Of a DNA stretch of 64,000 nucleotides, positions 1 through 64,000 are shown piece by piece (the first letter of the stretch is position 1; each line of letters opens with the position of its first letter). The DNA lies in contig CAJJBY010000007.1 of NCBI GenBank assembly GCA_905182545.1, positions 226,001 through 290,000 on the forward strand, given 5' to 3'. The stretch comes from an uncultured Candidatus Puniceispirillum sp. (GTDB taxonomy: Bacteria > Pseudomonadota > Alphaproteobacteria > Puniceispirillales > Puniceispirillaceae). The notes below the pieces were generated by a model. That model saw nothing but the letters and a program-made list of their open reading frames with translations, did no database searches and was not told the DNA's origin. Made by a program: the position numbers and the translations under genes.

Positions 1-1
1 C

Positions 2-355
2 AGCGGTGCGGTTGGCCGCCTGCAACAGGCGTTGCAAAAAGCATGGTATGAAGATGCCAATGCGGTGATGATCATCCGGGGTTGCCAAACCTATTTCCGG
101 CAATTAGGCCTTGCCAGTCACGCCATGGCGGCAGGCCAATCAGCGCAAAATGCACTTCGCAGCCTGCGCCCACCACCGCATTTCAAGCTTCAAGACCGGC
201 TTCAAGCGCATCTTCGGCGCTGGCGGCCAGATTTGGCAATGGATGTGGTGAATCGGCTGCAAGATATTGAATTACAATTGAAATCTGGCGGAATTAATGA
301 TCAGCTTTGTACCGCGCAAAGCCTTCTTGGAATTTGCCTTCGCGCCCCGCGCTAG
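2..355 (+). CDS. holA: DNA polymerase III delta subunit, C-terminal part
   Basis: The 3' end of holA; the gene begins before the window and is open from base 2. About 117 residues are visible. HolA opens the beta clamp within the DNA polymerase III clamp loader. The recognisable part is the C-terminal helical collar domain: an LRPPPHF motif around residues 50-56 of the fragment, followed by a helix with W and L positions typical of the family (RRWRPDLAM, then RLQDIELQLKSGG). It ends with TAG at 353-355 and converges with parB, whose stop lies on the other strand at 352-354, so the two 3' ends touch. This neighbour order is usual in alphaproteobacteria. The call rests on C-terminal motifs only. 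Confidence 0.8.
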   Translation, partial: SGAVGRLQQALQKAWYEDANAVMIIRGCQTYFRQLGLASHAMAAGQSAQNALRSLRPPPHFKLQDRLQAHLRRWRPDLAMDVVNRLQDIELQLKSGGINDQLCTAQSLLGICLRAPR

Positions 356-1291
356 CGGATGCCAAGCTGCGCCAGTAAATTGGTCATCTGATCAAGCGAT
401 TGGCAATCAATGGTGACCTTGCCGCGGTCTTTTGCCTCGTTCCAATCAATATGAAACGCCAGCCCCAGCTTTTCCGCTGCCTGTTTTTCAAGCGCTTTGA
501 TATCGGCTGATTTTTCTGGCGGCTTGGATTTTTGACCGGCTTTGCCAGCGGGTTGTTTCGCCAAAGCTTCAGCTTGCCGCGCCGACAGACCCTTTGCCAC
601 AATCATCTTGGCCAAAGCTTCGGCCTGATCATGGCCAATTAATGGCCGCGCTTGTCCCATGGTGATTTTCCGGTCAAGCAACAGGTTTTGAACCGAGGGC
701 GGAAGCAGCAAAAGCCGCAAAAGATTAGCGATATGACTTCGTGATTTTCCAATTATATCAGATAGTTGTTCTTGTGTGTAGCGATTGGTTTCAAGCAATT
801 TTTGATAGCCTTGCGACTCTTCGATCACGCTAAGGTCACTTCGCTGGATATTTTCGATCAGGGCGATTTCATAACATTCAGCATCGGTTAACTCACGAAT
901 GATCGCTGGCACCTGATGGATTTTAGCCAATTGCGCCGCCCGCCAGCGCCGTTCACCAGCGACAAGCTGGTAACGCGATGGCTTGTCGGGAGTTGGCCGC
1001 AGCAAAATCGGCTGGACAATGCCTTTTTGCCGAATTGACGAAGCAAGCTCATCCAGACCAGCCTTATCAAACCGGCGTCGTGGCTGCCAAGGCCCGACAT
1101 TAATCCATTCAATCGGAATGTCCTGAAACCCGGTCGCCGCTGGCGCGCCGGCAGCATCAGATGATGATGCCGGTTGCGCCGGTGGCGGTGGCAATACCGC
1201 TATCACCAAGAAGCGATGACAGGCCACGGCCAAGCCCCCGCGAGGCGGTTTTTTTCGATGATGACGCAGCTGGCGGCGTTTTTGGCGACAT
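352..1291 (-). CDS. parB: Chromosome partitioning protein ParB (frameshifted)
   Basis: ParB binds parS sites and spreads along DNA as a CTP-dependent clamp to segregate the origin region with ParA. The start is the ATG at 1291-1289, which overlaps the parA stop as TAATG. The N-terminus has the classic ParA-contact motif RGLGRGLSSLLGD. The reading frame then shifts at about 1182-1210, after GDSGIA, and resumes as PPPPAQPASSSD followed by the catalytic/CTP domain (QPRRRFD, QKGIVQPILLRP, GERRWRAAQLA), the ENIQRSDL block, the helix-turn-helix (TQEQLSDIIGKSRSHIANLLRLL) and the C-terminal dimer domain. Total span is about 313 codons, normal for ParB. The break lies in the poorly conserved linker and is probably a single-base sequencing error. 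Two perfect parS sites lie nearby, at 2683 and 6291. Confidence 0.93.
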
Positions 1292-2074
1292 TAGGCAGCT
1301 TCCTTTTCTTGCTCGAGCAATTCGGCGGCAAGCGCGATATAGGCCTTTGACCCAGCGCAATTCAGATCATAAATCAAGACAGGCTGGCCAAAGGATGGCG
1401 CCTCAGATATGCGAACATTTCTAGGGATTACAGTATTATAGACAAGATTGCCAAGATGGGTGCGAACATCATTTGCAACCTGTTCAGATAATTTATTCCG
1501 GCCATCATACATGGTCAGAACGATGCCCTGCATCGCCAATTGCCGGTTTAATCCGCCTTGAACCGACGCGATTGTACGCATCAATTGCGACAAGCCTTCA
1601 AGCGCATAAAATTCGCATTGCAAGCGGCACCAGAACGCTATGAGCGGCACAAAGCGCATTCACCGTTAACAGGCCCAATGAGGGCGGGCAATCGATAATG
1701 ATATAATCATAACCCGCCGCAATTGGCTCAAGCGCATCCGCCAAACGGAATTCGCGCCGGTCAATCGTGGTCAGTTCAATTTCGGCAGCTGATAAATCAA
1801 CCACCGCCGCAATAATATCAAGGCCAGCAACATTGCTTTCCTGAATCGCAGCCTTTGCCGTCACTTCACCCGTAACAAGACGATAGCTATTCGCCGCGCG
1901 ATCATCTTCATCAACGCCAAGACCCGTACTGGCATTGCCTTGCGGGTCGAAATCAACAAGCAGAACACGCCGCCCACACGCCGCCAAGGCTGTTGCCAGA
2001 TTCACCGAAGTGGTGGTTTTTCCAACACCACCTTTTTGATTGGCAATTGCAATAATCCGCAATGAAGACGTCAT
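1291..2074 (-). CDS. parA: Chromosome partitioning ATPase ParA (frameshifted)
   Basis: ParA/Soj is a deviant Walker ATPase that moves ParB-parS complexes. The N-terminus carries the signature loop KGGVGKTTTSVNLA at about residues 14-27, then VDFDPQGNASTGLG and the Walker B-like IIIDCPPSLGLLT. The frame breaks at about 1620, where an extra G appears within the sequence for VLVPLQCEFYALEG; the downstream frame supplies QCEFYALEGLSQL, the IPRNVRISEAPSFG motif and the C-terminus. About 261 codons in all, the usual length. Start ATG at 2074. It lies between rsmG upstream and parB downstream on the same strand, and its stop overlaps the parB start. Confidence 0.94.
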
Positions 2075-2130
2075 CTCAGCAAACCTTGCCCATTTGGGAC
2101 TTTAAAAAGCCTGTTATCATTCGCCGCAAA

Positions 2131-2730
2131 TTAGCGCGAATTTTTCAGTTCTAAAACAACGCCAGTTGAGCCAGAAAGGCTTGGATGTGTTGTGGCCACC
2201 ATAGTGGAATAAGATTGCAAATTGGTCAATTCATCTTCGACCGATGCGCCTTTCAAAAACAAACACACACATTCAGGACGAATCTGAGTTTCGATTAAAT
2301 TCAATAATTTAGGAACAGGGGCCAAAGCACGCGCGGTAATCACATCAGGGCGAAGATTGGGCATTGTTTCGATACGCTGATTATGAACCTTGGCTGGCAG
2401 GCCAAGTTCGCGGATGACGGTTGATAAAAACACCGCTTTGCGTTGATCAGACTCGACCAAATCAACCGTCACACCACCCATAATCGCCAGAACAAGCCCT
2501 GGAAAGCCAGCCCCACTGCCAACATCAAGAATATGCCGTGTCTGGGGTGGGTAATAGGCCGCCAATTGCCCCGAATCCAGAATATGACGCTGCCACGCAT
2601 CAGCAAGCGTGCTGTTAGACACAAGATTGATCCGGCGTTGCCATTTTTCTAACAAGGTTAAATAGGCCTGAAATTTATCGATTGTTTCACGTGAAACATT
2701 CAGCAATACGCCAACCTGATCAGGGGTCAC
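2131..2730 (-). CDS. rsmG: 16S rRNA (guanine-N7)-methyltransferase RsmG
   Basis: RsmG (GidB) methylates G527 of 16S rRNA using S-adenosylmethionine. The 199-residue frame is intact and normal in length. The SAM-binding motif DVGSGAGFPG is at about residues 69-78, and VESDQRKAVFL and ITARALAPV follow. It starts with ATG at 2730, four bases from the mnmG stop, and precedes parA, the standard mnmG-rsmG-parA-parB order. Bases 2683-2698 inside the coding sequence are a perfect parS palindrome, read here as NVSRET at residues 11-16. Carrying parS in rsmG is a known habit of alphaproteobacteria. Confidence 0.96.
   Translation of the reverse strand: MTPDQVGVLLNVSRETIDKFQAYLTLLEKWQRRINLVSNSTLADAWQRHILDSGQLAAYYPPQTRHILDVGSGAGFPGLVLAIMGGVTVDLVESDQRKAVFLSTVIRELGLPAKVHNQRIETMPNLRPDVITARALAPVPKLLNLIETQIRPECVCLFLKGASVEDELTNLQSYSTMVATTHPSLSGSTGVVLELKNSR
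2683..2698. promoter_or_regulatory. parS: parS centromere site 1 (inside rsmG)
   Basis: TGTTTCACGTGAAACA, a perfect 16-base palindrome identical to the classical parS consensus bound by ParB. It lies inside rsmG and about 6.9 kb from the candidate origin, in the expected origin-proximal zone. parB and parA are 1-2 kb away. Confidence 0.95.
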
Positions 2731-4620
2731 AATACGGCTCTTGTTTTGGCCTGTTTCTGTTGACGCTTGATATGGCGAAGCACGGCAACAACCGCCGCCG
2801 GTGTCAAACCGGGAAGGCGGTTGGCATGGCCAATCGTTTCTGGCTGAAACCGCCGCAAAATATCTTTTGACTCAGCCGACAGCCCACCAACAGCGGCAAA
2901 ATCAATTTGCGCTGGAATCGTGACGGCTTCATCACGGCGAAGCGCGTCAATATCGGCCTGCTGGCGATCAACATAGCCAGCATAGCGGTAGTCAGCCTCA
3001 AGCTGGCTATGTAACCGCGGCGAAATTGCCTCAAGCGCGGGCCAAAGTGGCAAAATCTCAGCAATGCCAATCGATTCAAGCGTCAATAGATCAGCCGCAC
3101 TGCGCGCTGCGCCATCACGCGGCGATGGTAGACCAGCAGCAGCAACCGCCTTGGCAGGCTGAATGCTTGTCTCAAGCATCGATCGTGCCGTCTGCAAATC
3201 AGCCGATTTTGCCCGCCATGCGGTTTCGCGAACCGACCCAACGCAGCCAATCGCCAAGCCGCGATCGGTCAAACGCTGATCAGCATTATCAGCCCGAAGC
3301 AATAGCCGGTATTCGGCGCGTGAAGTAAACATGCGGTAAGGCTCAGGCGCGCCCTTAGTGATTAAATCATCAACCATTACACCGATGTAAGCATCGGCAC
3401 GATCAAGAACAAACGGCGTGTAATCAGCACCATTGGCAGCAAGCAACGCCGCATTGATACCAGCAACAAGCCCTTGTGCCGCTGCTTCTTCATAGCCGTT
3501 GTGCCATTGATCTGGCCAGCAAGATATAATCCGGGAAGCGCTTTTAACGCCAAAGAGCGACGCAATGCCCGGGATCGACAAAATCATATTCAATTGCATA
3601 CCAAATTGCAAGATTTTCGCCGATTCCAACCCAGGGATTGTGGCAATCATTGCGCTTTGACATCACGCGGAAGGCTTGTCGAGATCCCATTTGGATAAAC
3701 CGTTGGATCATCAAGCCCTTCAGGTTCTAGAAAAATCTGATGCGAGCTTTTATCAGCAAACCGTTCAATCTTATCCTCGATTGACGGGCAATAGCGTGGC
3801 CCAGTTCCCGAAATCTGGCCCTATAAACCGCCGATAAATGGATCGATTCGGCAATAATCCGGTGGGTTTCAGCCGTTGTGCGCGTAATGCCACATGAAAT
3901 TTGCGGAACGGTAATTTTATCGGTCAGGGTCGAAAAGGGGATTGGCGGATCATCAGCTGGCTGCATGTCAAGGCTTGCCCAGTCGATGCTTGTGCCATCA
4001 AGCCGTGCTGGCGTGCCAGTTTTCAACCTTCCAAGCGGCAAATCAAGCGCGGCAAGCCGTGCCGCTAATTGGTTTGATGGCGCTTCACCAACCCGGCCTG
4101 CCGGCGTACGCTCGCTGCCAAGATGAATCAAGCCACCCAAAAACGTGCCAGTGGTCAAAACAACAGCGCCACAGTGAAATTCGCGGCCATCCTCGGTTAT
4201 GATGCCAGTTGCCTTGCGATCTTCACCCGAACCCGTTACCGAAATATCACCAACAGCAGCTTCGATAATCTGAATATTCGGCGTTTCAGCCAGCAAATCC
4301 TGAATCGCCATGCGATAAAGCTTGCGGTCAGCTTGCGCGCGGGGGCCATGAACCGCTGGCCCGCGTGACTTATTCAACATTCTGAACTGGATACCGGCGC
4401 GATCAATGGCACGACCCATAATGCCGTCAAGCGCATCAATCTCACGAACAAGATGACCTTTGCCAAGCCCACCAATCGCCGGATTGCATGACATTTCGCC
4501 AATCCGGTCAGCCCGCATGGTGATCAGCGCAACCGACGCGCCCATCCGCGCCGCAGCTGCCGCTGCTTCACAGCCAGCATGGCCACCGCCAACAACAATG
4601 ACATCGAACGTGATTGTCAT
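2727..4620 (-). CDS. mnmG: tRNA uridine 5-carboxymethylaminomethyl modification enzyme MnmG (several frameshifts)
   Basis: MnmG (GidA) is the FAD enzyme that, with MnmE, installs the cmnm5 group at U34 of tRNAs. The start is ATG 4620. The N-terminal FAD fold is clear ([21 protein letters not shown]), as is the family signature [19 protein letters not shown]. The frame is broken about four times. At ~3822 one G is missing from a run, after SAVYRG; at ~3660 a base is missing in [13 protein letters not shown]; further breaks near 3600 and 3495 leave the [20 protein letters not shown] block in a third frame. After these the C-terminal part reads normally ([34 protein letters not shown]). Total span of about 631 codons equals the family length, so nothing large is lost. 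It is adjacent to rsmG and to mnmE, which is upstream on the same strand. Sequencing error is more likely than decay. Confidence 0.92.
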
Positions 4621-4676
4621 GCTTTGCCCATTTTCAAAAGGATTGCCTCATAAAAGCTGTTATGCCGCGTTTTTGC

Positions 4677-6022
4677 CTATTTTCCAATACAAAAGGCCGA
4701 AAAGATGCTTCCCAAAAGTTCTTCAACATCAATTTCGCCAGTAATCCGGCCAAGCGCCACTGCCGCAACGCGGAAATCTTCAGCCGCCATTTCAGGCGCA
4801 TGCTGGAAATCATGACCCAGCGCGCGGCCCAAAGCATCATGCGCTTCCTGCATGGCGTGGCGGTGTCGTTGACGGGTGATAATCACACTTGCATCAGCAT
4901 GGTTTAACGGCACCAGCAATTTGGCCAATTTTTCCATCAATCTTTCGATATCAGCAGGCGCTTTCGCCGATATCGACATCATTTGACCAGATGCCGCGTC
5001 ATTTGCTGCTGATAAACCCTGATCAGCCTTATTGAGAATATAGAATTTTGGCTGGCTGGTCAGCTGATCAATCTTGTCGCGTGCCGCTGGCCAAGCTGGG
5101 TCACTGCCATCCAAGATCACCAAAACCAGATTGGCAAATCCGGCGGCCTCGACCGATCGCCGGATGCCTTCAGCCTCGATTTTGCCGCTTTCATCACGAA
5201 TACCAGCCGTGTCCAAGATCGTCGCAGGAACGCCGCCTAGATCAAGCCGGATCTGGATAATATCGCGCGTTGTGCCAGCTTCATCTGAAACAATCGCCGC
5301 CGAACGTCCAGCCAAAGCGTTTAAAATCGTTGATTTTCCAGCATTTACTGGCCCAATCAAGGCAATGGTCACGCCATCACGAACCAATTCCCCCGCACCA
5401 CCATCATCAAGGTGACTTGCCAAAGCCGACTGCAAATCACCGGTACTTGTTCGCAAAGCACCTTCGACCGAAGCTGGCAAATCCTCATCAGCAAAATCAA
5501 TCAAGGCTTCGAGCTGGGCAGCGATGCCACCAATTCACCGCGCCATGCCATCACTGGCGCGCGCAATGCCCCATCGATCTGCGCCCAAGCCTGATGCAAT
5601 TGGGTTGCGGTTTCCGCCTCGATCAGATCGGCAAGCCCTTCAACGCCGGATAAATCCATTTTCCCATTCATAAAGCTGCGGCGGGTAAATTCGCCCGGCT
5701 GCGCCATTGAAAAGCCATCTTCGGCGCCAAGGCGCGCCAATAACACATCAATAACGGCGCGGCTGCCATGACAATGGATTTCACAAACATCTTCGCCAGT
5801 GCTTGAAAATGGCGCTTTCATAAAAAGCAGAATCACCTGATCGATCACCCGTTGATCCAGAACCAGCCGCGCCACCGAAAATTGCCCAGCCGACGGACAG
5901 GCCGCGCCAAATAACGCTGGTGCATCGCCGGCCAAAGGACCACTGATCCGGATCACCGCAATGGCTGACCGGCCAGGTGGGGTCGCAATGGCAAAAATCG
6001 TTTTATATCCGGCTTGGCTCAT
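4677..6022 (-). CDS. mnmE: tRNA modification GTPase MnmE (frameshifted)
   Basis: MnmE (TrmE) is the GTPase partner of MnmG in tRNA wobble-uridine modification. The start chosen is ATG 6022 (MSQAGYKTIFAIATPPG), matching the family N-terminus better than more upstream methionines. The N-terminal folate-binding domain includes HCHGSRAVIDVLL and PGEFTRRSFMNGKMDL. The frame shifts at about 5515, where one base is missing after LVASL, and continues with the G domain: GPVNAGKST (G1), GTTRD (G2), DTAG (G3), NKAD (G4). It ends with the invariant FCIGK, whose Cys is needed for modification. About 449 codons, the normal length. Confidence 0.94.
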
Positions 6023-6141
6023 AATCTTTTCAATAATTCCATTCTCTGATAGGGTTTTCCTAAGCGAAAGACAGCCGACAACAAGTCTCTTTTTCATGTC
6101 CGTTACTGGCGGTTGTCTCAACAGTAACCAAAGGAGAGATT

Positions 6142-6720
6142 ATGCCCCAAATCACTGGACATCTTGAGACGCTTTATTTCACTAGCTTTAAAACTGATTT
6201 TGGCTGGATTCGGCCCATTAGCAACGGCCAAAGCCTGATCCGGCTTGATTGGAACCAAACTGGTTGGGACGACAGCGATCATCCGGACAATGTTTCACGT
6301 GAAACAAAAAGCCAGCTTGAAGCTTTTTTCGCCGGCCACCTTCACCAATTTAACCTTCCGCTTGCTCCCGCTGGCAAAAGTGCCACTGGCAAAAAATGGC
6401 TTGAGGTGATGGCACAAATTCCCTATGGAACCGTAATGACCTATGGCGAATTTGCCGCTTTGGCGGGAAACCCAAAGGCAGCACGCGCTGCCGGTTCAGC
6501 CTGTGCCAGCAATCCAATCCCAATTATCTATCCTTGTCACCGCGTTGTTCGCGCTGATGGCAGTCTTGGAAATTATGGTGGGGGAAGTGACCATCACCCA
6601 ACCCATCCAGATAATCTGGCGCGCAAAGGTGATTTATTGAGATTAGAGGCGAATAGTGCCGCGAACGCCAGCTTAGGACTAGCTGTTCATATGATCAAAG
6701 AATTCATCGTTACTCTTTGA
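6142..6720 (+). CDS. ogt: Methylated-DNA--protein-cysteine methyltransferase
   Basis: Suicide DNA-repair protein that transfers the alkyl group from O6-alkylguanine to its own cysteine. The active-site motif YPCHRVV is at about residues 133-139, with the DNA-binding helix region [21 protein letters not shown] and the closing GSLGNYGGG loop. 192 residues, a normal length. ATG 6142 has a good ribosome site (aggaga) 4-9 bases upstream. It is the only plus-strand gene in an otherwise minus-strand block; it diverges from mnmE and its last 42 bases overlap the 3' end of rho. Bases 6291-6306 are a perfect parS read as NVSRET, in the variable N-terminal domain. Confidence 0.93.
6291..6306. promoter_or_regulatory. 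parS: parS centromere site 2 (inside ogt)
   Basis: TGTTTCACGTGAAACA, identical to the site at 2683. It lies in the N-terminal coding region of ogt, about 3.4 kb from the candidate origin, in the same reading phase (NVSRET) as the rsmG copy. Two exact 16-base matches 3.6 kb apart are very unlikely by chance. Confidence 0.95.
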
Positions 6721-7938
6721 ATTCTTTAGCTTATCAACAAGAAATTCCATCGCGTCAACTGGCCCCATCTGCATCAGAATACGGCGAAGCACCCACATTT
6801 TCGCAAGCGTTCCCTTATCGACAAGAAGCTCTTCTTTGCGTGTTCCCGACTTGGTGATATCAATCGCTGGGAAGGTGCGCTTGTCAGACAGCTTGCGATC
6901 AAGAATCACCTCGCTATTACCGGTACCCTTGAATTCTTCAAAGATCACTTCATCCATCCGTGATCCAGTTTCGATCAAGGCAGTAGCAATGATTGTCAAA
7001 GACCCGCCTTCTTCAATATTCCGCGCGGCACCAAAAAAGCGTTTTGGCCGCTGCAATGCGTTTGCATCAACACCACCCGTTAGAACCTTACCCGATGATG
7101 GCACAACCGTGTTGTAGGCGCGCGCCAAACGGGTAATTGAATCAAGCAAAATCACCACATCACGCTTATGTTCGACAAGACGTTTTGCTTTTTCAATAAC
7201 CATTTCAGTGACTTGCACATGTCGGGATGCTGGCTCGTCAAAGGTTGACGAAATCACCTCACCGCGAACCGAACGCTGCATATCGGTTACTTCTTCTGGC
7301 CGTTCATCAATCAATAGAACGATCAGATAGACTTCGGGATGATTTTCAGAAATCGCATGCGCGATGCTTTGAAGCATCATTGTTTTACCGGTACGCGGCG
7401 GCGCAACGATCAAACCACGCTGGCCTTTGCCCATTGGCGAGATCAAATCAATCACGCGTGGGGTATTGTCTTTTTTATCCGGATTAAACGGTAATTCGAG
7501 GGTTAATTTCTCTTCAGGGTAAAGCGGCGTCAGATTATCGAAATTAATCCGGTGGCGAACCGCATTTGGCTCTTCAAAATTGATTGTTTCAACTTTTAAC
7601 AGGGCAAAATAGCGCTCACCATCTTTGGGTGCGCGAATTTCGCCTTCAACCGTGTCACCAGTGCGAAGGCTGAACCGGCGTACCTGACTTGGCGAGACAT
7701 AAATATCATCAGGGCCGGGCAAATAGTTTGATTCAGGCGCGCGTAAAAACCCAAAACCATCTGACAGAACCTCAAGAACGCCGCTGCCATAGATTGCAAC
7801 TTCATTATCGGCAAGCTGCTTCAAAATCGCAAACATCATATCCTGTTTGCGAAGCGTACTGGCATTTTCGATTTCCAATTCTTCAGCATAGGCCAAAAGA
7901 TCGGCTGGAGACTTCGCTTTGAGTTCCTGTAAATGCAT
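6679..7938 (-). CDS. rho: Transcription termination factor Rho
   Basis: Hexameric RNA-dependent ATPase that terminates transcription. The start is placed at ATG 7938 ([20 protein letters not shown]), giving 419 residues, the size of the E. coli protein; more upstream methionines give an implausible leader. The cold-shock-like RNA domain ([16 protein letters not shown]) is near residues 50-65. Walker A is APPRTGKT near residue 180, Walker [17 protein letters not shown], and the Q- and R-loops follow ([21 protein letters not shown]). No frameshift. Convergent with ogt, with overlapping 3' ends. Confidence 0.97.
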
Positions 7939-8085
7939 GATTTTACTCTGAAGGGGAAAATAAGCTGACAAAAAACGCGATGGGTACGCAGCAGATGTTG
8001 TCATCTTGGGGGTGTTAACCAGAAAAGTCAATAAAGCTGGATTGTGAAACTCTTACTGATATTGAATTCACGTCTTTTGTCACAT

Positions 8086-8514
8086 TCAGATTGGTTTGGC
8101 AACAGCCATAACAACAATAATAATCATTAAAACGGTCGGTACCTCATTCCAAATCCGATAGGCTTTTGAAGATAGAGGCTTTTCATCATTTTCCAATAAA
8201 CGCCGCATCTTAGAAAATTTCCCATGAACGCCAGCCATTAAAAACACCGCGGCAAATTTTACATGGAACCAAGGCTCACTGAATAATTCAGGATTCAACG
8301 CCAACATCCAAAGACCAAAAATAAAACTAGCAATCATCGCTGGCGTCATAATCGCTTTTAACAACCGGCGTTCCATTACTTTGAAAGTTTCAGCTTGAAC
8401 TGATCCGGTTGGCGCATCAGCATGATACACAAACAATCTTGGCAAATATAACAATCCAACCATCCATGAAATGACTGAAATGATATGAAGCGATTTAATA
8501 ATTTCATAGCTCAT
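8086..8514 (-). CDS. hemJ: Protoporphyrinogen IX oxidase HemJ
   Basis: A 142-residue integral membrane protein of the HemJ/UPF0093 family, which oxidises protoporphyrinogen IX in haem synthesis in bacteria lacking HemG/HemY. Visible: N-terminal SLHIISVISWMVGLLYLPRLFVYH with the conserved His residues, four hydrophobic segments, and MRRLLENDEKPLSSKAYRIWNEVP near the C-terminus. It starts nine bases after the hemE stop on the same strand, so the two haem genes are probably co-transcribed away from the origin. Confidence 0.92.
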   Translation of the reverse strand: MSYEIIKSLHIISVISWMVGLLYLPRLFVYHADAPTGSVQAETFKVMERRLLKAIMTPAMIASFIFGLWMLALNPELFSEPWFHVKFAAVFLMAGVHGKFSKMRRLLENDEKPLSSKAYRIWNEVPTVLMIIIVVMAVAKPI

Positions 8515-8523
8515 GGATCTGTC

Positions 8524-9549
8524 CTACCGGTTGCGAATATGATCAATCATTTTCTGTACATTTTCCACCGGCGTTGGTGGGGTAATGCCGTGTCCAAGAT
8601 TGAAGATATGAGGGCGATCGTGGAACGCGTCAAGGATATGATCAATATCCCGAAACATTTCGGTGCCGGCATTCAGCAAGCTTAATGGGTCAAGATTACC
8701 TTGTACTGGCATTTTTGCTGGTAAATTTTGTCCAGCCCATACCGGATCAACCCCATGGTCAAGACCAATCGCGTCAACGCCACTTTCAGCTGCATAACGA
8801 ATCAAACCTTCACCAATACCCTTTGGAAAGCCAATAATTGGCTGGTTATGTCCGTTTTTGCGAACCCCTTCAACGATGGCGCAAGCGGGTTTATTACAAG
8901 CCAATCACGCTGCGCTGCTGGCACTGCACTTGCCCAGCTGTCAAAAAGCATCAATGCTTGCGCACCTGATTGTGCTTGAAGCGATAAAAACGAAATCGTT
9001 GCATCAATCAGAATATCTAATAAACCATCCAAAGCTTTTGCATTTTGCCACGCCCATTGCCGTGCTTTGGAAAAATCACGCGATGTACCACCTTCGGCCA
9101 TATAGGTAATCAAAGTCCAAGGCGCACCAGCAAATCCAATTAATGTTGTTTCAGGCGGCAAGCAGGTCGGGTTAAAGTCAATGCTTGTCCAACAGGTGCT
9201 AATTTCTGGCTTAAACCATTAAGACAAGAAGCATCAATATCATCAGGCTGTTCCATTGCATCAAGCAAGGGCCCAATACCAGTTTTAAACCTTACATTGC
9301 GGTTCATCGCCCACGGTATCATCAGAATATCTGAAAATATAATCGCTGCATCGAACCCATAACGAGCAATGGGTTGCAAGGTGACAGCTGATGCTTGTTC
9401 AGGATTAAGACAAAAGAAATAAAATCTTTCTGGCTTGCGCGTATCTTTCGATATTCTTCGAGATAGCGGCCAGCTTGACGCATCATCCAGATTGGTGTTG
9501 TGCGTGATTTTACGCCTTGGAGGGTTGAAAGGAATAACTGGTCTGGCAT
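8524..9549 (-). CDS. hemE: Uroporphyrinogen decarboxylase HemE (three frameshifts)
   Basis: HemE decarboxylates uroporphyrinogen III to coproporphyrinogen III. The N-terminus has [20 protein letters not shown] with the conserved active-site loop. Frames change at about 9418 (after KDFISF), about 9155-9165 (ALTLTRPAC to [15 protein letters not shown]) and about 8885-8905 (DWLVIN to [10 protein letters not shown]). The joined product contains [50 protein letters not shown] and [12 protein letters not shown], all family hallmarks. The span is 1026 bases (342 codons), so the three shifts cancel and length is normal. ATG 9549 is chosen because of an upstream agagaa; ATG 9564 is possible. First leftward gene from the candidate origin. 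Confidence 0.92.
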
Positions 9550-9637
9550 TCTGTTCTCTAACATATATATATATTAAAAAAAGGTTGTTGTTTTAGTAGT
9601 ACCTGTGTGTAACCACATCTTTACTGTTATTCAAATG

Positions 9638-9646
9638 TTATCCAGA
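9638..9646 (+). promoter_or_regulatory. DnaA box
   Basis: TTATCCAGA, 8 of 9 matches to TTATCCACA, inside the candidate oriC. Confidence 0.6.
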
Positions 9647-9700
9647 GCTTTATCTAATCATATTGTGTTTTTCTGCTCATTCTTTCAATGGTTTGGTTGT

Positions 9701-9709
9701 TTATCCACG
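9701..9709 (+). promoter_or_regulatory. DnaA box
   Basis: TTATCCACG, 8 of 9 matches to the consensus. It forms an inverted pair with GATAA at 9711-9715. Confidence 0.7.
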
Positions 9710-9764
9710 CGATAACCAAGTAAGGCGGGTTAACTTATCCCAATGTGTATGAAAGCTGTGAAAT

Positions 9765-9773
9765 TGTGTATAA
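9765..9773 (-). promoter_or_regulatory. DnaA box
   Basis: Plus strand TGTGTATAA, which on the minus strand reads TTATACACA, an 8 of 9 match and a commonly accepted variant of the DnaA box. Confidence 0.7.
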
Positions 9774-9948
9774 CCGGCAATAGTTGGTCGTTTTTGAAAA
9801 ATAATCCCCAATGCGGCAAGAATTACGCACAGCCTTATCAGCTGGTTTGATCGTCAAAATATCATCTTCTATGATAGCAAGATTATTAGCCTTATGGCGA
9901 TGTAAATTGATGACAAATTGGTGATTTCTAGCTACATCTTGTTAGGCG

Positions 9949-10773
9949 ATGCCAGAACAAACCCTACATATTCATCTTGTTTCAGATTCAACCGGCGAAA
10001 CGGTTCATCAGGTTGCGCGTGCTTGTCTTGCGCAATTTGCCGATGTCAAAACAATCGAACATGTCTGGACCTTGGTGCGAACGCCAGCGCATTTAGAGGC
10101 GCTTTTCGAAGGCCTTGATCGTAATCCAGGCATTTTGCTGATGAGTATCATTGATCAGAATTTGCGCTCCAGCATTGAAAAAACCTGCCGCAACAAGGGC
10201 GTTCCTGCCGTCTCGGTTCTCGATCCGGTGGTGAATATGCTGACCACTGTTCTTGGGCAGGCGATGACTAATCTGCCAGGTGGCCAGCGCCGTCTTGATA
10301 CTGCTTATTTTGTGCGTATGGCGGCTGTTGATTTTGCTGTCAGCCATGATGATGGCATGAATATGGGCAATTTGAAAAAGGCTGATATGCTGATTGTTGG
10401 TATTTCGCGCACCTCGAAAACACCAACATCAATGTATCTTGCACATCGTGGCTATAAGGTTGCCAATTACGCGCTTGTCCCCAAAGTGCCTTTTCCCCAG
10501 CATTATCTTGATGAGCTGGATTTATTTGTTGTTGGGCTGACAAATGACCCAAAACGTCTTAGCCAGATTCGTCGGACAAGACAGGCAGCGATGCAGGATA
10601 AAGATAATGAAGATTACGCCGATATTGACCAGATCACTGAGGAAGTGCGCAATGCAAGGCGACTTTTTACCAGTAATGGCTGGCCAGTGATTGACGTCAC
10701 CCGCCGATCGGTTGAAGAAACGGCCGCAGCAATTTTGCAATATTACACAAAATGGACTGAGGCTCGATCATGA
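9949..10773 (+). CDS. ppsR: Pyruvate, phosphate dikinase / PEP synthase regulatory protein
   Basis: DUF299-family bifunctional serine/threonine kinase and phosphorylase that switches PPDK or PEP synthase off and on. 274 residues, full length. Visible: N-terminal LHIHLVSDSTGETVHQVARA, the SHDDG segment, the P-loop-like GISRTSKTPTSMYLAHRGYKVANY at about residues 150-175, and C-terminal RRSVEETAA. First rightward gene from the origin; in Rickettsia and Caulobacter a homologue holds the same place. Its stop overlaps the maf start as ATGA. The target dikinase is not in the window. Confidence 0.93.
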   Translation: MPEQTLHIHLVSDSTGETVHQVARACLAQFADVKTIEHVWTLVRTPAHLEALFEGLDRNPGILLMSIIDQNLRSSIEKTCRNKGVPAVSVLDPVVNMLTTVLGQAMTNLPGGQRRLDTAYFVRMAAVDFAVSHDDGMNMGNLKKADMLIVGISRTSKTPTSMYLAHRGYKVANYALVPKVPFPQHYLDELDLFVVGLTNDPKRLSQIRRTRQAAMQDKDNEDYADIDQITEEVRNARRLFTSNGWPVIDVTRRSVEETAAAILQYYTKWTEARS

Positions 10774-11426
10774 CGCTTTCTGCTTTTGTGCAATTACCAG
10801 CTGGCAATCTGGTGCTGGCATCGGCAAGCAGCACTCGCGCCAAAATTCTGCATGATGCTGGCCTTGGCTATCGTTGCTACCCGGTTGCGATTGATGAAGC
10901 GTCGGTTCGCGCTTCAGCAAGCGCTGAAGCGGTTCCAGTTGGCGATATCGCCATTATGCTTGCCGAAATGAAAGCCGCCGCTGCGGTGCAGCGTCTGGCG
11001 CTCGAAATCGCCTCAGCGCCAGCCTATGTCTTGGGCTGTGATCAGATATTATCTTGTGATGAGGTGATTTACAGTAAACCGCGGGATCACGCCATGGCCA
11101 AGGCGCAGCTAATGGCCTTGTCAGGTAAAACACATCAATTATTCAGCGCCGCTGTTTTATACCGCCATGGCGAGCGGATCTGGCATCATCTGGCGATTGC
11201 CAAAATCACCATGCGCCACCTTGATGAGGGCTTTATTGATTCCTATCTCGATCGGCTTGGTGAGGCAGCTTTTAGCTCGCCAGCAAGCTATCAAATCGAA
11301 AATCTTGGCGCCCAGCTATTATCGCGGATTGATGGCTGTCATTTTGCCATTCTTGGGCTTCCGCTTCTCGAATTGCTTGGCATTTTGCGTGAACATGGCT
11401 TGAAAACAATGGAAAACCGCCAATGA
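10770..11426 (+). CDS. maf: Maf-like nucleoside triphosphate pyrophosphatase
   Basis: 218-residue Maf/HAM1-superfamily protein, which hydrolyses non-canonical or specific NTPs. The N-terminal signature LVLASASSTRAKILHDAGL is at about residues 14-32, and LGCDQILSCDEVIYSKPRDHAMAKAQLMALSGKTHQLFSA carries the catalytic Asp and substrate loop. Overlaps ppsR (ATGA) upstream and coaE (ATGA) downstream, so the three are translationally coupled. The closest experimentally known specificities (dTTP/UTP, or m7GTP for YceF) cannot be told apart from the sequence by eye. Confidence 0.88.
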   Translation: MTLSAFVQLPAGNLVLASASSTRAKILHDAGLGYRCYPVAIDEASVRASASAEAVPVGDIAIMLAEMKAAAAVQRLALEIASAPAYVLGCDQILSCDEVIYSKPRDHAMAKAQLMALSGKTHQLFSAAVLYRHGERIWHHLAIAKITMRHLDEGFIDSYLDRLGEAAFSSPASYQIENLGAQLLSRIDGCHFAILGLPLLELLGILREHGLKTMENRQ

Positions 11427-12061
11427 AGATCATTGGTCTGACAGGCTCGATTGCGGCAGGAAAATCAACGGTTGCTGGCTGGATTCGTGATCTTGGCATT
11501 GCTATTCATGATGCTGACGCGGCTGTTCATGAATTGCTTTTGCCGCATGGGGCGGCGGTTGATGCGATTTTGGCTGAATTCAAACCCGATTTAGCTGGAT
11601 ATGATATTGGCAATTTGGAAAAGGGTATTAACCGGCAGGCGCTTGGTAATTATGTTTTTGCGCGGCCGCAGGCACGACAACAGCTTGAATCGATTCTGCA
11701 TCCGCTTGTGCGCCAGCATCGAGATGCGTTTTTGGACAAGTACCATGCCATCGCGGCACCGGCGGTTGTCTTGGATGTGCCATTATTGTTTGAAACTGGC
11801 GGCGATGCTGTTTGTGATCATATCATCGTGGTTCATGCCAGCGCAGCAACAACGGCCAAACGCGCCTTGGCACGCGCTGGTATGACGCCAGCCAAGCTTG
11901 CGGCTATTTTAGCGTCGCAAATGCCCGTTGATGAGAAAAAAAAGCGGGCTGATCTATGTCTTGATTCAGATCTCCAACCCGATGCGACCCGACAGGACTT
12001 AATCAAATGGCTTGCCGCGATTCATGTGCCTATGATCGGCATTGTCCAAGCCCAATCCTAG
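11423..12061 (+). CDS. coaE: Dephospho-CoA kinase
   Basis: CoaE phosphorylates dephospho-CoA in the last step of coenzyme A synthesis. 212 residues. The P-loop is GSIAAGKST at residues 7-15 (most members have GSIGSGKS, so an Ala replaces the usual Gly/Ser), followed by HDADAAVHELL and VLDVPLLFETGGDAVCDHIIVV. It directly overlaps maf; many alphaproteobacteria have aroE between them, and it is absent here. Confidence 0.93.
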   Translation: MKIIGLTGSIAAGKSTVAGWIRDLGIAIHDADAAVHELLLPHGAAVDAILAEFKPDLAGYDIGNLEKGINRQALGNYVFARPQARQQLESILHPLVRQHRDAFLDKYHAIAAPAVVLDVPLLFETGGDAVCDHIIVVHASAATTAKRALARAGMTPAKLAAILASQMPVDEKKKRADLCLDSDLQPDATRQDLIKWLAAIHVPMIGIVQAQS

Positions 12062-12082
12062 CCCGCAGAAAGTGATAAGAAT

Positions 12083-12799
12083 ATGCGTGAAATTGCTCTT
12101 GATACCGAAACCACCGGCATTAGCCCGCGTGATGGGCACCGTATTATTGAAATTGGCGCTTTGGAATTGATGCATCATCTGCCAACAGGTCGCAAATTGC
12201 ATCTCTATATCAATCCTGAACGCGAAATTGATGATGGTGCGGTTGCGGTTCATGGCATCACCAGCGATTTTCTGGCTGATAAACCCGTTTTTGCCGATAT
12301 TGTTGACGAATTTCTGGGCTTTGTCGGTGATGATCCGATGGTCATCCATAATGCCAGCTTTGATATGGGTTTTCTTAATGCTGAATTGAAACGGCTTGAC
12401 TCGGCCAGTTCTGCCAATGGCGCAATCAATTGATACATTGATGATGGCACGCAAGAAATTTCCTGGCGCGCAGGCCAATCTCGATGCGCTATGCCGCCGG
12501 TTTGAAATTGACAATAGCCATCGTGACCTTCATGGCGCCTTGGTTGATGCCGATCTTTTGGCAGCGGTCTATATTGAATTGCTGGGGGGGCGGCAACCGG
12601 GTTTGTCACTGGATTCAGACAGCCAGACCCAAGCCGCCGATCAGGGCGTGCCAAACAGCATTGACCCGACCCAAGTTTTCATCTTGATGCCAAGCCAATG
12701 CGGCCCATTCGGGCGCATGCGCCAACCGCTGAAGAGTTGAAGGCGCATGCAAAATTTTTGGAAGAGTTAAAAAACCCAATCTGGCAAAATGACGTCTAG
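12083..12799 (+). CDS. dnaQ: DNA polymerase III epsilon subunit DnaQ (frameshifted)
   Basis: The 3'-5' proofreading exonuclease of DNA polymerase III. Exo I motif LDTETTGISPRDGHRIIEIGA at residues 6-26; Exo II VIHNASFDMGFLNAEL. The frame shifts at about 12405, after which LPMAQSIDTLMMARKKFPGAQANLDALCRRF and the Exo III region HGALVDADLLAAVYIELLGG follow. A second shift near 12695 restores the first frame, giving APTAEELKAHAKFLEELKNPIW and a TAG at 12797-12799. Total 239 codons, normal. Without the second correction the product would end early at 12740. Located between coaE and convergent secB, the usual place. Confidence 0.92.
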
Positions 12800-12836
12800 C
12801 TTGATTGGCGATGCCTAGCCCGATCGGGAAATGATT

Positions 12837-13358
12837 TTAATTATTGGTTTGGGCGGCTGCCTGCTGCGCCAGATTATGCTGATAAACAGCAACAAAATCG
12901 ACTGGCTGGATATTTAAAGGCATAAAGCCGCCATCGCGGGTGCAATCTGAAATAATCGCGCGCGCAAATGGAAATAACAGGCGTGGGGCCTCAATCATGA
13001 TCAAAGCGTTGATTTCATCATTGGGTGTGCCTTGTGGCGAGACCAGACCAGCATAAGTTAAATCGACTAAAAATAATGCGGTGTCATTTGCGGTGGCTTT
13101 GGCTGCCAGATTCAATGTCACTTCATATTGATTATCGCCAAGAAGCTGGGCGCCAACATTAACGGTGATTTCAACATCAGGCTGGCTTGCGCCTTCGATG
13201 AGAACGCGCGGCGCATTTGGATTTTCAAAAGATAAATCCTTGATATATTGCGCATGAACGACAATCTGGCGGGCGGTATTTGCGTCATCACTGGACGGCT
13301 GTGTGCTGCCATTCTCGGCGGTGGCAGGTTTTTTTGATTTTTTGGTATCTTTGGCCAT
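12837..13358 (-). CDS. secB: Protein-export chaperone SecB
   Basis: Homotetrameric chaperone that keeps preproteins unfolded and passes them to SecA. Start at ATG 13358 (MAKDTKKSKKPA) with a ccggag site eight bases upstream; longer upstream starts lack support. 173 residues. The charged low-complexity N-terminus is followed by the beta domain (VHAQYIKDLSFENPNAP, ITVNVGAQLLGDNQYEVTLNL), then the family signature around IEAPRLLFPFARAIISDCTRDGGFMPLNIQPVDF. Minus strand, convergent with dnaQ. Confidence 0.95.
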   Translation of the reverse strand: MAKDTKKSKKPATAENGSTQPSSDDANTARQIVVHAQYIKDLSFENPNAPRVLIEGASQPDVEITVNVGAQLLGDNQYEVTLNLAAKATANDTALFLVDLTYAGLVSPQGTPNDEINALIMIEAPRLLFPFARAIISDCTRDGGFMPLNIQPVDFVAVYQHNLAQQAAAQTNN

Positions 13359-13466
13359 GATTATCTCCGGAGTGGCTTTGCGCATGTTGAACAGATCTAT
13401 GATCAGATTGCGCATATCAATTTGAACGCAGCTACTAGCACAAATAACCACTTGAAAACAACCATG

Positions 13467-14102
13467 TCAAAAAGGACGCTTCAGGCCGGATCTTGCCGCA
13501 CCATCGCAGGACATTGGTTTCAGGACTTGTGGTTCAGGGCTTGCGACCTTTCTTTCACCAATCTGGTGATCTTGATCCGGCCGTTCTTCAAATTCGCCCT
13601 CAATGATATCATCATCCTCCCTTTTTTTATGCTGTTGCTTGGTAAAGGGGTTATGCTGATGTCCAGCGGTGCCGGATGCTGGATTGCCTGATGCGGCATT
13701 GCCAAAAGGCCCGCTGCCAATATTGGTAAAGCCGGTAAAGCGTTTGCTTCTGGCCATCCATTGCAGCAAATAGACACCAGCAAGCGTGCGAATTCCGGGT
13801 AAAAACAGCAAAAGCCCAATCGCATCGGTGACATAGCCGGGTATCAACATTAATGCGCCACCAACTACCATAGAAATACTATCAGCGATTGAGGTGACAG
13901 GGGCACGTCCTTTGGCGAGATCAGCTTGAATCCGGCTTAAAACCGATAGACCCTGACGTTTGAGAAGTGCAATGCCAAAAATTGCCGTTACAAACACCCC
14001 CAAAAGTGTCAATAAACCGCCGATTTCACTGCCAATATAAATAAAGGCGGACATTTCGGCCCATCCCCAGATTAGCAAGCCAAGAATAATGATTAGTCCC
14101 AT
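13467..14102 (-). CDS. fxsA: FxsA family membrane protein
   Basis: 211-residue cytoplasmic membrane protein of the FxsA family. Helices cover roughly residues 1-16, 24-47 and 75-110; the glycine-rich GGALMLIPGYVTDAIGLLLFLPG at about 80-102 is typical. The C-terminal third is hydrophilic, with a Gly/Ser/Ala-rich stretch followed by charged IIEGEFEERPDQ, characteristic of alphaproteobacterial members. FxsA in E. coli relieves F exclusion of phage T7; its normal role is unclear. Diverges from the Tim44-like gene, with 147 bases between them that likely hold both promoters. Confidence 0.85.
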   Translation of the reverse strand: MGLIIILGLLIWGWAEMSAFIYIGSEIGGLLTLLGVFVTAIFGIALLKRQGLSVLSRIQADLAKGRAPVTSIADSISMVVGGALMLIPGYVTDAIGLLLFLPGIRTLAGVYLLQWMARSKRFTGFTNIGSGPFGNAASGNPASGTAGHQHNPFTKQQHKKREDDDIIEGEFEERPDQDHQIGERKVASPEPQVLKPMSCDGAARSGLKRPF

Positions 14103-14249
14103 TTGACCTATCCCTTAGGCGGTTTTTGGTAATTTTTGACGACAATTTCAGGCTGCATCTGGATTTAATACCCTACATATGCCATCTATATTATGACGGC
14201 ATTGGCAAAAGACTCAATCATGTTAAATAATGCCAATATAAAACCTTAG

Positions 14250-14912
14250 ATGGGGGCTCAGTTGCAATTCATAGATATTATCATTTTTGCTGTTATCGCT
14301 GTTCTTTTAGTGCTGCGCCTTCGGTCGGTTCTTGGCCAGCGCACGGGCTATGAACAGCCGCAAGATGAAAGCCGCGTAAACCGGTTTGAAGACACCGAGA
14401 ATGACAATGAACCTATTCCATTGCATCCCAAGGCTGCAGACGAAGCACCGGTTGCGCTTCACGGGCTTGATGCGATGCGCAAGATTGATCGCAGCTTTAA
14501 TGAAAAGCAGTTTCTTGACGGTGCCAGCGCCGCTTTTGAAATGATTTTGACCGCTTATGCCGAAGGCAATCTCACCCAGTTGAAACGGCTATTGGGCTAT
14601 GATCTTTTGCAAAGCTTTACCGCATCGATCCAAGCGCGGGCAAAGGCCAAAGAAAGCCTTGTCATCACTTTGGATGATATTCGTGAAGCCAGCATCTTAA
14701 ATATTTCAATCATTGATCAGCTTGCCAGCATCACCGTGCATTTTCATTCGGTGCAAACACGCATTGCCAAGGATGAAAATGATGAAGTGATTGAGGCAGA
14801 TGACTCGGGTGCGCGTGAATTTACCGATATCTGGACATTCGAACGCGATTTGACCCTATCTGATCCAAACTGGAAACTGGTCGAGACTGAGTCCGAGTCC
14901 GCTGAAGACTGA
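14250..14912 (+). CDS. Tim44-like domain membrane protein
   Basis: 220 residues. One N-terminal transmembrane helix (residues 8-24, FIDIIIFAVIAVLLVLRLRS), a charged linker, then the Tim44-like globular domain (FLDGASAAFEMILTAYAEGNLTQLKRLL, ITVHFHSVQTRI, DIWTFERDL, WKLVETES). Members in alphaproteobacteria (TamB/Tim44-like, sometimes called TimA) are inner-membrane proteins linked to protein import or assembly; a precise function is not established. Here it sits between fxsA and smr, with no mltA between it and smr. Confidence 0.85.
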   Translation: MGAQLQFIDIIIFAVIAVLLVLRLRSVLGQRTGYEQPQDESRVNRFEDTENDNEPIPLHPKAADEAPVALHGLDAMRKIDRSFNEKQFLDGASAAFEMILTAYAEGNLTQLKRLLGYDLLQSFTASIQARAKAKESLVITLDDIREASILNISIIDQLASITVHFHSVQTRIAKDENDEVIEADDSGAREFTDIWTFERDLTLSDPNWKLVETESESAED

Positions 14913-14924
14913 TTGAGGCCCAAC

Positions 14925-15509
14925 ATGCCTAAGAAACGCATTATCAAATTAGACGATGATACGGTTTTATGGCAACGGGTGATCACCGAGGTTAAACCGC
15001 TAAAATCGACCGTTGACTTGGCTGAATTTGCAGCGATTTTTGCGCAGACTGATCATTTGGCCACGCCTGTGGCAAAACTGTCTGGCCGCATGCAGAAACA
15101 GCCAGTCAAACCCGCACGACCGCCGATTGCCCCAACATCATCAGCATCAGTCAAAAAAGCCATTCCTGTTGATTTGCGTCAAGGCGAACGGGCCGGTATT
15201 GATGGACGTACCCAGCGGCGGCTTTTTCGGGGTGATGTGCCGGTTGACCGGCGGCTTGATTTACATGGCCTAACCGCGGCACGCGCCGAAAGCCGGTTAG
15301 CGCAATTTATCGAAACGGCGGCGCGCGATGGATGCCGCTGCGTTCTTGTTATTACTGGTAAAGGGGCGGGTATTCTTCGCGGCCATGTTCCCGATTGGTT
15401 AAAACGCCAACCTTTGTCGCCGCATATTCTGGCCTTGGCCGAGGCGCGTCCACATGATGGCGGCAGCGGTGCGCTATACGTGTTATTGCGCCGCAAACGG
15501 AGCCGATAG
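14925..15509 (+). CDS. Smr/MutS2 C-terminal domain protein
   Basis: 194 residues starting at ATG 14925 (MPKKRIIKLDDD); a TTG at 14913 is less likely. Residues 1-90 are basic and low in complexity. From about residue 108 an Smr domain is clear: RLDLHGLTAARAESRLAQFI, then VLVITGKGAGILRGHVPDWL and the closing GGSGALYVLLRRKR. Smr domains bind or nick nucleic acids; the stand-alone alphaproteobacterial form is uncharacterised. It follows the Tim44-like gene closely and is two bases from the XRE regulator. Confidence 0.88.
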   Translation: MPKKRIIKLDDDTVLWQRVITEVKPLKSTVDLAEFAAIFAQTDHLATPVAKLSGRMQKQPVKPARPPIAPTSSASVKKAIPVDLRQGERAGIDGRTQRRLFRGDVPVDRRLDLHGLTAARAESRLAQFIETAARDGCRCVLVITGKGAGILRGHVPDWLKRQPLSPHILALAEARPHDGGSGALYVLLRRKRSR

Positions 15510-15511
15510 CG

Positions 15512-15874
15512 ATGACGCCCTTTGGCTTGAAAATGCGCGAATGGCGACGCCAGAAAAGCCTGACCCAGCAACAGCAAGCCGAATTTTTAGGTGTTTCCAA
15601 AGCCTATATATCGGCGCTTGAAACCGGTGCGCGTGGCCAACCATCGCCAGTTGTTGTTGATCAGATATGTGTTTGGCTTGGGGTGATTTGGGATGATGCT
15701 GAAGAATTGAAACGGCTGGCTAGCCTGTCGCACCCAAAACCATCGATTGATGTTCGCAATCAAACTGCTGAAGCGGTGTATCTTGCCAACCTTTTGGCGC
15801 AGAATATCAACCGTCTGTCAGCAACTGAATGCCAGCAATTCATTGATGAAATTGAACGGCTCACCGCATCTTAG
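15512..15874 (+). CDS. XRE-family transcriptional regulator
   Basis: 120-residue protein with a Cro/C1-type helix-turn-helix at about residues 7-60 (LKMREWRRQKSLTQQQQAEF, LGVSKAYISALETGARGQPS). The C-terminal helix has no known effector domain. Begins two bases after smr, so it is probably in the same transcript. An XRE gene next to the smr gene near the origin is common in alphaproteobacteria; the target is unknown. Confidence 0.85.
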   Translation: MTPFGLKMREWRRQKSLTQQQQAEFLGVSKAYISALETGARGQPSPVVVDQICVWLGVIWDDAEELKRLASLSHPKPSIDVRNQTAEAVYLANLLAQNINRLSATECQQFIDEIERLTAS

Positions 15875-16064
15875 CTCGATTTTGTGATGCTCCACGAAAC
15901 TGTGAAGTGGCGTCAATTGGTGAAAAATCTTTTTTGTGCTAGAACAACTGGGTCGACCTTATAAGTTTAGTGCCTATTTCCCCCTGTTGCCGTCGGCTGT
16001 ATTCAAAGCTTAAAGCGACCGTGCCTGTGCCGCGCCTCATCGGCTTGCCAAAAAGGAAAGACAA

Positions 16065-16607
16065 ATGACACCTGAAATTCTTCGTGATCACATTGCCAAA
16101 TTGTCTGTCGAAACGGTTGATCAATTAACCGAACGCGATATTCATGAATTGAGTGATGCGGCTGAAGCGGCAATTCTTGCCGGTGGTGGTTTTGGCTGGT
16201 TGTCGCCGCCACCAAAATCGGTGATGGAAGATTACTGGCGCGGGGTGCAGATGATCCCTGACCGGCATTTGATTCTGGCACGTCTTGATAAGGTGATTGC
16301 TGGCAGCTGTCAGATTGTGCGTCCGCCAAAAAACAACGAAGCCCAGAAATTTTCCTGCCAATTGACAACATTCTTTGTTGCCCCTTGGGCGCGTGGCCAT
16401 GGCCTGGCGCAAATGATTGTTGCCGAAGCAGAAGCGCTGGCAAAATCCGAAGGGTTTTTGATGATCAATCTTGATGTACGCGCAACGCAGGATCGCGCCA
16501 TCCAGTCATTTGAGGCACGTAATTTCAAATGCTATGCGACAAATGATCATTACGCCAAGGTCAATGGCGCCTATGTTCTGGGATATTATTATCATAAAGC
16601 GCTGTAA
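16065..16607 (+). CDS. GNAT family N-acetyltransferase
   Basis: 180 residues with a GNAT fold: LTTFFVAPWARGHGLAQMIVAEAEALAKSEG (motif A, acetyl-CoA loop WARGHGLA at about residues 106-113) and a motif B region with RATQDRAIQSFEARNFKCYAT. An N-terminal helix pair of about 45 residues precedes it. Substrate unknown. The preceding 190-base gap holds no gene I can support. It ends two bases before the HIT gene, which suggests co-expression. Confidence 0.85.
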   Translation: MTPEILRDHIAKLSVETVDQLTERDIHELSDAAEAAILAGGGFGWLSPPPKSVMEDYWRGVQMIPDRHLILARLDKVIAGSCQIVRPPKNNEAQKFSCQLTTFFVAPWARGHGLAQMIVAEAEALAKSEGFLMINLDVRATQDRAIQSFEARNFKCYATNDHYAKVNGAYVLGYYYHKAL

Positions 16608-16609
16608 CC

Positions 16610-16981
16610 ATGACCTATGATAGCAATAACATTTTTGCCAAAATCCTCCGTGGCGAAATCCCGTGCCAGAAAATTGACGAAGATGAACACACGCTCAGCT
16701 TTGCCGATATCAACCCGCAGGCACCTGTTCATATTTTGGTGATTCCAAAAGGTGCTTATTGTAACTGGGCCGATTTTGCGGCGACTGCCAGCGCGGTGGA
16801 AATGGCCGCCTTTACCAAAGCCATTCACCGTGTTGCCGAATTAACCGGCATTAGCAAAACCGGCTATCGGGTGATTTCCAATACCGGTTTGGACAGCCAT
16901 CAAGAGGTGCCACATCTTCATATGCATGTTCTTGGTGGTGCGCCTGTTGGGCCATTGGTTTTGGCAAAATCCCAGCTTTAG
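16610..16981 (+). CDS. hinT: HIT-family purine nucleotide hydrolase (HinT-like)
   Basis: 123 residues, full length for HinT. The histidine triad HLHMHVLGG is at about residues 103-111 and the N-terminal NNIFAKILRGEIPCQKIDEDE matches the family closely. HinT enzymes hydrolyse phosphoramidates of AMP. In many alphaproteobacteria the gene is near the hisE/hisF cluster; here it follows a GNAT gene. Confidence 0.92.
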   Translation: MTYDSNNIFAKILRGEIPCQKIDEDEHTLSFADINPQAPVHILVIPKGAYCNWADFAATASAVEMAAFTKAIHRVAELTGISKTGYRVISNTGLDSHQEVPHLHMHVLGGAPVGPLVLAKSQL

Positions 16982-17115
16982 AGCATTGCTAAATTATGGA
17001 CATATCAGCGACGATTTCCGGTTAAACGCTGTTTTTTCAATATACTTGAAACCAAAAATATTTCCCGACACAATCGGTACCTGATCCTTTTGGATGATCT
17101 GTCGGGTCGATATCA

Positions 17116-18112
17116 ATGCACGAATAAATTCATACGATCGCATTTTGGGGCATTGAAACGATTGCCTTCATGTTTCAGATTCATATTGCCAATGGCTTGC
17201 CTGCTATGGCGATTGTTGGGCTTGCTGATATGGCTGTGGCTGAAACGCGCGAACGTGTGCGGGCGGCATTGGCGTTTGATGGTGTAATGCAGCCAGTATC
17301 AGGTGTTCTGCCAGCGGCAATTGACGCAGTGGCGGATGGCCGCGATCTGATTTGCCCGCATGATTGCGGCAGTGAAGCTGCATGGGCCAAAGGCTTGTCG
17401 ATCATCGCCCCGCCTAGCCTGACCGATTTGGTCAATCATATTCATGGCCGCCAGGTTTTGCATCCGCCAACGCCCAAAATGGCACCAGCTAGGCAAAAAA
17501 TTTCTTTGGCGAATCATGGTGTTTTGTTTCTTGAAAGCTGGCTGAATTTTCACGCTTGTTCTCGATTCGCTTCGCCAACCACTTGAAACTGGATCGGTTG
17601 TCGTTGCTCGCGCCAATCACATGTCACCTATCTAGCAGGTTTCAGCTTATTGCGGCAATGAATCCTTGTCGCTGTGGCTATCTTGGCGATCCGGCGCGTG
17701 CCTGTAGTAGGGCACCAGCCTGCGATCAAACCTATCAGGCCAAAATTTCTGGGCCGATGATGGATCGTTTTGATTTGATCATTGAAGTGCCTGAGATCAG
17801 CGCCGGTGTTTTGCTGAAAGAAGCAAGCAGTGAATCAAGCCAGATTGTTGTCGCGCGGGTGGCTGCTGCGCGTCAATTTGGTGTGCTTCGCAACCGAGGG
17901 ATCATGCGTGCCAATGCCCATATCGGCATTGACCAGCTCAATCAGCAAATCATGATGGATAATGCGGCCCAAGATCTGCTGCGAACGGCAATTGATCAGG
18001 TGAATTTATCGGCTTGTGCCTATCATAAAATCATGCGGGTTTCGCGCACGATTGCCGATCTTGCTGGTGATGAGAAGGTTGGCCGTGCCACACTTGCCGA
18101 AGCCTTGGCTTA
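17116..18112 (+). pseudogene. comM: Decayed ComM / YifB-type Mg-chelatase-like ATPase
   Basis: ComM is a hexameric AAA+ helicase for branch migration in natural transformation. The remnant is clear: TIAFWGIETIAF, QIHIANGLPAMAIVGLADMA, RERVRAALAF, PVSGVLPAAI, SLANHGVLFLE, LIAAMNPCRCGYLGDPARAC, ISGPMMDRFDLIIEVPE, VSRTIADLAGDEKVG. An in-frame stop TAA (17125-17127) follows ATG-CAC-GAA at the expected start. About 60 codons are missing between RVRAAL and PVSG. About 90 codons, including the Walker A loop GxPGxGKS, are missing before SLANHG. At least four frameshifts are packed into 17535-17660. Restored length is about 330 codons against about 505. The 3' end runs into convergent gshB. A true pseudogene is the best reading, since single-base errors cannot explain the block losses. 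Confidence 0.85.
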
Positions 18113-19078
18113 CCTGGCGATGCCGTTGCTTGCATTGGTAGGGTGTTTGCGTTCAATCGCATCCCATGTCAGCGCTGCAATATCAATGCCCGACAAACGC
18201 TGGATTTCGCGAATGCCGGTTGGCGAGGTTACATTGATTTCAGTCATATAATCGCCAATGATATCAATACCGACAAACAACAAGCCGCGGCAGCGCAATT
18301 CGGGGCCAATGGCGGCACAGATTTCCAGATCACGATCGGTTAATTCGGCTTTGGCCGCGCTGCCACCAACATGGAAATTTGACCGGGCTTCGCCTTCATT
18401 TGGAATCCGGTTGACCGCGCCAACCGCTCCACCATCAACCAGAATGACGCGCTTATCACCATCACGAACCGAAGGAAGATAGGCCTGAACCATGACCGGT
18501 TCGCGGCTGGCACCAAAAAACATTTCCAGAAGCGAGCTTAAATTCTGATCATTTGGCTGCAATCGGAAAACGCCAGCGCCACCATTGCCAAATAGCGGCT
18601 TTATGATGATGTCTTCATGTTTCTGGCGAAACGCCATAATCGTTTCCGGATCACGGCTGATCAATGTTGCTGGCATCAAATCGGGATAAAGCGTGACAAG
18701 CAGCTTTTCCGGTGCGTTTCGGACTTCGGCCGGATTATTGACAACCATGGTTTGCGGGCCAAGCATTTCCAGCAAATGTGTTGCGGTGATATAAGCCATA
18801 TCGAATGGCGGATCTTGCCGCATCAAAATGACGTCAAATTCCTGCAAAGGCCGTGTTTCGATTGCGCCGGTTTTAAAATGCGCGCCAGCCTGATCATAAA
18901 AGGTGACATCCTGCCCGCGGGCGGTAATGATGCCCTCATTCAAGCTTAGCTTGTCAGCTGTATAATACCACAGGCTATGGCCGCGTTTTTGCGCTTCAAG
19001 ACCAAGCGCAAAAGTTGTGTCTCCGGCGATGTGAAGCGTTTCGACCGGGTCCATCTGAATGGCAATTGAAAGACCCAT
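18110..19078 (-). CDS. gshB: Glutathione synthetase
   Basis: GshB joins gamma-glutamylcysteine and glycine using ATP. 322 residues, intact. N-terminal [30 protein letters not shown] is diagnostic. The ATP-grasp core includes [53 protein letters not shown], and [27 protein letters not shown]. Downstream of a BON lipoprotein gene on the same strand, in the rsmI-yraN-bon-gshB run common in alphaproteobacteria. Confidence 0.96.
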
Positions 19079-19086
19079 CGGTTGAA

Positions 19087-19692
19087 TTAAAGCCGCTTGT
19101 CGGTTTGTAGGATGATGTAATTCACCACCTGCTGGGTAAAGCGAACATCACGCGCATGCGCAACCACACGGTTCATCTCGTCAGCATTTGCGGCAACGCC
19201 TGATAGATAGACTGTGCCATTGACAACATCAATGCTGAAATTCAGTGACGAAATACCACTATCGGTGATGAGCTTGGTGCGCAAGGTCGCGCTTGCTGCA
19301 AGATCCTTGGCAATATCCTTGATCGAGGATGAATCGGTAATCTGCAATTCATTGACCACTTCGCGAACCCCGCGAACTTCCCATGTCAATTTTGTTGCCA
19401 ATACTTTTTCTTTAGGTGTTTTCACCTTACCAGTCAGCAGAACCGCCCCATCATTTACCGAGACATCAGCCGCGGTCAAAAGCGAAAAGTCGCTTTTGAT
19501 AAACCGGTCGGTCAGCTTGGCACGGATTTGGGTATCAGCAACCGACGTGGAAAACCCTTTTTCGGTTTTTGAGGCAGCAACGGCAGCCGTTCCAATGCCA
19601 ATAACGGCACTGGCGCATCCCGAAAGGCTAACGCTCGCAAGCAAGAGAAAAATGGCAGTTGGCACGAAACGCGCCTGACGAATAGCTGGCAT
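19087..19692 (-). CDS. BON-domain lipoprotein
   Basis: 201 residues. Signal peptide residues 1-25 ending in the lipobox LSGC (Cys26). Two BON domains follow, at about residues 50-115 ([40 protein letters not shown]) and 120-195 ([34 protein letters not shown]). Related to E. coli DolP/YraP, an outer-membrane lipoprotein for envelope integrity encoded next to yraM/yraN. The same neighbourhood is seen here, with yraN directly upstream and gshB nine bases downstream. Confidence 0.9.
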
Positions 19693-20159
19693 ATGTGCAT
19701 TCCTAATCGCTTGAGTTCTAATCCCCCTAATGTGACGCTTTGCGAATCATCGGTCAAGGTCATTTGCGGCAAATCACCATGCATTATGAATATGGGCAAT
19801 CTTGCCAATCCCAAAGTTTTTTCAGCTTGCATGATGATGAAATCAAATTGGCAATCAAAAGTTGTGAATGTCGGATTCTTGGCAAGGAATAATGATGCCA
19901 CTTTGGTGATGCGCTGTTGCTGGCGGCGCGATAAAATCTGGTCGGTCATGCCATGTTGGCGATATTTGACTTCGGCAAAAATCAAACGATTGCGATGCCG
20001 CAAAATCAGATCAATTTCTCCAGCGGAGCAACGCCATCGTTGGGCAATGAGCCGATAGCCCTTGAACCATAAAAACCAGCGCACTTTGAATTCGGCAAAC
20101 CGACCGCGGTTTTCGGCTAATTTGTGGTGCTGATGGTTTGACTTCGGCTTTACGGTCAT
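19512..20159 (-). CDS. yraN: YraN/UPF0102 family protein (3' end uncertain)
   Basis: Endonuclease-like fold family linked to rsmI. The core motifs are ENRGRFAEFKVRWFLWFKGYRLIAQRW, GEIDLILRHRNRLIFAEVKYR (PD-(D/E)xK-like ExK centre) and RRQQQRITKVASLFL. Family members are about 120 residues, but this frame runs to 215 and overlaps the BON gene start by 180 bases. An alternative stop (TAG on the minus strand, 19727-19729) lies one frame over, so an indel in residues 110-145 probably removed the true stop. Only residues 1-120 should be trusted. Confidence 0.75.
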   Translation of the reverse strand: MTVKPKSNHQHHKLAENRGRFAEFKVRWFLWFKGYRLIAQRWRCSAGEIDLILRHRNRLIFAEVKYRQHGMTDQILSRRQQQRITKVASLFLAKNPTFTTFDCQFDFIIMQAEKTLGLARLPIFIMHGDLPQMTLTDDSQSVTLGGLELKRLGMHICQLFVRRVSCQLPFFSCLRALAFRDAPVPLLALERLPLLPQKPKKGFPRRLLIPKSVPS

Positions 20160-20178
20160 GGCGCTATTTGGCTAGCGA

Positions 20179-21030
20179 TCAATTTCCCCTGTCAAGATCA
20201 ATGGCCAATGAATAGATGATTTTCCGTGATTGGCCGGAAATCTGGCTGACCGTCTGTACCGCATCACGAAGGCTGGTTGCCTGCATTTCTTCGCGCAGCA
20301 TTGCGGTTAATTTGGCGGTGTCGAATGTATTATCGCTTGCCGTCATGCCGCTAACCAGAATGACAATTTCGCCTTTGGGTGGTGTGGCTTGTTGATAAAA
20401 TTCGGCAAGCAGCGCCAGCGTGTCGCGGTGATAGGATTCATGCAATTTGGTTAATTCGCGGGCAACCACGGCCAGCCGATCACCGAATATTTCATGCATG
20501 ATTTGCAAGCTGGCACCAAGACGGCGCGGTGATTCAAACCAGATGCTTGTCACGCTAAGATTGGCAAATTCGCGAAAGGCCGTTTTTGCGGCTTTCTGGC
20601 TATTTGGCACAAATCCAGCAAATAAAAACCGGTCACTTGGCAGGCCTGCGGCGGCCAGACCAGCCAGAACAGCGCTTGGTCCGGGAATTGCCATGACCGA
20701 AATCCCCGCATCATGGCAAGCGGTAACAAGCTTGTATCCGGGGTCAGAAACCAGCGGTGTACCAGCATCGCTTACAAGCGCAATTATCTTGCCGCTTTGC
20801 AAGGCTTCAAGCAGCTTTGGCCGCATGGTTTGCCCGTTATGATCATGATAGGGCATGAATTTTGCCGCTGTACGCAAACCGGTTAGCGTCAGTAATTTGC
20901 GCGTCATTCTGGTATCTTCACATGCCAGAATATCGACTTTTTGCAGCCATTCGGCCGCGCGCGGCGATAAATCGCCAAGATTGCCAATCGGTGTTGCGAT
21001 GACCACCAATTGTCCCGCGCTTTGCGTCAT
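20179..21030 (-). CDS. rsmI: 16S rRNA (cytidine-2'-O-)-methyltransferase RsmI
   Basis: RsmI 2'-O-methylates C1402 of 16S rRNA. Start ATG 21030 (MTQSAGQLVVIATPIGNLGD) is preferred, with an aggcgg site upstream, giving 283 residues as in E. coli; ATG 21084 is possible. Motifs: IATPIGNLGDLSPRA, CEDTRMTRKLL, ALVSDAGTPLVSDPGYKLV, PGPSAVLAGLAAAGLPSDRFLFAGF, WFESPRRLGASL, and ELTKLHE. Divergent from the penicillin-binding protein activator gene. Confidence 0.95.
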   Translation of the reverse strand: MTQSAGQLVVIATPIGNLGDLSPRAAEWLQKVDILACEDTRMTRKLLTLTGLRTAAKFMPYHDHNGQTMRPKLLEALQSGKIIALVSDAGTPLVSDPGYKLVTACHDAGISVMAIPGPSAVLAGLAAAGLPSDRFLFAGFVPNSQKAAKTAFREFANLSVTSIWFESPRRLGASLQIMHEIFGDRLAVVARELTKLHESYHRDTLALLAEFYQQATPPKGEIVILVSGMTASDNTFDTAKLTAMLREEMQATSLRDAVQTVSQISGQSRKIIYSLAIDLDRGN

Positions 21031-21287
21031 GATTTTGGCCGCCTGAATTGCATGGATAAGGCTGCCAGTATAGGGCGATGGCAAGACGCCTCACAAGCGC
21101 ATAATGCAAGACAATCATGGTTTGATTGGGAATGATGCCGAATCAGAATTTGCGATAATGACAAGCTTGGCGAAAGCCGTCATGGTAAAATGTGAGCAAG
21201 CCTTGAGGCATCTTTTGGGAAAGCGTGGCTGAAATTTGTATGAAAGCTGAACAAAAAAATGCCAAAATTTGGTAAGATGTTTTGGAT

Positions 21288-22928
21288 ATGCGAACTATGT
21301 TTGAAAATGACCGGATAAACCAATCAGGCCAAAGCTTGATTATGGATTGTCAGCCATGTTGGCGGCAGACCAAAGGATTGATTGCGGCTGTCGCAATGAT
21401 CGCACTTGCTGGCTGCCAGCCGGCAACGATGCCGTCATCATCTATTCCTGGCAACAACAAAAACAGCCTCGTTATCACAAATTCAACAAGCGTCACCCGT
21501 GCCAAAATCACCGGTACCAAAACCAACGATATCAAAACCAGGCTTAGCCGAATCATCAGACCAAGACCAGATCAGCAATTAATCGGACGGCGCCAGACAG
21601 ATCTTCTCCAGATAGCCCCTCTGATGCAAAAAAACCTGGTCAGGACAGCACAACCGATCTTGCCGCGGCAAATGCGATCATGGATTCGATCATCTGGCAA
21701 TTTCAAACCGATGATAAAGTGATTGAAACCACTGAGTCAACGATACCGATTGGCCCTGATCCATCGCTAAGTGATGATGCGCTTGATGCGGCTTTTGCGC
21801 TTTTATCAAGCCGGATTCGGCCGCAAAGTTTTGAGCCGGTTTTTGAGATGCCGCCAAAAGGTGATGGGGTTATTCGTGTTGGGCTTTTAGTGCCGTTAAG
21901 TGGTGAATATGCAGCCCTTGGCATGGAAATCCGGCGAAGCGTTGAAATGGCATTATTCAAAATCAACAATCCCAAGATTGAGATTTTATTTCTCGACACA
22001 AAGGGTGGTGAAACCGCTGGCAATGCGGCAATGACCGGCTTGAATAGTGATGTGGATATTTTCATTGGCCCGCTTTTCACCGATGCGGTGACGCAAGCAC
22101 GCGCTGTCACCGATCAGCTTCGTGATGGTCGCTCGCGGCCACTAATGCTATTGCTGTCAAATAATGTCGATGTTGCCAGTGCCGATCGCTGGTTGATGGG
22201 CTATCTTCCCGAACAGCAGCTTGATGTTTTGCTTGGTCATGCGGTCAGCACGGGTAAAGCGTCGCTTTGCCTTGATTGCGCAAGATTCGCTTTTTGGGCA
22301 GCGTCTATTGACGCATGCAAGCCAACGTTTGGCTGATTTTGGGTTAACGCCCGAAGCGGTGCGCGTGCTAAGCGATGATGAACTTGCTGATGAAACCAAT
22401 CTGAAAGATGCCATTCGCGCTTTTACCCGCTACACCGCGCCAATTGATGAAGCGCCACTTGCCGACAGCCCGTTTGATGCGGTGATTTTTGCTGGTGATC
22501 CAGCTTTTTCGCTTCGCACCGCGCCGGTTCTTGCCTTTTATGATGTTGGGCCTGATCGCGCGCTTTATCTTGGCAATGCCTTATGGAATCAACATCAGCT
22601 TTTGGTCGAACCATCGCTTCAAGGCGGGCTGTTTTCAACACGGCCAAGCAATCTTGATGCGCGTTTCGATGCTGACTGGACTGAAATCTGGGCAGAACCG
22701 GCAGGCCAGTTGGCGCGGGTGGGGTTTGATGCGATGGCGCTTGTCGCGGCTTTGGCAAAATCAAATCATCGCGATTGGTCAAAACAGCTTGTCAGCAATA
22801 GCGGGTTTCAAGGCTATAGCGGGGCGTTTCGCTTGCTGCCAAATGGCCGCAATATCCGCAGTTTTGAATTGCGCAAAATCAATAAGGGCGAGGCCAAGAT
22901 CATTCGTCCGGCACCAAACAAGATTTAA
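21288..22928 (+). CDS. Penicillin-binding protein activator lipoprotein, LpoA/LppC-like (frameshifted)
   Basis: Lipoprotein with a periplasmic-binding-protein fold, related to LpoA that stimulates PBP1A. The lipobox IALAGC ends an N-terminal hydrophobic segment. A proline/serine/threonine linker rich in K and Q follows, broken by frameshifts at about 21450 and 21585. The main domain reads IRVGLLVPLSGEYAALGMEIRRSVEMAL, IEILFLDTKGGE, IFIGPLFTDAVTQA. A third shift at about 22255 leads to RRFALIAQDSLFGQRLL, FDAVIFAGDPAF, GGLFSTRP and GYSGAFRLLPNG. Start ATG 21288 or 21342 cannot be decided. Divergent from rsmI, as in many proteobacteria. Confidence 0.85.
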
Positions 22929-22977
22929 AAGTCAAAATTGTCGCTGGACTGGCTTGGGAGCTATATCGCCGGTTTGG

Positions 22978-24189
22978 TTAGCGCAGAATTGTCGACAAAA
23001 TATGATTTAGCCGCAACCGCCCATCATCACTGGCCATTAATCTGGATTGATTTGGCATGCGCTGAAGCCAGCCAGCTGTAATTGCCTGTTCAACGCCATC
23101 CCCATCAAGCCAGTCATCACATGGCCCACAAAGATTTTCGATCACGTCAAGATCAATACCGTTTGTCAGGCGAAGCCCCATCATCACCATTTCGCTAGCC
23201 CAATCAGCCGGTGAATCAATTTGCGTCTCGTCGATGCCATGGCCTTTTGCCGCCACCGCATCTAACCATCCTGCTGGACTGCGTCTTGTCACAGTGGCGT
23301 TGCGGATCGCAAGGTTTTCAGCTGGATCAAACAATGCAAACCGGCCATGCGCACCAGGCCCAACACCAAGCCAGTCAGCAGCCTGCCAATAGGTTAGATT
23401 ATGCCAACATTCCTGACCAGGCGCTGCATGATTGGAAATCTCATAAGCCGGCAAGCCAGCGGCATTGGTCATTTGCTGCGTCATTTCATAAAGATCGGCA
23501 GCGCGATCATCATCAAGCGCCATCATCTCACCACGCCGCTTTCTTGTATGAAAAACGGTTCCAGCTTCAATCGTCAATTGATATAAAGACAAATGCCCAA
23601 GCCCAAGCGATAACGCCTGACCAAGCATGGCTTGCCATGCTTTTGGGCTTTGATCGGGAAGCGCATAAATCAAATCAATTGAGATGCGGTCAAAGGCCTT
23701 GTTCACCTTATCAAGCGCCTGCAGCGCATCGGTAGCCGAATGTTCGCGGCCCAGAAATTTTAAACTGGCATCATCAAGTGATTGCACCCCCATTGAAACG
23801 CGGTTCACGCCGGCTTTTTGAAATCCCAGCATGGCCTCAGCTTCAACCGAGGTCGGGTTAGCCTCGGCGGTAATTTCGATATCATCGGTAAAGCCAAATA
23901 AATTTTCGGCATGGCGGATCAATCTTTCAACCAATACAGGCGGCATTAATGATGGCGTGCCGCCGCCAAAAAACAGGCTTGATAGGGGCGGGCGTGATGG
24001 CATCAAAGACGCCATATGGGTCATCTCGGTGCAAAGCGCATCGCCAAAAATCTTGGTATCGACATCATTGCTGACATGCGAATTGAAATCGCAATAGGGG
24101 CATTTGGCGCGGCAAAAAGGCCAATGAAGATAAAGCGCAAAAGGCCTGCTAGCCTGATCAAAACCCACCGATTTTGTTTTACCGGCCAT
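22978..24189 (-). CDS. hemW: Radical SAM haem chaperone HemW
   Basis: HemW (formerly HemN-like) binds haem and a 4Fe-4S cluster and delivers haem to respiratory enzymes. ATG 24189 is chosen over a TTG at 24201. The radical SAM motif is CRAKCPYCDF near residues 25-34, preceded by LYLHWPFC. SLFFGGGTPSLMPP, EITAEANPTSVEAEAML, NRVSMGVQSLDDASLKFLGR and the HemN C-terminal domain follow. HemW has CxxxCxxC without the fourth Cys of true HemN, as seen here. Overlaps rdgB by 11 bases. Confidence 0.92.
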   Translation of the reverse strand: MAGKTKSVGFDQASRPFALYLHWPFCRAKCPYCDFNSHVSNDVDTKIFGDALCTEMTHMASLMPSRPPLSSLFFGGGTPSLMPPVLVERLIRHAENLFGFTDDIEITAEANPTSVEAEAMLGFQKAGVNRVSMGVQSLDDASLKFLGREHSATDALQALDKVNKAFDRISIDLIYALPDQSPKAWQAMLGQALSLGLGHLSLYQLTIEAGTVFHTRKRRGEMMALDDDRAADLYEMTQQMTNAAGLPAYEISNHAAPGQECWHNLTYWQAADWLGVGPGAHGRFALFDPAENLAIRNATVTRRSPAGWLDAVAAKGHGIDETQIDSPADWASEMVMMGLRLTNGIDLDVIENLCGPCDDWLDGDGVEQAITAGWLQRMPNQSRLMASDDGRLRLNHILSTILR

Positions 24190-24814
24190 CGGCTTTGCCA
24201 AAACAGCGTGCTAGCAATTGCGCAAATGCGTCGGCGCGATGGCTAATGGTATGTTTGGCATCAGGGTTCATTTCGCCAAAACTGATCTTGTAACCATCGG
24301 GCTGAAAAATCGGATCATAGCCAAATCCCATTGTGCCGCGCGCCGGAAACATAAGCTGGCCTTTCACTTTGCCTTCGACACAAACGACAACCCCATCTGG
24401 CCAGACAATGGCAAGCGCACAAATAAATTCGGCGCTGTGATCCGTGGAGCCGGTTTTCGCAAGTGCGATTTCGACAGCATCCATGGCAAGGTTGAAATCA
24501 CGATCCGGCCCAGCCCAGCGTGCCGAATAGATTCCCGGGGCGCCATCAAGGGCTGTTACCGCTAAACCCGAATCATCGGCAAGTGCTGGCTTGCCCGAGG
24601 CCATGGCCGCTTCGCGTGCCTTTAAGATCGCATTGCCGGTAAAGCTGGTTTTGGTTTCATCAGGTTCAGCAAGACCAAGATCAGCAGCTGATAAAATATC
24701 AATATCAAAACCGGCAAATAGCGCGCCAATTTCGCGCATCTTGCCAGCATTATGCGTGGCAATGACAAGCGTATCTTCGGTAAATTGGCGATCGGTCATG
24801 ATCGGATCTTTCAT
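24179..24814 (-). CDS. rdgB: Non-canonical purine NTP pyrophosphatase RdgB/HAM1
   Basis: Hydrolyses dITP, XTP and dITP-like damaged nucleotides. 211 residues from ATG 24814; ATG 24799 (MTDRQF) is an alternative. Motifs: IATHNAGKMREIGALF near residues 18-33, KPALADDSGLAVTALDGAPGIYSARWAG, and MGFGYDPIFQP then SHRADAFAQL. Sixteen bases after the rph stop, in the order rph-rdgB-hemW, a conserved alphaproteobacterial operon. Confidence 0.95.
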   Translation of the reverse strand: MKDPIMTDRQFTEDTLVIATHNAGKMREIGALFAGFDIDILSAADLGLAEPDETKTSFTGNAILKAREAAMASGKPALADDSGLAVTALDGAPGIYSARWAGPDRDFNLAMDAVEIALAKTGSTDHSAEFICALAIVWPDGVVVCVEGKVKGQLMFPARGTMGFGYDPIFQPDGYKISFGEMNPDAKHTISHRADAFAQLLARCFGKADGR

Positions 24815-24829
24815 CTTGGTTAGGGCTTT

Positions 24830-25558
24830 TTAAAAACCGGCATCTCGAACCGCACGGCGTTGCAGATCAAACAGGCTGTTGCATCCGGTTTCGGCCAAAT
24901 CCAGCATTTCATTCAGGCTTGCCCGTGAAAAAGGATGTTCTTCGCCAGTTGCCTGAATTTCAACAAGCTGGCCATCGGCGGTCAGAATGAAATTTGCGTC
25001 AATTTCGGCGGCGCTATCTTCGTCATAATCAAGATCCAGAACGGCTTGGCCTTGATAGATACCGCATGAAATGGCGGCCACCTGACCGGTTAGGGGTGAT
25101 TGCGTGATCGCGCCTGCCAAAAGCAATCTTTCGCAGGCAATCCGCAGCGCAACCCATGCGCCGGTGATGGCGGCTGTCCGCGTGCCGCCATCCGCTTGAA
25201 TCACATCACAGTCAATTTTGATCTGGCGTTCGCCAAGTGCGCCAAGATTGGTAACAGCGCGAAGCGAGCGCCCAATCAGACGTTGAATTTCAAGAGTGCG
25301 GCCACCTTGTTTGCCGCGTGCCGCTTCTCGGTCGATGCGGCTATGGGTCGAACGCGGCAACATACCATATTCAGCGGTTACCCAGCCCTTGCCGCTATTG
25401 CGCAGAAATGCGGGGACCCGCTCGTCAATTGATGCTGTGCAAAGTACATGCGTATTGCCAAATTTGGCAAAGCATGATCCTTCGGCATGAAGTGATACAG
25501 ATGGCTCAAGTGAAACAGAGCGAAGCGCGTCAATGGCGCGGCCGGAAGGGCGTGTCAT
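24830..25558 (-). CDS. rph: Ribonuclease PH
   Basis: Phosphorolytic 3'-5' exoribonuclease that trims tRNA 3' ends. 242 residues, normal length. [18 protein letters not shown] start, [70 protein letters not shown], and [18 protein letters not shown], with the catalytic Asp pair. Divergent from hrcA, the usual arrangement in alphaproteobacteria. Confidence 0.96.
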
Positions 25559-25690
25559 GATAAATATCCTTTGTTGGAGCGTTCGAGCTGGTTAAAGCGA
25601 TATGCCAGTGAAGTAAAGGGATAAGGTAAATTGCCGCATCCCTCGTTTCTTCGATTGACCAAATGGCTTGGCTTATCCTAAATTTTCTTC

Positions 25691-26749
25691 ATGACAGATG
25701 CCAGTATAAAGGACTTAAAACCGCGCAGCCTGGAAATTTTCCATGAGCTGGTCTCGGCCTATTTGGAAGATGGTTTGCCGGTTGGGTCAAGCAGGCTTGC
25801 TCGATCAGGTAAATTTGACTTTTCGCCGGCATCGATCCGAAGCAAGATGAGCGATCTTGAAGATGCAGGGCTTTTATTTGCCCCGCATACATCGGCTGGC
25901 CGTGTGCCAACTGAAATCGGCCTTCGGCTTTTTGTTGATGGGCTGATGGAATTTAACCGCAATGTTCCGCCAGAGCAGCGCCAGTCAATTGACAGCGAAT
26001 GTGCGGCGCGCGGAATTAGCCTCAACCAGCTTCTTGATAAAACCAGCAAAACCCTATCGGGGCTGTCGAATTGCGCCAGTCTGGTCTTGTCGCCAAGCAG
26101 CGAGGCCGAGTTACAGCATTTTGAATTTGTACCAATCGGCGTTGATCGCGCCTTGGCGGTTTTGGTGCGGTCGGACGGGCAGGTTGAAAACCGGTTAATT
26201 GATTTACCAGCTGGCATGCCAGCTTCAGCGATGACGCGTGCGGCGAATTATATGAATGCCAAATTGAAAAATAACAGCATGATCCATGCGGCAAGCCTGA
26301 TCCGAAATGAAATTGCCCAACATAAGGCTGAACTTGACGAGCTGACCACAGTGCTTGTCGAACAGGGGCTTGGCATCTGGTCAGATGGTATTGGCGGTGA
26401 TGATGCGGCGCTTATTTTGCGTGGGCAGGCCAATCTTCTTGATGATATTCAGGCGGCTGAAGGTCTTGATGAAATTCGCGGGCTTTTTGATGCGCTAGAG
26501 GCGCGCGAAAATGCGCTTCGGCTGTTAGATGCAACACGTGATGGCGATGGGGTGAAAATTTTCATTGGCGCTGAAAACAATCTTTTTGCCAGCACTGGTT
26601 GTTCATTGGTGATTGCGCCTTATCAGAATAATGATCGTTCGATCATTGGGGCGATTGGCGTTCTTGGCCCGCGCCATATGAATTATGCGCGGATTATCCC
26701 GATGGTTGATTATACAAGCAAGGCGATTGACCGCGTTTTGGGTCGTTAA
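25691..26749 (+). CDS. hrcA: Heat-inducible transcription repressor HrcA
   Basis: HrcA represses chaperone genes by binding CIRCE and is re-folded by GroEL. 352 residues. The N-terminal winged helix has LVSAYLEDGLPVGSSRLA and FSPASIRSKMSDLEDAGLLFAPHTSAGRVPTEIGLRLFVDGLM, a strong family signature at about residues 20-85. The central dimerisation/GAF-like part includes FEFVPIGVDRALAVLV and the C-terminus SLVIAPYQNNDRSIIGAIGVLGPRHMNYARIIPMVDYTS. I saw no CIRCE inverted repeat upstream of hrcA, grpE or dnaK; groESL is not in the window. Confidence 0.95.
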   Translation: MTDASIKDLKPRSLEIFHELVSAYLEDGLPVGSSRLARSGKFDFSPASIRSKMSDLEDAGLLFAPHTSAGRVPTEIGLRLFVDGLMEFNRNVPPEQRQSIDSECAARGISLNQLLDKTSKTLSGLSNCASLVLSPSSEAELQHFEFVPIGVDRALAVLVRSDGQVENRLIDLPAGMPASAMTRAANYMNAKLKNNSMIHAASLIRNEIAQHKAELDELTTVLVEQGLGIWSDGIGGDDAALILRGQANLLDDIQAAEGLDEIRGLFDALEARENALRLLDATRDGDGVKIFIGAENNLFASTGCSLVIAPYQNNDRSIIGAIGVLGPRHMNYARIIPMVDYTSKAIDRVLGR

Positions 26750-26753
26750 CGAT

Positions 26754-27226
26754 CTATTCCCAGCGTGATGATTTACAGCGCGGTATAAAGCGATCTGACC
26801 CAGTTCTGGATGGCGTATAAATATCGATCAATATTGTCTGTGTCTTTGCCAACCCCATTTTAAGCGTAACCAAAGAGGTTAGTTCCAATTGAAACCCGGC
26901 CGCGCCGATGAAAAGCCCGATGCAACCGGCTAAAAGAATGCGCGCCAGCCGGGTAACGCCGCCAAGGGCGGGCTGGCAAGGGTGATGTGCAATTTGGGCA
27001 GACAAAGCGCAAAGGCGCACTGATTGGTTCATTTTTGGCAGATATACCGCCAATTTGTAGGATCGACAGCGCCGCCGAACCACCCCGCCACTGGTTTTGC
27101 TTAATTGTTCCGTTGGCAGAAAAAACGAATTTTCACAATCATGCACTGGATTGGCATATCACCATAATTACGAACCAGCTTGCGCAAAATCACTAATGCC
27201 TGACAATGCGGGCAGTTTTGGTTCAT
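26754..27226 (-). CDS. Small zinc-ribbon membrane protein, uncharacterised (frameshifted)
   Basis: Not a family I can name. The start is ATG 27226 after a ggggatc site. Read through corrected frames it opens with CPHC at residues 5-8, then LVILRKLVRN, then CHDC (a C seems lost from a CC pair at about 27143), followed by ENSFFLPTEQL, like MJ0042-type zinc ribbons. A third pair CPNC lies around 27013-27024. After another shift comes one hydrophobic helix (RILLAGCIGLFIGAAGFQL) and a short soluble tail ending at 26754. So: an N-terminal zinc-binding region with three CxxC pairs and a single membrane helix, about 155 codons. Convergent with hrcA, downstream of another unknown gene. Confidence 0.5.
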
Positions 27227-27366
27227 GCGCGTGATCCCCATCATGGTCGCGAGGATGAAATAGCCGTTTCATGACAGCATAGTTTGATATGGCTAACAAA
27301 ACGTTAGCGCGATGGCGAAAACCGCCAATCAGAATTATTTTTGGGCTGGGTGTTTTTGAAACCGAT

Positions 27367-28074
27367 TTATGACATGGCATCATCAAATCGCGCTTGCAAC
27401 GGCAAAAGCGCGCTGGCGATCGGGTGATTATGTCTGGCTTGTGGTTCTGCGTGGTTTTTTTTTGGTGGAGGTTTTTTTCGCTGCAGTCTTTTTCGAAGCT
27501 GGCCTTTTTCGACGCCGCTTTTCGCTTTGCTGGTTTGGCTTCGATGGCTGGGTGTTTTGATGAGTTCGATTTGGCGGCGCCTTTTGGCGGTGTCGTTGTC
27601 AGCAATTCATAAAGCGATTCAGAGACTGCATGACGAACCATTTGCGGCAATTCATTTGCCAGAACATTGCGAACCGCACTGCCAACCTCGGTCATTAAAT
27701 CATGGCGAAGCTGATCTGACATGATTTGTGGCTGTTGACTGATAATCTGGGTTTTTGGGGCTTTGCCAGCCCGATCAATGGCAGCGGCAATTTCGGCCAT
27801 TGTGGCGTTGGAAAGTGATACATCATCGGCATTTGCCAATGGACTGGTCTTACCAACAATATTCACCGCCGGTGGTGGTGCCTGACTTGGTAAAACCGCC
27901 AATGCCGGTTTTTCAGTTTGTGCATCAGCTGTCTGATCTGGTTTTTTGTTTGCGCGCCATTGCTGGTGGGGCGGTTGATTTGATTACCGCCATCATTGGT
28001 GTGCCATCTTTGATAACGGCTTCGGCTTCGTCGCACAGCGCTTCGATTGATTTCCAGATTTGCGCATTTTGCAT
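27367..28074 (-). CDS. Uncharacterised lysine-rich protein with PopZ-like helix (frameshifted)
   Basis: The function is not recognised. ATG 28074 opens MQNAQIWKSIEALCDEAEAV. A shift at about 27957 leads to a Pro/Ala/Thr-rich acidic linker (residues 45-95), then DVSLSNATMAEIAAAIDRAG and a helix, LRHDLMTEVGSAVRNVLANE followed by LPQMVRHAVSESLYELL, whose ELPxxVxxAVxE pattern recalls the C-terminal oligomerisation helices of DUF2497/PopZ. A Lys/Ala/Pro-rich tail (27440-27560) follows. Within it A-runs probably caused a second shift; the corrected frame ends with QARFDDAMS and a stop at 27367-27369, while the uncorrected one runs on to 27168. PopZ anchors ParB-parS at cell poles, which would fit an origin region, but the usual PopZ neighbour valS is absent. 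Low confidence. Confidence 0.4.
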
Positions 28075-28365
28075 AGTGGGCGTGTCCAACCATTATTCGG
28101 CCAAAGTGGTTTTCATCCTAGTTTCATGCCTGATGATCATGCTGGCGTGATCCCGATGTCGAATTTTAATGTCTCATAAGTCAGCAAAAGAAACAATATC
28201 TTGTCAGGATTCATCAAATGTCGTTATCGGTATCTATGTCTTTGACGTGATTCAATATCGGATCATAGCAAAAAGACATTTTTTTACTGTTTTACTCTTG
28301 GCGAAGCCGCCAAGGATCGCTAGATAAAGCTGGCGTTCCGCGATGGAAGCGAAAAGGAAACCGCG

Positions 28366-29053
28366 ATGACTGACCAAAAAACCACCAATGATGAAGCGGC
28401 TCAAGACCCGAGCGCCGAAACTGGCGCGCAGGATCCGGCTGGATCAGACAAGGCTGCCAATAATGGCGCTCATGGATGATATTCTGAATGACGTGCTTGC
28501 CGCCGCTGGTGCCGAAACCACTGGTGATGCTGAAGCGCAAGACCCGTTAATAGCAATGATTGCTGAACGTGATCAATTAAAAGACCAGCTATTGCGGGCT
28601 TTGGCTGATACTGAAAATATGCGCCGCCGAAGCGAGCGTGAAGCCACCAATGTTCGGAAATATGGTCATACACCATTTGCGCGAGACCTTGTTGGCGCCA
28701 TTGATAATCTGGCGCGTGTTGTCGAATCGGGACCAGAAAATCTTGATCAGGCCGATGAAACCGTGAGATCGCTGATTACTGGTATCCAGCTTAGCTGGAC
28801 CGAGCTGCAATCAGTTATTGAAAAACATGGCATTAAACGCGTTGAGCCACTTGGCGAGAAATTTGACTATAATTTGCATCAGGCAATGTTTGAAATGCCA
28901 ACCAATGACCAGCCAAGCGGCATGGTTCTTGAGGTTGTACAGCATGGCTATGTTCTTCATGACCGGCTGTTGCGCCCAGCCATGGTTGGGGTTTCAAAAA
29001 CAGGTGATGCGGCTGGTGCAACCGGCAATGATCAATCAAAAACCGACGAATAG
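28366..29053 (+). CDS. grpE: Nucleotide exchange factor GrpE (frameshifted near the N-terminus)
   Basis: GrpE releases ADP from DnaK. ATG 28366 has an aggaa site and gives the acidic N-terminus MTDQKTTNDEAAQDPSAETG. A shift at about 28465 then moves the frame to DDILNDVLAAAG and the long coiled helix (IAERDQLKDQLLRALADTENMRRRSEREATNVRKYG). The C-terminal beta domain is clear: HGIKRVEPLGEKFDYNLHQAMFEMP, GMVLEVVQHGYVLHDRLLRPAMVGVSK. About 229 codons. The break falls in the unconserved acidic tail; an internal ATG start is possible but less likely. Confidence 0.93.
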
Positions 29054-29196
29054 ATATGAAATAAGACCCAGAATCAACACATGATTTTGGTGCAGAAAGA
29101 CCAGACTGAAGACGAATAAATGGGGGTGAATAGGGATTAGCTCGCACTCGCGGCAATGATCCTTTTTGATAGTGTTGGCTGTTTGATGATCCCCCT

Positions 29197-29226
29197 CTTG
29201 TAACCGAAATAATAAGTCCTATATGG
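29197..29226 (+). promoter_or_regulatory. Candidate sigma-32 (RpoH) heat-shock promoter of dnaK
   Basis: CTTG at 29197-29200, then 17 bases, then CCTATATGG at 29218-29226. This matches the alphaproteobacterial RpoH consensus CTTG-N17/18-CYTATNT. It lies 151 bases before the dnaK start, in a 323-base gap (29054-29376) that otherwise shows no gene. The remaining leader, about 140 bases, could carry post-transcriptional control but I see no clear structure. Confidence 0.7.
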
Positions 29227-29376
29227 ACGATAGATAGTTGAACAGCAGTGACATAATCGGTCAGCCAAAAGCCGGTTATGCCCCGTCTTACGGGAACTGA
29301 ATGTCTTAAAGGGCTACTCAATCAACGTCACCCCAAAAGGTAAGGCAGTGAGTGGTCAGGGAAAGGAGCTTTAGAT

Positions 29377-31287
29377 ATGGCGAAAGTTATTGGTATTGAT
29401 TTGGGAACGACAAATTCCTGTGTTGCCGTTATGGACGGATCCGAGCCGCGGGTGATTGAAAACGCCGAAGGCGCACGGACCACACCATCAATGGTGGCCT
29501 TTGCAAATGGTGAGCGTCTGGTTGGTCAGGCCGCAAAACGCCAAGGGGTTACAAATGCGGAAAATACACTTTTCGCGATCAAACGTTTGATTGGCCGCCG
29601 GTTCAAGGATAAATCTACAAAGGCATTTGCCGATCTGGTGCCGTTTGAACTTGTTGGCGCCAAAAACGGCGATGCATGGGTAAAGGTTGAGGGTGAAGAA
29701 TATTCACCAAGCCAGATTTCCAGCTTTGTGCTTCGCAAGCTGAAAGAAGATGCCGAGGCTTATCTTGGCGAGACCGTCACACAAGCGGTGATCACGGTTC
29801 CGGCCTATTTCAATGATGCCCAGCGTCAGGCCACCAAAGATGCCGGTAAAATTGCCGGTCTTGAAGTGATGCGGATTATCAATGAGCCAACAGCCGCAGC
29901 GCTTGCTTATGGCCTTGATCGCAAGGAATCAGGCATTGTTGCGGTTTATGACCTTGGTGGTGGTACGTTTGACGTATCGATCCTTGAGGTTGGCGATGGT
30001 GTTTTCGAGGTGAAATCAACCAATGGTGATACGTTCCTTGGTGGTGAAGATTTTGACCATGCCATCATTGAATTTCTGGCTGACTCATTCAAATCGAGTG
30101 ATGGTATCGATCTTCGCGGTGACAAATTGGCATTGCAGCGTCTCAAAGAGGCGGCTGAAAAAGCCAAGATTGAATTGTCATCTTCGATTCAAACCGATGT
30201 GAATTTGCCATTCATCACCGCTGATGCGACTGGCCCGAAACATTTGAATGTCAAATTGACCCGGGCAAAGCTTGAACAGCTCGTTAGCGGTTTGATTGCT
30301 CGCACGATGGAGCCATGTAAAGCGGCGCTGAAAGATGCCGGCATCAAAGCGTCAGAAATTGACGAAGTGATTCTTGTTGGCGGCATGACCCGCATGCCAA
30401 AAATCATCGATCAGGTCAAAGACTTCTTTGAAACTGAGCCGCATCGCGGCGTCAATCCGGATGAAGTTGTTGCCTCTGGTGCGGCGATTCAGGCCGGTGT
30501 TTTGACAGGTGATGTAAAAGATGTGCTGTTGCTTGATGTCACGCCTTTGTCACTTGGCATCGAAACGCTTGGCGGCGTATTTACCCGTCTGATCGATCGT
30601 AATACAACCATCCCGACAAAGAAAAGCCAGGTCTTTTCAACCGCTGATGATAATCAATCGGCAGTGACCATTTCGGTTTGTCAGGGTGAGCGCGAAATGG
30701 CTGCTGATAATAAGGCACTTGGCCAGTTCAATCTTGAAGGCATTTCACCTGCCTCACGCGGTGTGCCGCAGATCGAGGTGACTTTTGATATTGATGCCAA
30801 CGGCATTGTAAAGGTCAGCGCCAAGGACAAGGCCACCGGCAAGGAACAGGAAATTCGGATTCAGGCATCGGGTGGACTTGACGATGGCGAAATTGATCGG
30901 ATGGTTGCCGAAGCTGAGGCCAATGCCGAATCTGATAAAGAACGCCGTGCCGAAGTTGAAACCCGCAATCAGGGCGAAGCCTTGGTTCATGGTGCCGAAA
31001 AAGCCATTGATGATCTTGGCGATAAGGCCGATCCACAGGCAAAAGCCGAAGTCGAAGCCGGAATTGAGGCACTTCGTGAAGCCCTTGATGGTGACGATAT
31101 GGAAGCGATTTCATCGAAATCAGCCGAATTGTCAAAAGTGATGATGAAGATGGGCGAGGCTGCCTATCAGGCCGAAGCTGATGCCGATGGCAATGCTGAC
31201 GAAGCCAGTGATGATGAATCGGTTGTTGATGCCGAATTTGAAGAGGTTGACGCCGATTCAGATGACGGCAAAAAGAAAAGCAAATAA
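29377..31287 (+). CDS. dnaK: Molecular chaperone DnaK (Hsp70)
   Basis: 636 residues, intact. The nucleotide-binding domain starts [17 protein letters not shown], with the signatures [19 protein letters not shown] at about 190-208 and [13 protein letters not shown] near 330. The linker [16 protein letters not shown] at about 384-399 leads to the substrate-binding domain, and the lid ends in an acidic/lysine tail ([19 protein letters not shown]). grpE lies 323 bases upstream and dnaJ 70 bases downstream. A possible RpoH promoter lies upstream and a terminator-like hairpin follows the gene. Confidence 0.98.
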
Positions 31288-31303
31288 GCCAAAACAAAAA
31301 AAG

Positions 31304-31330
31304 CTGGAGCTGTGATTGGCTCCGGTTTTT
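31304..31330 (+). terminator. Intrinsic terminator-like hairpin between dnaK and dnaJ
   Basis: CTGGAGC (31304-31310), loop of 8, GCTCCGG (31319-31325; 7 pairs with one T-G wobble), then five T. It sits 16 bases after the dnaK stop. Weak to moderate; it may attenuate read-through and lower dnaJ relative to dnaK. Confidence 0.55.
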
Positions 31331-31356
31331 GAACTTTCACGGCAAAAGTGGCAGGC

Positions 31357-32467
31357 ATGAGCAAACGCGATTACTATGACGTATTGGGTGTTGAAAAAGG
31401 TGCTGACGACAAAGCTATAAAGGCGGCATTTCGCAAGCTTGCGATGGCTAATCACCCTGATCGAAATCAGGGTGATGATGCGGCTGAAGACCGGTTTCGT
31501 GAAGCCAATGAAGCCTATGATATTTTAAAAGATCCGCAAAAACGCGCTGCCTATGACCGGATGGGTCATGCCGCTTTTGACCAATCCGCTGGCTGGTGGC
31601 GGTGGCGGCTTTGGTGGCGGCGGCTTTTCCGATATTTTCGATCAGATGTTTTCTGAATTTTCGGGCGGCGGTGGCGGGCGGCAGGGCAATCAGGGCGGCA
31701 ATGATCTTCGCTATGATATGTCAATTTCGCTTGAAGACGCCTTTACCGGATTGCAGCAGGATATTTCAATCACGGTACCGTCTGAATGTGATGGCTGTTC
31801 AGGCAGTGGCGCGGCTGATGGCAGCAAGCCAAGCACATGTGGAACATGTGGCGGTGCTGGCCGGGTTCGGGCGCAGCAGGGCTTTTTCGCTGTCGAACGC
31901 ACCTGTCATGCCTGTCAGGGTATGGGTCAGGTTATTTCTGACCCTTGCCGGACTTGTGGCGGTGAAGGCCGTGTTCAACGTGCCAAAACATTGGCGGTTT
32001 CGATTCCAGCCGGTGTTGATACCGGAACGCGGATCAGGCTTTCGGGCAAGGGCGAAGCCGGGCTTCGCGGTGGGCCGGCAGGTGATCTTTATATTTTCGT
32101 CAATGTTGATCCCCATCTGATTTTTGCCCGTGATGGCGGCAATCTGCATGCGCGTATTCCATTGCCAATGACCGTTGCCGCGCTTGGTGGCAGCATTGAT
32201 GTGCCAACGCTTGAAGGTAAAATGGCGCGGTTAACGATTGAGGCCGGCACCCAATCGGGGCGCAAATTCCGCATGCGGGGCAAAGGCATGCCAGCCTTGC
32301 GGCGCGGCAATCCGGGTGATCAGATCATCGAGGTTCAGGTGGAAACACCAACCAATCTCAATAAAAAGCAAAAAGAGCTTCTTGAAGCTTTTTCAAATTC
32401 AGGCAATACCAGCCCTGAATCATCAAGTTTTTTGGAACGCGTCAAACGCATCTGGGCGGATAGCTAA
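31357..32467 (+). CDS. dnaJ: Chaperone DnaJ (frameshifted)
   Basis: Hsp40 co-chaperone that stimulates DnaK ATPase. ATG 31357 gives [20 protein letters not shown]; the J domain has the HPD triad in [12 protein letters not shown]. The frame shifts at about 31588 at the start of the Gly-rich region (AFDQSAGG then [19 protein letters not shown]). Four CxxCxGxG zinc-finger repeats follow: [32 protein letters not shown]. The C-terminal domains are full length. About 370 codons. A one-base change in a GGT/GGC repeat is an easy sequencing error. Confidence 0.95.
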
Positions 32468-32692
32468 TTCTGCCTGATTATTGAGTCTCTAATCCTGCAA
32501 TCATGCCTTTTGATTGGATGCGGTTTTGGCACGAATGTCATTTGAGGGCTTGCCCAAACATGCCTGCTATTTATATGCTGGCGGCGTGTGGGTGAAGCCG
32601 CCTATAATATCGCCAATAACAAAGATAATTGATAGCAGGCAAAGACAGGATGCGGCCGATAAAGCGCCGCCGTCAGGAATAAAGGCAGGATC

Positions 32693-33493
32693 ATGATTAA
32701 AATTGCAATTCCGGGAAGCGCTGGGCGCATGGGTGGGATGTTGATTCGCGCTATTGCCGCCACGCCCGATCTTGAGCTTGTTGCCGCGACCGACTTGCCT
32801 GACAGCCCCTTTATCGGGCGTGATGCTGGTGAGGTGGCGCAAATTGGTGCGAATGGGGTGATGATTGGCAGTGATCCTGAAACGCTGTTTGGCGTGGCCG
32901 ATGTTGTGATTGATTTTACCAGTCCCGCGGCAAGCCTTCACCATGCCAGCCTTGCGGCGGCAAAAGGCACCGCTATGGTCATTGGCACAACGGGTCTTGG
33001 TGCCGAAGAAGAAGCGGCGCTGAAGGCGATGGCAAAAGACAATACAATTATCTATTGCGCCAATACATCGGTTGGCGTCACTTTGCTGACTCAGCTTGTC
33101 GAAGAAGTGGCGGCCAAGCTAACTGATGGGTGGGATATCGAAATTTTGGAAACGCATCATCACCATAAGGTTGATGCGCCATCAGGAACGGCACTTGCGC
33201 TTGGCAAAGCTGCGGCAAAGGGGCGTGGTGTTGCGCTTGACGATGTTGCCGATATGGTTCGAAAAGGCCAGACCGGTGTGCGCAAACAGGGTGATATCGG
33301 TTTTGCTGTTTTGCGGGGCGGCGATGTTGCGGGTGAACACTCGGTGATTTTCTATGGTGATGCCGAACGTGTGGAAATTTCGCATCGGGCAACGGACCGC
33401 GCTATTTTTGCCCGCGGTGCCATTCGCGCCGCGCGGTTTGCGGCAACGGCTTCATCTGGATTTTACGATATGACGGATGTGCTGAAAGGCTGA
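32693..33493 (+). CDS. dapB: 4-hydroxy-tetrahydrodipicolinate reductase
   Basis: DapB reduces the dipicolinate precursor with NAD(P)H in lysine and diaminopimelate synthesis. 266 residues. Rossmann motif IPGSAGRMGGMLIRAI, the DVVIDFTSPAA loop, GTTGLG, and the substrate motif ETHHHHKVDAPSGTALALG around residues 152-170. The 225 bases after dnaJ contain no gene I can support. It is followed three bases later by nth; dnaJ-dapB-nth is a usual alphaproteobacterial order. Confidence 0.96.
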   Translation: MIKIAIPGSAGRMGGMLIRAIAATPDLELVAATDLPDSPFIGRDAGEVAQIGANGVMIGSDPETLFGVADVVIDFTSPAASLHHASLAAAKGTAMVIGTTGLGAEEEAALKAMAKDNTIIYCANTSVGVTLLTQLVEEVAAKLTDGWDIEILETHHHHKVDAPSGTALALGKAAAKGRGVALDDVADMVRKGQTGVRKQGDIGFAVLRGGDVAGEHSVIFYGDAERVEISHRATDRAIFARGAIRAARFAATASSGFYDMTDVLKG

Positions 33494-33495
33494 TC

Positions 33496-34140
33496 ATGCC
33501 GGTAAAAATGAAACTTGCGGCAATTGATATTTGCTTTGAACGCTTGTCGCAACGTCAACCTGATCCGCAAACCGAACTTGATTTTACCGATGCTTTTACG
33601 CTTCTTGTGGCGGTTGTCCTCTCAGCGCAGGCAACCGATGTTGGGGTGAATAAAGCAACCAAAGGTCTGTTTGCCGCCGCCAACACACCAGCGGCAATGG
33701 TGGCGCTTGGCAGTGACGGGATAAGTCATCATATCCGCACCATTGGCCTGTTCAATACCAAGGCCAAGAATGTGTTTAAATTGTCGCAAATCCTGCTTGA
33801 TAAGCATAATGGTCAGGTGCCGCAGAATCGTGCCGCACTTGAGGCTTTGCCTGGGGTTGGCCGGAAAACGGCGAATGTGGTTTTGAATGAGGCTTTTGGC
33901 GAACCAACAATTGCCGTTGATACGCATATTTTTCGCTTTGGCAATCGCACCGGCATGGCGCCCGGAAAAACCCCTGATGCGGTTGAAAAGGAATTGCTTC
34001 GCCGTGTGCCTGACCGGTGGAAAAAGGGCGCGCATCACTGGATGATTCTTCATGGTCGTTATGTCTGCAAGGCGCGCAAACCTGATTGTGCCGATTGTGT
34101 GATTGCTGATCTATGCCTTTTCAAAGCCAAGATTTTATAG
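33496..34140 (+). CDS. nth: Endonuclease III
   Basis: DNA glycosylase/AP lyase for oxidised pyrimidines. 214 residues. Helix-hairpin-helix LPGVGRKTANVV at about 117-128 with the catalytic Lys, VDTHIFRFGNR with the catalytic Asp, and the 4Fe-4S ligands CKARKPDCADCVIADLC near the C-terminus (C-x6-C-x2-C-x5-C). Starts three bases after dapB. Confidence 0.96.
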   Translation: MPVKMKLAAIDICFERLSQRQPDPQTELDFTDAFTLLVAVVLSAQATDVGVNKATKGLFAAANTPAAMVALGSDGISHHIRTIGLFNTKAKNVFKLSQILLDKHNGQVPQNRAALEALPGVGRKTANVVLNEAFGEPTIAVDTHIFRFGNRTGMAPGKTPDAVEKELLRRVPDRWKKGAHHWMILHGRYVCKARKPDCADCVIADLCLFKAKIL

Positions 34141-34186
34141 GCAAGCATATTTGATCTGGCGGCTTTGATTTAGCGTAGGGTGCTAT

Positions 34187-34777
34187 TTATGATCCAGCAA
34201 CTAGCTTTTGATGATGCCGATCCATCGCCGCAAGGCATTTGCCTTCGTTAACTCTGCCACCAATGACCGCGCTTCGCATATCCCAATCTTTAATGATCAA
34301 CTGCGATGATCCTTGGCTTGCTGGATAGAAAAAGAAATCAACAACACATTTGGCAAAACGATATTGCCAGATTTCAATCGGGCCTTCCTGCCGGATCATG
34401 TTGGCAATGCCAAGATCGCGAATCAATATGATTGATGCCGATCCGATCATCGCTTTGGGACGAAATGGCGGCTGAACCGGCGTTGGCTGAACTTGCGGTG
34501 CTGCCGGAATGGCGGCAACGGCTGTTTCTTCGGTGCTGTTATTGGTGCCCAAACCAGAATCAGTGCCAGTAGTATAATCAGTAACAGAGCCAGCCCCGCT
34601 ATCGGCGGTTTTCGTGACCGTGCTGACAACAAGGTCAATTTCGGTTTGACCATTAGCGGCGACGGTAATCGTGGGGGCTGCTGTGGTATTGACCGTTGTT
34701 GGCGTCACCGGTTGGCACGCCGCAACAAGCACGGCAAACCCAAGCAGATAAAAATGTAAGTGACGCATGTTTCGCAC
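34187..34777 (-). CDS. Uncharacterised lipoprotein
   Basis: 196 residues, not recognised. An N-terminal signal peptide ends in a lipobox-like LVAAC at about residues 17-21. Residues 22-100 are a Thr/Ser/Ala/Pro-rich low-complexity region, likely a periplasmic linker. The C-terminal 90 residues are a compact domain (GSASIILIRDLGIANMIRQ, EIWQYRFAKCVVDFFFYPAS, two further Cys possible). The CVVDFFFYP pattern recalls small SmpA/OmlA-like or DUF-type domains found in alphaproteobacteria, but I cannot assign one. Converges with nth; divergent from the PfkB kinase. Confidence 0.75.
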   Translation of the reverse strand: MRNMRHLHFYLLGFAVLVAACQPVTPTTVNTTAAPTITVAANGQTEIDLVVSTVTKTADSGAGSVTDYTTGTDSGLGTNNSTEETAVAAIPAAPQVQPTPVQPPFRPKAMIGSASIILIRDLGIANMIRQEGPIEIWQYRFAKCVVDFFFYPASQGSSQLIIKDWDMRSAVIGGRVNEGKCLAAMDRHHQKLVAGS

Positions 34778-34923
34778 CGCGTTAGCATTATTGACGGCCT
34801 AGGGTCTAGCTGAAAAAGCCGATCATTGCACTAACTCTTTTGGGTTTTGATTGTCATTGGCCTTGTTCTTCGGCCATGTCCGGCCTAATGTCGCGTCGCA
34901 GAATTTGGAATGAGGATGTGGTG

Positions 34924-35916
34924 ATGCGGGTAAAATCTCTTGACGTGCTGGCGGTTGGCAATGCCATTGTCGATATATTTGGGCAATGTGACGATGATTT
35001 TTTGCAGGCGAACAGCATTGAAAAAGGGGTGATGACGCTTCTTGATGCCGCTGGATCGGCAAGGCTTTACGCTGCGCTTGGCAAGATCGGTTCGCCGCAA
35101 TTGATTTCGGGGGGATCGGCGGCCAATACGGCGGTTGGCGTTGCAGCCTTTGGTGGCGCGGCCAATTTCATTGGCCGCGTTCATGATGATGACCTTGGCG
35201 CGGCGTTCCAGGATGATATCAAGGTAGCCGGTGTCGGTTTTGATCAACCACCAGCCAGCAGCGGATCACCAACCGCATCATCAATCATTCTTGTGACGCC
35301 TGATGCGGCACGATCAATGAATACGTTTCTTGGTGCCAGCATCGAATTTGAAGCTGGCGATCTTGCGCTTGCTGATGCGGCATCGGCAAAAATAATCTAT
35401 CTTGAAGGCTATCTTTTCGATGCGCCAAATGGGCCTGCCATTTTTGCTGAGGCGGCGCGTCTTGCCGAAAAGCATGATGTCAGGCTGGCGCTATCACTAT
35501 CGGATCCATGGTGCGCCGAACGGCACCGCGCGGCACTATCCAGCTTTATTGCGGATCATATCTCGATCTTGTTTGGTAATGAAGACGAGGTCGCCAGCTT
35601 GTATCAATCGAGCAGCCAAGATGCCATTGCTGCCTTGGCTGGCAAGATTGATGAGTTAGTGGTTACCCGCGGGCCAGCTGGTGCCTTTATTGGCGCAGGT
35701 GCTGACCATCACGAAATCCCCGCCATGCCGCAAGGGCCGGTGATTGATACAACTGGTGCTGGTGATTTATTTGCCGCTGGCTATCTGTTTGGCCGTACAA
35801 ATGGATTTGATCTTTTACAATCAGGCCGCCTTGCCAGCCTTGCCGCCGGTGAGGTTATTTCGCATATAGGTGCGCGGCCACAAACCGATTTAAAACAGCT
35901 TGCGGCCAGTTTTTAA
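34924..35916 (+). CDS. PfkB-family carbohydrate/adenosine kinase
   Basis: Ribokinase-fold sugar or nucleoside kinase. Start ATG 34924 (MRVKSLDVLAVGNAIVDIF); 330 residues. First signature GGSAANTAVGVAAFGGAANFIGRV at about residues 59-82, second signature DTTGAGDLFAAGYLFG near residues 276-291, whose Asp is the catalytic base. The overall pattern (GNAIVDI, NEDEV, LSDPWC) is closest to the adenosine kinase-like subgroup; substrate unproven. Convergent with maeB. Confidence 0.9.
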   Translation: MRVKSLDVLAVGNAIVDIFGQCDDDFLQANSIEKGVMTLLDAAGSARLYAALGKIGSPQLISGGSAANTAVGVAAFGGAANFIGRVHDDDLGAAFQDDIKVAGVGFDQPPASSGSPTASSIILVTPDAARSMNTFLGASIEFEAGDLALADAASAKIIYLEGYLFDAPNGPAIFAEAARLAEKHDVRLALSLSDPWCAERHRAALSSFIADHISILFGNEDEVASLYQSSSQDAIAALAGKIDELVVTRGPAGAFIGAGADHHEIPAMPQGPVIDTTGAGDLFAAGYLFGRTNGFDLLQSGRLASLAAGEVISHIGARPQTDLKQLAASF

Positions 35917-35937
35917 CGGCCTATTCTTGCGCCCGCG

Positions 35938-38202
35938 CTAGCGAATGGCATCATGCGCAGCAAGCACGGCGGTTTGCACGATATCGCTAACTGATGCGCC
36001 CATCTGCACAATCTGGAACGGATGCGCGCCGCCAATCATAATTGGCCCAATGACTGAAACATTGCCTAGCTGATGCACCAATTTGAAGGAAATATTGGCT
36101 GAATGCAGCCCGGGCATCACCAGAATATTTGCGGGTCCAGTCAGGTTACAGAACGGATAGCGCGACTTCATCAAATTATAATCAAGCGCAATATCTCCGG
36201 TCATTTCACCGTCAAATTCAAACCCGACATCACGGCTTTGCAAAATTTCAACCGCGCGGCGTACCTCGACACTTGTCCGTGACTCTGGATTGCCAAAATT
36301 GGTGAATGACAAAATGGCAACACGCGGCGTATGGCCCATTTGACGCGCCTTGGCGGCCAAGGCAACGGCAATATCAGCCATTTCTTCGGCATCGGGACGT
36401 TCGGTCACGGCAATATCACCAACAAAGACCGTCCGGCCGCGGGAAATGATCATCGAGGTGGTCATGAATTTGCTGCCCTCGGCAACATCAATGACCCGCC
36501 GGATGTGCTCTAGGCTTGGCTGAAAAGCGCGGGTTACACCGGTCACAAGCGCATTGGCATGGCCACAGCTAACCATACAGGCCGCAAAGACATTGCGATC
36601 AAGATTCACCATGCGCTGGCAATCGCGGTAAAGCGATCCGCGGCGTTGAAGCTTGCTATAAAGTAGATCGGTATATTCGGTCAGATGCTCGGATACCTTG
36701 GCATTGGTGATTGGCAAATCTTCGGCACCATCAAGACCAAGACGCTGGATCGTTTCCTTGACCCGATGTTCGCGGCCAAGAAGAATTGGATAGCCATAAC
36801 CGGCATTGCGGAATGCCAGCGCGGCACGGATCACCCGCTCTTCTTCACCCTCGGCAAAGACGATGCGCTTTTTATTGGCGCTAACGCGTTCAAAAATAGA
36901 TTGCAAGGCACCTGCGGTTGGATCAAGACGCGCCGATAATGACCGGCGATATTCATCAAGATCGTTAATTGGCCGGCGGGCAACACCATCATTCATTGCC
37001 GCTTCGGCAACGGCTGACGATACGGCCACAATCAGGCGCGGATCAAAAGGTGTTGGGATGATATAATCTTCACCATAGGCAAGCGACTGACCACCATAGG
37101 CATCAGCCACCGCATCCGGCACATCTTCGCGCGCCAGCATCGCCAATGCATTTGCCGCAGCGATTTTCATATTTTCGGTGATTTTGCTGGCGCGGACATC
37201 AAGCGCGCCGCGGAAAATATACGGAAAGCCAAGAACGTTATTTACCTGATTTGGAAAATCCGACCTTCCGGTTGCGATAACCGCATCAGGGCGCACCTCT
37301 TTGGCATCGGCTGGCCAGATTTCCGGAACCGGATTGGCCATTGCAAAGATAATCGGCCGTGGTGCCATTTTTTCAACCATGCTTTTGGTCAAGGCACCGC
37401 CTGATGACAGGCCAAGGAAAACATCCGCCCCAACAAGCGCATCTTCAAGACTACGGGCATCGGTATCGGCGGCATGCGCTGACTTCCATTGATTCATTGA
37501 TCCTTCGCGGCCTTTGTAAATTGGGCCAGAGCGGTCACAGATGATGATGTTATCGGCTGGAACCCCCATGATTTTCAGCAATTCAACACAGGCAATCGAG
37601 GCAGCACCGGCGCCATTGCCAACAATCTTGACGCTTTTCATGTCACGACCGGTCAGGTGAAACGCATTGATCAGACCCGCAGCGACAATAATGGCGGTGC
37701 CATGCTGATCATCATGGAAAACTGGAATATCCAGCTTGTCACGAAGCTGTTGTTCAATCACAAAACATTCAGGTGCCTTGATATCTTCAAGATTGATCCC
37801 GCCAAAGGTTGGCGTCATCAACTCGACCGCGCTGACAAAAGCATCGGTGTCGGTTGTGTTTAATTCCAGATCAATACCGTCAATATCGGCAAATTTCTTG
37901 AATAGAACAGCCTTGCCTTCCATGACGGGTTTGGCCGCAGCCGCGCCGATGTCACCAAGGCCAAGAACCGCAGTGCCGTTCGAGATAACGGCAATCTGAT
38001 TGCCCTTATTGGTGTAATCATAAGCCGTATTGATATCAGCAGCGATTTCAAGACATGGCGCGGCCACACCTGGCGAATAGGCAAGCGATAAATCATGCTG
38101 GCTTGTCAGTGGTTTGGTCGCGGCAATTTGGAACTTTCCGGGGCGGCCACTGGCGTGAAAGGCAAGGGCTTCGGCATCAAGGAGTTTATCTTTATCTGTC
38201 AT
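35938..38202 (-). CDS. maeB: NADP-dependent malic enzyme with phosphotransacetylase-like domain
   Basis: 754-residue MaeB type. Residues 1-430 are malic enzyme ([75 protein letters not shown]). Residues 430-754 are a phosphate acetyltransferase-like regulatory domain ([44 protein letters not shown]). It decarboxylates malate to pyruvate, giving NADPH; the second domain binds acetyl-CoA as inhibitor in E. coli MaeB. Intact and full length. It diverges from mutS, as in many alphaproteobacteria. Confidence 0.96.
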
Positions 38203-38355
38203 GTCTCAAATACTTTATCACGGCGTTCAAAAACGGCCATGTGGGTTAAAATTTCAGTCTGGCATAAACCAACACAAGAATAATTGTTTATAACGTCCGA
38301 CCAGAACCGGTTCGATCTTGTTCTAGAGATCAAGTTGGGGCAATGTCAAAACGCT

Positions 38356-41055
38356 ATGACATCTCAATCTTCTACAGCAAATGCGCTAAAAGTAAAAGCG
38401 CCGACCCCGATGATGGCGCAATATTTGCGCGTCAAGGAATCGCATCCTGATTCTTTGCTTTTTTACCGGATGGGCGATTTCTATGAGATGTTTTTTGACG
38501 ATGCCGAAATTGCTGCCAAACAACTTGGCATTACGCTAACAAAACGCGGCAGCAAAGATGGGCTTGATGTGCCAATGTGCGGTGTTCCAGCTCATTCGGT
38601 TGATGGCTATCTTGCAAAATTGATCCGCGCTGGTCATCGGGTGGCGATTTGCGAGCAAACCGAAGATCCGCAAGAACAAAAACAGCGTGGCGGTAAAGGC
38701 CCGCTAAAACGTGATGTGGTGCGGGTGCTAACCCCTGGCACTCTGACTGAAGATGAATTGCTGCCAGCGCGGGCGCACAATTATCTTGTTGCGCTTGGCC
38801 GGGCAGAAACCCAGCTGGCTTTGGCATGGGCTGATATGTCGACAGGTGATTTTCTGGTTCAAGAAATGGCCAATGATAGTCTTGAAACCTTGCTTGCGCG
38901 CCTTGATCCGGCTGAATTGATTTTCCCGCAGGGATTTGATCTTCCCGACTGGTTTCAGGCCAGCCAAATCTGTGCAACCGAACAGGCGGCATCTTTGTTT
39001 GACTCGACGCGCGCCAGACAGGCACTTGAACGATTTTATAAGGTTGCAAGTCTGGATGGCATGGGTCATTTCAGCCGTGCGATGCTGTCAGCCGGTGGGG
39101 CGCTTCTTGGCTATCTGGAGGCAACACAGGTTGGCAATATGCCGCGGCTTTTGCCACTGACCGTGGTCAGTGATGCTGGTTTTATGGAAATTGATCCGGC
39201 GACAAGGCGGTCTTTGGAATTATCGCGCACTTTGACCGGCGAACGGCGTGGCAGCCTGCTTCACGCGGTTGATCACACCTTGACCGCGGCCGGTGGGCGG
39301 CTTCTTGGCGAACGGCTTGCCGCGCCGCTATTTGATGTTGCGGCGATCGAGTCACGGCTTGATCTGGTGAGCTGGTTTCTGGCTGAGACGGCTTGTGGTG
39401 ATAAGGTGCGATCCCAGTTTCGGATTCAGCCCGATATTGAACGCGCTTTATCGCGCCTATCGCTTGGTCATGGTGGCCCGCGCGATTTGGCGAATATTGC
39501 CAATGGTCTTGATAGTGCTGGCGAGATCGCCGCGCAGATAAAGGCGGTTGAGGCAAAGGGTATTGGTGGACTTGCCCTGCCTGATGGCTTGCCGGATTGT
39601 CTTGATATGATGTTGCGTCCGCGCGGGCTAAGCGATGAATTGACGCCTGCTCTGGCAGATGAATTACCGCTTTTGGCGCGTGATGGCGGCTTTATCCGTC
39701 AAGGCTATGATCTTGCGCTTGATGATTTGCGCGGTCTTCGTGATGAAAGCCGCTGGTTGATTGTCGCCTTGCAAAGTCGCTATGCTGATGAAACTGGAAT
39801 CGCCTCGCTAAAGATCAAACATAATAATGTTCTTGGCTATCATATTGACGTGCGAAGCAATCATGCTGGCAAATTGATGGATCATGAAATCTTTATCCAT
39901 CGGCAAACCACCGCGCAAGCCGTGCGGTTTACCACAACCGAGCTGGCACAAATGGAACGCGATATGGCCAGCGCGGCCGACCGTGCGCTGGCGCTTGAAT
40001 TGGAAATATTTGACCGGTTGCGGTCATTGGTTTTGCAGGCGGCGCCTGATCTTGGCAATGCGGCACGCGCGCTTGCCGAAATTGATGTTGCGACAGCCGC
40101 AGCGCAGCTTGCTACAGCGAATCATTATTGCCGCCCGCAATTGGTTGCCGAACCGGTATTTAACATTGCCAAAGGTCGCCATCCGGTGATCGAACCAATG
40201 CTTGATTCGCAAACCCCCTTTATCGCCAATGATTGCAATCTGGATGATGGGCGATTATGGCTTCTGACCGGCCCTAACATGGCCGGGAAATCCACCTTTT
40301 TGCGGCAGAATGCGCATATTGCGATTATGGCGCTGGCGGGGCTTTATGTTCCTGCCGAAACGGCGGTTATTGGGCTTGTTGATCGTTTGTTCAGCCGTGT
40401 TGGTGCGGCCGATGATCTGGCGCGTGGCCGTTCGACCTTCATGGTTGAGATGGTTGAAACCGCGGCGATTTTGAATCGGGCTACCAATCGGTCATTGGTT
40501 ATTCTTGATGAAATTGGTCGTGGCACGGCCACTTACGACGGCTTGGCGATTGCTTGGTCGACGCTTGAATATCTTCATGATGCCAGCGCTTGCCGAACGC
40601 TGTTTGCAACGCATTATCATGAATTGACGCATCTTCAAAAAACCCTTGATCAGCTTCGTTGTCATGCAATGCAGGTTCGCGAATGGCAGGGGTCAATTGT
40701 GTTTTTGCATCAGGTTGTTGCTGGTTCGGCTGACCGGTCTTATGGCGTTCATGTGGCACGGCTTGCTGGATTGCCAGCCGCGGTTCTTGGCCGTGCTGAA
40801 ACCATTTTAGGCGAACTTGAAACCGGCCAGCATGGCGCAGTTGATGCTGATATGATGGCCGATAATCTGCCGCTATTTGATTATCAAAGCAAAGCGCTGG
40901 AAACGCCAGTGACGCCGGATGAAATCGGCGCAGCGCTTGATGAAATGCAACCCGATAGCCTTACCCCGCGTGAGGCGCTAGATATGCTTTACCGGCTCAA
41001 GGCATTGCGCCGTGACCCGGCTTCGCCACCGCCGCGATCAGGTGATAAAAAATGA
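38356..41055 (+). CDS. mutS: DNA mismatch repair protein MutS
   Basis: 899 residues from ATG 38356. The mismatch-reading motif is in the N-terminal domain (PMMAQYLRVKESHPDSLLFYRMGDFYEMFFDDA). Walker A GPNMAGKST is at about residue 640 and Walker B VILDEIGRGTATYDGLAIAWS at about 715, with the C-terminal helix-turn-helix region SYGVHVARLAGLP. Intact. It overlaps glnD by the ATGA pattern. mutL is not in the window. Confidence 0.97.
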   Translation: MTSQSSTANALKVKAPTPMMAQYLRVKESHPDSLLFYRMGDFYEMFFDDAEIAAKQLGITLTKRGSKDGLDVPMCGVPAHSVDGYLAKLIRAGHRVAICEQTEDPQEQKQRGGKGPLKRDVVRVLTPGTLTEDELLPARAHNYLVALGRAETQLALAWADMSTGDFLVQEMANDSLETLLARLDPAELIFPQGFDLPDWFQASQICATEQAASLFDSTRARQALERFYKVASLDGMGHFSRAMLSAGGALLGYLEATQVGNMPRLLPLTVVSDAGFMEIDPATRRSLELSRTLTGERRGSLLHAVDHTLTAAGGRLLGERLAAPLFDVAAIESRLDLVSWFLAETACGDKVRSQFRIQPDIERALSRLSLGHGGPRDLANIANGLDSAGEIAAQIKAVEAKGIGGLALPDGLPDCLDMMLRPRGLSDELTPALADELPLLARDGGFIRQGYDLALDDLRGLRDESRWLIVALQSRYADETGIASLKIKHNNVLGYHIDVRSNHAGKLMDHEIFIHRQTTAQAVRFTTTELAQMERDMASAADRALALELEIFDRLRSLVLQAAPDLGNAARALAEIDVATAAAQLATANHYCRPQLVAEPVFNIAKGRHPVIEPMLDSQTPFIANDCNLDDGRLWLLTGPNMAGKSTFLRQNAHIAIMALAGLYVPAETAVIGLVDRLFSRVGAADDLARGRSTFMVEMVETAAILNRATNRSLVILDEIGRGTATYDGLAIAWSTLEYLHDASACRTLFATHYHELTHLQKTLDQLRCHAMQVREWQGSIVFLHQVVAGSADRSYGVHVARLAGLPAAVLGRAETILGELETGQHGAVDADMMADNLPLFDYQSKALETPVTPDEIGAALDEMQPDSLTPREALDMLYRLKALRRDPASPPPRSGDKK

Positions 41056-43890
41056 CTAAGATTTTAGATCTAGCATCGTCAAAATCGCAATCGGCCAAAT
41101 CCAGTCCAATTGCCAACCCAACCGCCATGCCAGATGGCATTGCATGGCATCGTTGGCTATTGCCCTTGCAAGGCGCAATGGCTGTCTATGAGCCACCACT
41201 TGACCGGCAGGCGATCGAGGCCGAGCTTGATTCATATGCCACTGGCAAAACACCGGTAAATCGTACCAAGCTGTTAAGCTGTTTGCGAACCCATCTTGAT
41301 CAGGCAAAAGCCAGCCTTCGCGAGTCGTTTTATCACAGCAATGATGGCGCTGTTTATGTTGGCATGCATGCTTGGGCCATTGATATTTTGCTGCAAAGCC
41401 TTTACGCGCAAACGCAAAAACAATGCGCTGGAGGTGACGAGCTGGCGCTGATTGCCGTTGGCGGTTATGGGCGTGGTGAAATGGCACCATTTTCCGATAT
41501 TGATATCATGTTTCTGATGCCAAAAAAGGCAACAGAAACCCATACAAAATTTATCGAATTCATGCTGTATATTTTATGGGATCTTGGCTTGAAAATTGGC
41601 CATTCAACCCGCAGCATTGCCGAATCGATTGATGCGGCAAATGACGATCAGACAGTGCTGACAAGCCTTCTTGAAATGCGTCATGTGGCTGGTGATGATT
41701 CGATGTGGGTGAAATTGAATCGGGCGGTTCAGCGCAAAATTGCCAAACAGAAACCGCTTGCCTATGTTGAAGAAAAGCTTGGCGAGCGTGACCTTCGCCA
41801 TAAACGATTTGGCGATACGCGCTATGTTGTTGAACCGAACGTCAAAGATGGCAAGGGCGGGCTTCGTGATCTTCACAGCCTGTTCTGGATTACCAAATAT
41901 GCCTATCGTGCCAACAGCATTATTGACATTGTCAAAAAAGGTGTTCTTCGTGATGGCGAGGCGCGGAAATTTGCCTTGGCGCAGCGGTTTTTATGGACGG
42001 TTCGCTGTCATCTTCATCTTCATGCTGACCGGCCTGAAGAACGGCTGGATTTCGAAGCGCAAATGATCATTGCACCGCGTCTTGGCTTTGCCGATCGGGG
42101 CGGGCTTCGTGGTGTTGAACGGTTTATGAAACGCTATTATCTAGCAGCGCGGAATGTTGGCAATCTAACGCGTATTTTCTGTGCGGCGATGGAAACGGAT
42201 TTCCGCAAAAGCCTGATCAATTGGCGGCCTAATTTTCTGCGCACCCATGAGCTTGACCCGTTTCATATTGAAAGTGGGCGCGTCCGGCTTGTCGATGATA
42301 TCTTGTTCCGTGATGCGCCAATTCGGCTGATCGAACTATTTGCCATTGCGCAAAAACATGATGCTGATGTTCATCCAAGCACGCTTCAACGCGTCACCCG
42401 GGCGTTATCGGCACTTGATTCAAAAACGCGTGATGATGCGCAGGCGAACCAATTATTTCTGGATATTCTGACATCGCGCAAAAATCCTGAACGGGTGCTT
42501 CGTTTGATGAATGAAAGCGGCGTCTTTGGCCGCTTTTTGCCTGATTTTGGCTGGATTGTCGCGATGATGCAATTTGATATGTATCACAGCTATACGGTTG
42601 ACGAACACACCTTGAAGGCCATTGGTATTCTTCATGGGATTGAAACAGGCGCGCTATGCCAAGCTGCGCCAGTTGCGACCGAGGTGATGCCGGAAATCGG
42701 ATCGCGGCGCGCGCTTTATGTTGCCATGCTTCTTCATGATATTGCCAAAGGGCGTGGCGGCGATCATTCGGTTTTGGGCGCCGAGGTGGCATTGGCGGTT
42801 TGCCCGCGTCTGGGGCTAAGCCATGAAGAAACCGAAACGGTTAGCTGGCTGATCCTACATCATTTGCTGATGAGCAAAATCGCGTTTCGCTATGATCTGA
42901 ATGACCCGCAAACGATCGAGGATTTTGCCAGTATTGTGCAATCACCCGAGCGGTTGAAACTGCTTTTGGTTTTGACCGTTGCCGATATTCGGGCGGTTGG
43001 GCCGAATATCTGGAATGGCTGGAAAGCGGCGTTGATGCGCGATCTTATATTATCGCTGCGATGCCGTTTTGCGTGGTGCTGATCCGGCGGTGATCGCGCT
43101 TGGCAATGCCGAAGAGGCGCGTCAGGAGGCGGCGGCGAAACTAACCGATTGGAACGTGGCGCGGTTTGCCGCACATGCAGCGAATATGCCGTTGACCTAT
43201 TGGACAGGATTTGATTGCGAAAGTCAGGTTCGTCATGCGCGGCTTTGTGATCAATTTGCCAATCAGGATGCGCTGTTATTGATTGATTTCAAGCCTGATC
43301 TGGCGCGGCGCATAACCGAATTGACCATCCTAACCATTGATGATCCGGGGCTTTTTGCGCGGATTGCCGGTGCGGTGGCAGCGGCTGGTGCGAATATTGT
43401 CGGCGCGCGCATTACGACCTGTCATGATGGCACGGTTCTTGATGTTTTCTTTTTGCAGGATATTAAGAATCAGGCGATTGAAGATAAGAATGAATTGGCG
43501 CGGATCCGCACAACGCTTGAACGGTCGCTAACAGGGTCATTGAAACTTGAAAAGGCGCTATTGGCGCGCTGGCAGCAAACCCCGCTTCGGGTGCGGCAAA
43601 TGCCGGTTCCGTCGCGCGTTCTATTGTCGAACAAGATCAGCAATACCCATAGCGTGATTGAAGTTAATGGCCGCGATTTTCCGGGCTTGCTTCATAAAAT
43701 CACGCTTTGCCTTGCCAGTCTTGGATTGCAAATCCAGACGGCCACTGTTTCAACCTATGGCGAGCGTGTTGTCGATGTGTTTTATGTGAAAGATATTTTT
43801 GGTCTGCAAGTTCAAAGCGAAACGCGCCAGCAAACCATCCGCAGCCGGCTGTTGGCGGTTTTTGATGATACCGATGAGGAAGCGGTATGA
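41052..43890 (+). CDS. glnD: Bifunctional uridylyltransferase/uridylyl-removing enzyme GlnD (frameshifted)
   Basis: GlnD senses glutamine and uridylylates or de-uridylylates PII. The nucleotidyltransferase motif GGYGRGEMAPFSDIDIMF is at about residue 135. RYVVEPNVKDGKGGLRDLHSLFW follows, then the HD domain (LLHDIAKGRGGDHS) near 560. The frame shifts at about 43048, where an extra base lies in the sequence for DLYYRCDAVLRG, and the C-terminal part has two ACT domains (ILTIDDPGLFARIAGAVAAAG; IEVNGRDFPGLLHKITLCLA). About 946 codons, the normal length. Between mutS and murJ with ATGA overlaps on both sides. Confidence 0.95.
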
Positions 43891-45473
43891 CCGATCAACC
43901 AAATGCGTCAAAACCAGCAAAGCCCACCTCGCTTGGCCGCGCCTTTCAACAGATTGGCAGCCTAACAGCGATCAGCCGTATTGTTGGATTCATGCGGGAT
44001 ATCGCCTTTGCCAGTTTTCTGGGTGCAGGGCCAGCCGCCGATGCATTTCTGGTGGCGTTGAAATTGCCGAACATGTTTCGCCGCCTTAGCGCCGAAGGCG
44101 CGATGACCAATGCCTTTCTTCCCAGCTTTGCCAAAATACGCGAAACAGACGGGCGTGATGCGGCGCTTCGGCTGGCATCTGAGGCGCAGATTTTTCTGAT
44201 TATTGCGCTTTTTGTTATTGTTGTGATTGCCGAAATTTTCATGCCCGAAGTCATTGCGTTTCTTGCCCCGGGTTTTGCCGCGACGCCTGATCGTCTGGCC
44301 GCAGCGGTTGATCTGGCGCGGGTGACCATGCCCTATCTGCCAATGATTTCCGTGGTTGCGCTTTGGGGCGCAATCGCCAATGCGCATGACCGGTTTATGG
44401 CCGCCGCCGCCGCGCCGATTTTGGCGAATCTTTGTTTTATCGTTGGGGCGATTTCGATCCCGATTATGGCGGTTGATTTGGGCATGTTCAAAGCCCTGCC
44501 AATTGCCATTGGCCTTTTGGTTGCTGGGTTTTGCCAATTGCTATTTTTGTTTTTTGTTCTGCGCCGCTTGTCGGCAGTACCAAAACTGCAATGGCCGCGC
44601 CTATCTAGTGCGGGCAAACATATGTGGCGCAAATTCCTGCCAGCGGCGCTTGGCGCTGGCGGTATGCAGCTCAATCTTCTGGTCGATTTAATTTTGGCAT
44701 CAATGCTGCCGGTTGGTGCGATTTCATGGCTCTATTATGCTGATCGTGTGGCGCAATTGCCACTTGGAATTGTCGGCATTGCACTTGGTACGGCATTGTT
44801 GCCCAGATTATCAGCTGCCGAAGCGGCTGGTCAAAAAGACGAAATCACCAAAACGCTTGATGAGGCGGTTATCTTTGGTGGATTCTTTGTTGTGCCAGCG
44901 GTCATTGCCCTGATCCTTCTTGCGGGTCCAATCATTGAGGGGTTATTCGGCTATGGTGCCTTTTCGATTGATGATGCGGTGATGGCGGCAATGGCATTAT
45001 CGGCCTATGCGCTTGGTCTTCCCGGATTTGTCATGGTGAAAATTTTGCAACCTGCCTTTTATGCGGCAGGCCAGCCAGGCACGGTTTTGAAAATATCAAT
45101 CATGACCGTGGTGATCAATATAACAGCATCATTGATGATGATGCCCATTTTTGGGCATGTCGGGCTGGCGTTGGCAACGTCATTATCAGGATTGATTGCG
45201 GCAATCACCATGGCGATTTTATTGCGCCGCCGCGGCCGTCTTGGCGGTGGTTCGCTTGGCATGATTGGCCGGATTTTTCTTGCCAGCTTGGTCATGGCGA
45301 TGTTGCTTTTGGCGATGGTTTGGCTTGCCGGAGGGATAAGACAGTTTCTGCCCGCGGCAGGCTGGCTTGCCTGTTTGGTTGCTGTTGGCGGCGGCGGGTT
45401 TCTTTTAGCCGCATGGTGTTTTCGGGCAATTCCAGCCGGATTTGTCCGCCGATTGGGCAACCGAAAGACTTGA
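43887..45473 (+). CDS. murJ: Lipid II flippase MurJ
   Basis: 528-residue polytopic membrane protein (MviN/MurJ, MOP superfamily), which moves lipid II across the inner membrane. Hydrophobic segments run through almost the whole length; about 14 are expected. Family motifs: TAISRIVGFMRDIAFASFLGAGPAADAFLVALKLPNMFRRLSAEGAMTNAFLP near the N-terminus, and MLPVGAISWLYYADRVAQLPLGIVGIALGTALLPRLS in the middle. Starts inside the glnD stop codon. Confidence 0.96.
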   Translation: MTDQPNASKPAKPTSLGRAFQQIGSLTAISRIVGFMRDIAFASFLGAGPAADAFLVALKLPNMFRRLSAEGAMTNAFLPSFAKIRETDGRDAALRLASEAQIFLIIALFVIVVIAEIFMPEVIAFLAPGFAATPDRLAAAVDLARVTMPYLPMISVVALWGAIANAHDRFMAAAAAPILANLCFIVGAISIPIMAVDLGMFKALPIAIGLLVAGFCQLLFLFFVLRRLSAVPKLQWPRLSSAGKHMWRKFLPAALGAGGMQLNLLVDLILASMLPVGAISWLYYADRVAQLPLGIVGIALGTALLPRLSAAEAAGQKDEITKTLDEAVIFGGFFVVPAVIALILLAGPIIEGLFGYGAFSIDDAVMAAMALSAYALGLPGFVMVKILQPAFYAAGQPGTVLKISIMTVVINITASLMMMPIFGHVGLALATSLSGLIAAITMAILLRRRGRLGGGSLGMIGRIFLASLVMAMLLLAMVWLAGGIRQFLPAAGWLACLVAVGGGGFLLAAWCFRAIPAGFVRRLGNRKT

Positions 45474-45579
45474 CCGCGGCTGCGCAAGCGGGGATAACGC
45501 TGGCATGTAATTTCAATTGCAGATGTGATGGTTTGGCACCGGCCTGCCCGCATCTGATCAGGCTTGATGGATAGACCAA

Positions 45580-46623
45580 ATGACCGATTCAACAATAAAG
45601 ACATCCGCAGGAAAAGGCCGTATCTTTTCCGGCATCCAGCCAACCGGCAATTTGCATCTTGGCAATTATCTTGGTGCCATTCGCAATTGGGTTGCTTTGC
45701 AGCATGATTTTGAATCGATCTATTGTGTTGTCGATTTGCATGCCATCACCGTTCATCAGGATCCGGCTGATTTGCGAAAAAGTACGCGCGAAGTGGCGGC
45801 AAGCCTGATCGCTGCGGGCATCTCAACCGAACAATCAATCTTGTTTAATCAATCTTGCGTGCCGCAACATGCCGAGCTGGCGTGGATTTTCAATTGTGTG
45901 ACCCGTCTTGGTTGGTTGAACCGGATGACTCAATTTAAAGAAAAGGCAGGCAAAAACCGCGAAAATGCATCGGTTGGTCTTTATGCATACCCAACCTTGA
46001 TGGCAGCCGATATCCTGACCTACCGCGCAACGCATGTTCCGGTTGGTGAAGATCAAAAACAGCATCTTGAATTAACCCGTGACATCGCGCAGGCCTTTAA
46101 TTCAATCTATGACAAAGATGTGTTTCCGCTTCCCGAACCACAAATTTTCGGAAGTGCAACACGCGTCATGAGTCTTCGCGATGGCTGCGCCAAAATGAGT
46201 AAATCTGACCCGTCGGATAATTCACGGATCAATATGACCGATGATGCCGATATGATCATGCAGAAAATTCGCAAGGCAAAAACCGATCCTGATGCTTTGC
46301 CATCTGAAATGGCTGGACTTGCCGATCGGCCTGAAGCCAGCAACCTTGTTGGCATCTATGCAGCGCTTGCCGAATGCAACACCGATGATGTTCTTGCCGA
46401 ATTTGGCGGGCGCGGATTTGGTGATTTCAAACCAGCACTTGGCGATTTGGCGGTGGCGAAATTATCGCCTATCGGTGCTGAAATGCGGCGGCTTCTTGAA
46501 AATCCTGGCGATATTGACGCCATTCTTGCTGATGGCGCCGAACGTGCCGCGGCCATTGCGCGGCCAATTCTTGCTGAGGTGCATGATATTGTTGGGTTTT
46601 TAGGATCAAGCACAGATCGTTAG
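45580..46623 (+). CDS. trpS: Tryptophanyl-tRNA synthetase
   Basis: Class I synthetase, 347 residues. HIGH-like motif [18 protein letters not shown] at about residues 21-37, KMSKS motif [12 protein letters not shown] near 205, and [31 protein letters not shown] in between. Intact; 106 bases after murJ. Confidence 0.97.
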
Positions 46624-46697
46624 ATGGGCTTGTGATCGCCAGATGCGCTGATCACTAGCCAGATCGGTGCAGATATGCGATATTAGATTGCTTTGGG

Positions 46698-46727
46698 TTG
46701 TAGTTTTAATGGAAATCCCTATATAAA
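46698..46727 (+). promoter_or_regulatory. Candidate sigma-70-type promoter upstream of nfuA
   Basis: TTGTAG at 46698-46703, 18 bases, TATAAA at 46722-46727. It lies in the 278-base gap between trpS and nfuA, which shows no gene. Start of transcription would be near 46734. Confidence 0.4.
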
Positions 46728-46748
46728 GTTGGTGGGGCTAACGCATAT

Positions 46749-46762
46749 CATGCGATGGCATG
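46749..46762. promoter_or_regulatory. Small inverted repeat downstream of the nfuA promoter
   Basis: CATGC-GATG-GCATG at 46749-46762. An inverted repeat of 5-base arms just past the predicted start of transcription, so a possible operator. No regulator is identified. Confidence 0.3.
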
Positions 46763-46901
46763 AAAATAATTTTGGGGCGGTGATTAATCTGTCTGCGCCA
46801 AGATTGCGAATTTATGCTGATATGATAAAAGATTAATCTGTTGTTGCCCTGAAACGGGCCTTGCTGATGGCAAATTTATCGCATCGAAAAGGAATGATTA
46901 G

Positions 46902-47459
46902 ATGTTTATTCAAACACAGGATACGCCGAATCCGGCAACATTGAAATTCATCCCCGGTGTTCCGGTGATGGCGCAGGGAACTGCTGATTTTGCCGATTCT
47001 GATAGCGCCAATAAATCACCTTTGGCGCGCCGCCTTTTCCAAGTTGATGGCGTAACAGCGGTTTTTCTAGGTGCTGATTTTGTTGCTGTGACCAAAGCTG
47101 AAGGGCTTGACTGGTTCGCGCTCAAGCCGGGGATTCTTGCTGGCATTATGGAACATTACGCATCGGGCATGCCGGTCATTGAAAAAGACGCCGAGCTTGC
47201 TGATCCGCATGCTGAAGATGGTGACAGCGATACTGTCCAGCAGATTAAACAGCTTTTGGATTCGCGCGTTCGTCCGGCAGTGGCAATGGATGGCGGCGAT
47301 ATTGTGTTTCAGGGCTTTGATGATGGTATTGTCACATTGCAGATGCGTGGTGCCTGTCAGGGCTGCCCTAGCTCGACAGCAACATTGAAAATGGGCATTG
47401 AAAATATGCTTCGCCATTATATCCCTGAAGTGCGTGAGGTTCGTGCGGCCGAGCTGTAA
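46902..47459 (+). CDS. nfuA: NfuA-type iron-sulfur cluster carrier
   Basis: 185-residue two-domain protein. Residues 1-90 are the Nfu N-terminal domain (MFIQTQDTPNPATLKFIPG is diagnostic; LARRLFQVDGVTAVFLGADFVAVTK). Residues 105-185 are the NifU-like domain (VRPAVAMDGGDIVFQGF, MRGACQGCPSSTATLKMGIENML) with the CxxC that holds a 4Fe-4S cluster between two monomers. Expected role: delivery of clusters to target enzymes such as LipA or MiaB. Confidence 0.95.
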   Translation: MFIQTQDTPNPATLKFIPGVPVMAQGTADFADSDSANKSPLARRLFQVDGVTAVFLGADFVAVTKAEGLDWFALKPGILAGIMEHYASGMPVIEKDAELADPHAEDGDSDTVQQIKQLLDSRVRPAVAMDGGDIVFQGFDDGIVTLQMRGACQGCPSSTATLKMGIENMLRHYIPEVREVRAAEL

Positions 47460-47509
47460 GACAGTCACAACTGCGCCAATTATAGATGTTTAGATTTAAG
47501 GCTTAGGTC

Positions 47510-48604
47510 GTGATATCGTCGATTTCTAACTGGCTGACCAATAGGCGGATCGTCTGGATCGCGGCAGCTATTGCGTTTTTAGGCTTTACTGGCCCCGGTC
47601 TTTTTGGCCTGTCACCACCAAAATTTTTTCATGGCCATGATGCGGTTACCGAACAGGCAAAGTTAGATGATTTGCCATCTGGAATATATTCGGCTCCTGT
47701 TATCGCCCCACATGTGGCACCGCCAGACGCATCACCAGCAATCGCGGCAACGCCTAAAACCAGCCGTGACGCCGCAAATGCCACGGATGGCGTGGTGCGT
47801 GATGCGCCTGAACAAGCGGCTGATCAACCCCTTGAGCAACCTCTGTTGGCAAAGGCGCCAAAAATGCTAAAAGGGCCGAATACAAGCCATATTGAACTTG
47901 AATTCACAAAGCTGGTTCCGGCCCCAGAACCCCTTTTGGTGCTACGCGATTTTTTCACCCATATTCCCGACTCGCATTTGGCTTTATCAGGGACAGCGCA
48001 AAAGGATTCGTTCATCAAAATTTTGCTGCCGCTTATTTTGGCAAGCAATGAGGAAATCAGCAAACGCCGCGAGGCGATTAGGCGCGCCTTTGAAAATGGC
48101 GATCGGGCGACATTGGAAAAATGGGCAAAGCTTTATAAAATTGACGTAACCGATCAGGATAACAAAGCCTTGATGACGCGATTGCTCGAGCGGGCTGATA
48201 CAATTCCGGTGGCATTGGCTTTGGCGCAGGCGGCGGTTGAGTCAGGCTGGGGAACATCGCGATTTGCCATTCAGGGCAATGCGTTATTTGGCCAATGGGC
48301 ATGGCGTGATCATGCTGGCATCAGGCCGCTTGATGCCAGTAATGACCGCGCAGTTGTGCGCAGTTTTGGATCTTTGCTTGGTTCGGTTCGCGCCTACATG
48401 CATAATCTGAACACGCATTCTCATTATCAGAAATTTCGCAAGGCGCGTTTGGCATTGCGCAACCGCCCGAAAGTTGGCGAAGCCAAAATGCTGGTCAAAT
48501 ATCTCGATCGCTATGCCGAAATTGGCCATGCTTATGTGAAAAAGCTGAAAGTTTTGATCCGCAGCAATGATTTTGGCCGTTTTGCTCTGGCGTATCTAAG
48601 CTAG
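47510..48604 (+). CDS. Glucosaminidase-domain (Bax/FlgJ-like) protein
   Basis: 364 residues from GTG 47510. An N-terminal hydrophobic stretch (residues 13-33, IVWIAAAIAFLGFTGPGLFG) suggests a signal anchor, then an Ala/Pro-rich linker. From about residue 150 is a peptidoglycan N-acetylglucosaminidase domain (PLILASNEEISKRREAIRRAF; VALALAQAAVESGWGTSRFAIQGNALFGQWAW with the catalytic Glu in VESGWG; RSFGSLLGSVRAYMHNLNTHSHY). This matches Bax-type proteins, which likely cleave cell-wall glycan strands; substrate and role unproven. Confidence 0.88.
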   Translation: MISSISNWLTNRRIVWIAAAIAFLGFTGPGLFGLSPPKFFHGHDAVTEQAKLDDLPSGIYSAPVIAPHVAPPDASPAIAATPKTSRDAANATDGVVRDAPEQAADQPLEQPLLAKAPKMLKGPNTSHIELEFTKLVPAPEPLLVLRDFFTHIPDSHLALSGTAQKDSFIKILLPLILASNEEISKRREAIRRAFENGDRATLEKWAKLYKIDVTDQDNKALMTRLLERADTIPVALALAQAAVESGWGTSRFAIQGNALFGQWAWRDHAGIRPLDASNDRAVVRSFGSLLGSVRAYMHNLNTHSHYQKFRKARLALRNRPKVGEAKMLVKYLDRYAEIGHAYVKKLKVLIRSNDFGRFALAYLS

Positions 48605-48618
48605 ATTTACCACTGCCC

Positions 48619-49664
48619 TTATGGCACCAGAAATTGTTTGCCAAACCAGCGCCAACGTCCATCTGGGCCGGGCATGGTGCAATTGACACGGGCACGACCT
48701 GAAGGCAAGGGACCGGGAAACCGCACTTCGGTACGCGGTCCTAACCGGCTGATTTTTAACTGGTCATAGGTGTTGTTGAAACAGCGCAATTGGCTATTTG
48801 TGGCAATCTCTGGCGCCAGCGTAAAACCAAAATCAGGCGGGTTTTCCCAATCACAACATCGGCAGGCAGGATCTGATTGGCTTTGAGCGGCAGGCCGTCA
48901 ATCGCCAATGATAAACGATCCATCGCACCATAACGTTCATTCATGGCAAAACGTGGCAGTTCAAAATAGCCATCATAGCCATGCGCAATACCCGAATTTT
49001 GACCAAAACCGGCAATGAAACCAGCCGCCTTCACGCGCTCGATAACGGCCAGATTATATTCGCCATAAGGATAGGCAAACAGATTTGGACGAAGACCAAG
49101 CTCGGTTAGAAACCGCTGGTTTGACTTTTGTAATTCGACGTCAACATCGGCAAGGCTGGATAAATGCATATGCGGGTGACTGGCTGTCTGGCTGCCAATG
49201 TCAACCCCATCAGCCTGCAATTGCCGAAGCTGATCCCAGCTCATATAGCCGCGATGCTTGCGATCAATTGGATCGGTGGCAACAAAAACGGTAAAGGGAA
49301 ATCCTTTTGCCTTTAGCCGTGGCCATGCTTCGGTGAAAACCGATAGATAGGCATCATCAATGGTAATCGCGACTGTGCGGTCGGGAAGCGGCATGTCTTT
49401 TTGTAAATGATCGACAATTTTTGCCAAAGGCCAGACCGAATAATTGCCATTTGATAGTTTTTCGAGATGCGCATCAAATTGATCAAGGCGGATATTCGTG
49501 CTTGGAAGCCGGTCTTCACCAAACCGGTGATACATCAAAATCACCGCATGATCCGCGGCAAAGGCCGATCCCAGAAACGACAGTAGCAGAACCAACATTG
49601 CCACAAATCTGCTGCCAAGATAGGCAAGCCAATGACAAGCATTTTGATAATGTCTTATGTCCAT
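48619..49664 (-). CDS. Polysaccharide deacetylase family protein (frameshifted)
   Basis: Secreted NodB-type carbohydrate esterase. Start ATG 49664 (MDIRHYQNACHWLAYLGSRF) with aggtgg upstream; a signal peptide ends at about residue 36 (SAFAADHAVILMYHRFGEDR). NodB motifs: VAITIDDAYLSVFTEA, then DIGSQTASHPHMHLSSL and FAYPYGEYN. The TIDDA replaces the usual TFDDG, and the metal-binding His pair is SHPHMH. A shift near 48850 changes the C-terminus; in the corrected frame it reads WENPPDFGFTLAP through GRWRWFGKQFLVP with TAA at 48619-48621. Without the fix it stops at 48756. Likely targets envelope polysaccharide; substrate unknown. Confidence 0.85.
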
Positions 49665-49800
49665 AGCAGATTTTCCACCTAAAAAATGATACAACTCTGA
49701 CTTTACCGGCGGCGTTGCCAATGTTAGAGCGATCTCATTTAACGCATCTTGGTAAGATGATGCAACCCGATAAGCCAAACTGGATAAAAGGATAAGCCGA

Positions 49801-50556
49801 TTGAAAACGCCCAAACGCCCCGATGCCTTGCCGGTGATATTAGCCTTTGAAGCCAGCACCAATCAACTGTCAGTTGCCGTCTATGCTGATGGGATGATTC
49901 GCGCCATGAAATTGGCTGAGGCTGCCTTTGGGCAGGCCGCATCATTGGTGCCATTGGCGGTTTCGGCTTTGGCCGAAGCAGATATTGGTTTTGCCATGAT
50001 CAGCCATGTTGCTGCCGGGCGTGGTCCTGGATCATTTACCGGCCTTCGTGTTTCACTGGCCGCGGCCAAAGGTGTTTGTTTGGCGCATGATTTGCCCGGG
50101 CTTGGCATTTCCGGCCTTGAGGCGCTTGCCTATTCTTGTGGTGATGAAGAGGGTGATTTGCCAATCTTATGTCTTGCCGATACGCGGCGCGGCAATGTCT
50201 ATGCGCAGTTTTTTGCCGTCGATATGACACCGCAAGGTGATATTTTTGAAGCGCAGATCGAACAATTGCCATTGCTTGTGCCTTCGGCGTTTGGCCAAGA
50301 GGCAATTTTGCTTGCTGGTTATGGCGGGCAAGCTGCTGCCGCTGCCTTTATTAGCGCTGGCAGGCAGGTTCGCTTGGCGGGCGGCAGAATGATATCAGCT
50401 GATGCGGCTGATCAAGGGGTTGATGATATATCGGTTGATGCTGGTATGATTGCCAGGCTTGCCGCGCATCACCTTGCACGCGACAAGATTTCGCCGTTGA
50501 CGCCGCTTTATCTCGCCGATCCGCGCCTTGGGCCGAAAAAGAAAGCATCGGCTTGA
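49801..50556 (+). CDS. tsaB: tRNA threonylcarbamoyladenosine biosynthesis protein TsaB
   Basis: TsaB is the non-catalytic partner of TsaD/TsaE in making t6A37 in tRNA. 251 residues from TTG 49801, with an aaggataa site upstream. ASKHA-fold features: ILAFEASTNQLSVAVYADG, GRGPGSFTGLRVSLAAAKGV (the family hallmark, residues 76-95) and ILCLADTRRGNVYAQFF. The next gene rimI starts in its stop codon. Confidence 0.93.
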   Translation: MKTPKRPDALPVILAFEASTNQLSVAVYADGMIRAMKLAEAAFGQAASLVPLAVSALAEADIGFAMISHVAAGRGPGSFTGLRVSLAAAKGVCLAHDLPGLGISGLEALAYSCGDEEGDLPILCLADTRRGNVYAQFFAVDMTPQGDIFEAQIEQLPLLVPSAFGQEAILLAGYGGQAAAAAFISAGRQVRLAGGRMISADAADQGVDDISVDAGMIARLAAHHLARDKISPLTPLYLADPRLGPKKKASA

Positions 50557-51050
50557 TGATCCGGCGCATTGCTCCGGCTGATTGTGATGCAATTGCTGCG
50601 CTTGAGGCCAGATTATTTGCAACCGCGCTTGACCAGCTGCGTCTAATGGCTTTGCAAACCAACCCTGTTTTTTGCGGCTTTGTTGATCTGGTGCCCGATC
50701 AAGATCAGCCACAATCCACATCAGCCGATGATTTAAATTCATATCTTGGCGGTTATCTTCTTGCAACGATCATTGATGATGAAGCTGAAATCCTGTCAAT
50801 TGGCGTTAAACCTGACCGGCAAAGACAGGGTGTTGGCAAACGGCTTTTGCAGCATTTTTTCGATCATGGTGCCAGCCGGAATCTAGCTAAGGCCGTGCTT
50901 GAAGTCGCCGAAGATAATTTGCCAGCGCTTGGGCTTTATCGCGATTTTGGTTTTGCCGAATTTGGCCGCCGCAAAGGCTATTACAAACAAGGTAATCAGA
51001 AAATCGACGCAATCATGATGAAGTGGTGCCGTGCTGAGGCTTTTCCTTGA
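50556..51050 (+). CDS. rimI: Ribosomal-protein-alanine N-acetyltransferase RimI-like
   Basis: 164-residue GNAT protein. ATG 50556 overlaps the tsaB stop (TGATG). Motif A: ILSIGVKPDRQRQGVGKRLLQHFFDHG with the acetyl-CoA loop RQRQGVG near residues 93-99. Motif B: LEVAEDNLPALGLYRDFGFAEFGRRKGYY. tsaB-rimI pairing is conserved, supporting assignment as RimI; acetylation of S18 is the E. coli role. Confidence 0.9.
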   Translation: MIRRIAPADCDAIAALEARLFATALDQLRLMALQTNPVFCGFVDLVPDQDQPQSTSADDLNSYLGGYLLATIIDDEAEILSIGVKPDRQRQGVGKRLLQHFFDHGASRNLAKAVLEVAEDNLPALGLYRDFGFAEFGRRKGYYKQGNQKIDAIMMKWCRAEAFP

Positions 51051-51116
51051 CCATCTTTGCTTCTAGGCGGTACAAGGGGACTTGGATTTGTACTGCTGAA
51101 ATGTGACATAGCGCTC

Positions 51117-52472
51117 TTGACCAAAAAACTCTTTATCAAAACCTACGGCTGTCAGATGAATGTTTATGATTCTGACCGTATGACCGATGTTCTAGCACCG
51201 CTTGGCTATGCGCCAACCGATATGGCTGATGGCGCCGATATGGTGATTTTGAATACGTGCCATATTCGGGAAAAAGCGTCTGAAAAGGTGTTTTCTGAAC
51301 TTGGCCGATTGCGCCAACTAAAAGAACGCGCTGCCGATCAGCAAGGGCGTCAGGTCACGATTGCCGTTGCCGGATGTGTGGCACAGGCCGAAGGGGAAGA
51401 AATTATCCGCCGCGCGCCATGGGTTGATATTGTTGTTGGGCCACAAACCTATCACCGGCTTCCCGAATTGGTTGGCAAGATTGATCCGGCAAGCCGCAAC
51501 CGGATTATTGATACGGATTTCCCCGAAGAAGTGAAATTTGATTTCCTACCGGGCGAGCATGCACCGCGTGGCCCAGCCGCATTTTTGAGCGTTCAAGAAG
51601 GCTGTGATAAATTTTGCGCCTTTTGCGTTGTGCCTTATACACGTGGCGCCGAATTTTCGCGTCCGGTCAAAACTGTTTTGGAAGAAGCCAAACGGCTGGT
51701 GGCAAGCGGAACGCGTGAATTGACGCTTCTTGGGCAGAATGTGAACGCCTATCATGGCGAGCATGATTCTGGCAAAGACTGGGCGCTTGGCCGTTTGATT
51801 CGCGCGCTTGCCGAGGTTGATGGGCTTGAGCGTATTCGCTATACGACGTCGCATCCGCTGGATATGGATGATGAATTAATCGCCGTTCATAGTGATGTGC
51901 CACAATTGATGCCGTATCTGCATTTGCCAATCCAGTCTGGATCAAACCATGTTTTGCAGGAAATGAACCGTCGTCACACAAGTGATGTTTATATGGCGGT
52001 GATTGACAAGCTTCGCGCCATCCGCCCGGATATTGCCATGTCGGGTGATTTCATTGTTGGTTTCCCCGGCGAAAGCGATGCTGATTTTGCGGAAACCTTG
52101 GCGCTTGTCAGCAAGGTTGGTTATGCATCGGCCTATTCATTTAAATATAGCCCGCGCCCCGGAACACCAGCCGCCACGGCTGAAATACAGGTTCCAGAAT
52201 CGGTAAAATCCGAACGGCTTGAAAGCCTTCAGCAATTGCTGAACGCCCAGCAATTTGCCTTTAACAAAGGAACCGAGGGCAAGATTGTTGATATTCTTGT
52301 CGAGCGCGCCGGTGGCCGTGATGGCCAAATGGCTGGTCGAAGCCCCTATATGCAGGCGGTGAATTTCATTGGCAATCCTGATCAGATTGGCCAGATTGTG
52401 CCTTGCCGTCTGTCCAAAGCACGCCAGAACAGCATGACTGGCGATATCGTCAATTTGAAGGGGGCGGCGTGA
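51117..52472 (+). CDS. miaB: tRNA-2-methylthio-N6-dimethylallyladenosine synthase MiaB
   Basis: Radical SAM methylthiotransferase acting on i6A37 in tRNA. TTG 51117 ([15 protein letters not shown]) fits the family start; the frame is open to 51057. 451 residues. The three N-terminal cluster cysteines are in [15 protein letters not shown] and AGCVAQ. The radical SAM motif is CDKFCAFC near residue 160, followed by RGAEFSRP and [11 protein letters not shown], with a C-terminal TRAM domain. nfuA and hinT-type neighbours elsewhere in the window fit its need for Fe-S clusters. No fur/mur gene lies between rimI and miaB. Confidence 0.96.
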
Positions 52473-53449
52473 ACGCGGCAAAAGCCAATAGTATCCGTAT
52501 GGAATTCGAAGATAATGGCGTTCTAGCGCTATTATCAGGTGAACATAACCAGCACCTGGCGCATATCGAAAAATCCTTGGATGTCACGCTGGATTCTTTT
52601 GGTAATAGCATCAAAATTTCAGGTGCTGGCAAAGCCACCAAAACCGCCCGAACCGTGATTGAGGATCTGTATTGCCGTATTGCTGATGGCAAGCGTGATG
52701 ATATCGATAAATCAATGGTTGAAGATGCATTGCGATGGGCGGTGAATGGTCATCAGGCCGATGCGGTAACAGCAGGTGAATCTTTTGACACATGGAAAAA
52801 GAAAATCGTCGCCAAAACCAAAGGCCAGAATGATTATCTGAAATTACTGCGTAGCAATGAAGTGGTGTTTGGCCTTGGGCCTGCTGGCACGGGCAAAACC
52901 TATATGGCTGTTGCCCGCGCTGTCGAAGCGTTGAAAAAGCGCGAAGTCGAACGCGTTATTTTGTCGCGTCCTGCTGTTGAAGCGGGTGAACGTCTTGGCT
53001 TTTTACCAGGCGATATGAAAGAAAAGGTCGATCCCTATCTGCGGCCACTTTATGATGCGCTATATGATATGATGCCAGCTGATAAAGTTGACCGTATGCT
53101 GGCCAGTGGGGAGATTGAAATTGCACCGCTTGCTTTTATGCGCGGCCGCACCTTGACCGCAGCGCATGTGATTATTGACGAGGCGCAAAACACAACGCCT
53201 GTCCAAATGAAAATGGTTCTAACCCGGCTTGGGCAGGATTCACATATGGTCATTACGGGTGATTTAAGTCAGGTTGATTTGCCAGCGGGTCAACCGTCCG
53301 GCCTTGCCGAGGCGGTCTCACTTTTAGACAATATTAAAGGCGTTGGCATTATCCATCTTTCTGGCCAAGATGTGGTTCGTCATCCGGTAGTGGCGCGCAT
53401 TTTGCAGGCGTATGAAGCTGGACAAAAGCAGCAGAATACGTCCAAATAG
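52469..53449 (+). CDS. ybeZ: PhoH-like ATPase (YbeZ)
   Basis: 326 residues from GTG 52469, which overlaps the miaB stop (GTGA). N-terminal KH-like part, then the P-loop domain: Walker [20 protein letters not shown] at about residue 137, [33 protein letters not shown], Walker [23 protein letters not shown]. PhoH/YbeZ works with YbeY in rRNA maturation; ybeY follows 58 bases later. Confidence 0.94.
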
Positions 53450-53507
53450 AGCATGAACAGGCGCGCGTTATCGCGGTCGCTTGTGCAACGGGGAATGAAA
53501 ATAGCTC

Positions 53508-54119
53508 ATGACGAGTGAAATGAATAATGGCGACAGCGCTCTGGAACCTGACAGTCCAGAGGATAATCAATTTTTAAGCGATGAATGGACGTCTGAAGCT
53601 GGCGCCTTGATTGAGGTCAGCATTGATCCATTTAGCTGGCATAGCCCCCTTGCTGCAGATTTGAAAAAACGCGGGCCAGTGATGCTTGATCACATCGCAT
53701 CGCGGCTATCGCTTGACCCGCAGATGGTCAGTCTTTTGCTGTGCAATGATGTCGATATGCGGTCGATGAATTTTCTGCATTGTGGCTTTGATAAATCAAC
53801 CAATGTTCTGTCATTTCCGGCCGTTGATGATTTATATCCGGATGATGATATGCCGGAAATGGATGGCGGCATCGGCGATATTGCCATTGCTGGTGAAACG
53901 GTAATGCGCGAAGCCGCCGAGGCTGGCATTGCAGTGGGTGACCATCTATTGCATCTGTTTACCCACGGTGTTTTGCATTTGCTTGGCTATGATCATATTG
54001 ATGATCAGATGGCAGATGAAATGGAAGCGCTGGAAATTGCCCTTCTTGGCCAGATGAAGATTGCCAACCCCTATCTTGATGATGAGCTTGCGCTTGGCAC
54101 GCGGGAGGCTGGAGAATGA
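53508..54119 (+). CDS. ybeY: Endoribonuclease YbeY
   Basis: Single-strand-specific metal-dependent RNase for 16S rRNA 3' end maturation and ribosome quality control. 203 residues, longer than usual (about 155) because of an N-terminal extension rich in acidic residues. Zinc motif HGVLHLLGYDH at about residues 147-157; the preceding STNVLSFPAVDD and GGIGDIAIAGETV are typical. Confidence 0.94.
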   Translation: MTSEMNNGDSALEPDSPEDNQFLSDEWTSEAGALIEVSIDPFSWHSPLAADLKKRGPVMLDHIASRLSLDPQMVSLLLCNDVDMRSMNFLHCGFDKSTNVLSFPAVDDLYPDDDMPEMDGGIGDIAIAGETVMREAAEAGIAVGDHLLHLFTHGVLHLLGYDHIDDQMADEMEALEIALLGQMKIANPYLDDELALGTREAGE

Positions 54120-54964
54120 TGACGTTTCTTGGGAGGTTTTTCCCCTCATTTGCCCGTCCGTCATCGCGCCGTGATGAACTGACCGAATTGCTTCAGGAAT
54201 CGCTTGATGACAAGACCAGCTTTGACAGCCATGAAGGCACGTTATTGCAGAATTTTCTGGGACTTCGCGATATTACCGCTGCCGATGTGATGATTCCGCG
54301 TGCCGATATTGTCTCGGTTGCGCTTGCGGATGGTTTTGATGACATTATCCAGCAAATGAGTGATGCCAATCACAGCCGCGTGCCGGTTTACCGCAACACG
54401 CTTGATGACGTTGTTGGCATTATTCATATCAAGGATTTATTTGCTCATCTTCGCAATGGCCACACGCCTGAAGTCGAGAGTCTTTTGCGGCCTGCCCTGT
54501 TTATATCGCCAACAATCCGGCTTCTTGATCTGCTTCATGAAATGCGTTTGCGCCGCCGCCATTTGGCGCTGGTTGTTGATGAATTTGGCGGGGTTGATGG
54601 CTTGATTACGATTGAAGATCTGGTCGAAGAGATTGTTGGTGAAATTGAAGATGAACATGACACCACAGCGCAATTGCGGTTTGAGCAAAAGGACGATGGT
54701 ACGGCCATTGCCGATGCCCGGCTTGAAGTTGAAGTTCTTGAAGCGATTACCGGTCCTTTGCTCGATGATGATGAACGTGACGAGATTGATACGCTTGGCG
54801 GCTTGGTCTGTGCGCTTGCTGGGCGGGTGCCCGGTCGCGGCGAGGTTGTGCGTCATCGCGGCGGGTTACAGTTTGAAATTCTTGAGGGCGATCCGCGCCG
54901 TGTCACTTTGTTAAAACTTCGTGGATTGCCGCGTGTCAAAACCAGCTCTAGCAAACCGGACTAA
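54116..54964 (+). CDS. corC: CorC/HlyC-family CBS-domain protein
   Basis: 282 residues. Two CBS domains at about residues 60-180 (MIPRADIVSVALADGFDDIIQQMSDANHSRVPVYRNTLDDVVGIIHIKDLF; HEMRLRRRHLALVVDEFGGVDGLITIEDLVEEIVGEIEDEHD) and a C-terminal CorC_HlyC transporter-associated domain (DEIDTLGGLVCALAGRVPGRGEVV). No membrane helices, so the soluble form. Possibly involved in magnesium/cobalt efflux. Overlaps ybeY by four bases. Confidence 0.92.
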   Translation: MMTFLGRFFPSFARPSSRRDELTELLQESLDDKTSFDSHEGTLLQNFLGLRDITAADVMIPRADIVSVALADGFDDIIQQMSDANHSRVPVYRNTLDDVVGIIHIKDLFAHLRNGHTPEVESLLRPALFISPTIRLLDLLHEMRLRRRHLALVVDEFGGVDGLITIEDLVEEIVGEIEDEHDTTAQLRFEQKDDGTAIADARLEVEVLEAITGPLLDDDERDEIDTLGGLVCALAGRVPGRGEVVRHRGGLQFEILEGDPRRVTLLKLRGLPRVKTSSSKPD

Positions 54965-56493
54965 GAACCGCCCTCTTGTGCTTTTCTGGCATTTGCTTGC
55001 TGGCGCATTTGCAAGCCTGTCCTTGCCGCCATTATTTTTATTGCCAGCGATTTTTGCTTTAGCGATTCCGTTTCTTGCCTATTTAAAAGCTGAAAGCCGG
55101 ATGCAGGCTTTCGATGATTTTTGGCGCGGCGGGTACCGGGTGGTTTCTGGCATCAACCTATTGGGTGTCACATTCGCTGATTGTTGAATCGCCGTCACTT
55201 TGGGTTTTGGCGCCATTTATGGCGCTGGCACTCGCGCTTATTCTGGCACTTTTCTGGGCCAGCGCGGCAATGATTTCATGGTCATTTGGACGGCGACCGG
55301 TGGCGCGCCTTTTCTGGTTTGTTGCATTTTTCAGCCTTGGCGAATGGGCGCGCGGCTTTGTGGCAACCGGATTTCCGTGGAATCTGACCGGCAGTTTATT
55401 TGCTGTCGATCTTGCGAGCCTGCAAGCGGCTAGTGTGATTGGCGCTTATGGGCTATGCGTCATTGCGCTATTTTTTGCGTTGGTACCAGCATTCTGGGTT
55501 TTGGGGCATCGGCGTTTTGCCGCGATATTTTTGATATTGCCTCTGGCGCTTGCCGCCTTTGGGGCGGTGCGGCTTGCCAATTTATCTGATGGTCATTCTG
55601 CATCATCGGGATCAATGATCCGGCTTGTGCAACCGGCGATTCCACAAGCCGATAAATGGGATCGAAGCAAACGCCAACTCCATCTAGACAGGCTTGTCAG
55701 CTTGTCGCGTCAAGGTGATGCGGTGCCAAAATTGGTGATCTGGCCGGAAACAGCCTTTGCTGGATTTGCCAGCCGCAGTCAATCATTGCTCGACACAACC
55801 ATTCGCAATGCCACACAAAATGATGGTGTGGTGATTACCGGTATTCCGCGATTTGGCGGTGGTCGCACATTGCTGAATTCGGCCATTATGATGAACCATG
55901 ATGGCGCCATTAAAGCTGTCTATGACAAACGCCATCTTGTGCCGTTTGGCGAATATATGCCATTTCGCAAATGGCTTCCATTCCTCGAGCCGATTGTTGG
56001 CCCGATCGATTTTGTGCCTGGCGAAAATAATCGCCTGATGCGTCTTGATGGTTATGGCAGCATGAAAATGCTGATTTGCTATGAAGTGATTTTTGCCGGT
56101 GCGGTTATTGATCAAGAGATGCGCCCAGATATGATGATCAATATCACCAATGATGCTTGGTTTGGCCAAAGCGCAGGGCCGTGGCAGCATCTTGTACAAG
56201 CACAGATGCGCGCAGTTGAAGAAGGCTTGCCGCTGATGCGGGTTGCCAATACAGGCATCACTGCCGGTTTTGATTCCTATGGCCGTATTCTTGGACAGAT
56301 TGGGCTTGGCACCCAGGGTGTTCTGGATCTGCCGGTGCCACCGGCCCTACCGCCAACGCTGTTTGCCCGTTTTGGTAATTTGGGATTCTTTGCGCTTATT
56401 TTCCTGATTATTGGCAGTGCTGCATGTCTTGACCTCTTTCGTTCCATCAGGCAAAAGATATCGTCAACAAGAAATTTAGGATCGCAGCCATGA
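54933..56493 (+). CDS. lnt: Apolipoprotein N-acyltransferase Lnt (frameshifted)
   Basis: Lnt adds the third acyl chain to lipoproteins. GTG 54933 (or 54921) is the probable start, inside the corC 3' end. Multiple membrane helices fill residues 10-210; the frame shifts at about 55115, between [11 protein letters not shown] and [17 protein letters not shown]. The C-terminal nitrilase domain has the catalytic triad: Glu in [12 protein letters not shown], Lys in [16 protein letters not shown], Cys in [12 protein letters not shown]. About 520 codons. It ends inside metK's start codon (ATGA). Confidence 0.94.
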
Positions 56494-57668
56494 GCTATAT
56501 CTTTACATCTGAATCTGTTTCAGAAGGCCATCCCGACAAATTATGTGACCGTGTTTCGGATACGGTTCTTGACCTGTTTTTGAAACATGAACCAGATGCG
56601 CGTGTTGCTTGTGAAACTTTGGCAACGACAAACCGTGTTGTGTTAGCTGGTGAAGTGCGGGCAAGCGAGTCTAAATTGACCCAGATCATGGCCGAGATCG
56701 AACTGGCAGTGCGAGCGGCGGTCAAAGATATCGGCTATGAGCAAAAGGCGTTTCATCACGCCAATTTCGAATTTCAAAATTACCTTCATGAACAATCTAG
56801 CGATATCGCTATGGGTGTTGATTCAGGTGACAATAAAGACGAAGGCGCTGGCGATCAGGGGCTTATGTTTGGTTATGCCTGTGATGAAACCGATGTTTTG
56901 ATGCCTGCGGCAATTCATTATTCGCATCAGATTCTAAAAGATCTTGCAACTGTCCGCAAACAGGATGCCGACTCAATCCTTGGCCCTGATTCAAAAAGCC
57001 AGATCAGCCTTGTTTATGATGATAACGGCCGTCCAACGGGTGTGCATAAGGTGGTTCTGTCAACACAGCATTCTGAAGAAGCAACACAGGCCGAGATTTT
57101 GGCGCTAGTGACGCCGGTGATCGCAAATGTTCTTCCCGATGGTTGGATGGTTACAGGTGATGATCTGCTGGTAAACCCTACCGGACAATTTGTGATTGGT
57201 GGGCCGGATGGCGATACGGGTCTTACCGGCCGCAAAATCATTGTTGATACTTATGGTGGGGCTGCGCCGCATGGTGGCGGTGCCTTTTCGGGAAAGGATC
57301 CGACAAAGGTTGACCGGTCGGCTGCCTATGCTAGCCGCTATTTGGCAAAAAATGTTGTTGCGGCGGGCTTGGCATCGCGTTGTACAATTCAGATTGCTTA
57401 TGCCATTGGTGTTGCCGAGCCAGTATCGCTTTATGCGAATACACATGGCACTGGCACAGTTGATGATCAAAAGCTGCAAGAAGCGCTTCGCGATTGCATG
57501 GATTTGACTCCGCGCGGCATTCGCCAGCATCTTGGCATGAATGCGCCAATCTATGCGCCAACCGCAGCCTATGGGCATTTTGGCCGTATCGCCGGTGAAG
57601 CAGGGGCGGGCACATTTAGCTGGGAAGCAACCGATCTTGTTGACGCGCTTCGCGCTGCAGCACGATAG
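56490..57668 (+). CDS. metK: S-adenosylmethionine synthetase
   Basis: 392 residues, intact. N-terminal [52 protein letters not shown] (ATP site); [44 protein letters not shown]. It supplies SAM for the methylation and radical-SAM enzymes encoded around it (RsmG, RsmI, TrmB, MiaB, HemW). Overlaps lnt. Confidence 0.98.
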
Positions 57669-57739
57669 GATATCGCTTGCCGAAATAGCTGATCGAATAT
57701 CCGATCAAATACGCGTTCACATACGGGACAGATTTCGCA

Positions 57740-58474
57740 ATGGCCAATCATAACGCTGTTACCAAGAATGGGGCGCCAATGGGGCCGCGTTTTTATGGTC
57801 GGCGCAAAGGCCGCCCGCTTCGCGCCTCGATGAAGCGGCTTCTTGATGAAGATTTGCCGCAATTTGCCTTTGATCCGGCGCGGCTGATTGATGATCAATT
57901 TGGCCGCAAGGCCGATCGCTATCTTGAAATTGGTTTTGGCGGTGGTGAGCATTTGGCTGGCCTTGCGGCGGCGATGCCTGATTGTGATTTCATCGGGGCC
58001 GAACCTTTTATCAATGGTGTTGCCAGCCTGCTTCGTCATATTGATGAACAACAGCTTGGCAATATCCGCATCTGGCCAGATGATGTTCGGCTGATCATGC
58101 CTAGTCTTGGGGCGGCAAGCCTTGCCGGCGCCTTTATCATGTTTCCCGATCCATGGCCGAAAAAACGCCATGCGGCGCGGCGTATTCTGCAAACAGCGCT
58201 TCTTGACCAGCTTGCGGTGATGATCCGGCCGGGTGGACGGCTGGTTCTGGCAAGCGATGATCCAACGGCAAAAAGCTGGCTTTTGCAGGCTGCCACTGCG
58301 CATGCTGATTTTATGTGGACAGCGCGCGGCCCCCAAGATTGGCGTCAACGCCCTGCCGAATTGCCCGAAACGCGCTATATGAAAAAGGCTGATCGCGCCG
58401 AACGCCAATCATCATGGTTTCTGTTTCAGCGTTGCGGCGTTACGGGCTGGTCCGATGATTTTGTAACGGGATGA
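57740..58474 (+). CDS. trmB: tRNA (guanine-N7-)-methyltransferase TrmB
   Basis: Methylates G46 of tRNA. 244 residues. SAM-binding EIGFGGGEHLAGLAA at about residues 62-76, FIGAEPFINGVASLLRHID, and MFPDPWPKKRHAARRI at about 136-151, the TrmB hallmark. 71 bases after metK. Confidence 0.95.
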   Translation: MANHNAVTKNGAPMGPRFYGRRKGRPLRASMKRLLDEDLPQFAFDPARLIDDQFGRKADRYLEIGFGGGEHLAGLAAAMPDCDFIGAEPFINGVASLLRHIDEQQLGNIRIWPDDVRLIMPSLGAASLAGAFIMFPDPWPKKRHAARRILQTALLDQLAVMIRPGGRLVLASDDPTAKSWLLQAATAHADFMWTARGPQDWRQRPAELPETRYMKKADRAERQSSWFLFQRCGVTGWSDDFVTG

Positions 58475-58564
58475 ATGACAAATTGGCGTCACAGGCTTGC
58501 TGCCTCTTGCTTTTTTGCTTATCACCGCTTATAAAAAGATAAATAAAGCTGTCGCAGTCAGACG

Positions 58565-58587
58565 GTGGGCCACTGGCCCACTTTTTT
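58565..58587 (+). terminator. Intrinsic terminator after trmB
   Basis: GTGGGCCA (58565-58572), one base, TGGCCCAC (58574-58581), then six T (58582-58587). The hairpin is perfect and GC-rich. It lies 90 bases after trmB and 111 before rimP, separating the lnt-metK-trmB unit from the rimP-nusA-infB operon. Confidence 0.85.
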
Positions 58588-58698
58588 ATTGCCTTTTTGA
58601 GGGGGTTTGGCCGGTTTTAAAAAAGCGACACAGCTAGGGTTAGCGTTACGGCAATTGTCCCTATGGGCACGCCAATATTCAGGGTTTTAGGAGGCATT

Positions 58699-59178
58699 TT
58701 GGTCGAAGCCAAGATAAGCCAGATTATCGAAGATGCGGTTACCGAGCTTGGCTTTGGCCTTGTGCGGGTTCAGTTTTCAGGTGGGCAAACGGGTCGCAAC
58801 CAGTTGCAGATCATGGCCGAGCCGAAAGAAGATCGTGAGATGACGGTCGAAGATTGCCAGATGCTAAGTCGGCATATTTCGACATTGCTTGATGTTGATG
58901 ACCCAATTGCCGCTGCCTATGTTCTTGAAGTGAGTTCGCCTGGCATTGACCGGCCTTTGACGCGGATTGAACATTTTGAGCGGTTCAGTGGTGAATTGGC
59001 GAAAATAACATTATGCATGATGCTTGATGGGCGGCGGCGGTTTCAAGGGCGGCTTATCGGCCTTTCGCAAGATGGCAAGATTGGTCTTGAAACAAGTTTT
59101 GGCAGATTTGAATTTGCCTTTGATGATATTGAATCGGCACGGATCGATCCAAGTGAAATTTTTGAACAGCGCAGCTAG
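58699..59178 (+). CDS. rimP: Ribosome maturation factor RimP
   Basis: 30S assembly factor. The start is TTG 58699, placed by a strong AGGAGG at 58689-58694 and the family N-terminus VEAKISQIIEDAVTELGFGLVRVQ; 159 residues. LEVSSPGIDRPLTRIEHFERF is diagnostic. An earlier in-frame ATG (58663) lies upstream of the ribosome site and is less likely. First gene of the rimP-nusA-ylxR-infB operon. Confidence 0.94.
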   Translation: MVEAKISQIIEDAVTELGFGLVRVQFSGGQTGRNQLQIMAEPKEDREMTVEDCQMLSRHISTLLDVDDPIAAAYVLEVSSPGIDRPLTRIEHFERFSGELAKITLCMMLDGRRRFQGRLIGLSQDGKIGLETSFGRFEFAFDDIESARIDPSEIFEQRS

Positions 59179-59277
59179 GACCGAAGCGGCGATGAATGAA
59201 GGTCAAAAGACTAAAGAATTTTCGTGATAAATGCCGCGCCACATATGGTGCAAAGATAAATCAAAGGTGAGACGACT

Positions 59278-60834
59278 ATGGATACATCATCAATTCCTGG
59301 CCTTGAGCTAATTCAAGTTGCCGACGTGGTGGCGCGTGAAAAATCAATTGAGCGCGAAGAAGTCATGCTGGCGATGGAAGAAGCCATCCAAAAGGCCGGT
59401 CGGGCGAAATACGGGCTAGATCGTGATATCCGGGCGATGATTGATCGTAAAACCGGTGCCATTCGTCTTGAGCGTTGGATCGAAGTTGTCGAAGAAGTTG
59501 AAGATGAATCGATGCAAATGAGTGTTGCTGAAGGTGCCAAACAAACCCCGCCATTGGCCGCTGGTGAATTTTGGCGCCAGTCTTTGCCGCCAATCGAATT
59601 TGGCCGGATTGCCGCGCAAACAGCAAAACAGGTTATTTCACAAAAAGTGCGCGATGCTGAACGGGTGCGCCAGTTTGAAGAATATAAGCACCGGATTGGC
59701 GAAATTGTTGTTGGTACGGTCAAGCGGGCTGAAAGCTATTCAATCACGGTTGATCTTGGCCGCGCCGAAGCGGTGATTCGCCGTGAGGAAATGATCCCGC
59801 GTGAAAATCTGCGCCAAGGCGATCGTGTTCGTGCCTATATCATTGATGTTCGTGAAGAGCCGCGCGGCCCACAGATTTTCCTATCGCGGGCTTGCAATGA
59901 ATTCATGGCCAAGCTGTTTACCCAAGAAGTGCCCGAAATCTATGATGGCATTATTGAAATCAAGGGGGTTGCCCGCGAGCCTGGCAGCCGTGCCAAAATT
60001 GCCGTTCTGTCAAATGATCCGGGCATTGATCCGGTTGGTGCTTGTGTTGGTATGCGCGGCAGCCGTGTTCAGGCCGTTGTTGGCGAATTGCAGGGTGAAA
60101 AAGTCGAAATCATTCCCTATATCGAAGATCCAGCCGCTTTTGTGGTGAATGCATTGGCACCTGCCGAAGTCGCCAAGGTGGTGATGGATGAGGGTGCTGG
60201 TCGGATGGAAGTTGTTGTTCCGGACGATCAATTGAGCCTCGCGATTGGACGTCGTGGCCAGAATGTGCGTTTGGCGTCGCAATTGTCGGGTTGGTATATT
60301 GATGTTCTGACCGAGGCTGAAGAATCCGAACGCCGTCAAGAAGAGTTCAAAACCCGTTCAACACGCTTTATTGATGCGTTGAATATTGATGATGTGATTG
60401 CGCATCTTCTTGTTGCTGAAGGCTTTGTCTTCCCTGAAGAAATCGCCGAAAGCACATTGGAAGAGCTAGCCGCCATTCAGGGCTTTGACGAAGATATTGC
60501 TGGCGAATTGCAGAATCGTGCCATCGAATTTGTCGAGCGTGAATCAGATCGGATCAATGCTGCGCTTGATGAGATGAAGGTCGCTGATGATCTTCGTGCT
60601 TTTGAATATATCAGCCTTGCGATGTTGTTGACCCTTGCCGAAAATGAAATCCGCACGCTTGATGATCTTGCCGGTCTTGATAATGAAGAGCTTGTCGAGT
60701 TTTTAGGTCAGCATGGTCTTAGCGATGGCGGCGAAGCTGGTGATATTATCATGGCAGCGCGGGCGCATTGGTTTACAGATGAAACCGCTGACAGCACAGA
60801 CACCGACGATGCGTCGGCTTCGTCTGACAGCTAG
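59278..60834 (+). CDS. nusA: Transcription termination/antitermination protein NusA
   Basis: 518 residues. N-terminal RNA polymerase-binding domain, S1 domain near residues 140-200 (GTVKRAESYSITVDLGRAEAVIRREEMIPRE), KH1 and KH2 (DPVGACVGMRGSRVQAVV; AIGRRGQNVRLASQLSGW) and a C-terminal acidic repeat region (LTLAENEIRTLDDLAGL). Intact. Ninety-nine bases after rimP. Confidence 0.97.
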   Translation: MDTSSIPGLELIQVADVVAREKSIEREEVMLAMEEAIQKAGRAKYGLDRDIRAMIDRKTGAIRLERWIEVVEEVEDESMQMSVAEGAKQTPPLAAGEFWRQSLPPIEFGRIAAQTAKQVISQKVRDAERVRQFEEYKHRIGEIVVGTVKRAESYSITVDLGRAEAVIRREEMIPRENLRQGDRVRAYIIDVREEPRGPQIFLSRACNEFMAKLFTQEVPEIYDGIIEIKGVAREPGSRAKIAVLSNDPGIDPVGACVGMRGSRVQAVVGELQGEKVEIIPYIEDPAAFVVNALAPAEVAKVVMDEGAGRMEVVVPDDQLSLAIGRRGQNVRLASQLSGWYIDVLTEAEESERRQEEFKTRSTRFIDALNIDDVIAHLLVAEGFVFPEEIAESTLEELAAIQGFDEDIAGELQNRAIEFVERESDRINAALDEMKVADDLRAFEYISLAMLLTLAENEIRTLDDLAGLDNEELVEFLGQHGLSDGGEAGDIIMAARAHWFTDETADSTDTDDASASSDS

Positions 60835-60854
60835 GCCATGAGGGGCTATCTGTC

Positions 60855-61460
60855 ATGGCTGAGCGCACCTGTATCGCAACTGGGCAAACGCTTCCCCCGC
60901 ATAAGCTAATTCGCTTTGTTGCGGCACCGGATGGTTATGCTGTTGCCGATCTTGCAGGACGTCTGCCCGGCCGTGGCGCGTGGGTGACAGCCGAAGAACC
61001 TGTCATTCGTAAAGCCGATCAAAAAGGTCATTTGAAACGCGCTCTTGGCGTGGGGTTGAAATCGGTTGATGCCGATATTGCCGCCATTGCCGTAGGGTTA
61101 CGGGCGCGTATCATTGCCACAGCATCAATGGCACGCCGCGCCGGCATGCTTCTTGGTGGTGGCGGTAAATTATTATCTGAGGGTCATTTTGAAGGTTTGC
61201 TTGCGGCGGCGGATGCATCGCCGCGCGAACTTGCGAAAATGAAATCCAAGCTTGATGTGGATTGGGTTAGCCAGTCATTCAGCGCAACCGAACTTGGCCG
61301 CATATGTGGCCGTGACAGTTTGGCTTTTGTCGGTCTGCGGGCATCGACTGGCAATGGTTCAGGAAAATTAGTACGCACGGTTCATGAAGATATCATGCGT
61401 TTAGACGGGTTTTATACAACAGCGGGTTGTAATGACCTGCCTGACCGGTGTATCACCTAG
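60855..61460 (+). CDS. YlxR (DUF448) / L7Ae-like fusion RNA-binding protein
   Basis: 201 residues. Residues 1-75 are YlxR-like (RTCIATGQTLPPHKLIRFV, GRLPGRGAWVT) and residues 80-180 a ribosomal L7Ae-type fold (RARIIATASMARRAGMLLGGGGKL). In Firmicutes ylxR and ylxQ are separate genes; the fused form is common in alphaproteobacteria. Role in translation or RNA metabolism, not established. In the nusA-infB operon as usual. Confidence 0.9.
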   Translation: MAERTCIATGQTLPPHKLIRFVAAPDGYAVADLAGRLPGRGAWVTAEEPVIRKADQKGHLKRALGVGLKSVDADIAAIAVGLRARIIATASMARRAGMLLGGGGKLLSEGHFEGLLAAADASPRELAKMKSKLDVDWVSQSFSATELGRICGRDSLAFVGLRASTGNGSGKLVRTVHEDIMRLDGFYTTAGCNDLPDRCIT

Positions 61461-61522
61461 GCGGAACGGTTTGACCAGCGCATGAGAGATTATGTGGTGG
61501 TGAATACCAAGAAAGGTTCGAA

Positions 61523-64000
61523 ATGACTGACGATAGCAGTAAACCAAAAAAACTGAGTCTCTCAGGTAGCAAATTGACGCTTGGCAATATTGACGCCAGC
61601 AAGCTACGTGCCGGGCCATCAGTTGGTGGTGCGCGCAAAACGGTTCAAGTTGAAGTCCGGCGCAAACGCGCTCCAGCTGCGCCGCAACGCGGTGGGGCAA
61701 CAGCGCCTGAACCAGTGGTAACCCAACCCGTACAAACCGCCGCCGCGCCAGCCCCATCGGCACCTACCGCTGATGATCGGCTAACAGCGCAAGAACGCGC
61801 CGCGCGTGTTCGCGCCCTGCAAGAAGGGCTTGCCAAGGCCGATGCACCAGCTGGTGAGGCAAATGTTCCCGCCGATGATCATGCCAAAGCGCCGGCCGAA
61901 ACACCGGGTGAAGCTGCTGCACCAGAAGCTGCAACCGAACCAGAAATGCCGCTTGATTCGGTTGCCGCGCGCCGCGCTGCCGAACTTGCTGAATTGCAGG
62001 AAATCGAAGCTGGTGAAGAGCGTCGCCGTAGTGAAGAGAATAAAAAACATACCGATGCGCACGCAGCGCGCCGTCAGGTTACCGAAGAAGCGCCAAGCGA
62101 TACGGCGGCAGCGGCCAATAAATTTGGTTCAACGCCAACCGAGATACAAAATCGCCGTCGCCGCGAAGCTGAAGAAATGGCACCGCGCCGCCCAGCACCA
62201 CGCCGCGAAGCTGTGGGTCGCCGCCAATCAGGTAAAATGACCATTACACAGGCTTTGTCGGGTGATGACAGCCGTCGTCAACGCTCGCTTGCTTCGGTCA
62301 AGCGCCAGCGTGAGCGGGCGCGGATGCGCGAAGAACAACCGCAGGTCAAACAGCTTCGTGATGTGGTTATTCCTGACAGCATTACAGTAAGTGAATTGGC
62401 AAACCGGATGGCCGAGCGCACTGCCGATGTGGTAAAAGAGCTGATGAAGCTGAACATCATGGCAACAGCAACACAGGCCATTGATGGTGAAACGGCTGAA
62501 TTGGTGGCTGGTGAATTTGGGCACCGGATTCAGCGTGTATCTGAATCGGATATTGAAATTGGCCTTGGTGGTGATGATGATCCGGCGGAAATCCTGCAAC
62601 CACGCCCGCCTGTCGTGACCATTATGGGTCACGTTGACCATGGTAAAACTAGCCTTCTTGATGCCATTCGCCGCACCGATGTTGCGGCTGGTGAATCAGG
62701 GGGAATTACCCAGCATATCGGCGCCTATCAGATTAAGACAGCGGCCGATAATGTCATTACTTTCATTGATACGCCGGGTCATGAAGCCTTTACCGAAATG
62801 CGGTCACGCGGGGCGAATATCACTGATATTGTCGTTCTGGTTGTGGCGGCTGATGATTCGGTCATGATGCAAACCATCGAAGCGATTAACCATGCCAAGG
62901 CTGCAGGCTGTCCAACAATTGTTGCAATCAATAAATGTGACAAGCCTGCAGCCGATTCGGCGCGCGTGCGAAGCGATTTGTTGCAGCATGAAATCATCAC
63001 CGAAGATTTTGGCGGCGATGTTTTATGTGTTGATGTGTCAGCGCATACAGGAATGGGTCTCGACAAGTTGGAAGAAGCCATCATGTTGCAGGCCGAACTT
63101 CTCGAATTGAAGGCCAATCCTGATCGTCCGGCCGAAGGTGTTGTTGTTGAATCAAAGGTTGAGCGCGGCAAGGGATCAGTTGCTACATTGCTGGTCCAAC
63201 GCGGCACCTTGAAGCAAGGCGATATTTTTGTCATTGGTGCTGAAAGCGGTCGTGTTCGTGCGTTGCTTGACGATCGTGGCAAAACCCTGCAATCAGCGGG
63301 GCCGGGTCAGCCTGTTGAGATTCTGGGTCTGAACGGCACGCCGATGGCAGGCGATAGCTGTGTTGTTGTTGAAAGCGAAGCGCGTGCGCGTGAAATTGCC
63401 GAATATCGGACACGCCGCAACCGTGATCACGAGGCCGCCCGCGGTGCACGTGGATCGGTCGAGCAGATGCTGTCGGCAATTGCCGCTGGTGAAGCTGAAG
63501 AATTACCAGTTGTGATCAAGACCGATGTTCATGGCTCGCTTGAGGCCATTCGTGTTGCGCTGGAAAAGCTAGGAACCGAACAGGTGAAGGTGCGTCTATT
63601 GTCGGCCGGTGTTGGTGCGCTTAGCGAATCTGACATCAGCCTTGCCGCCGCCTCAAATGCCATTGTGGTTGGCTTTAACGTTCGGGCGATTCCGCAGGCG
63701 CGTGATCTGGCAAAACGTGATGGTGTTGAAATTCGCTATCACTCGATTATTTATGAACTTATCGATGAAGTCAAAGCAGCAATGGGCGGCCTTCTTAGCC
63801 CCGATACGCAAGAAGATTTCATTGGTTACGCCGAAATTCGTCAGGTCTTTGGTGTGTCAAAAATTGGCAAGATTGCCGGTTGTATGGTGACCGAAGGCGT
63901 TATCAAACGTGGCTGCAAGGTTCGCTTGCTGCGTGATAATGTGGTGATTCATGAAGGCTCGCTCAAAACCCTGAAGCGCTTTAAAGATGAAGTCAAAGAA
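61523..64000 (+). CDS. infB: Translation initiation factor IF-2, 5' part (runs off window)
   Basis: Open from ATG 61523 to the window end with no frameshift, 826 codons so far. The N-terminal domain is Ala/Pro/Glu-rich and low complexity (residues 50-250), with the conserved start [13 protein letters not shown]. The G domain begins near residue 368: [12 protein letters not shown] (G1), [18 protein letters not shown] (G3), NKCDKP (G4), SAHTGMG (G5). Beta-barrel and C1/C2 domains follow ([13 protein letters not shown]-type, [33 protein letters not shown]). Only the extreme C-terminus is missing. Confidence 0.97.

Follow-up and report, generated by a model that had tools for sequence, protein, structure and literature searches.

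The comM gene in the DNA analysed here is a pseudogene, and its decay is very probably one part of the loss of a whole ComEC-dependent module for DNA import and recombination (comEC, comF, comM and dprA) in this SAR116 lineage. ComM/YifB (TIGR00368), a Mg-chelatase-like AAA+ protein, is the branch-migration helicase of Gram-negative natural transformation. We observe lesions in all four genes of the source genome, all of which are open in a sister genome, as well as relaxed constraint on comM and dprA and a correlated loss of the genes across the order. The window, i.e., the whole stretch of 64,000 nucleotides that was analysed (G000:C7:226001-290000), stems from G000, an uncultured, Puniceispirillum-like SAR116 genome assembled into 13 contigs (2.0 Mb; completeness 98.4%, contamination 4.48%). 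Its GshB is 91-97% identical to GshB of four Candidatus Puniceispirillum sp. genomes. The sister genome G003 shows a DNA identity of about 89-90% to G000 in the comM flanks, and G004 provided the syntenic comparison and the outgroup.

The comM remnant covers 17116..18136 on the forward strand. It is preceded by an intact gene for a HIT-domain protein (16610..16981, forward strand), which served as synteny marker, and followed by the intact, convergent glutathione synthetase gene gshB (18110..19078, reverse strand). The gene order HIT-comM-gshB is common to the G000 remnant and the intact comM copies. At their 3' ends, comM and gshB share about 27 nt (18110-18136), and the comM remnants of several relatives end there. 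Since the two 3' ends overlap, a deletion in comM must halt before the end of gshB.

Lesions were identified by alignment to the open comM of G003 (501 codons), that is, by the comparison with an intact relative that the original prediction had proposed. The original start ATG at 17116 is followed by a TAA at 17125-17127 (17116..17127, forward strand), such that the predicted early stop is indeed present, at codon 4. Further downstream on the same strand, two in-frame deletions were found with junctions at 17267..17268 (171 nt, 57 codons; copies overlap by about 6 nt at the break) and 17497..17498 (309 nt, 103 codons; overlap of about 4 nt). The latter spans codons ~185-287 in G003 numbering, among them those for GPPGAGKS (codons 216-223), i.e., G000 comM is without Walker A (GxPGxGKS). 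The original prediction of a genuine pseudogene lacking this motif is thus confirmed, and both of its in-frame losses, given as about 60 and about 90 codons, are real with the second removing the P-loop; the size of the second needs correction. Four single-base losses follow after 17534, 17555, 17619 and 17637 (17534..17638, forward strand; span of about 105 nt), the first of which hits the DE pair of Walker B (codons 300-301), and each of which alone could be a sequencing error. The proposed four or more frameshifts within 130 bases are therefore found as four, yet they are weaker evidence given the error rate of the assembly. ORF and domain searches together with the alignment show that the 3' remnant (17638..18136, forward strand) holds the end of the AAA+ domain and Mg_chelatase_C; it is open, without a start of its own, and the normal stop codon is altered. 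The changed stop lies near 18136, such that comM keeps its predicted start but extends beyond the predicted end at 18112.

The surviving 1021 aligned nt of comM are 86.8% identical to G003. Both remnant pieces are orthologous to ComM/YifB by sequence and match TIGR00368, but with scores of 57.3 and 136 bits they stay below the cut-off of 362.4 for a functional ComM. Unlike functional members of the family, the G000 copy has neither Walker A nor an unbroken Walker B and is stopped at codon 4. The Pfam domains retained are part of ChlI, the final portion of Mg_chelatase and the C-terminal Mg_chelatase_C domain (PF13335, E 6.8e-23). Work on other species has established Walker A and B as the ATPase motifs of ComM, according to the available parts of PMC11612176. 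Searches of the G000 genome with PF13541 and PF01078 found no second comM; the other matches are RadA, a frame that is presumably Lon-like and one further frame that we take to be AAA+. Compared with the intact orthologue that a close relative has at this locus, comM of G000 carries disabling lesions and is, judged by its sequence, a genuine and fairly recent pseudogene and more than a sequencing artefact. In itself, a comM pseudogene is ordinary and a known kind of thing.

The other three import genes, whose inspection had been suggested along with the original prediction, are damaged as well. For comEC, no match to the Competence domain (PF03772) was found in G000 at E 1e-8, i.e., there is no intact ComEC channel. 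A single deletion of 1581 nt between intact gltX and lexA (G000:C2:18584/18585) takes out the channel and leaves an open remnant of 162 codons. comF is without a TIGR00201 match at E 1e-6; at its syntenic place, 369 nt are gone (G000:C7 near 61985-61991), and the copies overlap by 7 nt where the break occurred. The dprA profile match reaches 192 bits compared to 234 in G003. Here, motif glycines are lost (SGMARGID to SRMARGID, AIPGSP to AIPRSP, IAGGID to IASGID), there are one 3-nt and one 1-nt loss, and the C-terminal part is out of frame. In G003, all four genes are open (comM 501 codons, comEC 689 aa, dprA 366 aa, comF 249 aa). The four large G000 deletions (171, 309, 369 and 1581 nt) are all multiples of three, for which simple arithmetic gives a chance of 1 in 81. 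We make nothing of this pattern because the comEC loss in G005, another genome of the genus, is 163 nt long and not such a multiple.

To assess constraint, substitutions at codon positions 1+2 were related to those at position 3 and compared between the G000 and G003 lineages, with G004 as outgroup. For comM, the ratio is 34:29 in the G000 lineage versus 8:30 in the G003 lineage (p 0.0016), and for dprA 43:35 versus 10:35 (p 0.0006), that is, both genes are relaxed in G000. The N-terminal piece of comM also differs (15:13 v 2:13, p 0.02); for the C-terminal piece alone, the relaxation is not significant (16:10 v 5:9, p 0.19). No significant relaxation was found for the remnants of comEC (17:12 v 8:14) and comF (3:11 v 6:7). 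The controls plsY (3:10 v 3:13), lexA (2:20 v 2:15) and gltX (23:40 v 14:40, p 0.24) show no significant shift.

How far individual lesions can be trusted depends on the quality of the assembly, which we assessed by comparing the window with the syntenic stretch of G004 (G004 ORFs of at least 120 aa that have a match with no less than 55% identity). Scattered frame changes, 13 or 14 in total, affect nine or ten other window genes and are most likely residual sequencing indels. Broken frames that are highly similar to open G004 genes lie at 1294-2074, 2733-4620, 4680-6085, 8527-9564, 12083-12793 (dnaQ-like), 21554-22925, 31348-32461, 41121-43872 and 48622-49838. In addition, radA and rpoB of G000 show one frame break each; the two radA pieces are 98-99.7% identical to G003. 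Because the assembly carries such sequencing-type frameshifts, the single-base losses, i.e., the four in comM and the one in dprA, are insecure evidence. The large comM deletions are robust and, together with the stop, provide stronger evidence than the four single-base losses. As the original prediction had noted, comM is unlike the genes with scattered single indels: it is the sole window gene in this comparison with an internal loss of more than 50 codons. A probable chimeric join (G000:C7:316000-325000) lies on the contig of the window, some 30 kb to its right. It presents, in this order, a truncated PLP-enzyme gene, another rpoB that is partial (55-66% identity to rpoB of G004 in its two clear pieces) and a foreign-looking rpoC, possibly from Bacteroidota. 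This join may account for part of the 4.48% contamination.

The comM locus was followed across the 16 genomes of the genus, 15 of which hold gshB (all except G001). comM is open at the locus in G002, G003 and G004, as well as in G015 as far as the contig extends; in G007 the gene runs off the contig end. In ten genomes (G000, G005, G006, G008-G014) comM is broken or the locus is empty. Six different remnant arrangements can be distinguished (G000, G005, G008, G009, G011, G012), several of them just about 80-240 nt long, and little or nothing of comM is left in G006, G010, G013 and G014. No insertion was seen in any of the ten broken loci, where the HIT-gshB interval shrinks or holds its length. 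G000 and G005 have no disabling lesion in common in comM, comEC or dprA, though all three genes are broken in both. In five genomes of the order (G034, G112, G031, G005, G009), the competence set is partly broken by frameshifts, stops or deletions; these are possibly caught in the middle of the decay.

Next to the genus, we surveyed 136 genomes of the order, in which matches were found for comM in 47, comEC in 38, dprA in 47, comF in 53 and RadA in 99. Counts were restricted to the 43 genomes with at least 90% completeness and at most 5% contamination, such that the 93 genomes below this line are left out. Among the 43, comM is matched in 29, comEC in 26, dprA in 30, comF in 32 and RadA in 41. 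Drafts often drop genes, since rpoB, which is indispensable to any cell, was found in just 37/43. Counting only comM matches above the cut-off, 24 genomes have both comM and comEC, 15 have neither, and 2 and 2 are mixed (Fisher p 1e-7); overall, p-values for this association range from 1e-7 to 7e-7. When copies seen to be broken were set as broken by hand, all four genes are present in 21 genomes, none is intact in 14 and 8 are mixed, i.e., 35/43 are all-or-none. Here, G002 was scored intact although there is one stop inside its comEC. Among the mixed genomes, G019 and G022 are without comEC alone and keep comM, dprA and comF, G027 is without comM alone, G015 without dprA alone and G031 without comEC and comF. 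A single gene is kept in G007 (dprA; comM at contig end) and G034 (comF), and comM and dprA are broken in G112, where comEC gives an intact match. We considered that the genes might be lost in a set sequence, from comEC via comM to dprA, and dropped this idea, given that G112 has comEC alongside broken comM and dprA and that G027 is without comM alone. Likewise, we rejected a general genome shrinkage, as estimated sizes are alike for the 26 genomes with and the 17 without comEC (medians 2.17 vs 2.22 Mb, rounded figures, p 0.78).

Losses were mapped onto a tree from RpoB and RadA, computed for 58 genomes and pruned to the 43. Parsimony yields six changes for comM, or seven when nothing but losses is permitted, and seven or eight for comEC; the count of loss events is approximate because some deep and shallow nodes are weakly supported (54-75). 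Of the seven groups that lost comM, five coincide with comEC loss groups, one overlaps with a comEC group, and G027 stands alone. The losses examined are deletions or frameshifts, without insertions. A model in which comM and comEC change dependently fits better than one with independent change (p 2.5e-5). With recoded states, the respective p-value is 1e-5; it becomes 1.6e-5 when G007 is left out and 0.0035 when both G007 and family f4 are. Intact and broken gene sets are interleaved across genus and order.

It is highly improbable that the organism has an intact comM and that the lesions merely reflect an unpolished long-read assembly. The frame changes in the other window genes, the frameshifts in radA and rpoB and the probable chimeric join do fit such an origin. 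However, multi-codon deletions are found in three competence genes on two contigs, each within native flanks, and no other window gene is alike. Moreover, a nonsense codon and missense changes in motifs are unlike indel errors, substitutions at codon positions 1+2 are raised, and comM is also broken in neighbouring genomes sequenced by others. A knock-out of comM by a mobile element, as by AbaR and other elements in Acinetobacter, has precedent for comM elsewhere in the accessible portions of PMC11472951 and PMC12955456, but it is scarcely credible here given the ten insertion-free broken loci of the genus with their shrinking or constant HIT-gshB interval. We also regard it as very unlikely that the open 3' piece is retained as a small protein. 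Such a product could be encoded by a 231-aa ORF with TTG start spanning 17556-18251, and the C-terminal part taken alone shows no significant relaxation. Against it stand the absence of both Walker motifs, the lost stop and the six differing remnants of the genus, several of which, at about 80-240 nt, argue against a conserved product.

A single shut-off in the ancestor of the species cluster, e.g., when a regulator or a part of the pilus was lost, followed by independent decay, is a serious possibility; the number of losses seen would then overstate the number of functional losses. The broken comM, comEC and dprA of G000 and G005 without any shared disabling lesion are consistent with this, as is gltX, at which G000 is closer to G005 (91.5%) than to the intact G003 (89.5%). 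Yet, a single event cannot cover all cases, because intact and broken sets interleave across genus and order. Rather unlikely, though worth considering, is that the module served the reception of gene transfer agents (GTAs) instead of free-DNA transformation, such that its loss would have followed the loss of GTA exchange. As far as the sections of PMC10883770 and PMC6899734 at hand go, ComEC, ComF, ComM and DprA are needed for GTA reception in Rhodobacter and Bartonella, and within alphaproteobacteria, GTA genes show co-evolution with comEC, comF and dprA; the set lost in G000 is the same gene set. The literature that combines SAR116 with gene transfer agents is, among the matches listed and in the parts available, mostly phage genomics.

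Compared to known cases, the joint decay of the set stands out. In Acinetobacter baumannii, comM is often lost via insertions, which is tied to non-transformability, and its loss is also reported from Pasteurellaceae (PMC11472951, available parts). Frequent comM loss is thus common to both groups, but according to the same excerpts it is mostly due to inserted elements in A. baumannii with the other machinery generally kept, whereas comM of G000 was lost by deletion and together with comEC, comF and dprA. In Piscirickettsia salmonis, comEC is interrupted by a transposon insertion, and comM, dprA and other genes are intact (PMC12955456, available parts); the uptake channel is lost in both, but in G000 the whole set decays together. 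For GTA reception in Rhodobacter and Bartonella, the portions of PMC10883770 and PMC6899734 at hand describe exactly ComEC, ComF, ComM and DprA as acting as a unit, and the likeness to SAR116 concerns this com gene set.

For the loss of the whole module, which we prefer as explanation, the following course seems probable. When uptake via ComEC ceased to be of use, the remaining genes of the module would have been released from selection and could then have gathered stops, indels and deletions, some of the latter between short repeats. Cells of this lineage would be unable to import and integrate DNA via the ComEC route. The same decay appears to have arisen separately in neighbouring lineages. 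RadA, the housekeeping branch-migration helicase, is retained; the excerpts of PMC11612176 describe it as a relative of ComM with a housekeeping role in recombination. The lesions in comEC, comF and dprA thereby lend support to the original suggestion that the lineage has lost or changed transformation. Because alphaproteobacteria also import GTA DNA with these genes, as stated in the available parts of PMC10883770 and PMC6899734, the predicted change is better worded as a loss of the ComEC-dependent DNA-import route.

In the literature on SAR116 or Puniceispirill combined with natural transformation, comEC or competence, we found no earlier report of this loss among the matches listed, and the portion of PMC11813361 at hand holds nothing on it. 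Of possible specialist interest is that the deletion is all-or-none and recurs within a marine order of free-living bacteria. Beyond the single genome, we tentatively suggest that SAR116 lineages repeatedly discard the whole import module, all or none and without genome shrinkage, where the receipt of DNA, be it free or packaged in GTAs, has become a liability or its donor has been lost. If true, the order would offer natural replicates of the loss at various stages, among them sister species of about 90% identity with four working versus four broken genes. It is an open question why some bacteria retain natural transformation and others give it up, and SAR116 is an abundant marine group. Since its losses are mostly all-or-none and repeated, involve sisters of about 90% identity and occur at equal genome size, SAR116 would make a good comparative set to study the drivers of loss as well as the role of the module in the import of free DNA versus GTA DNA.
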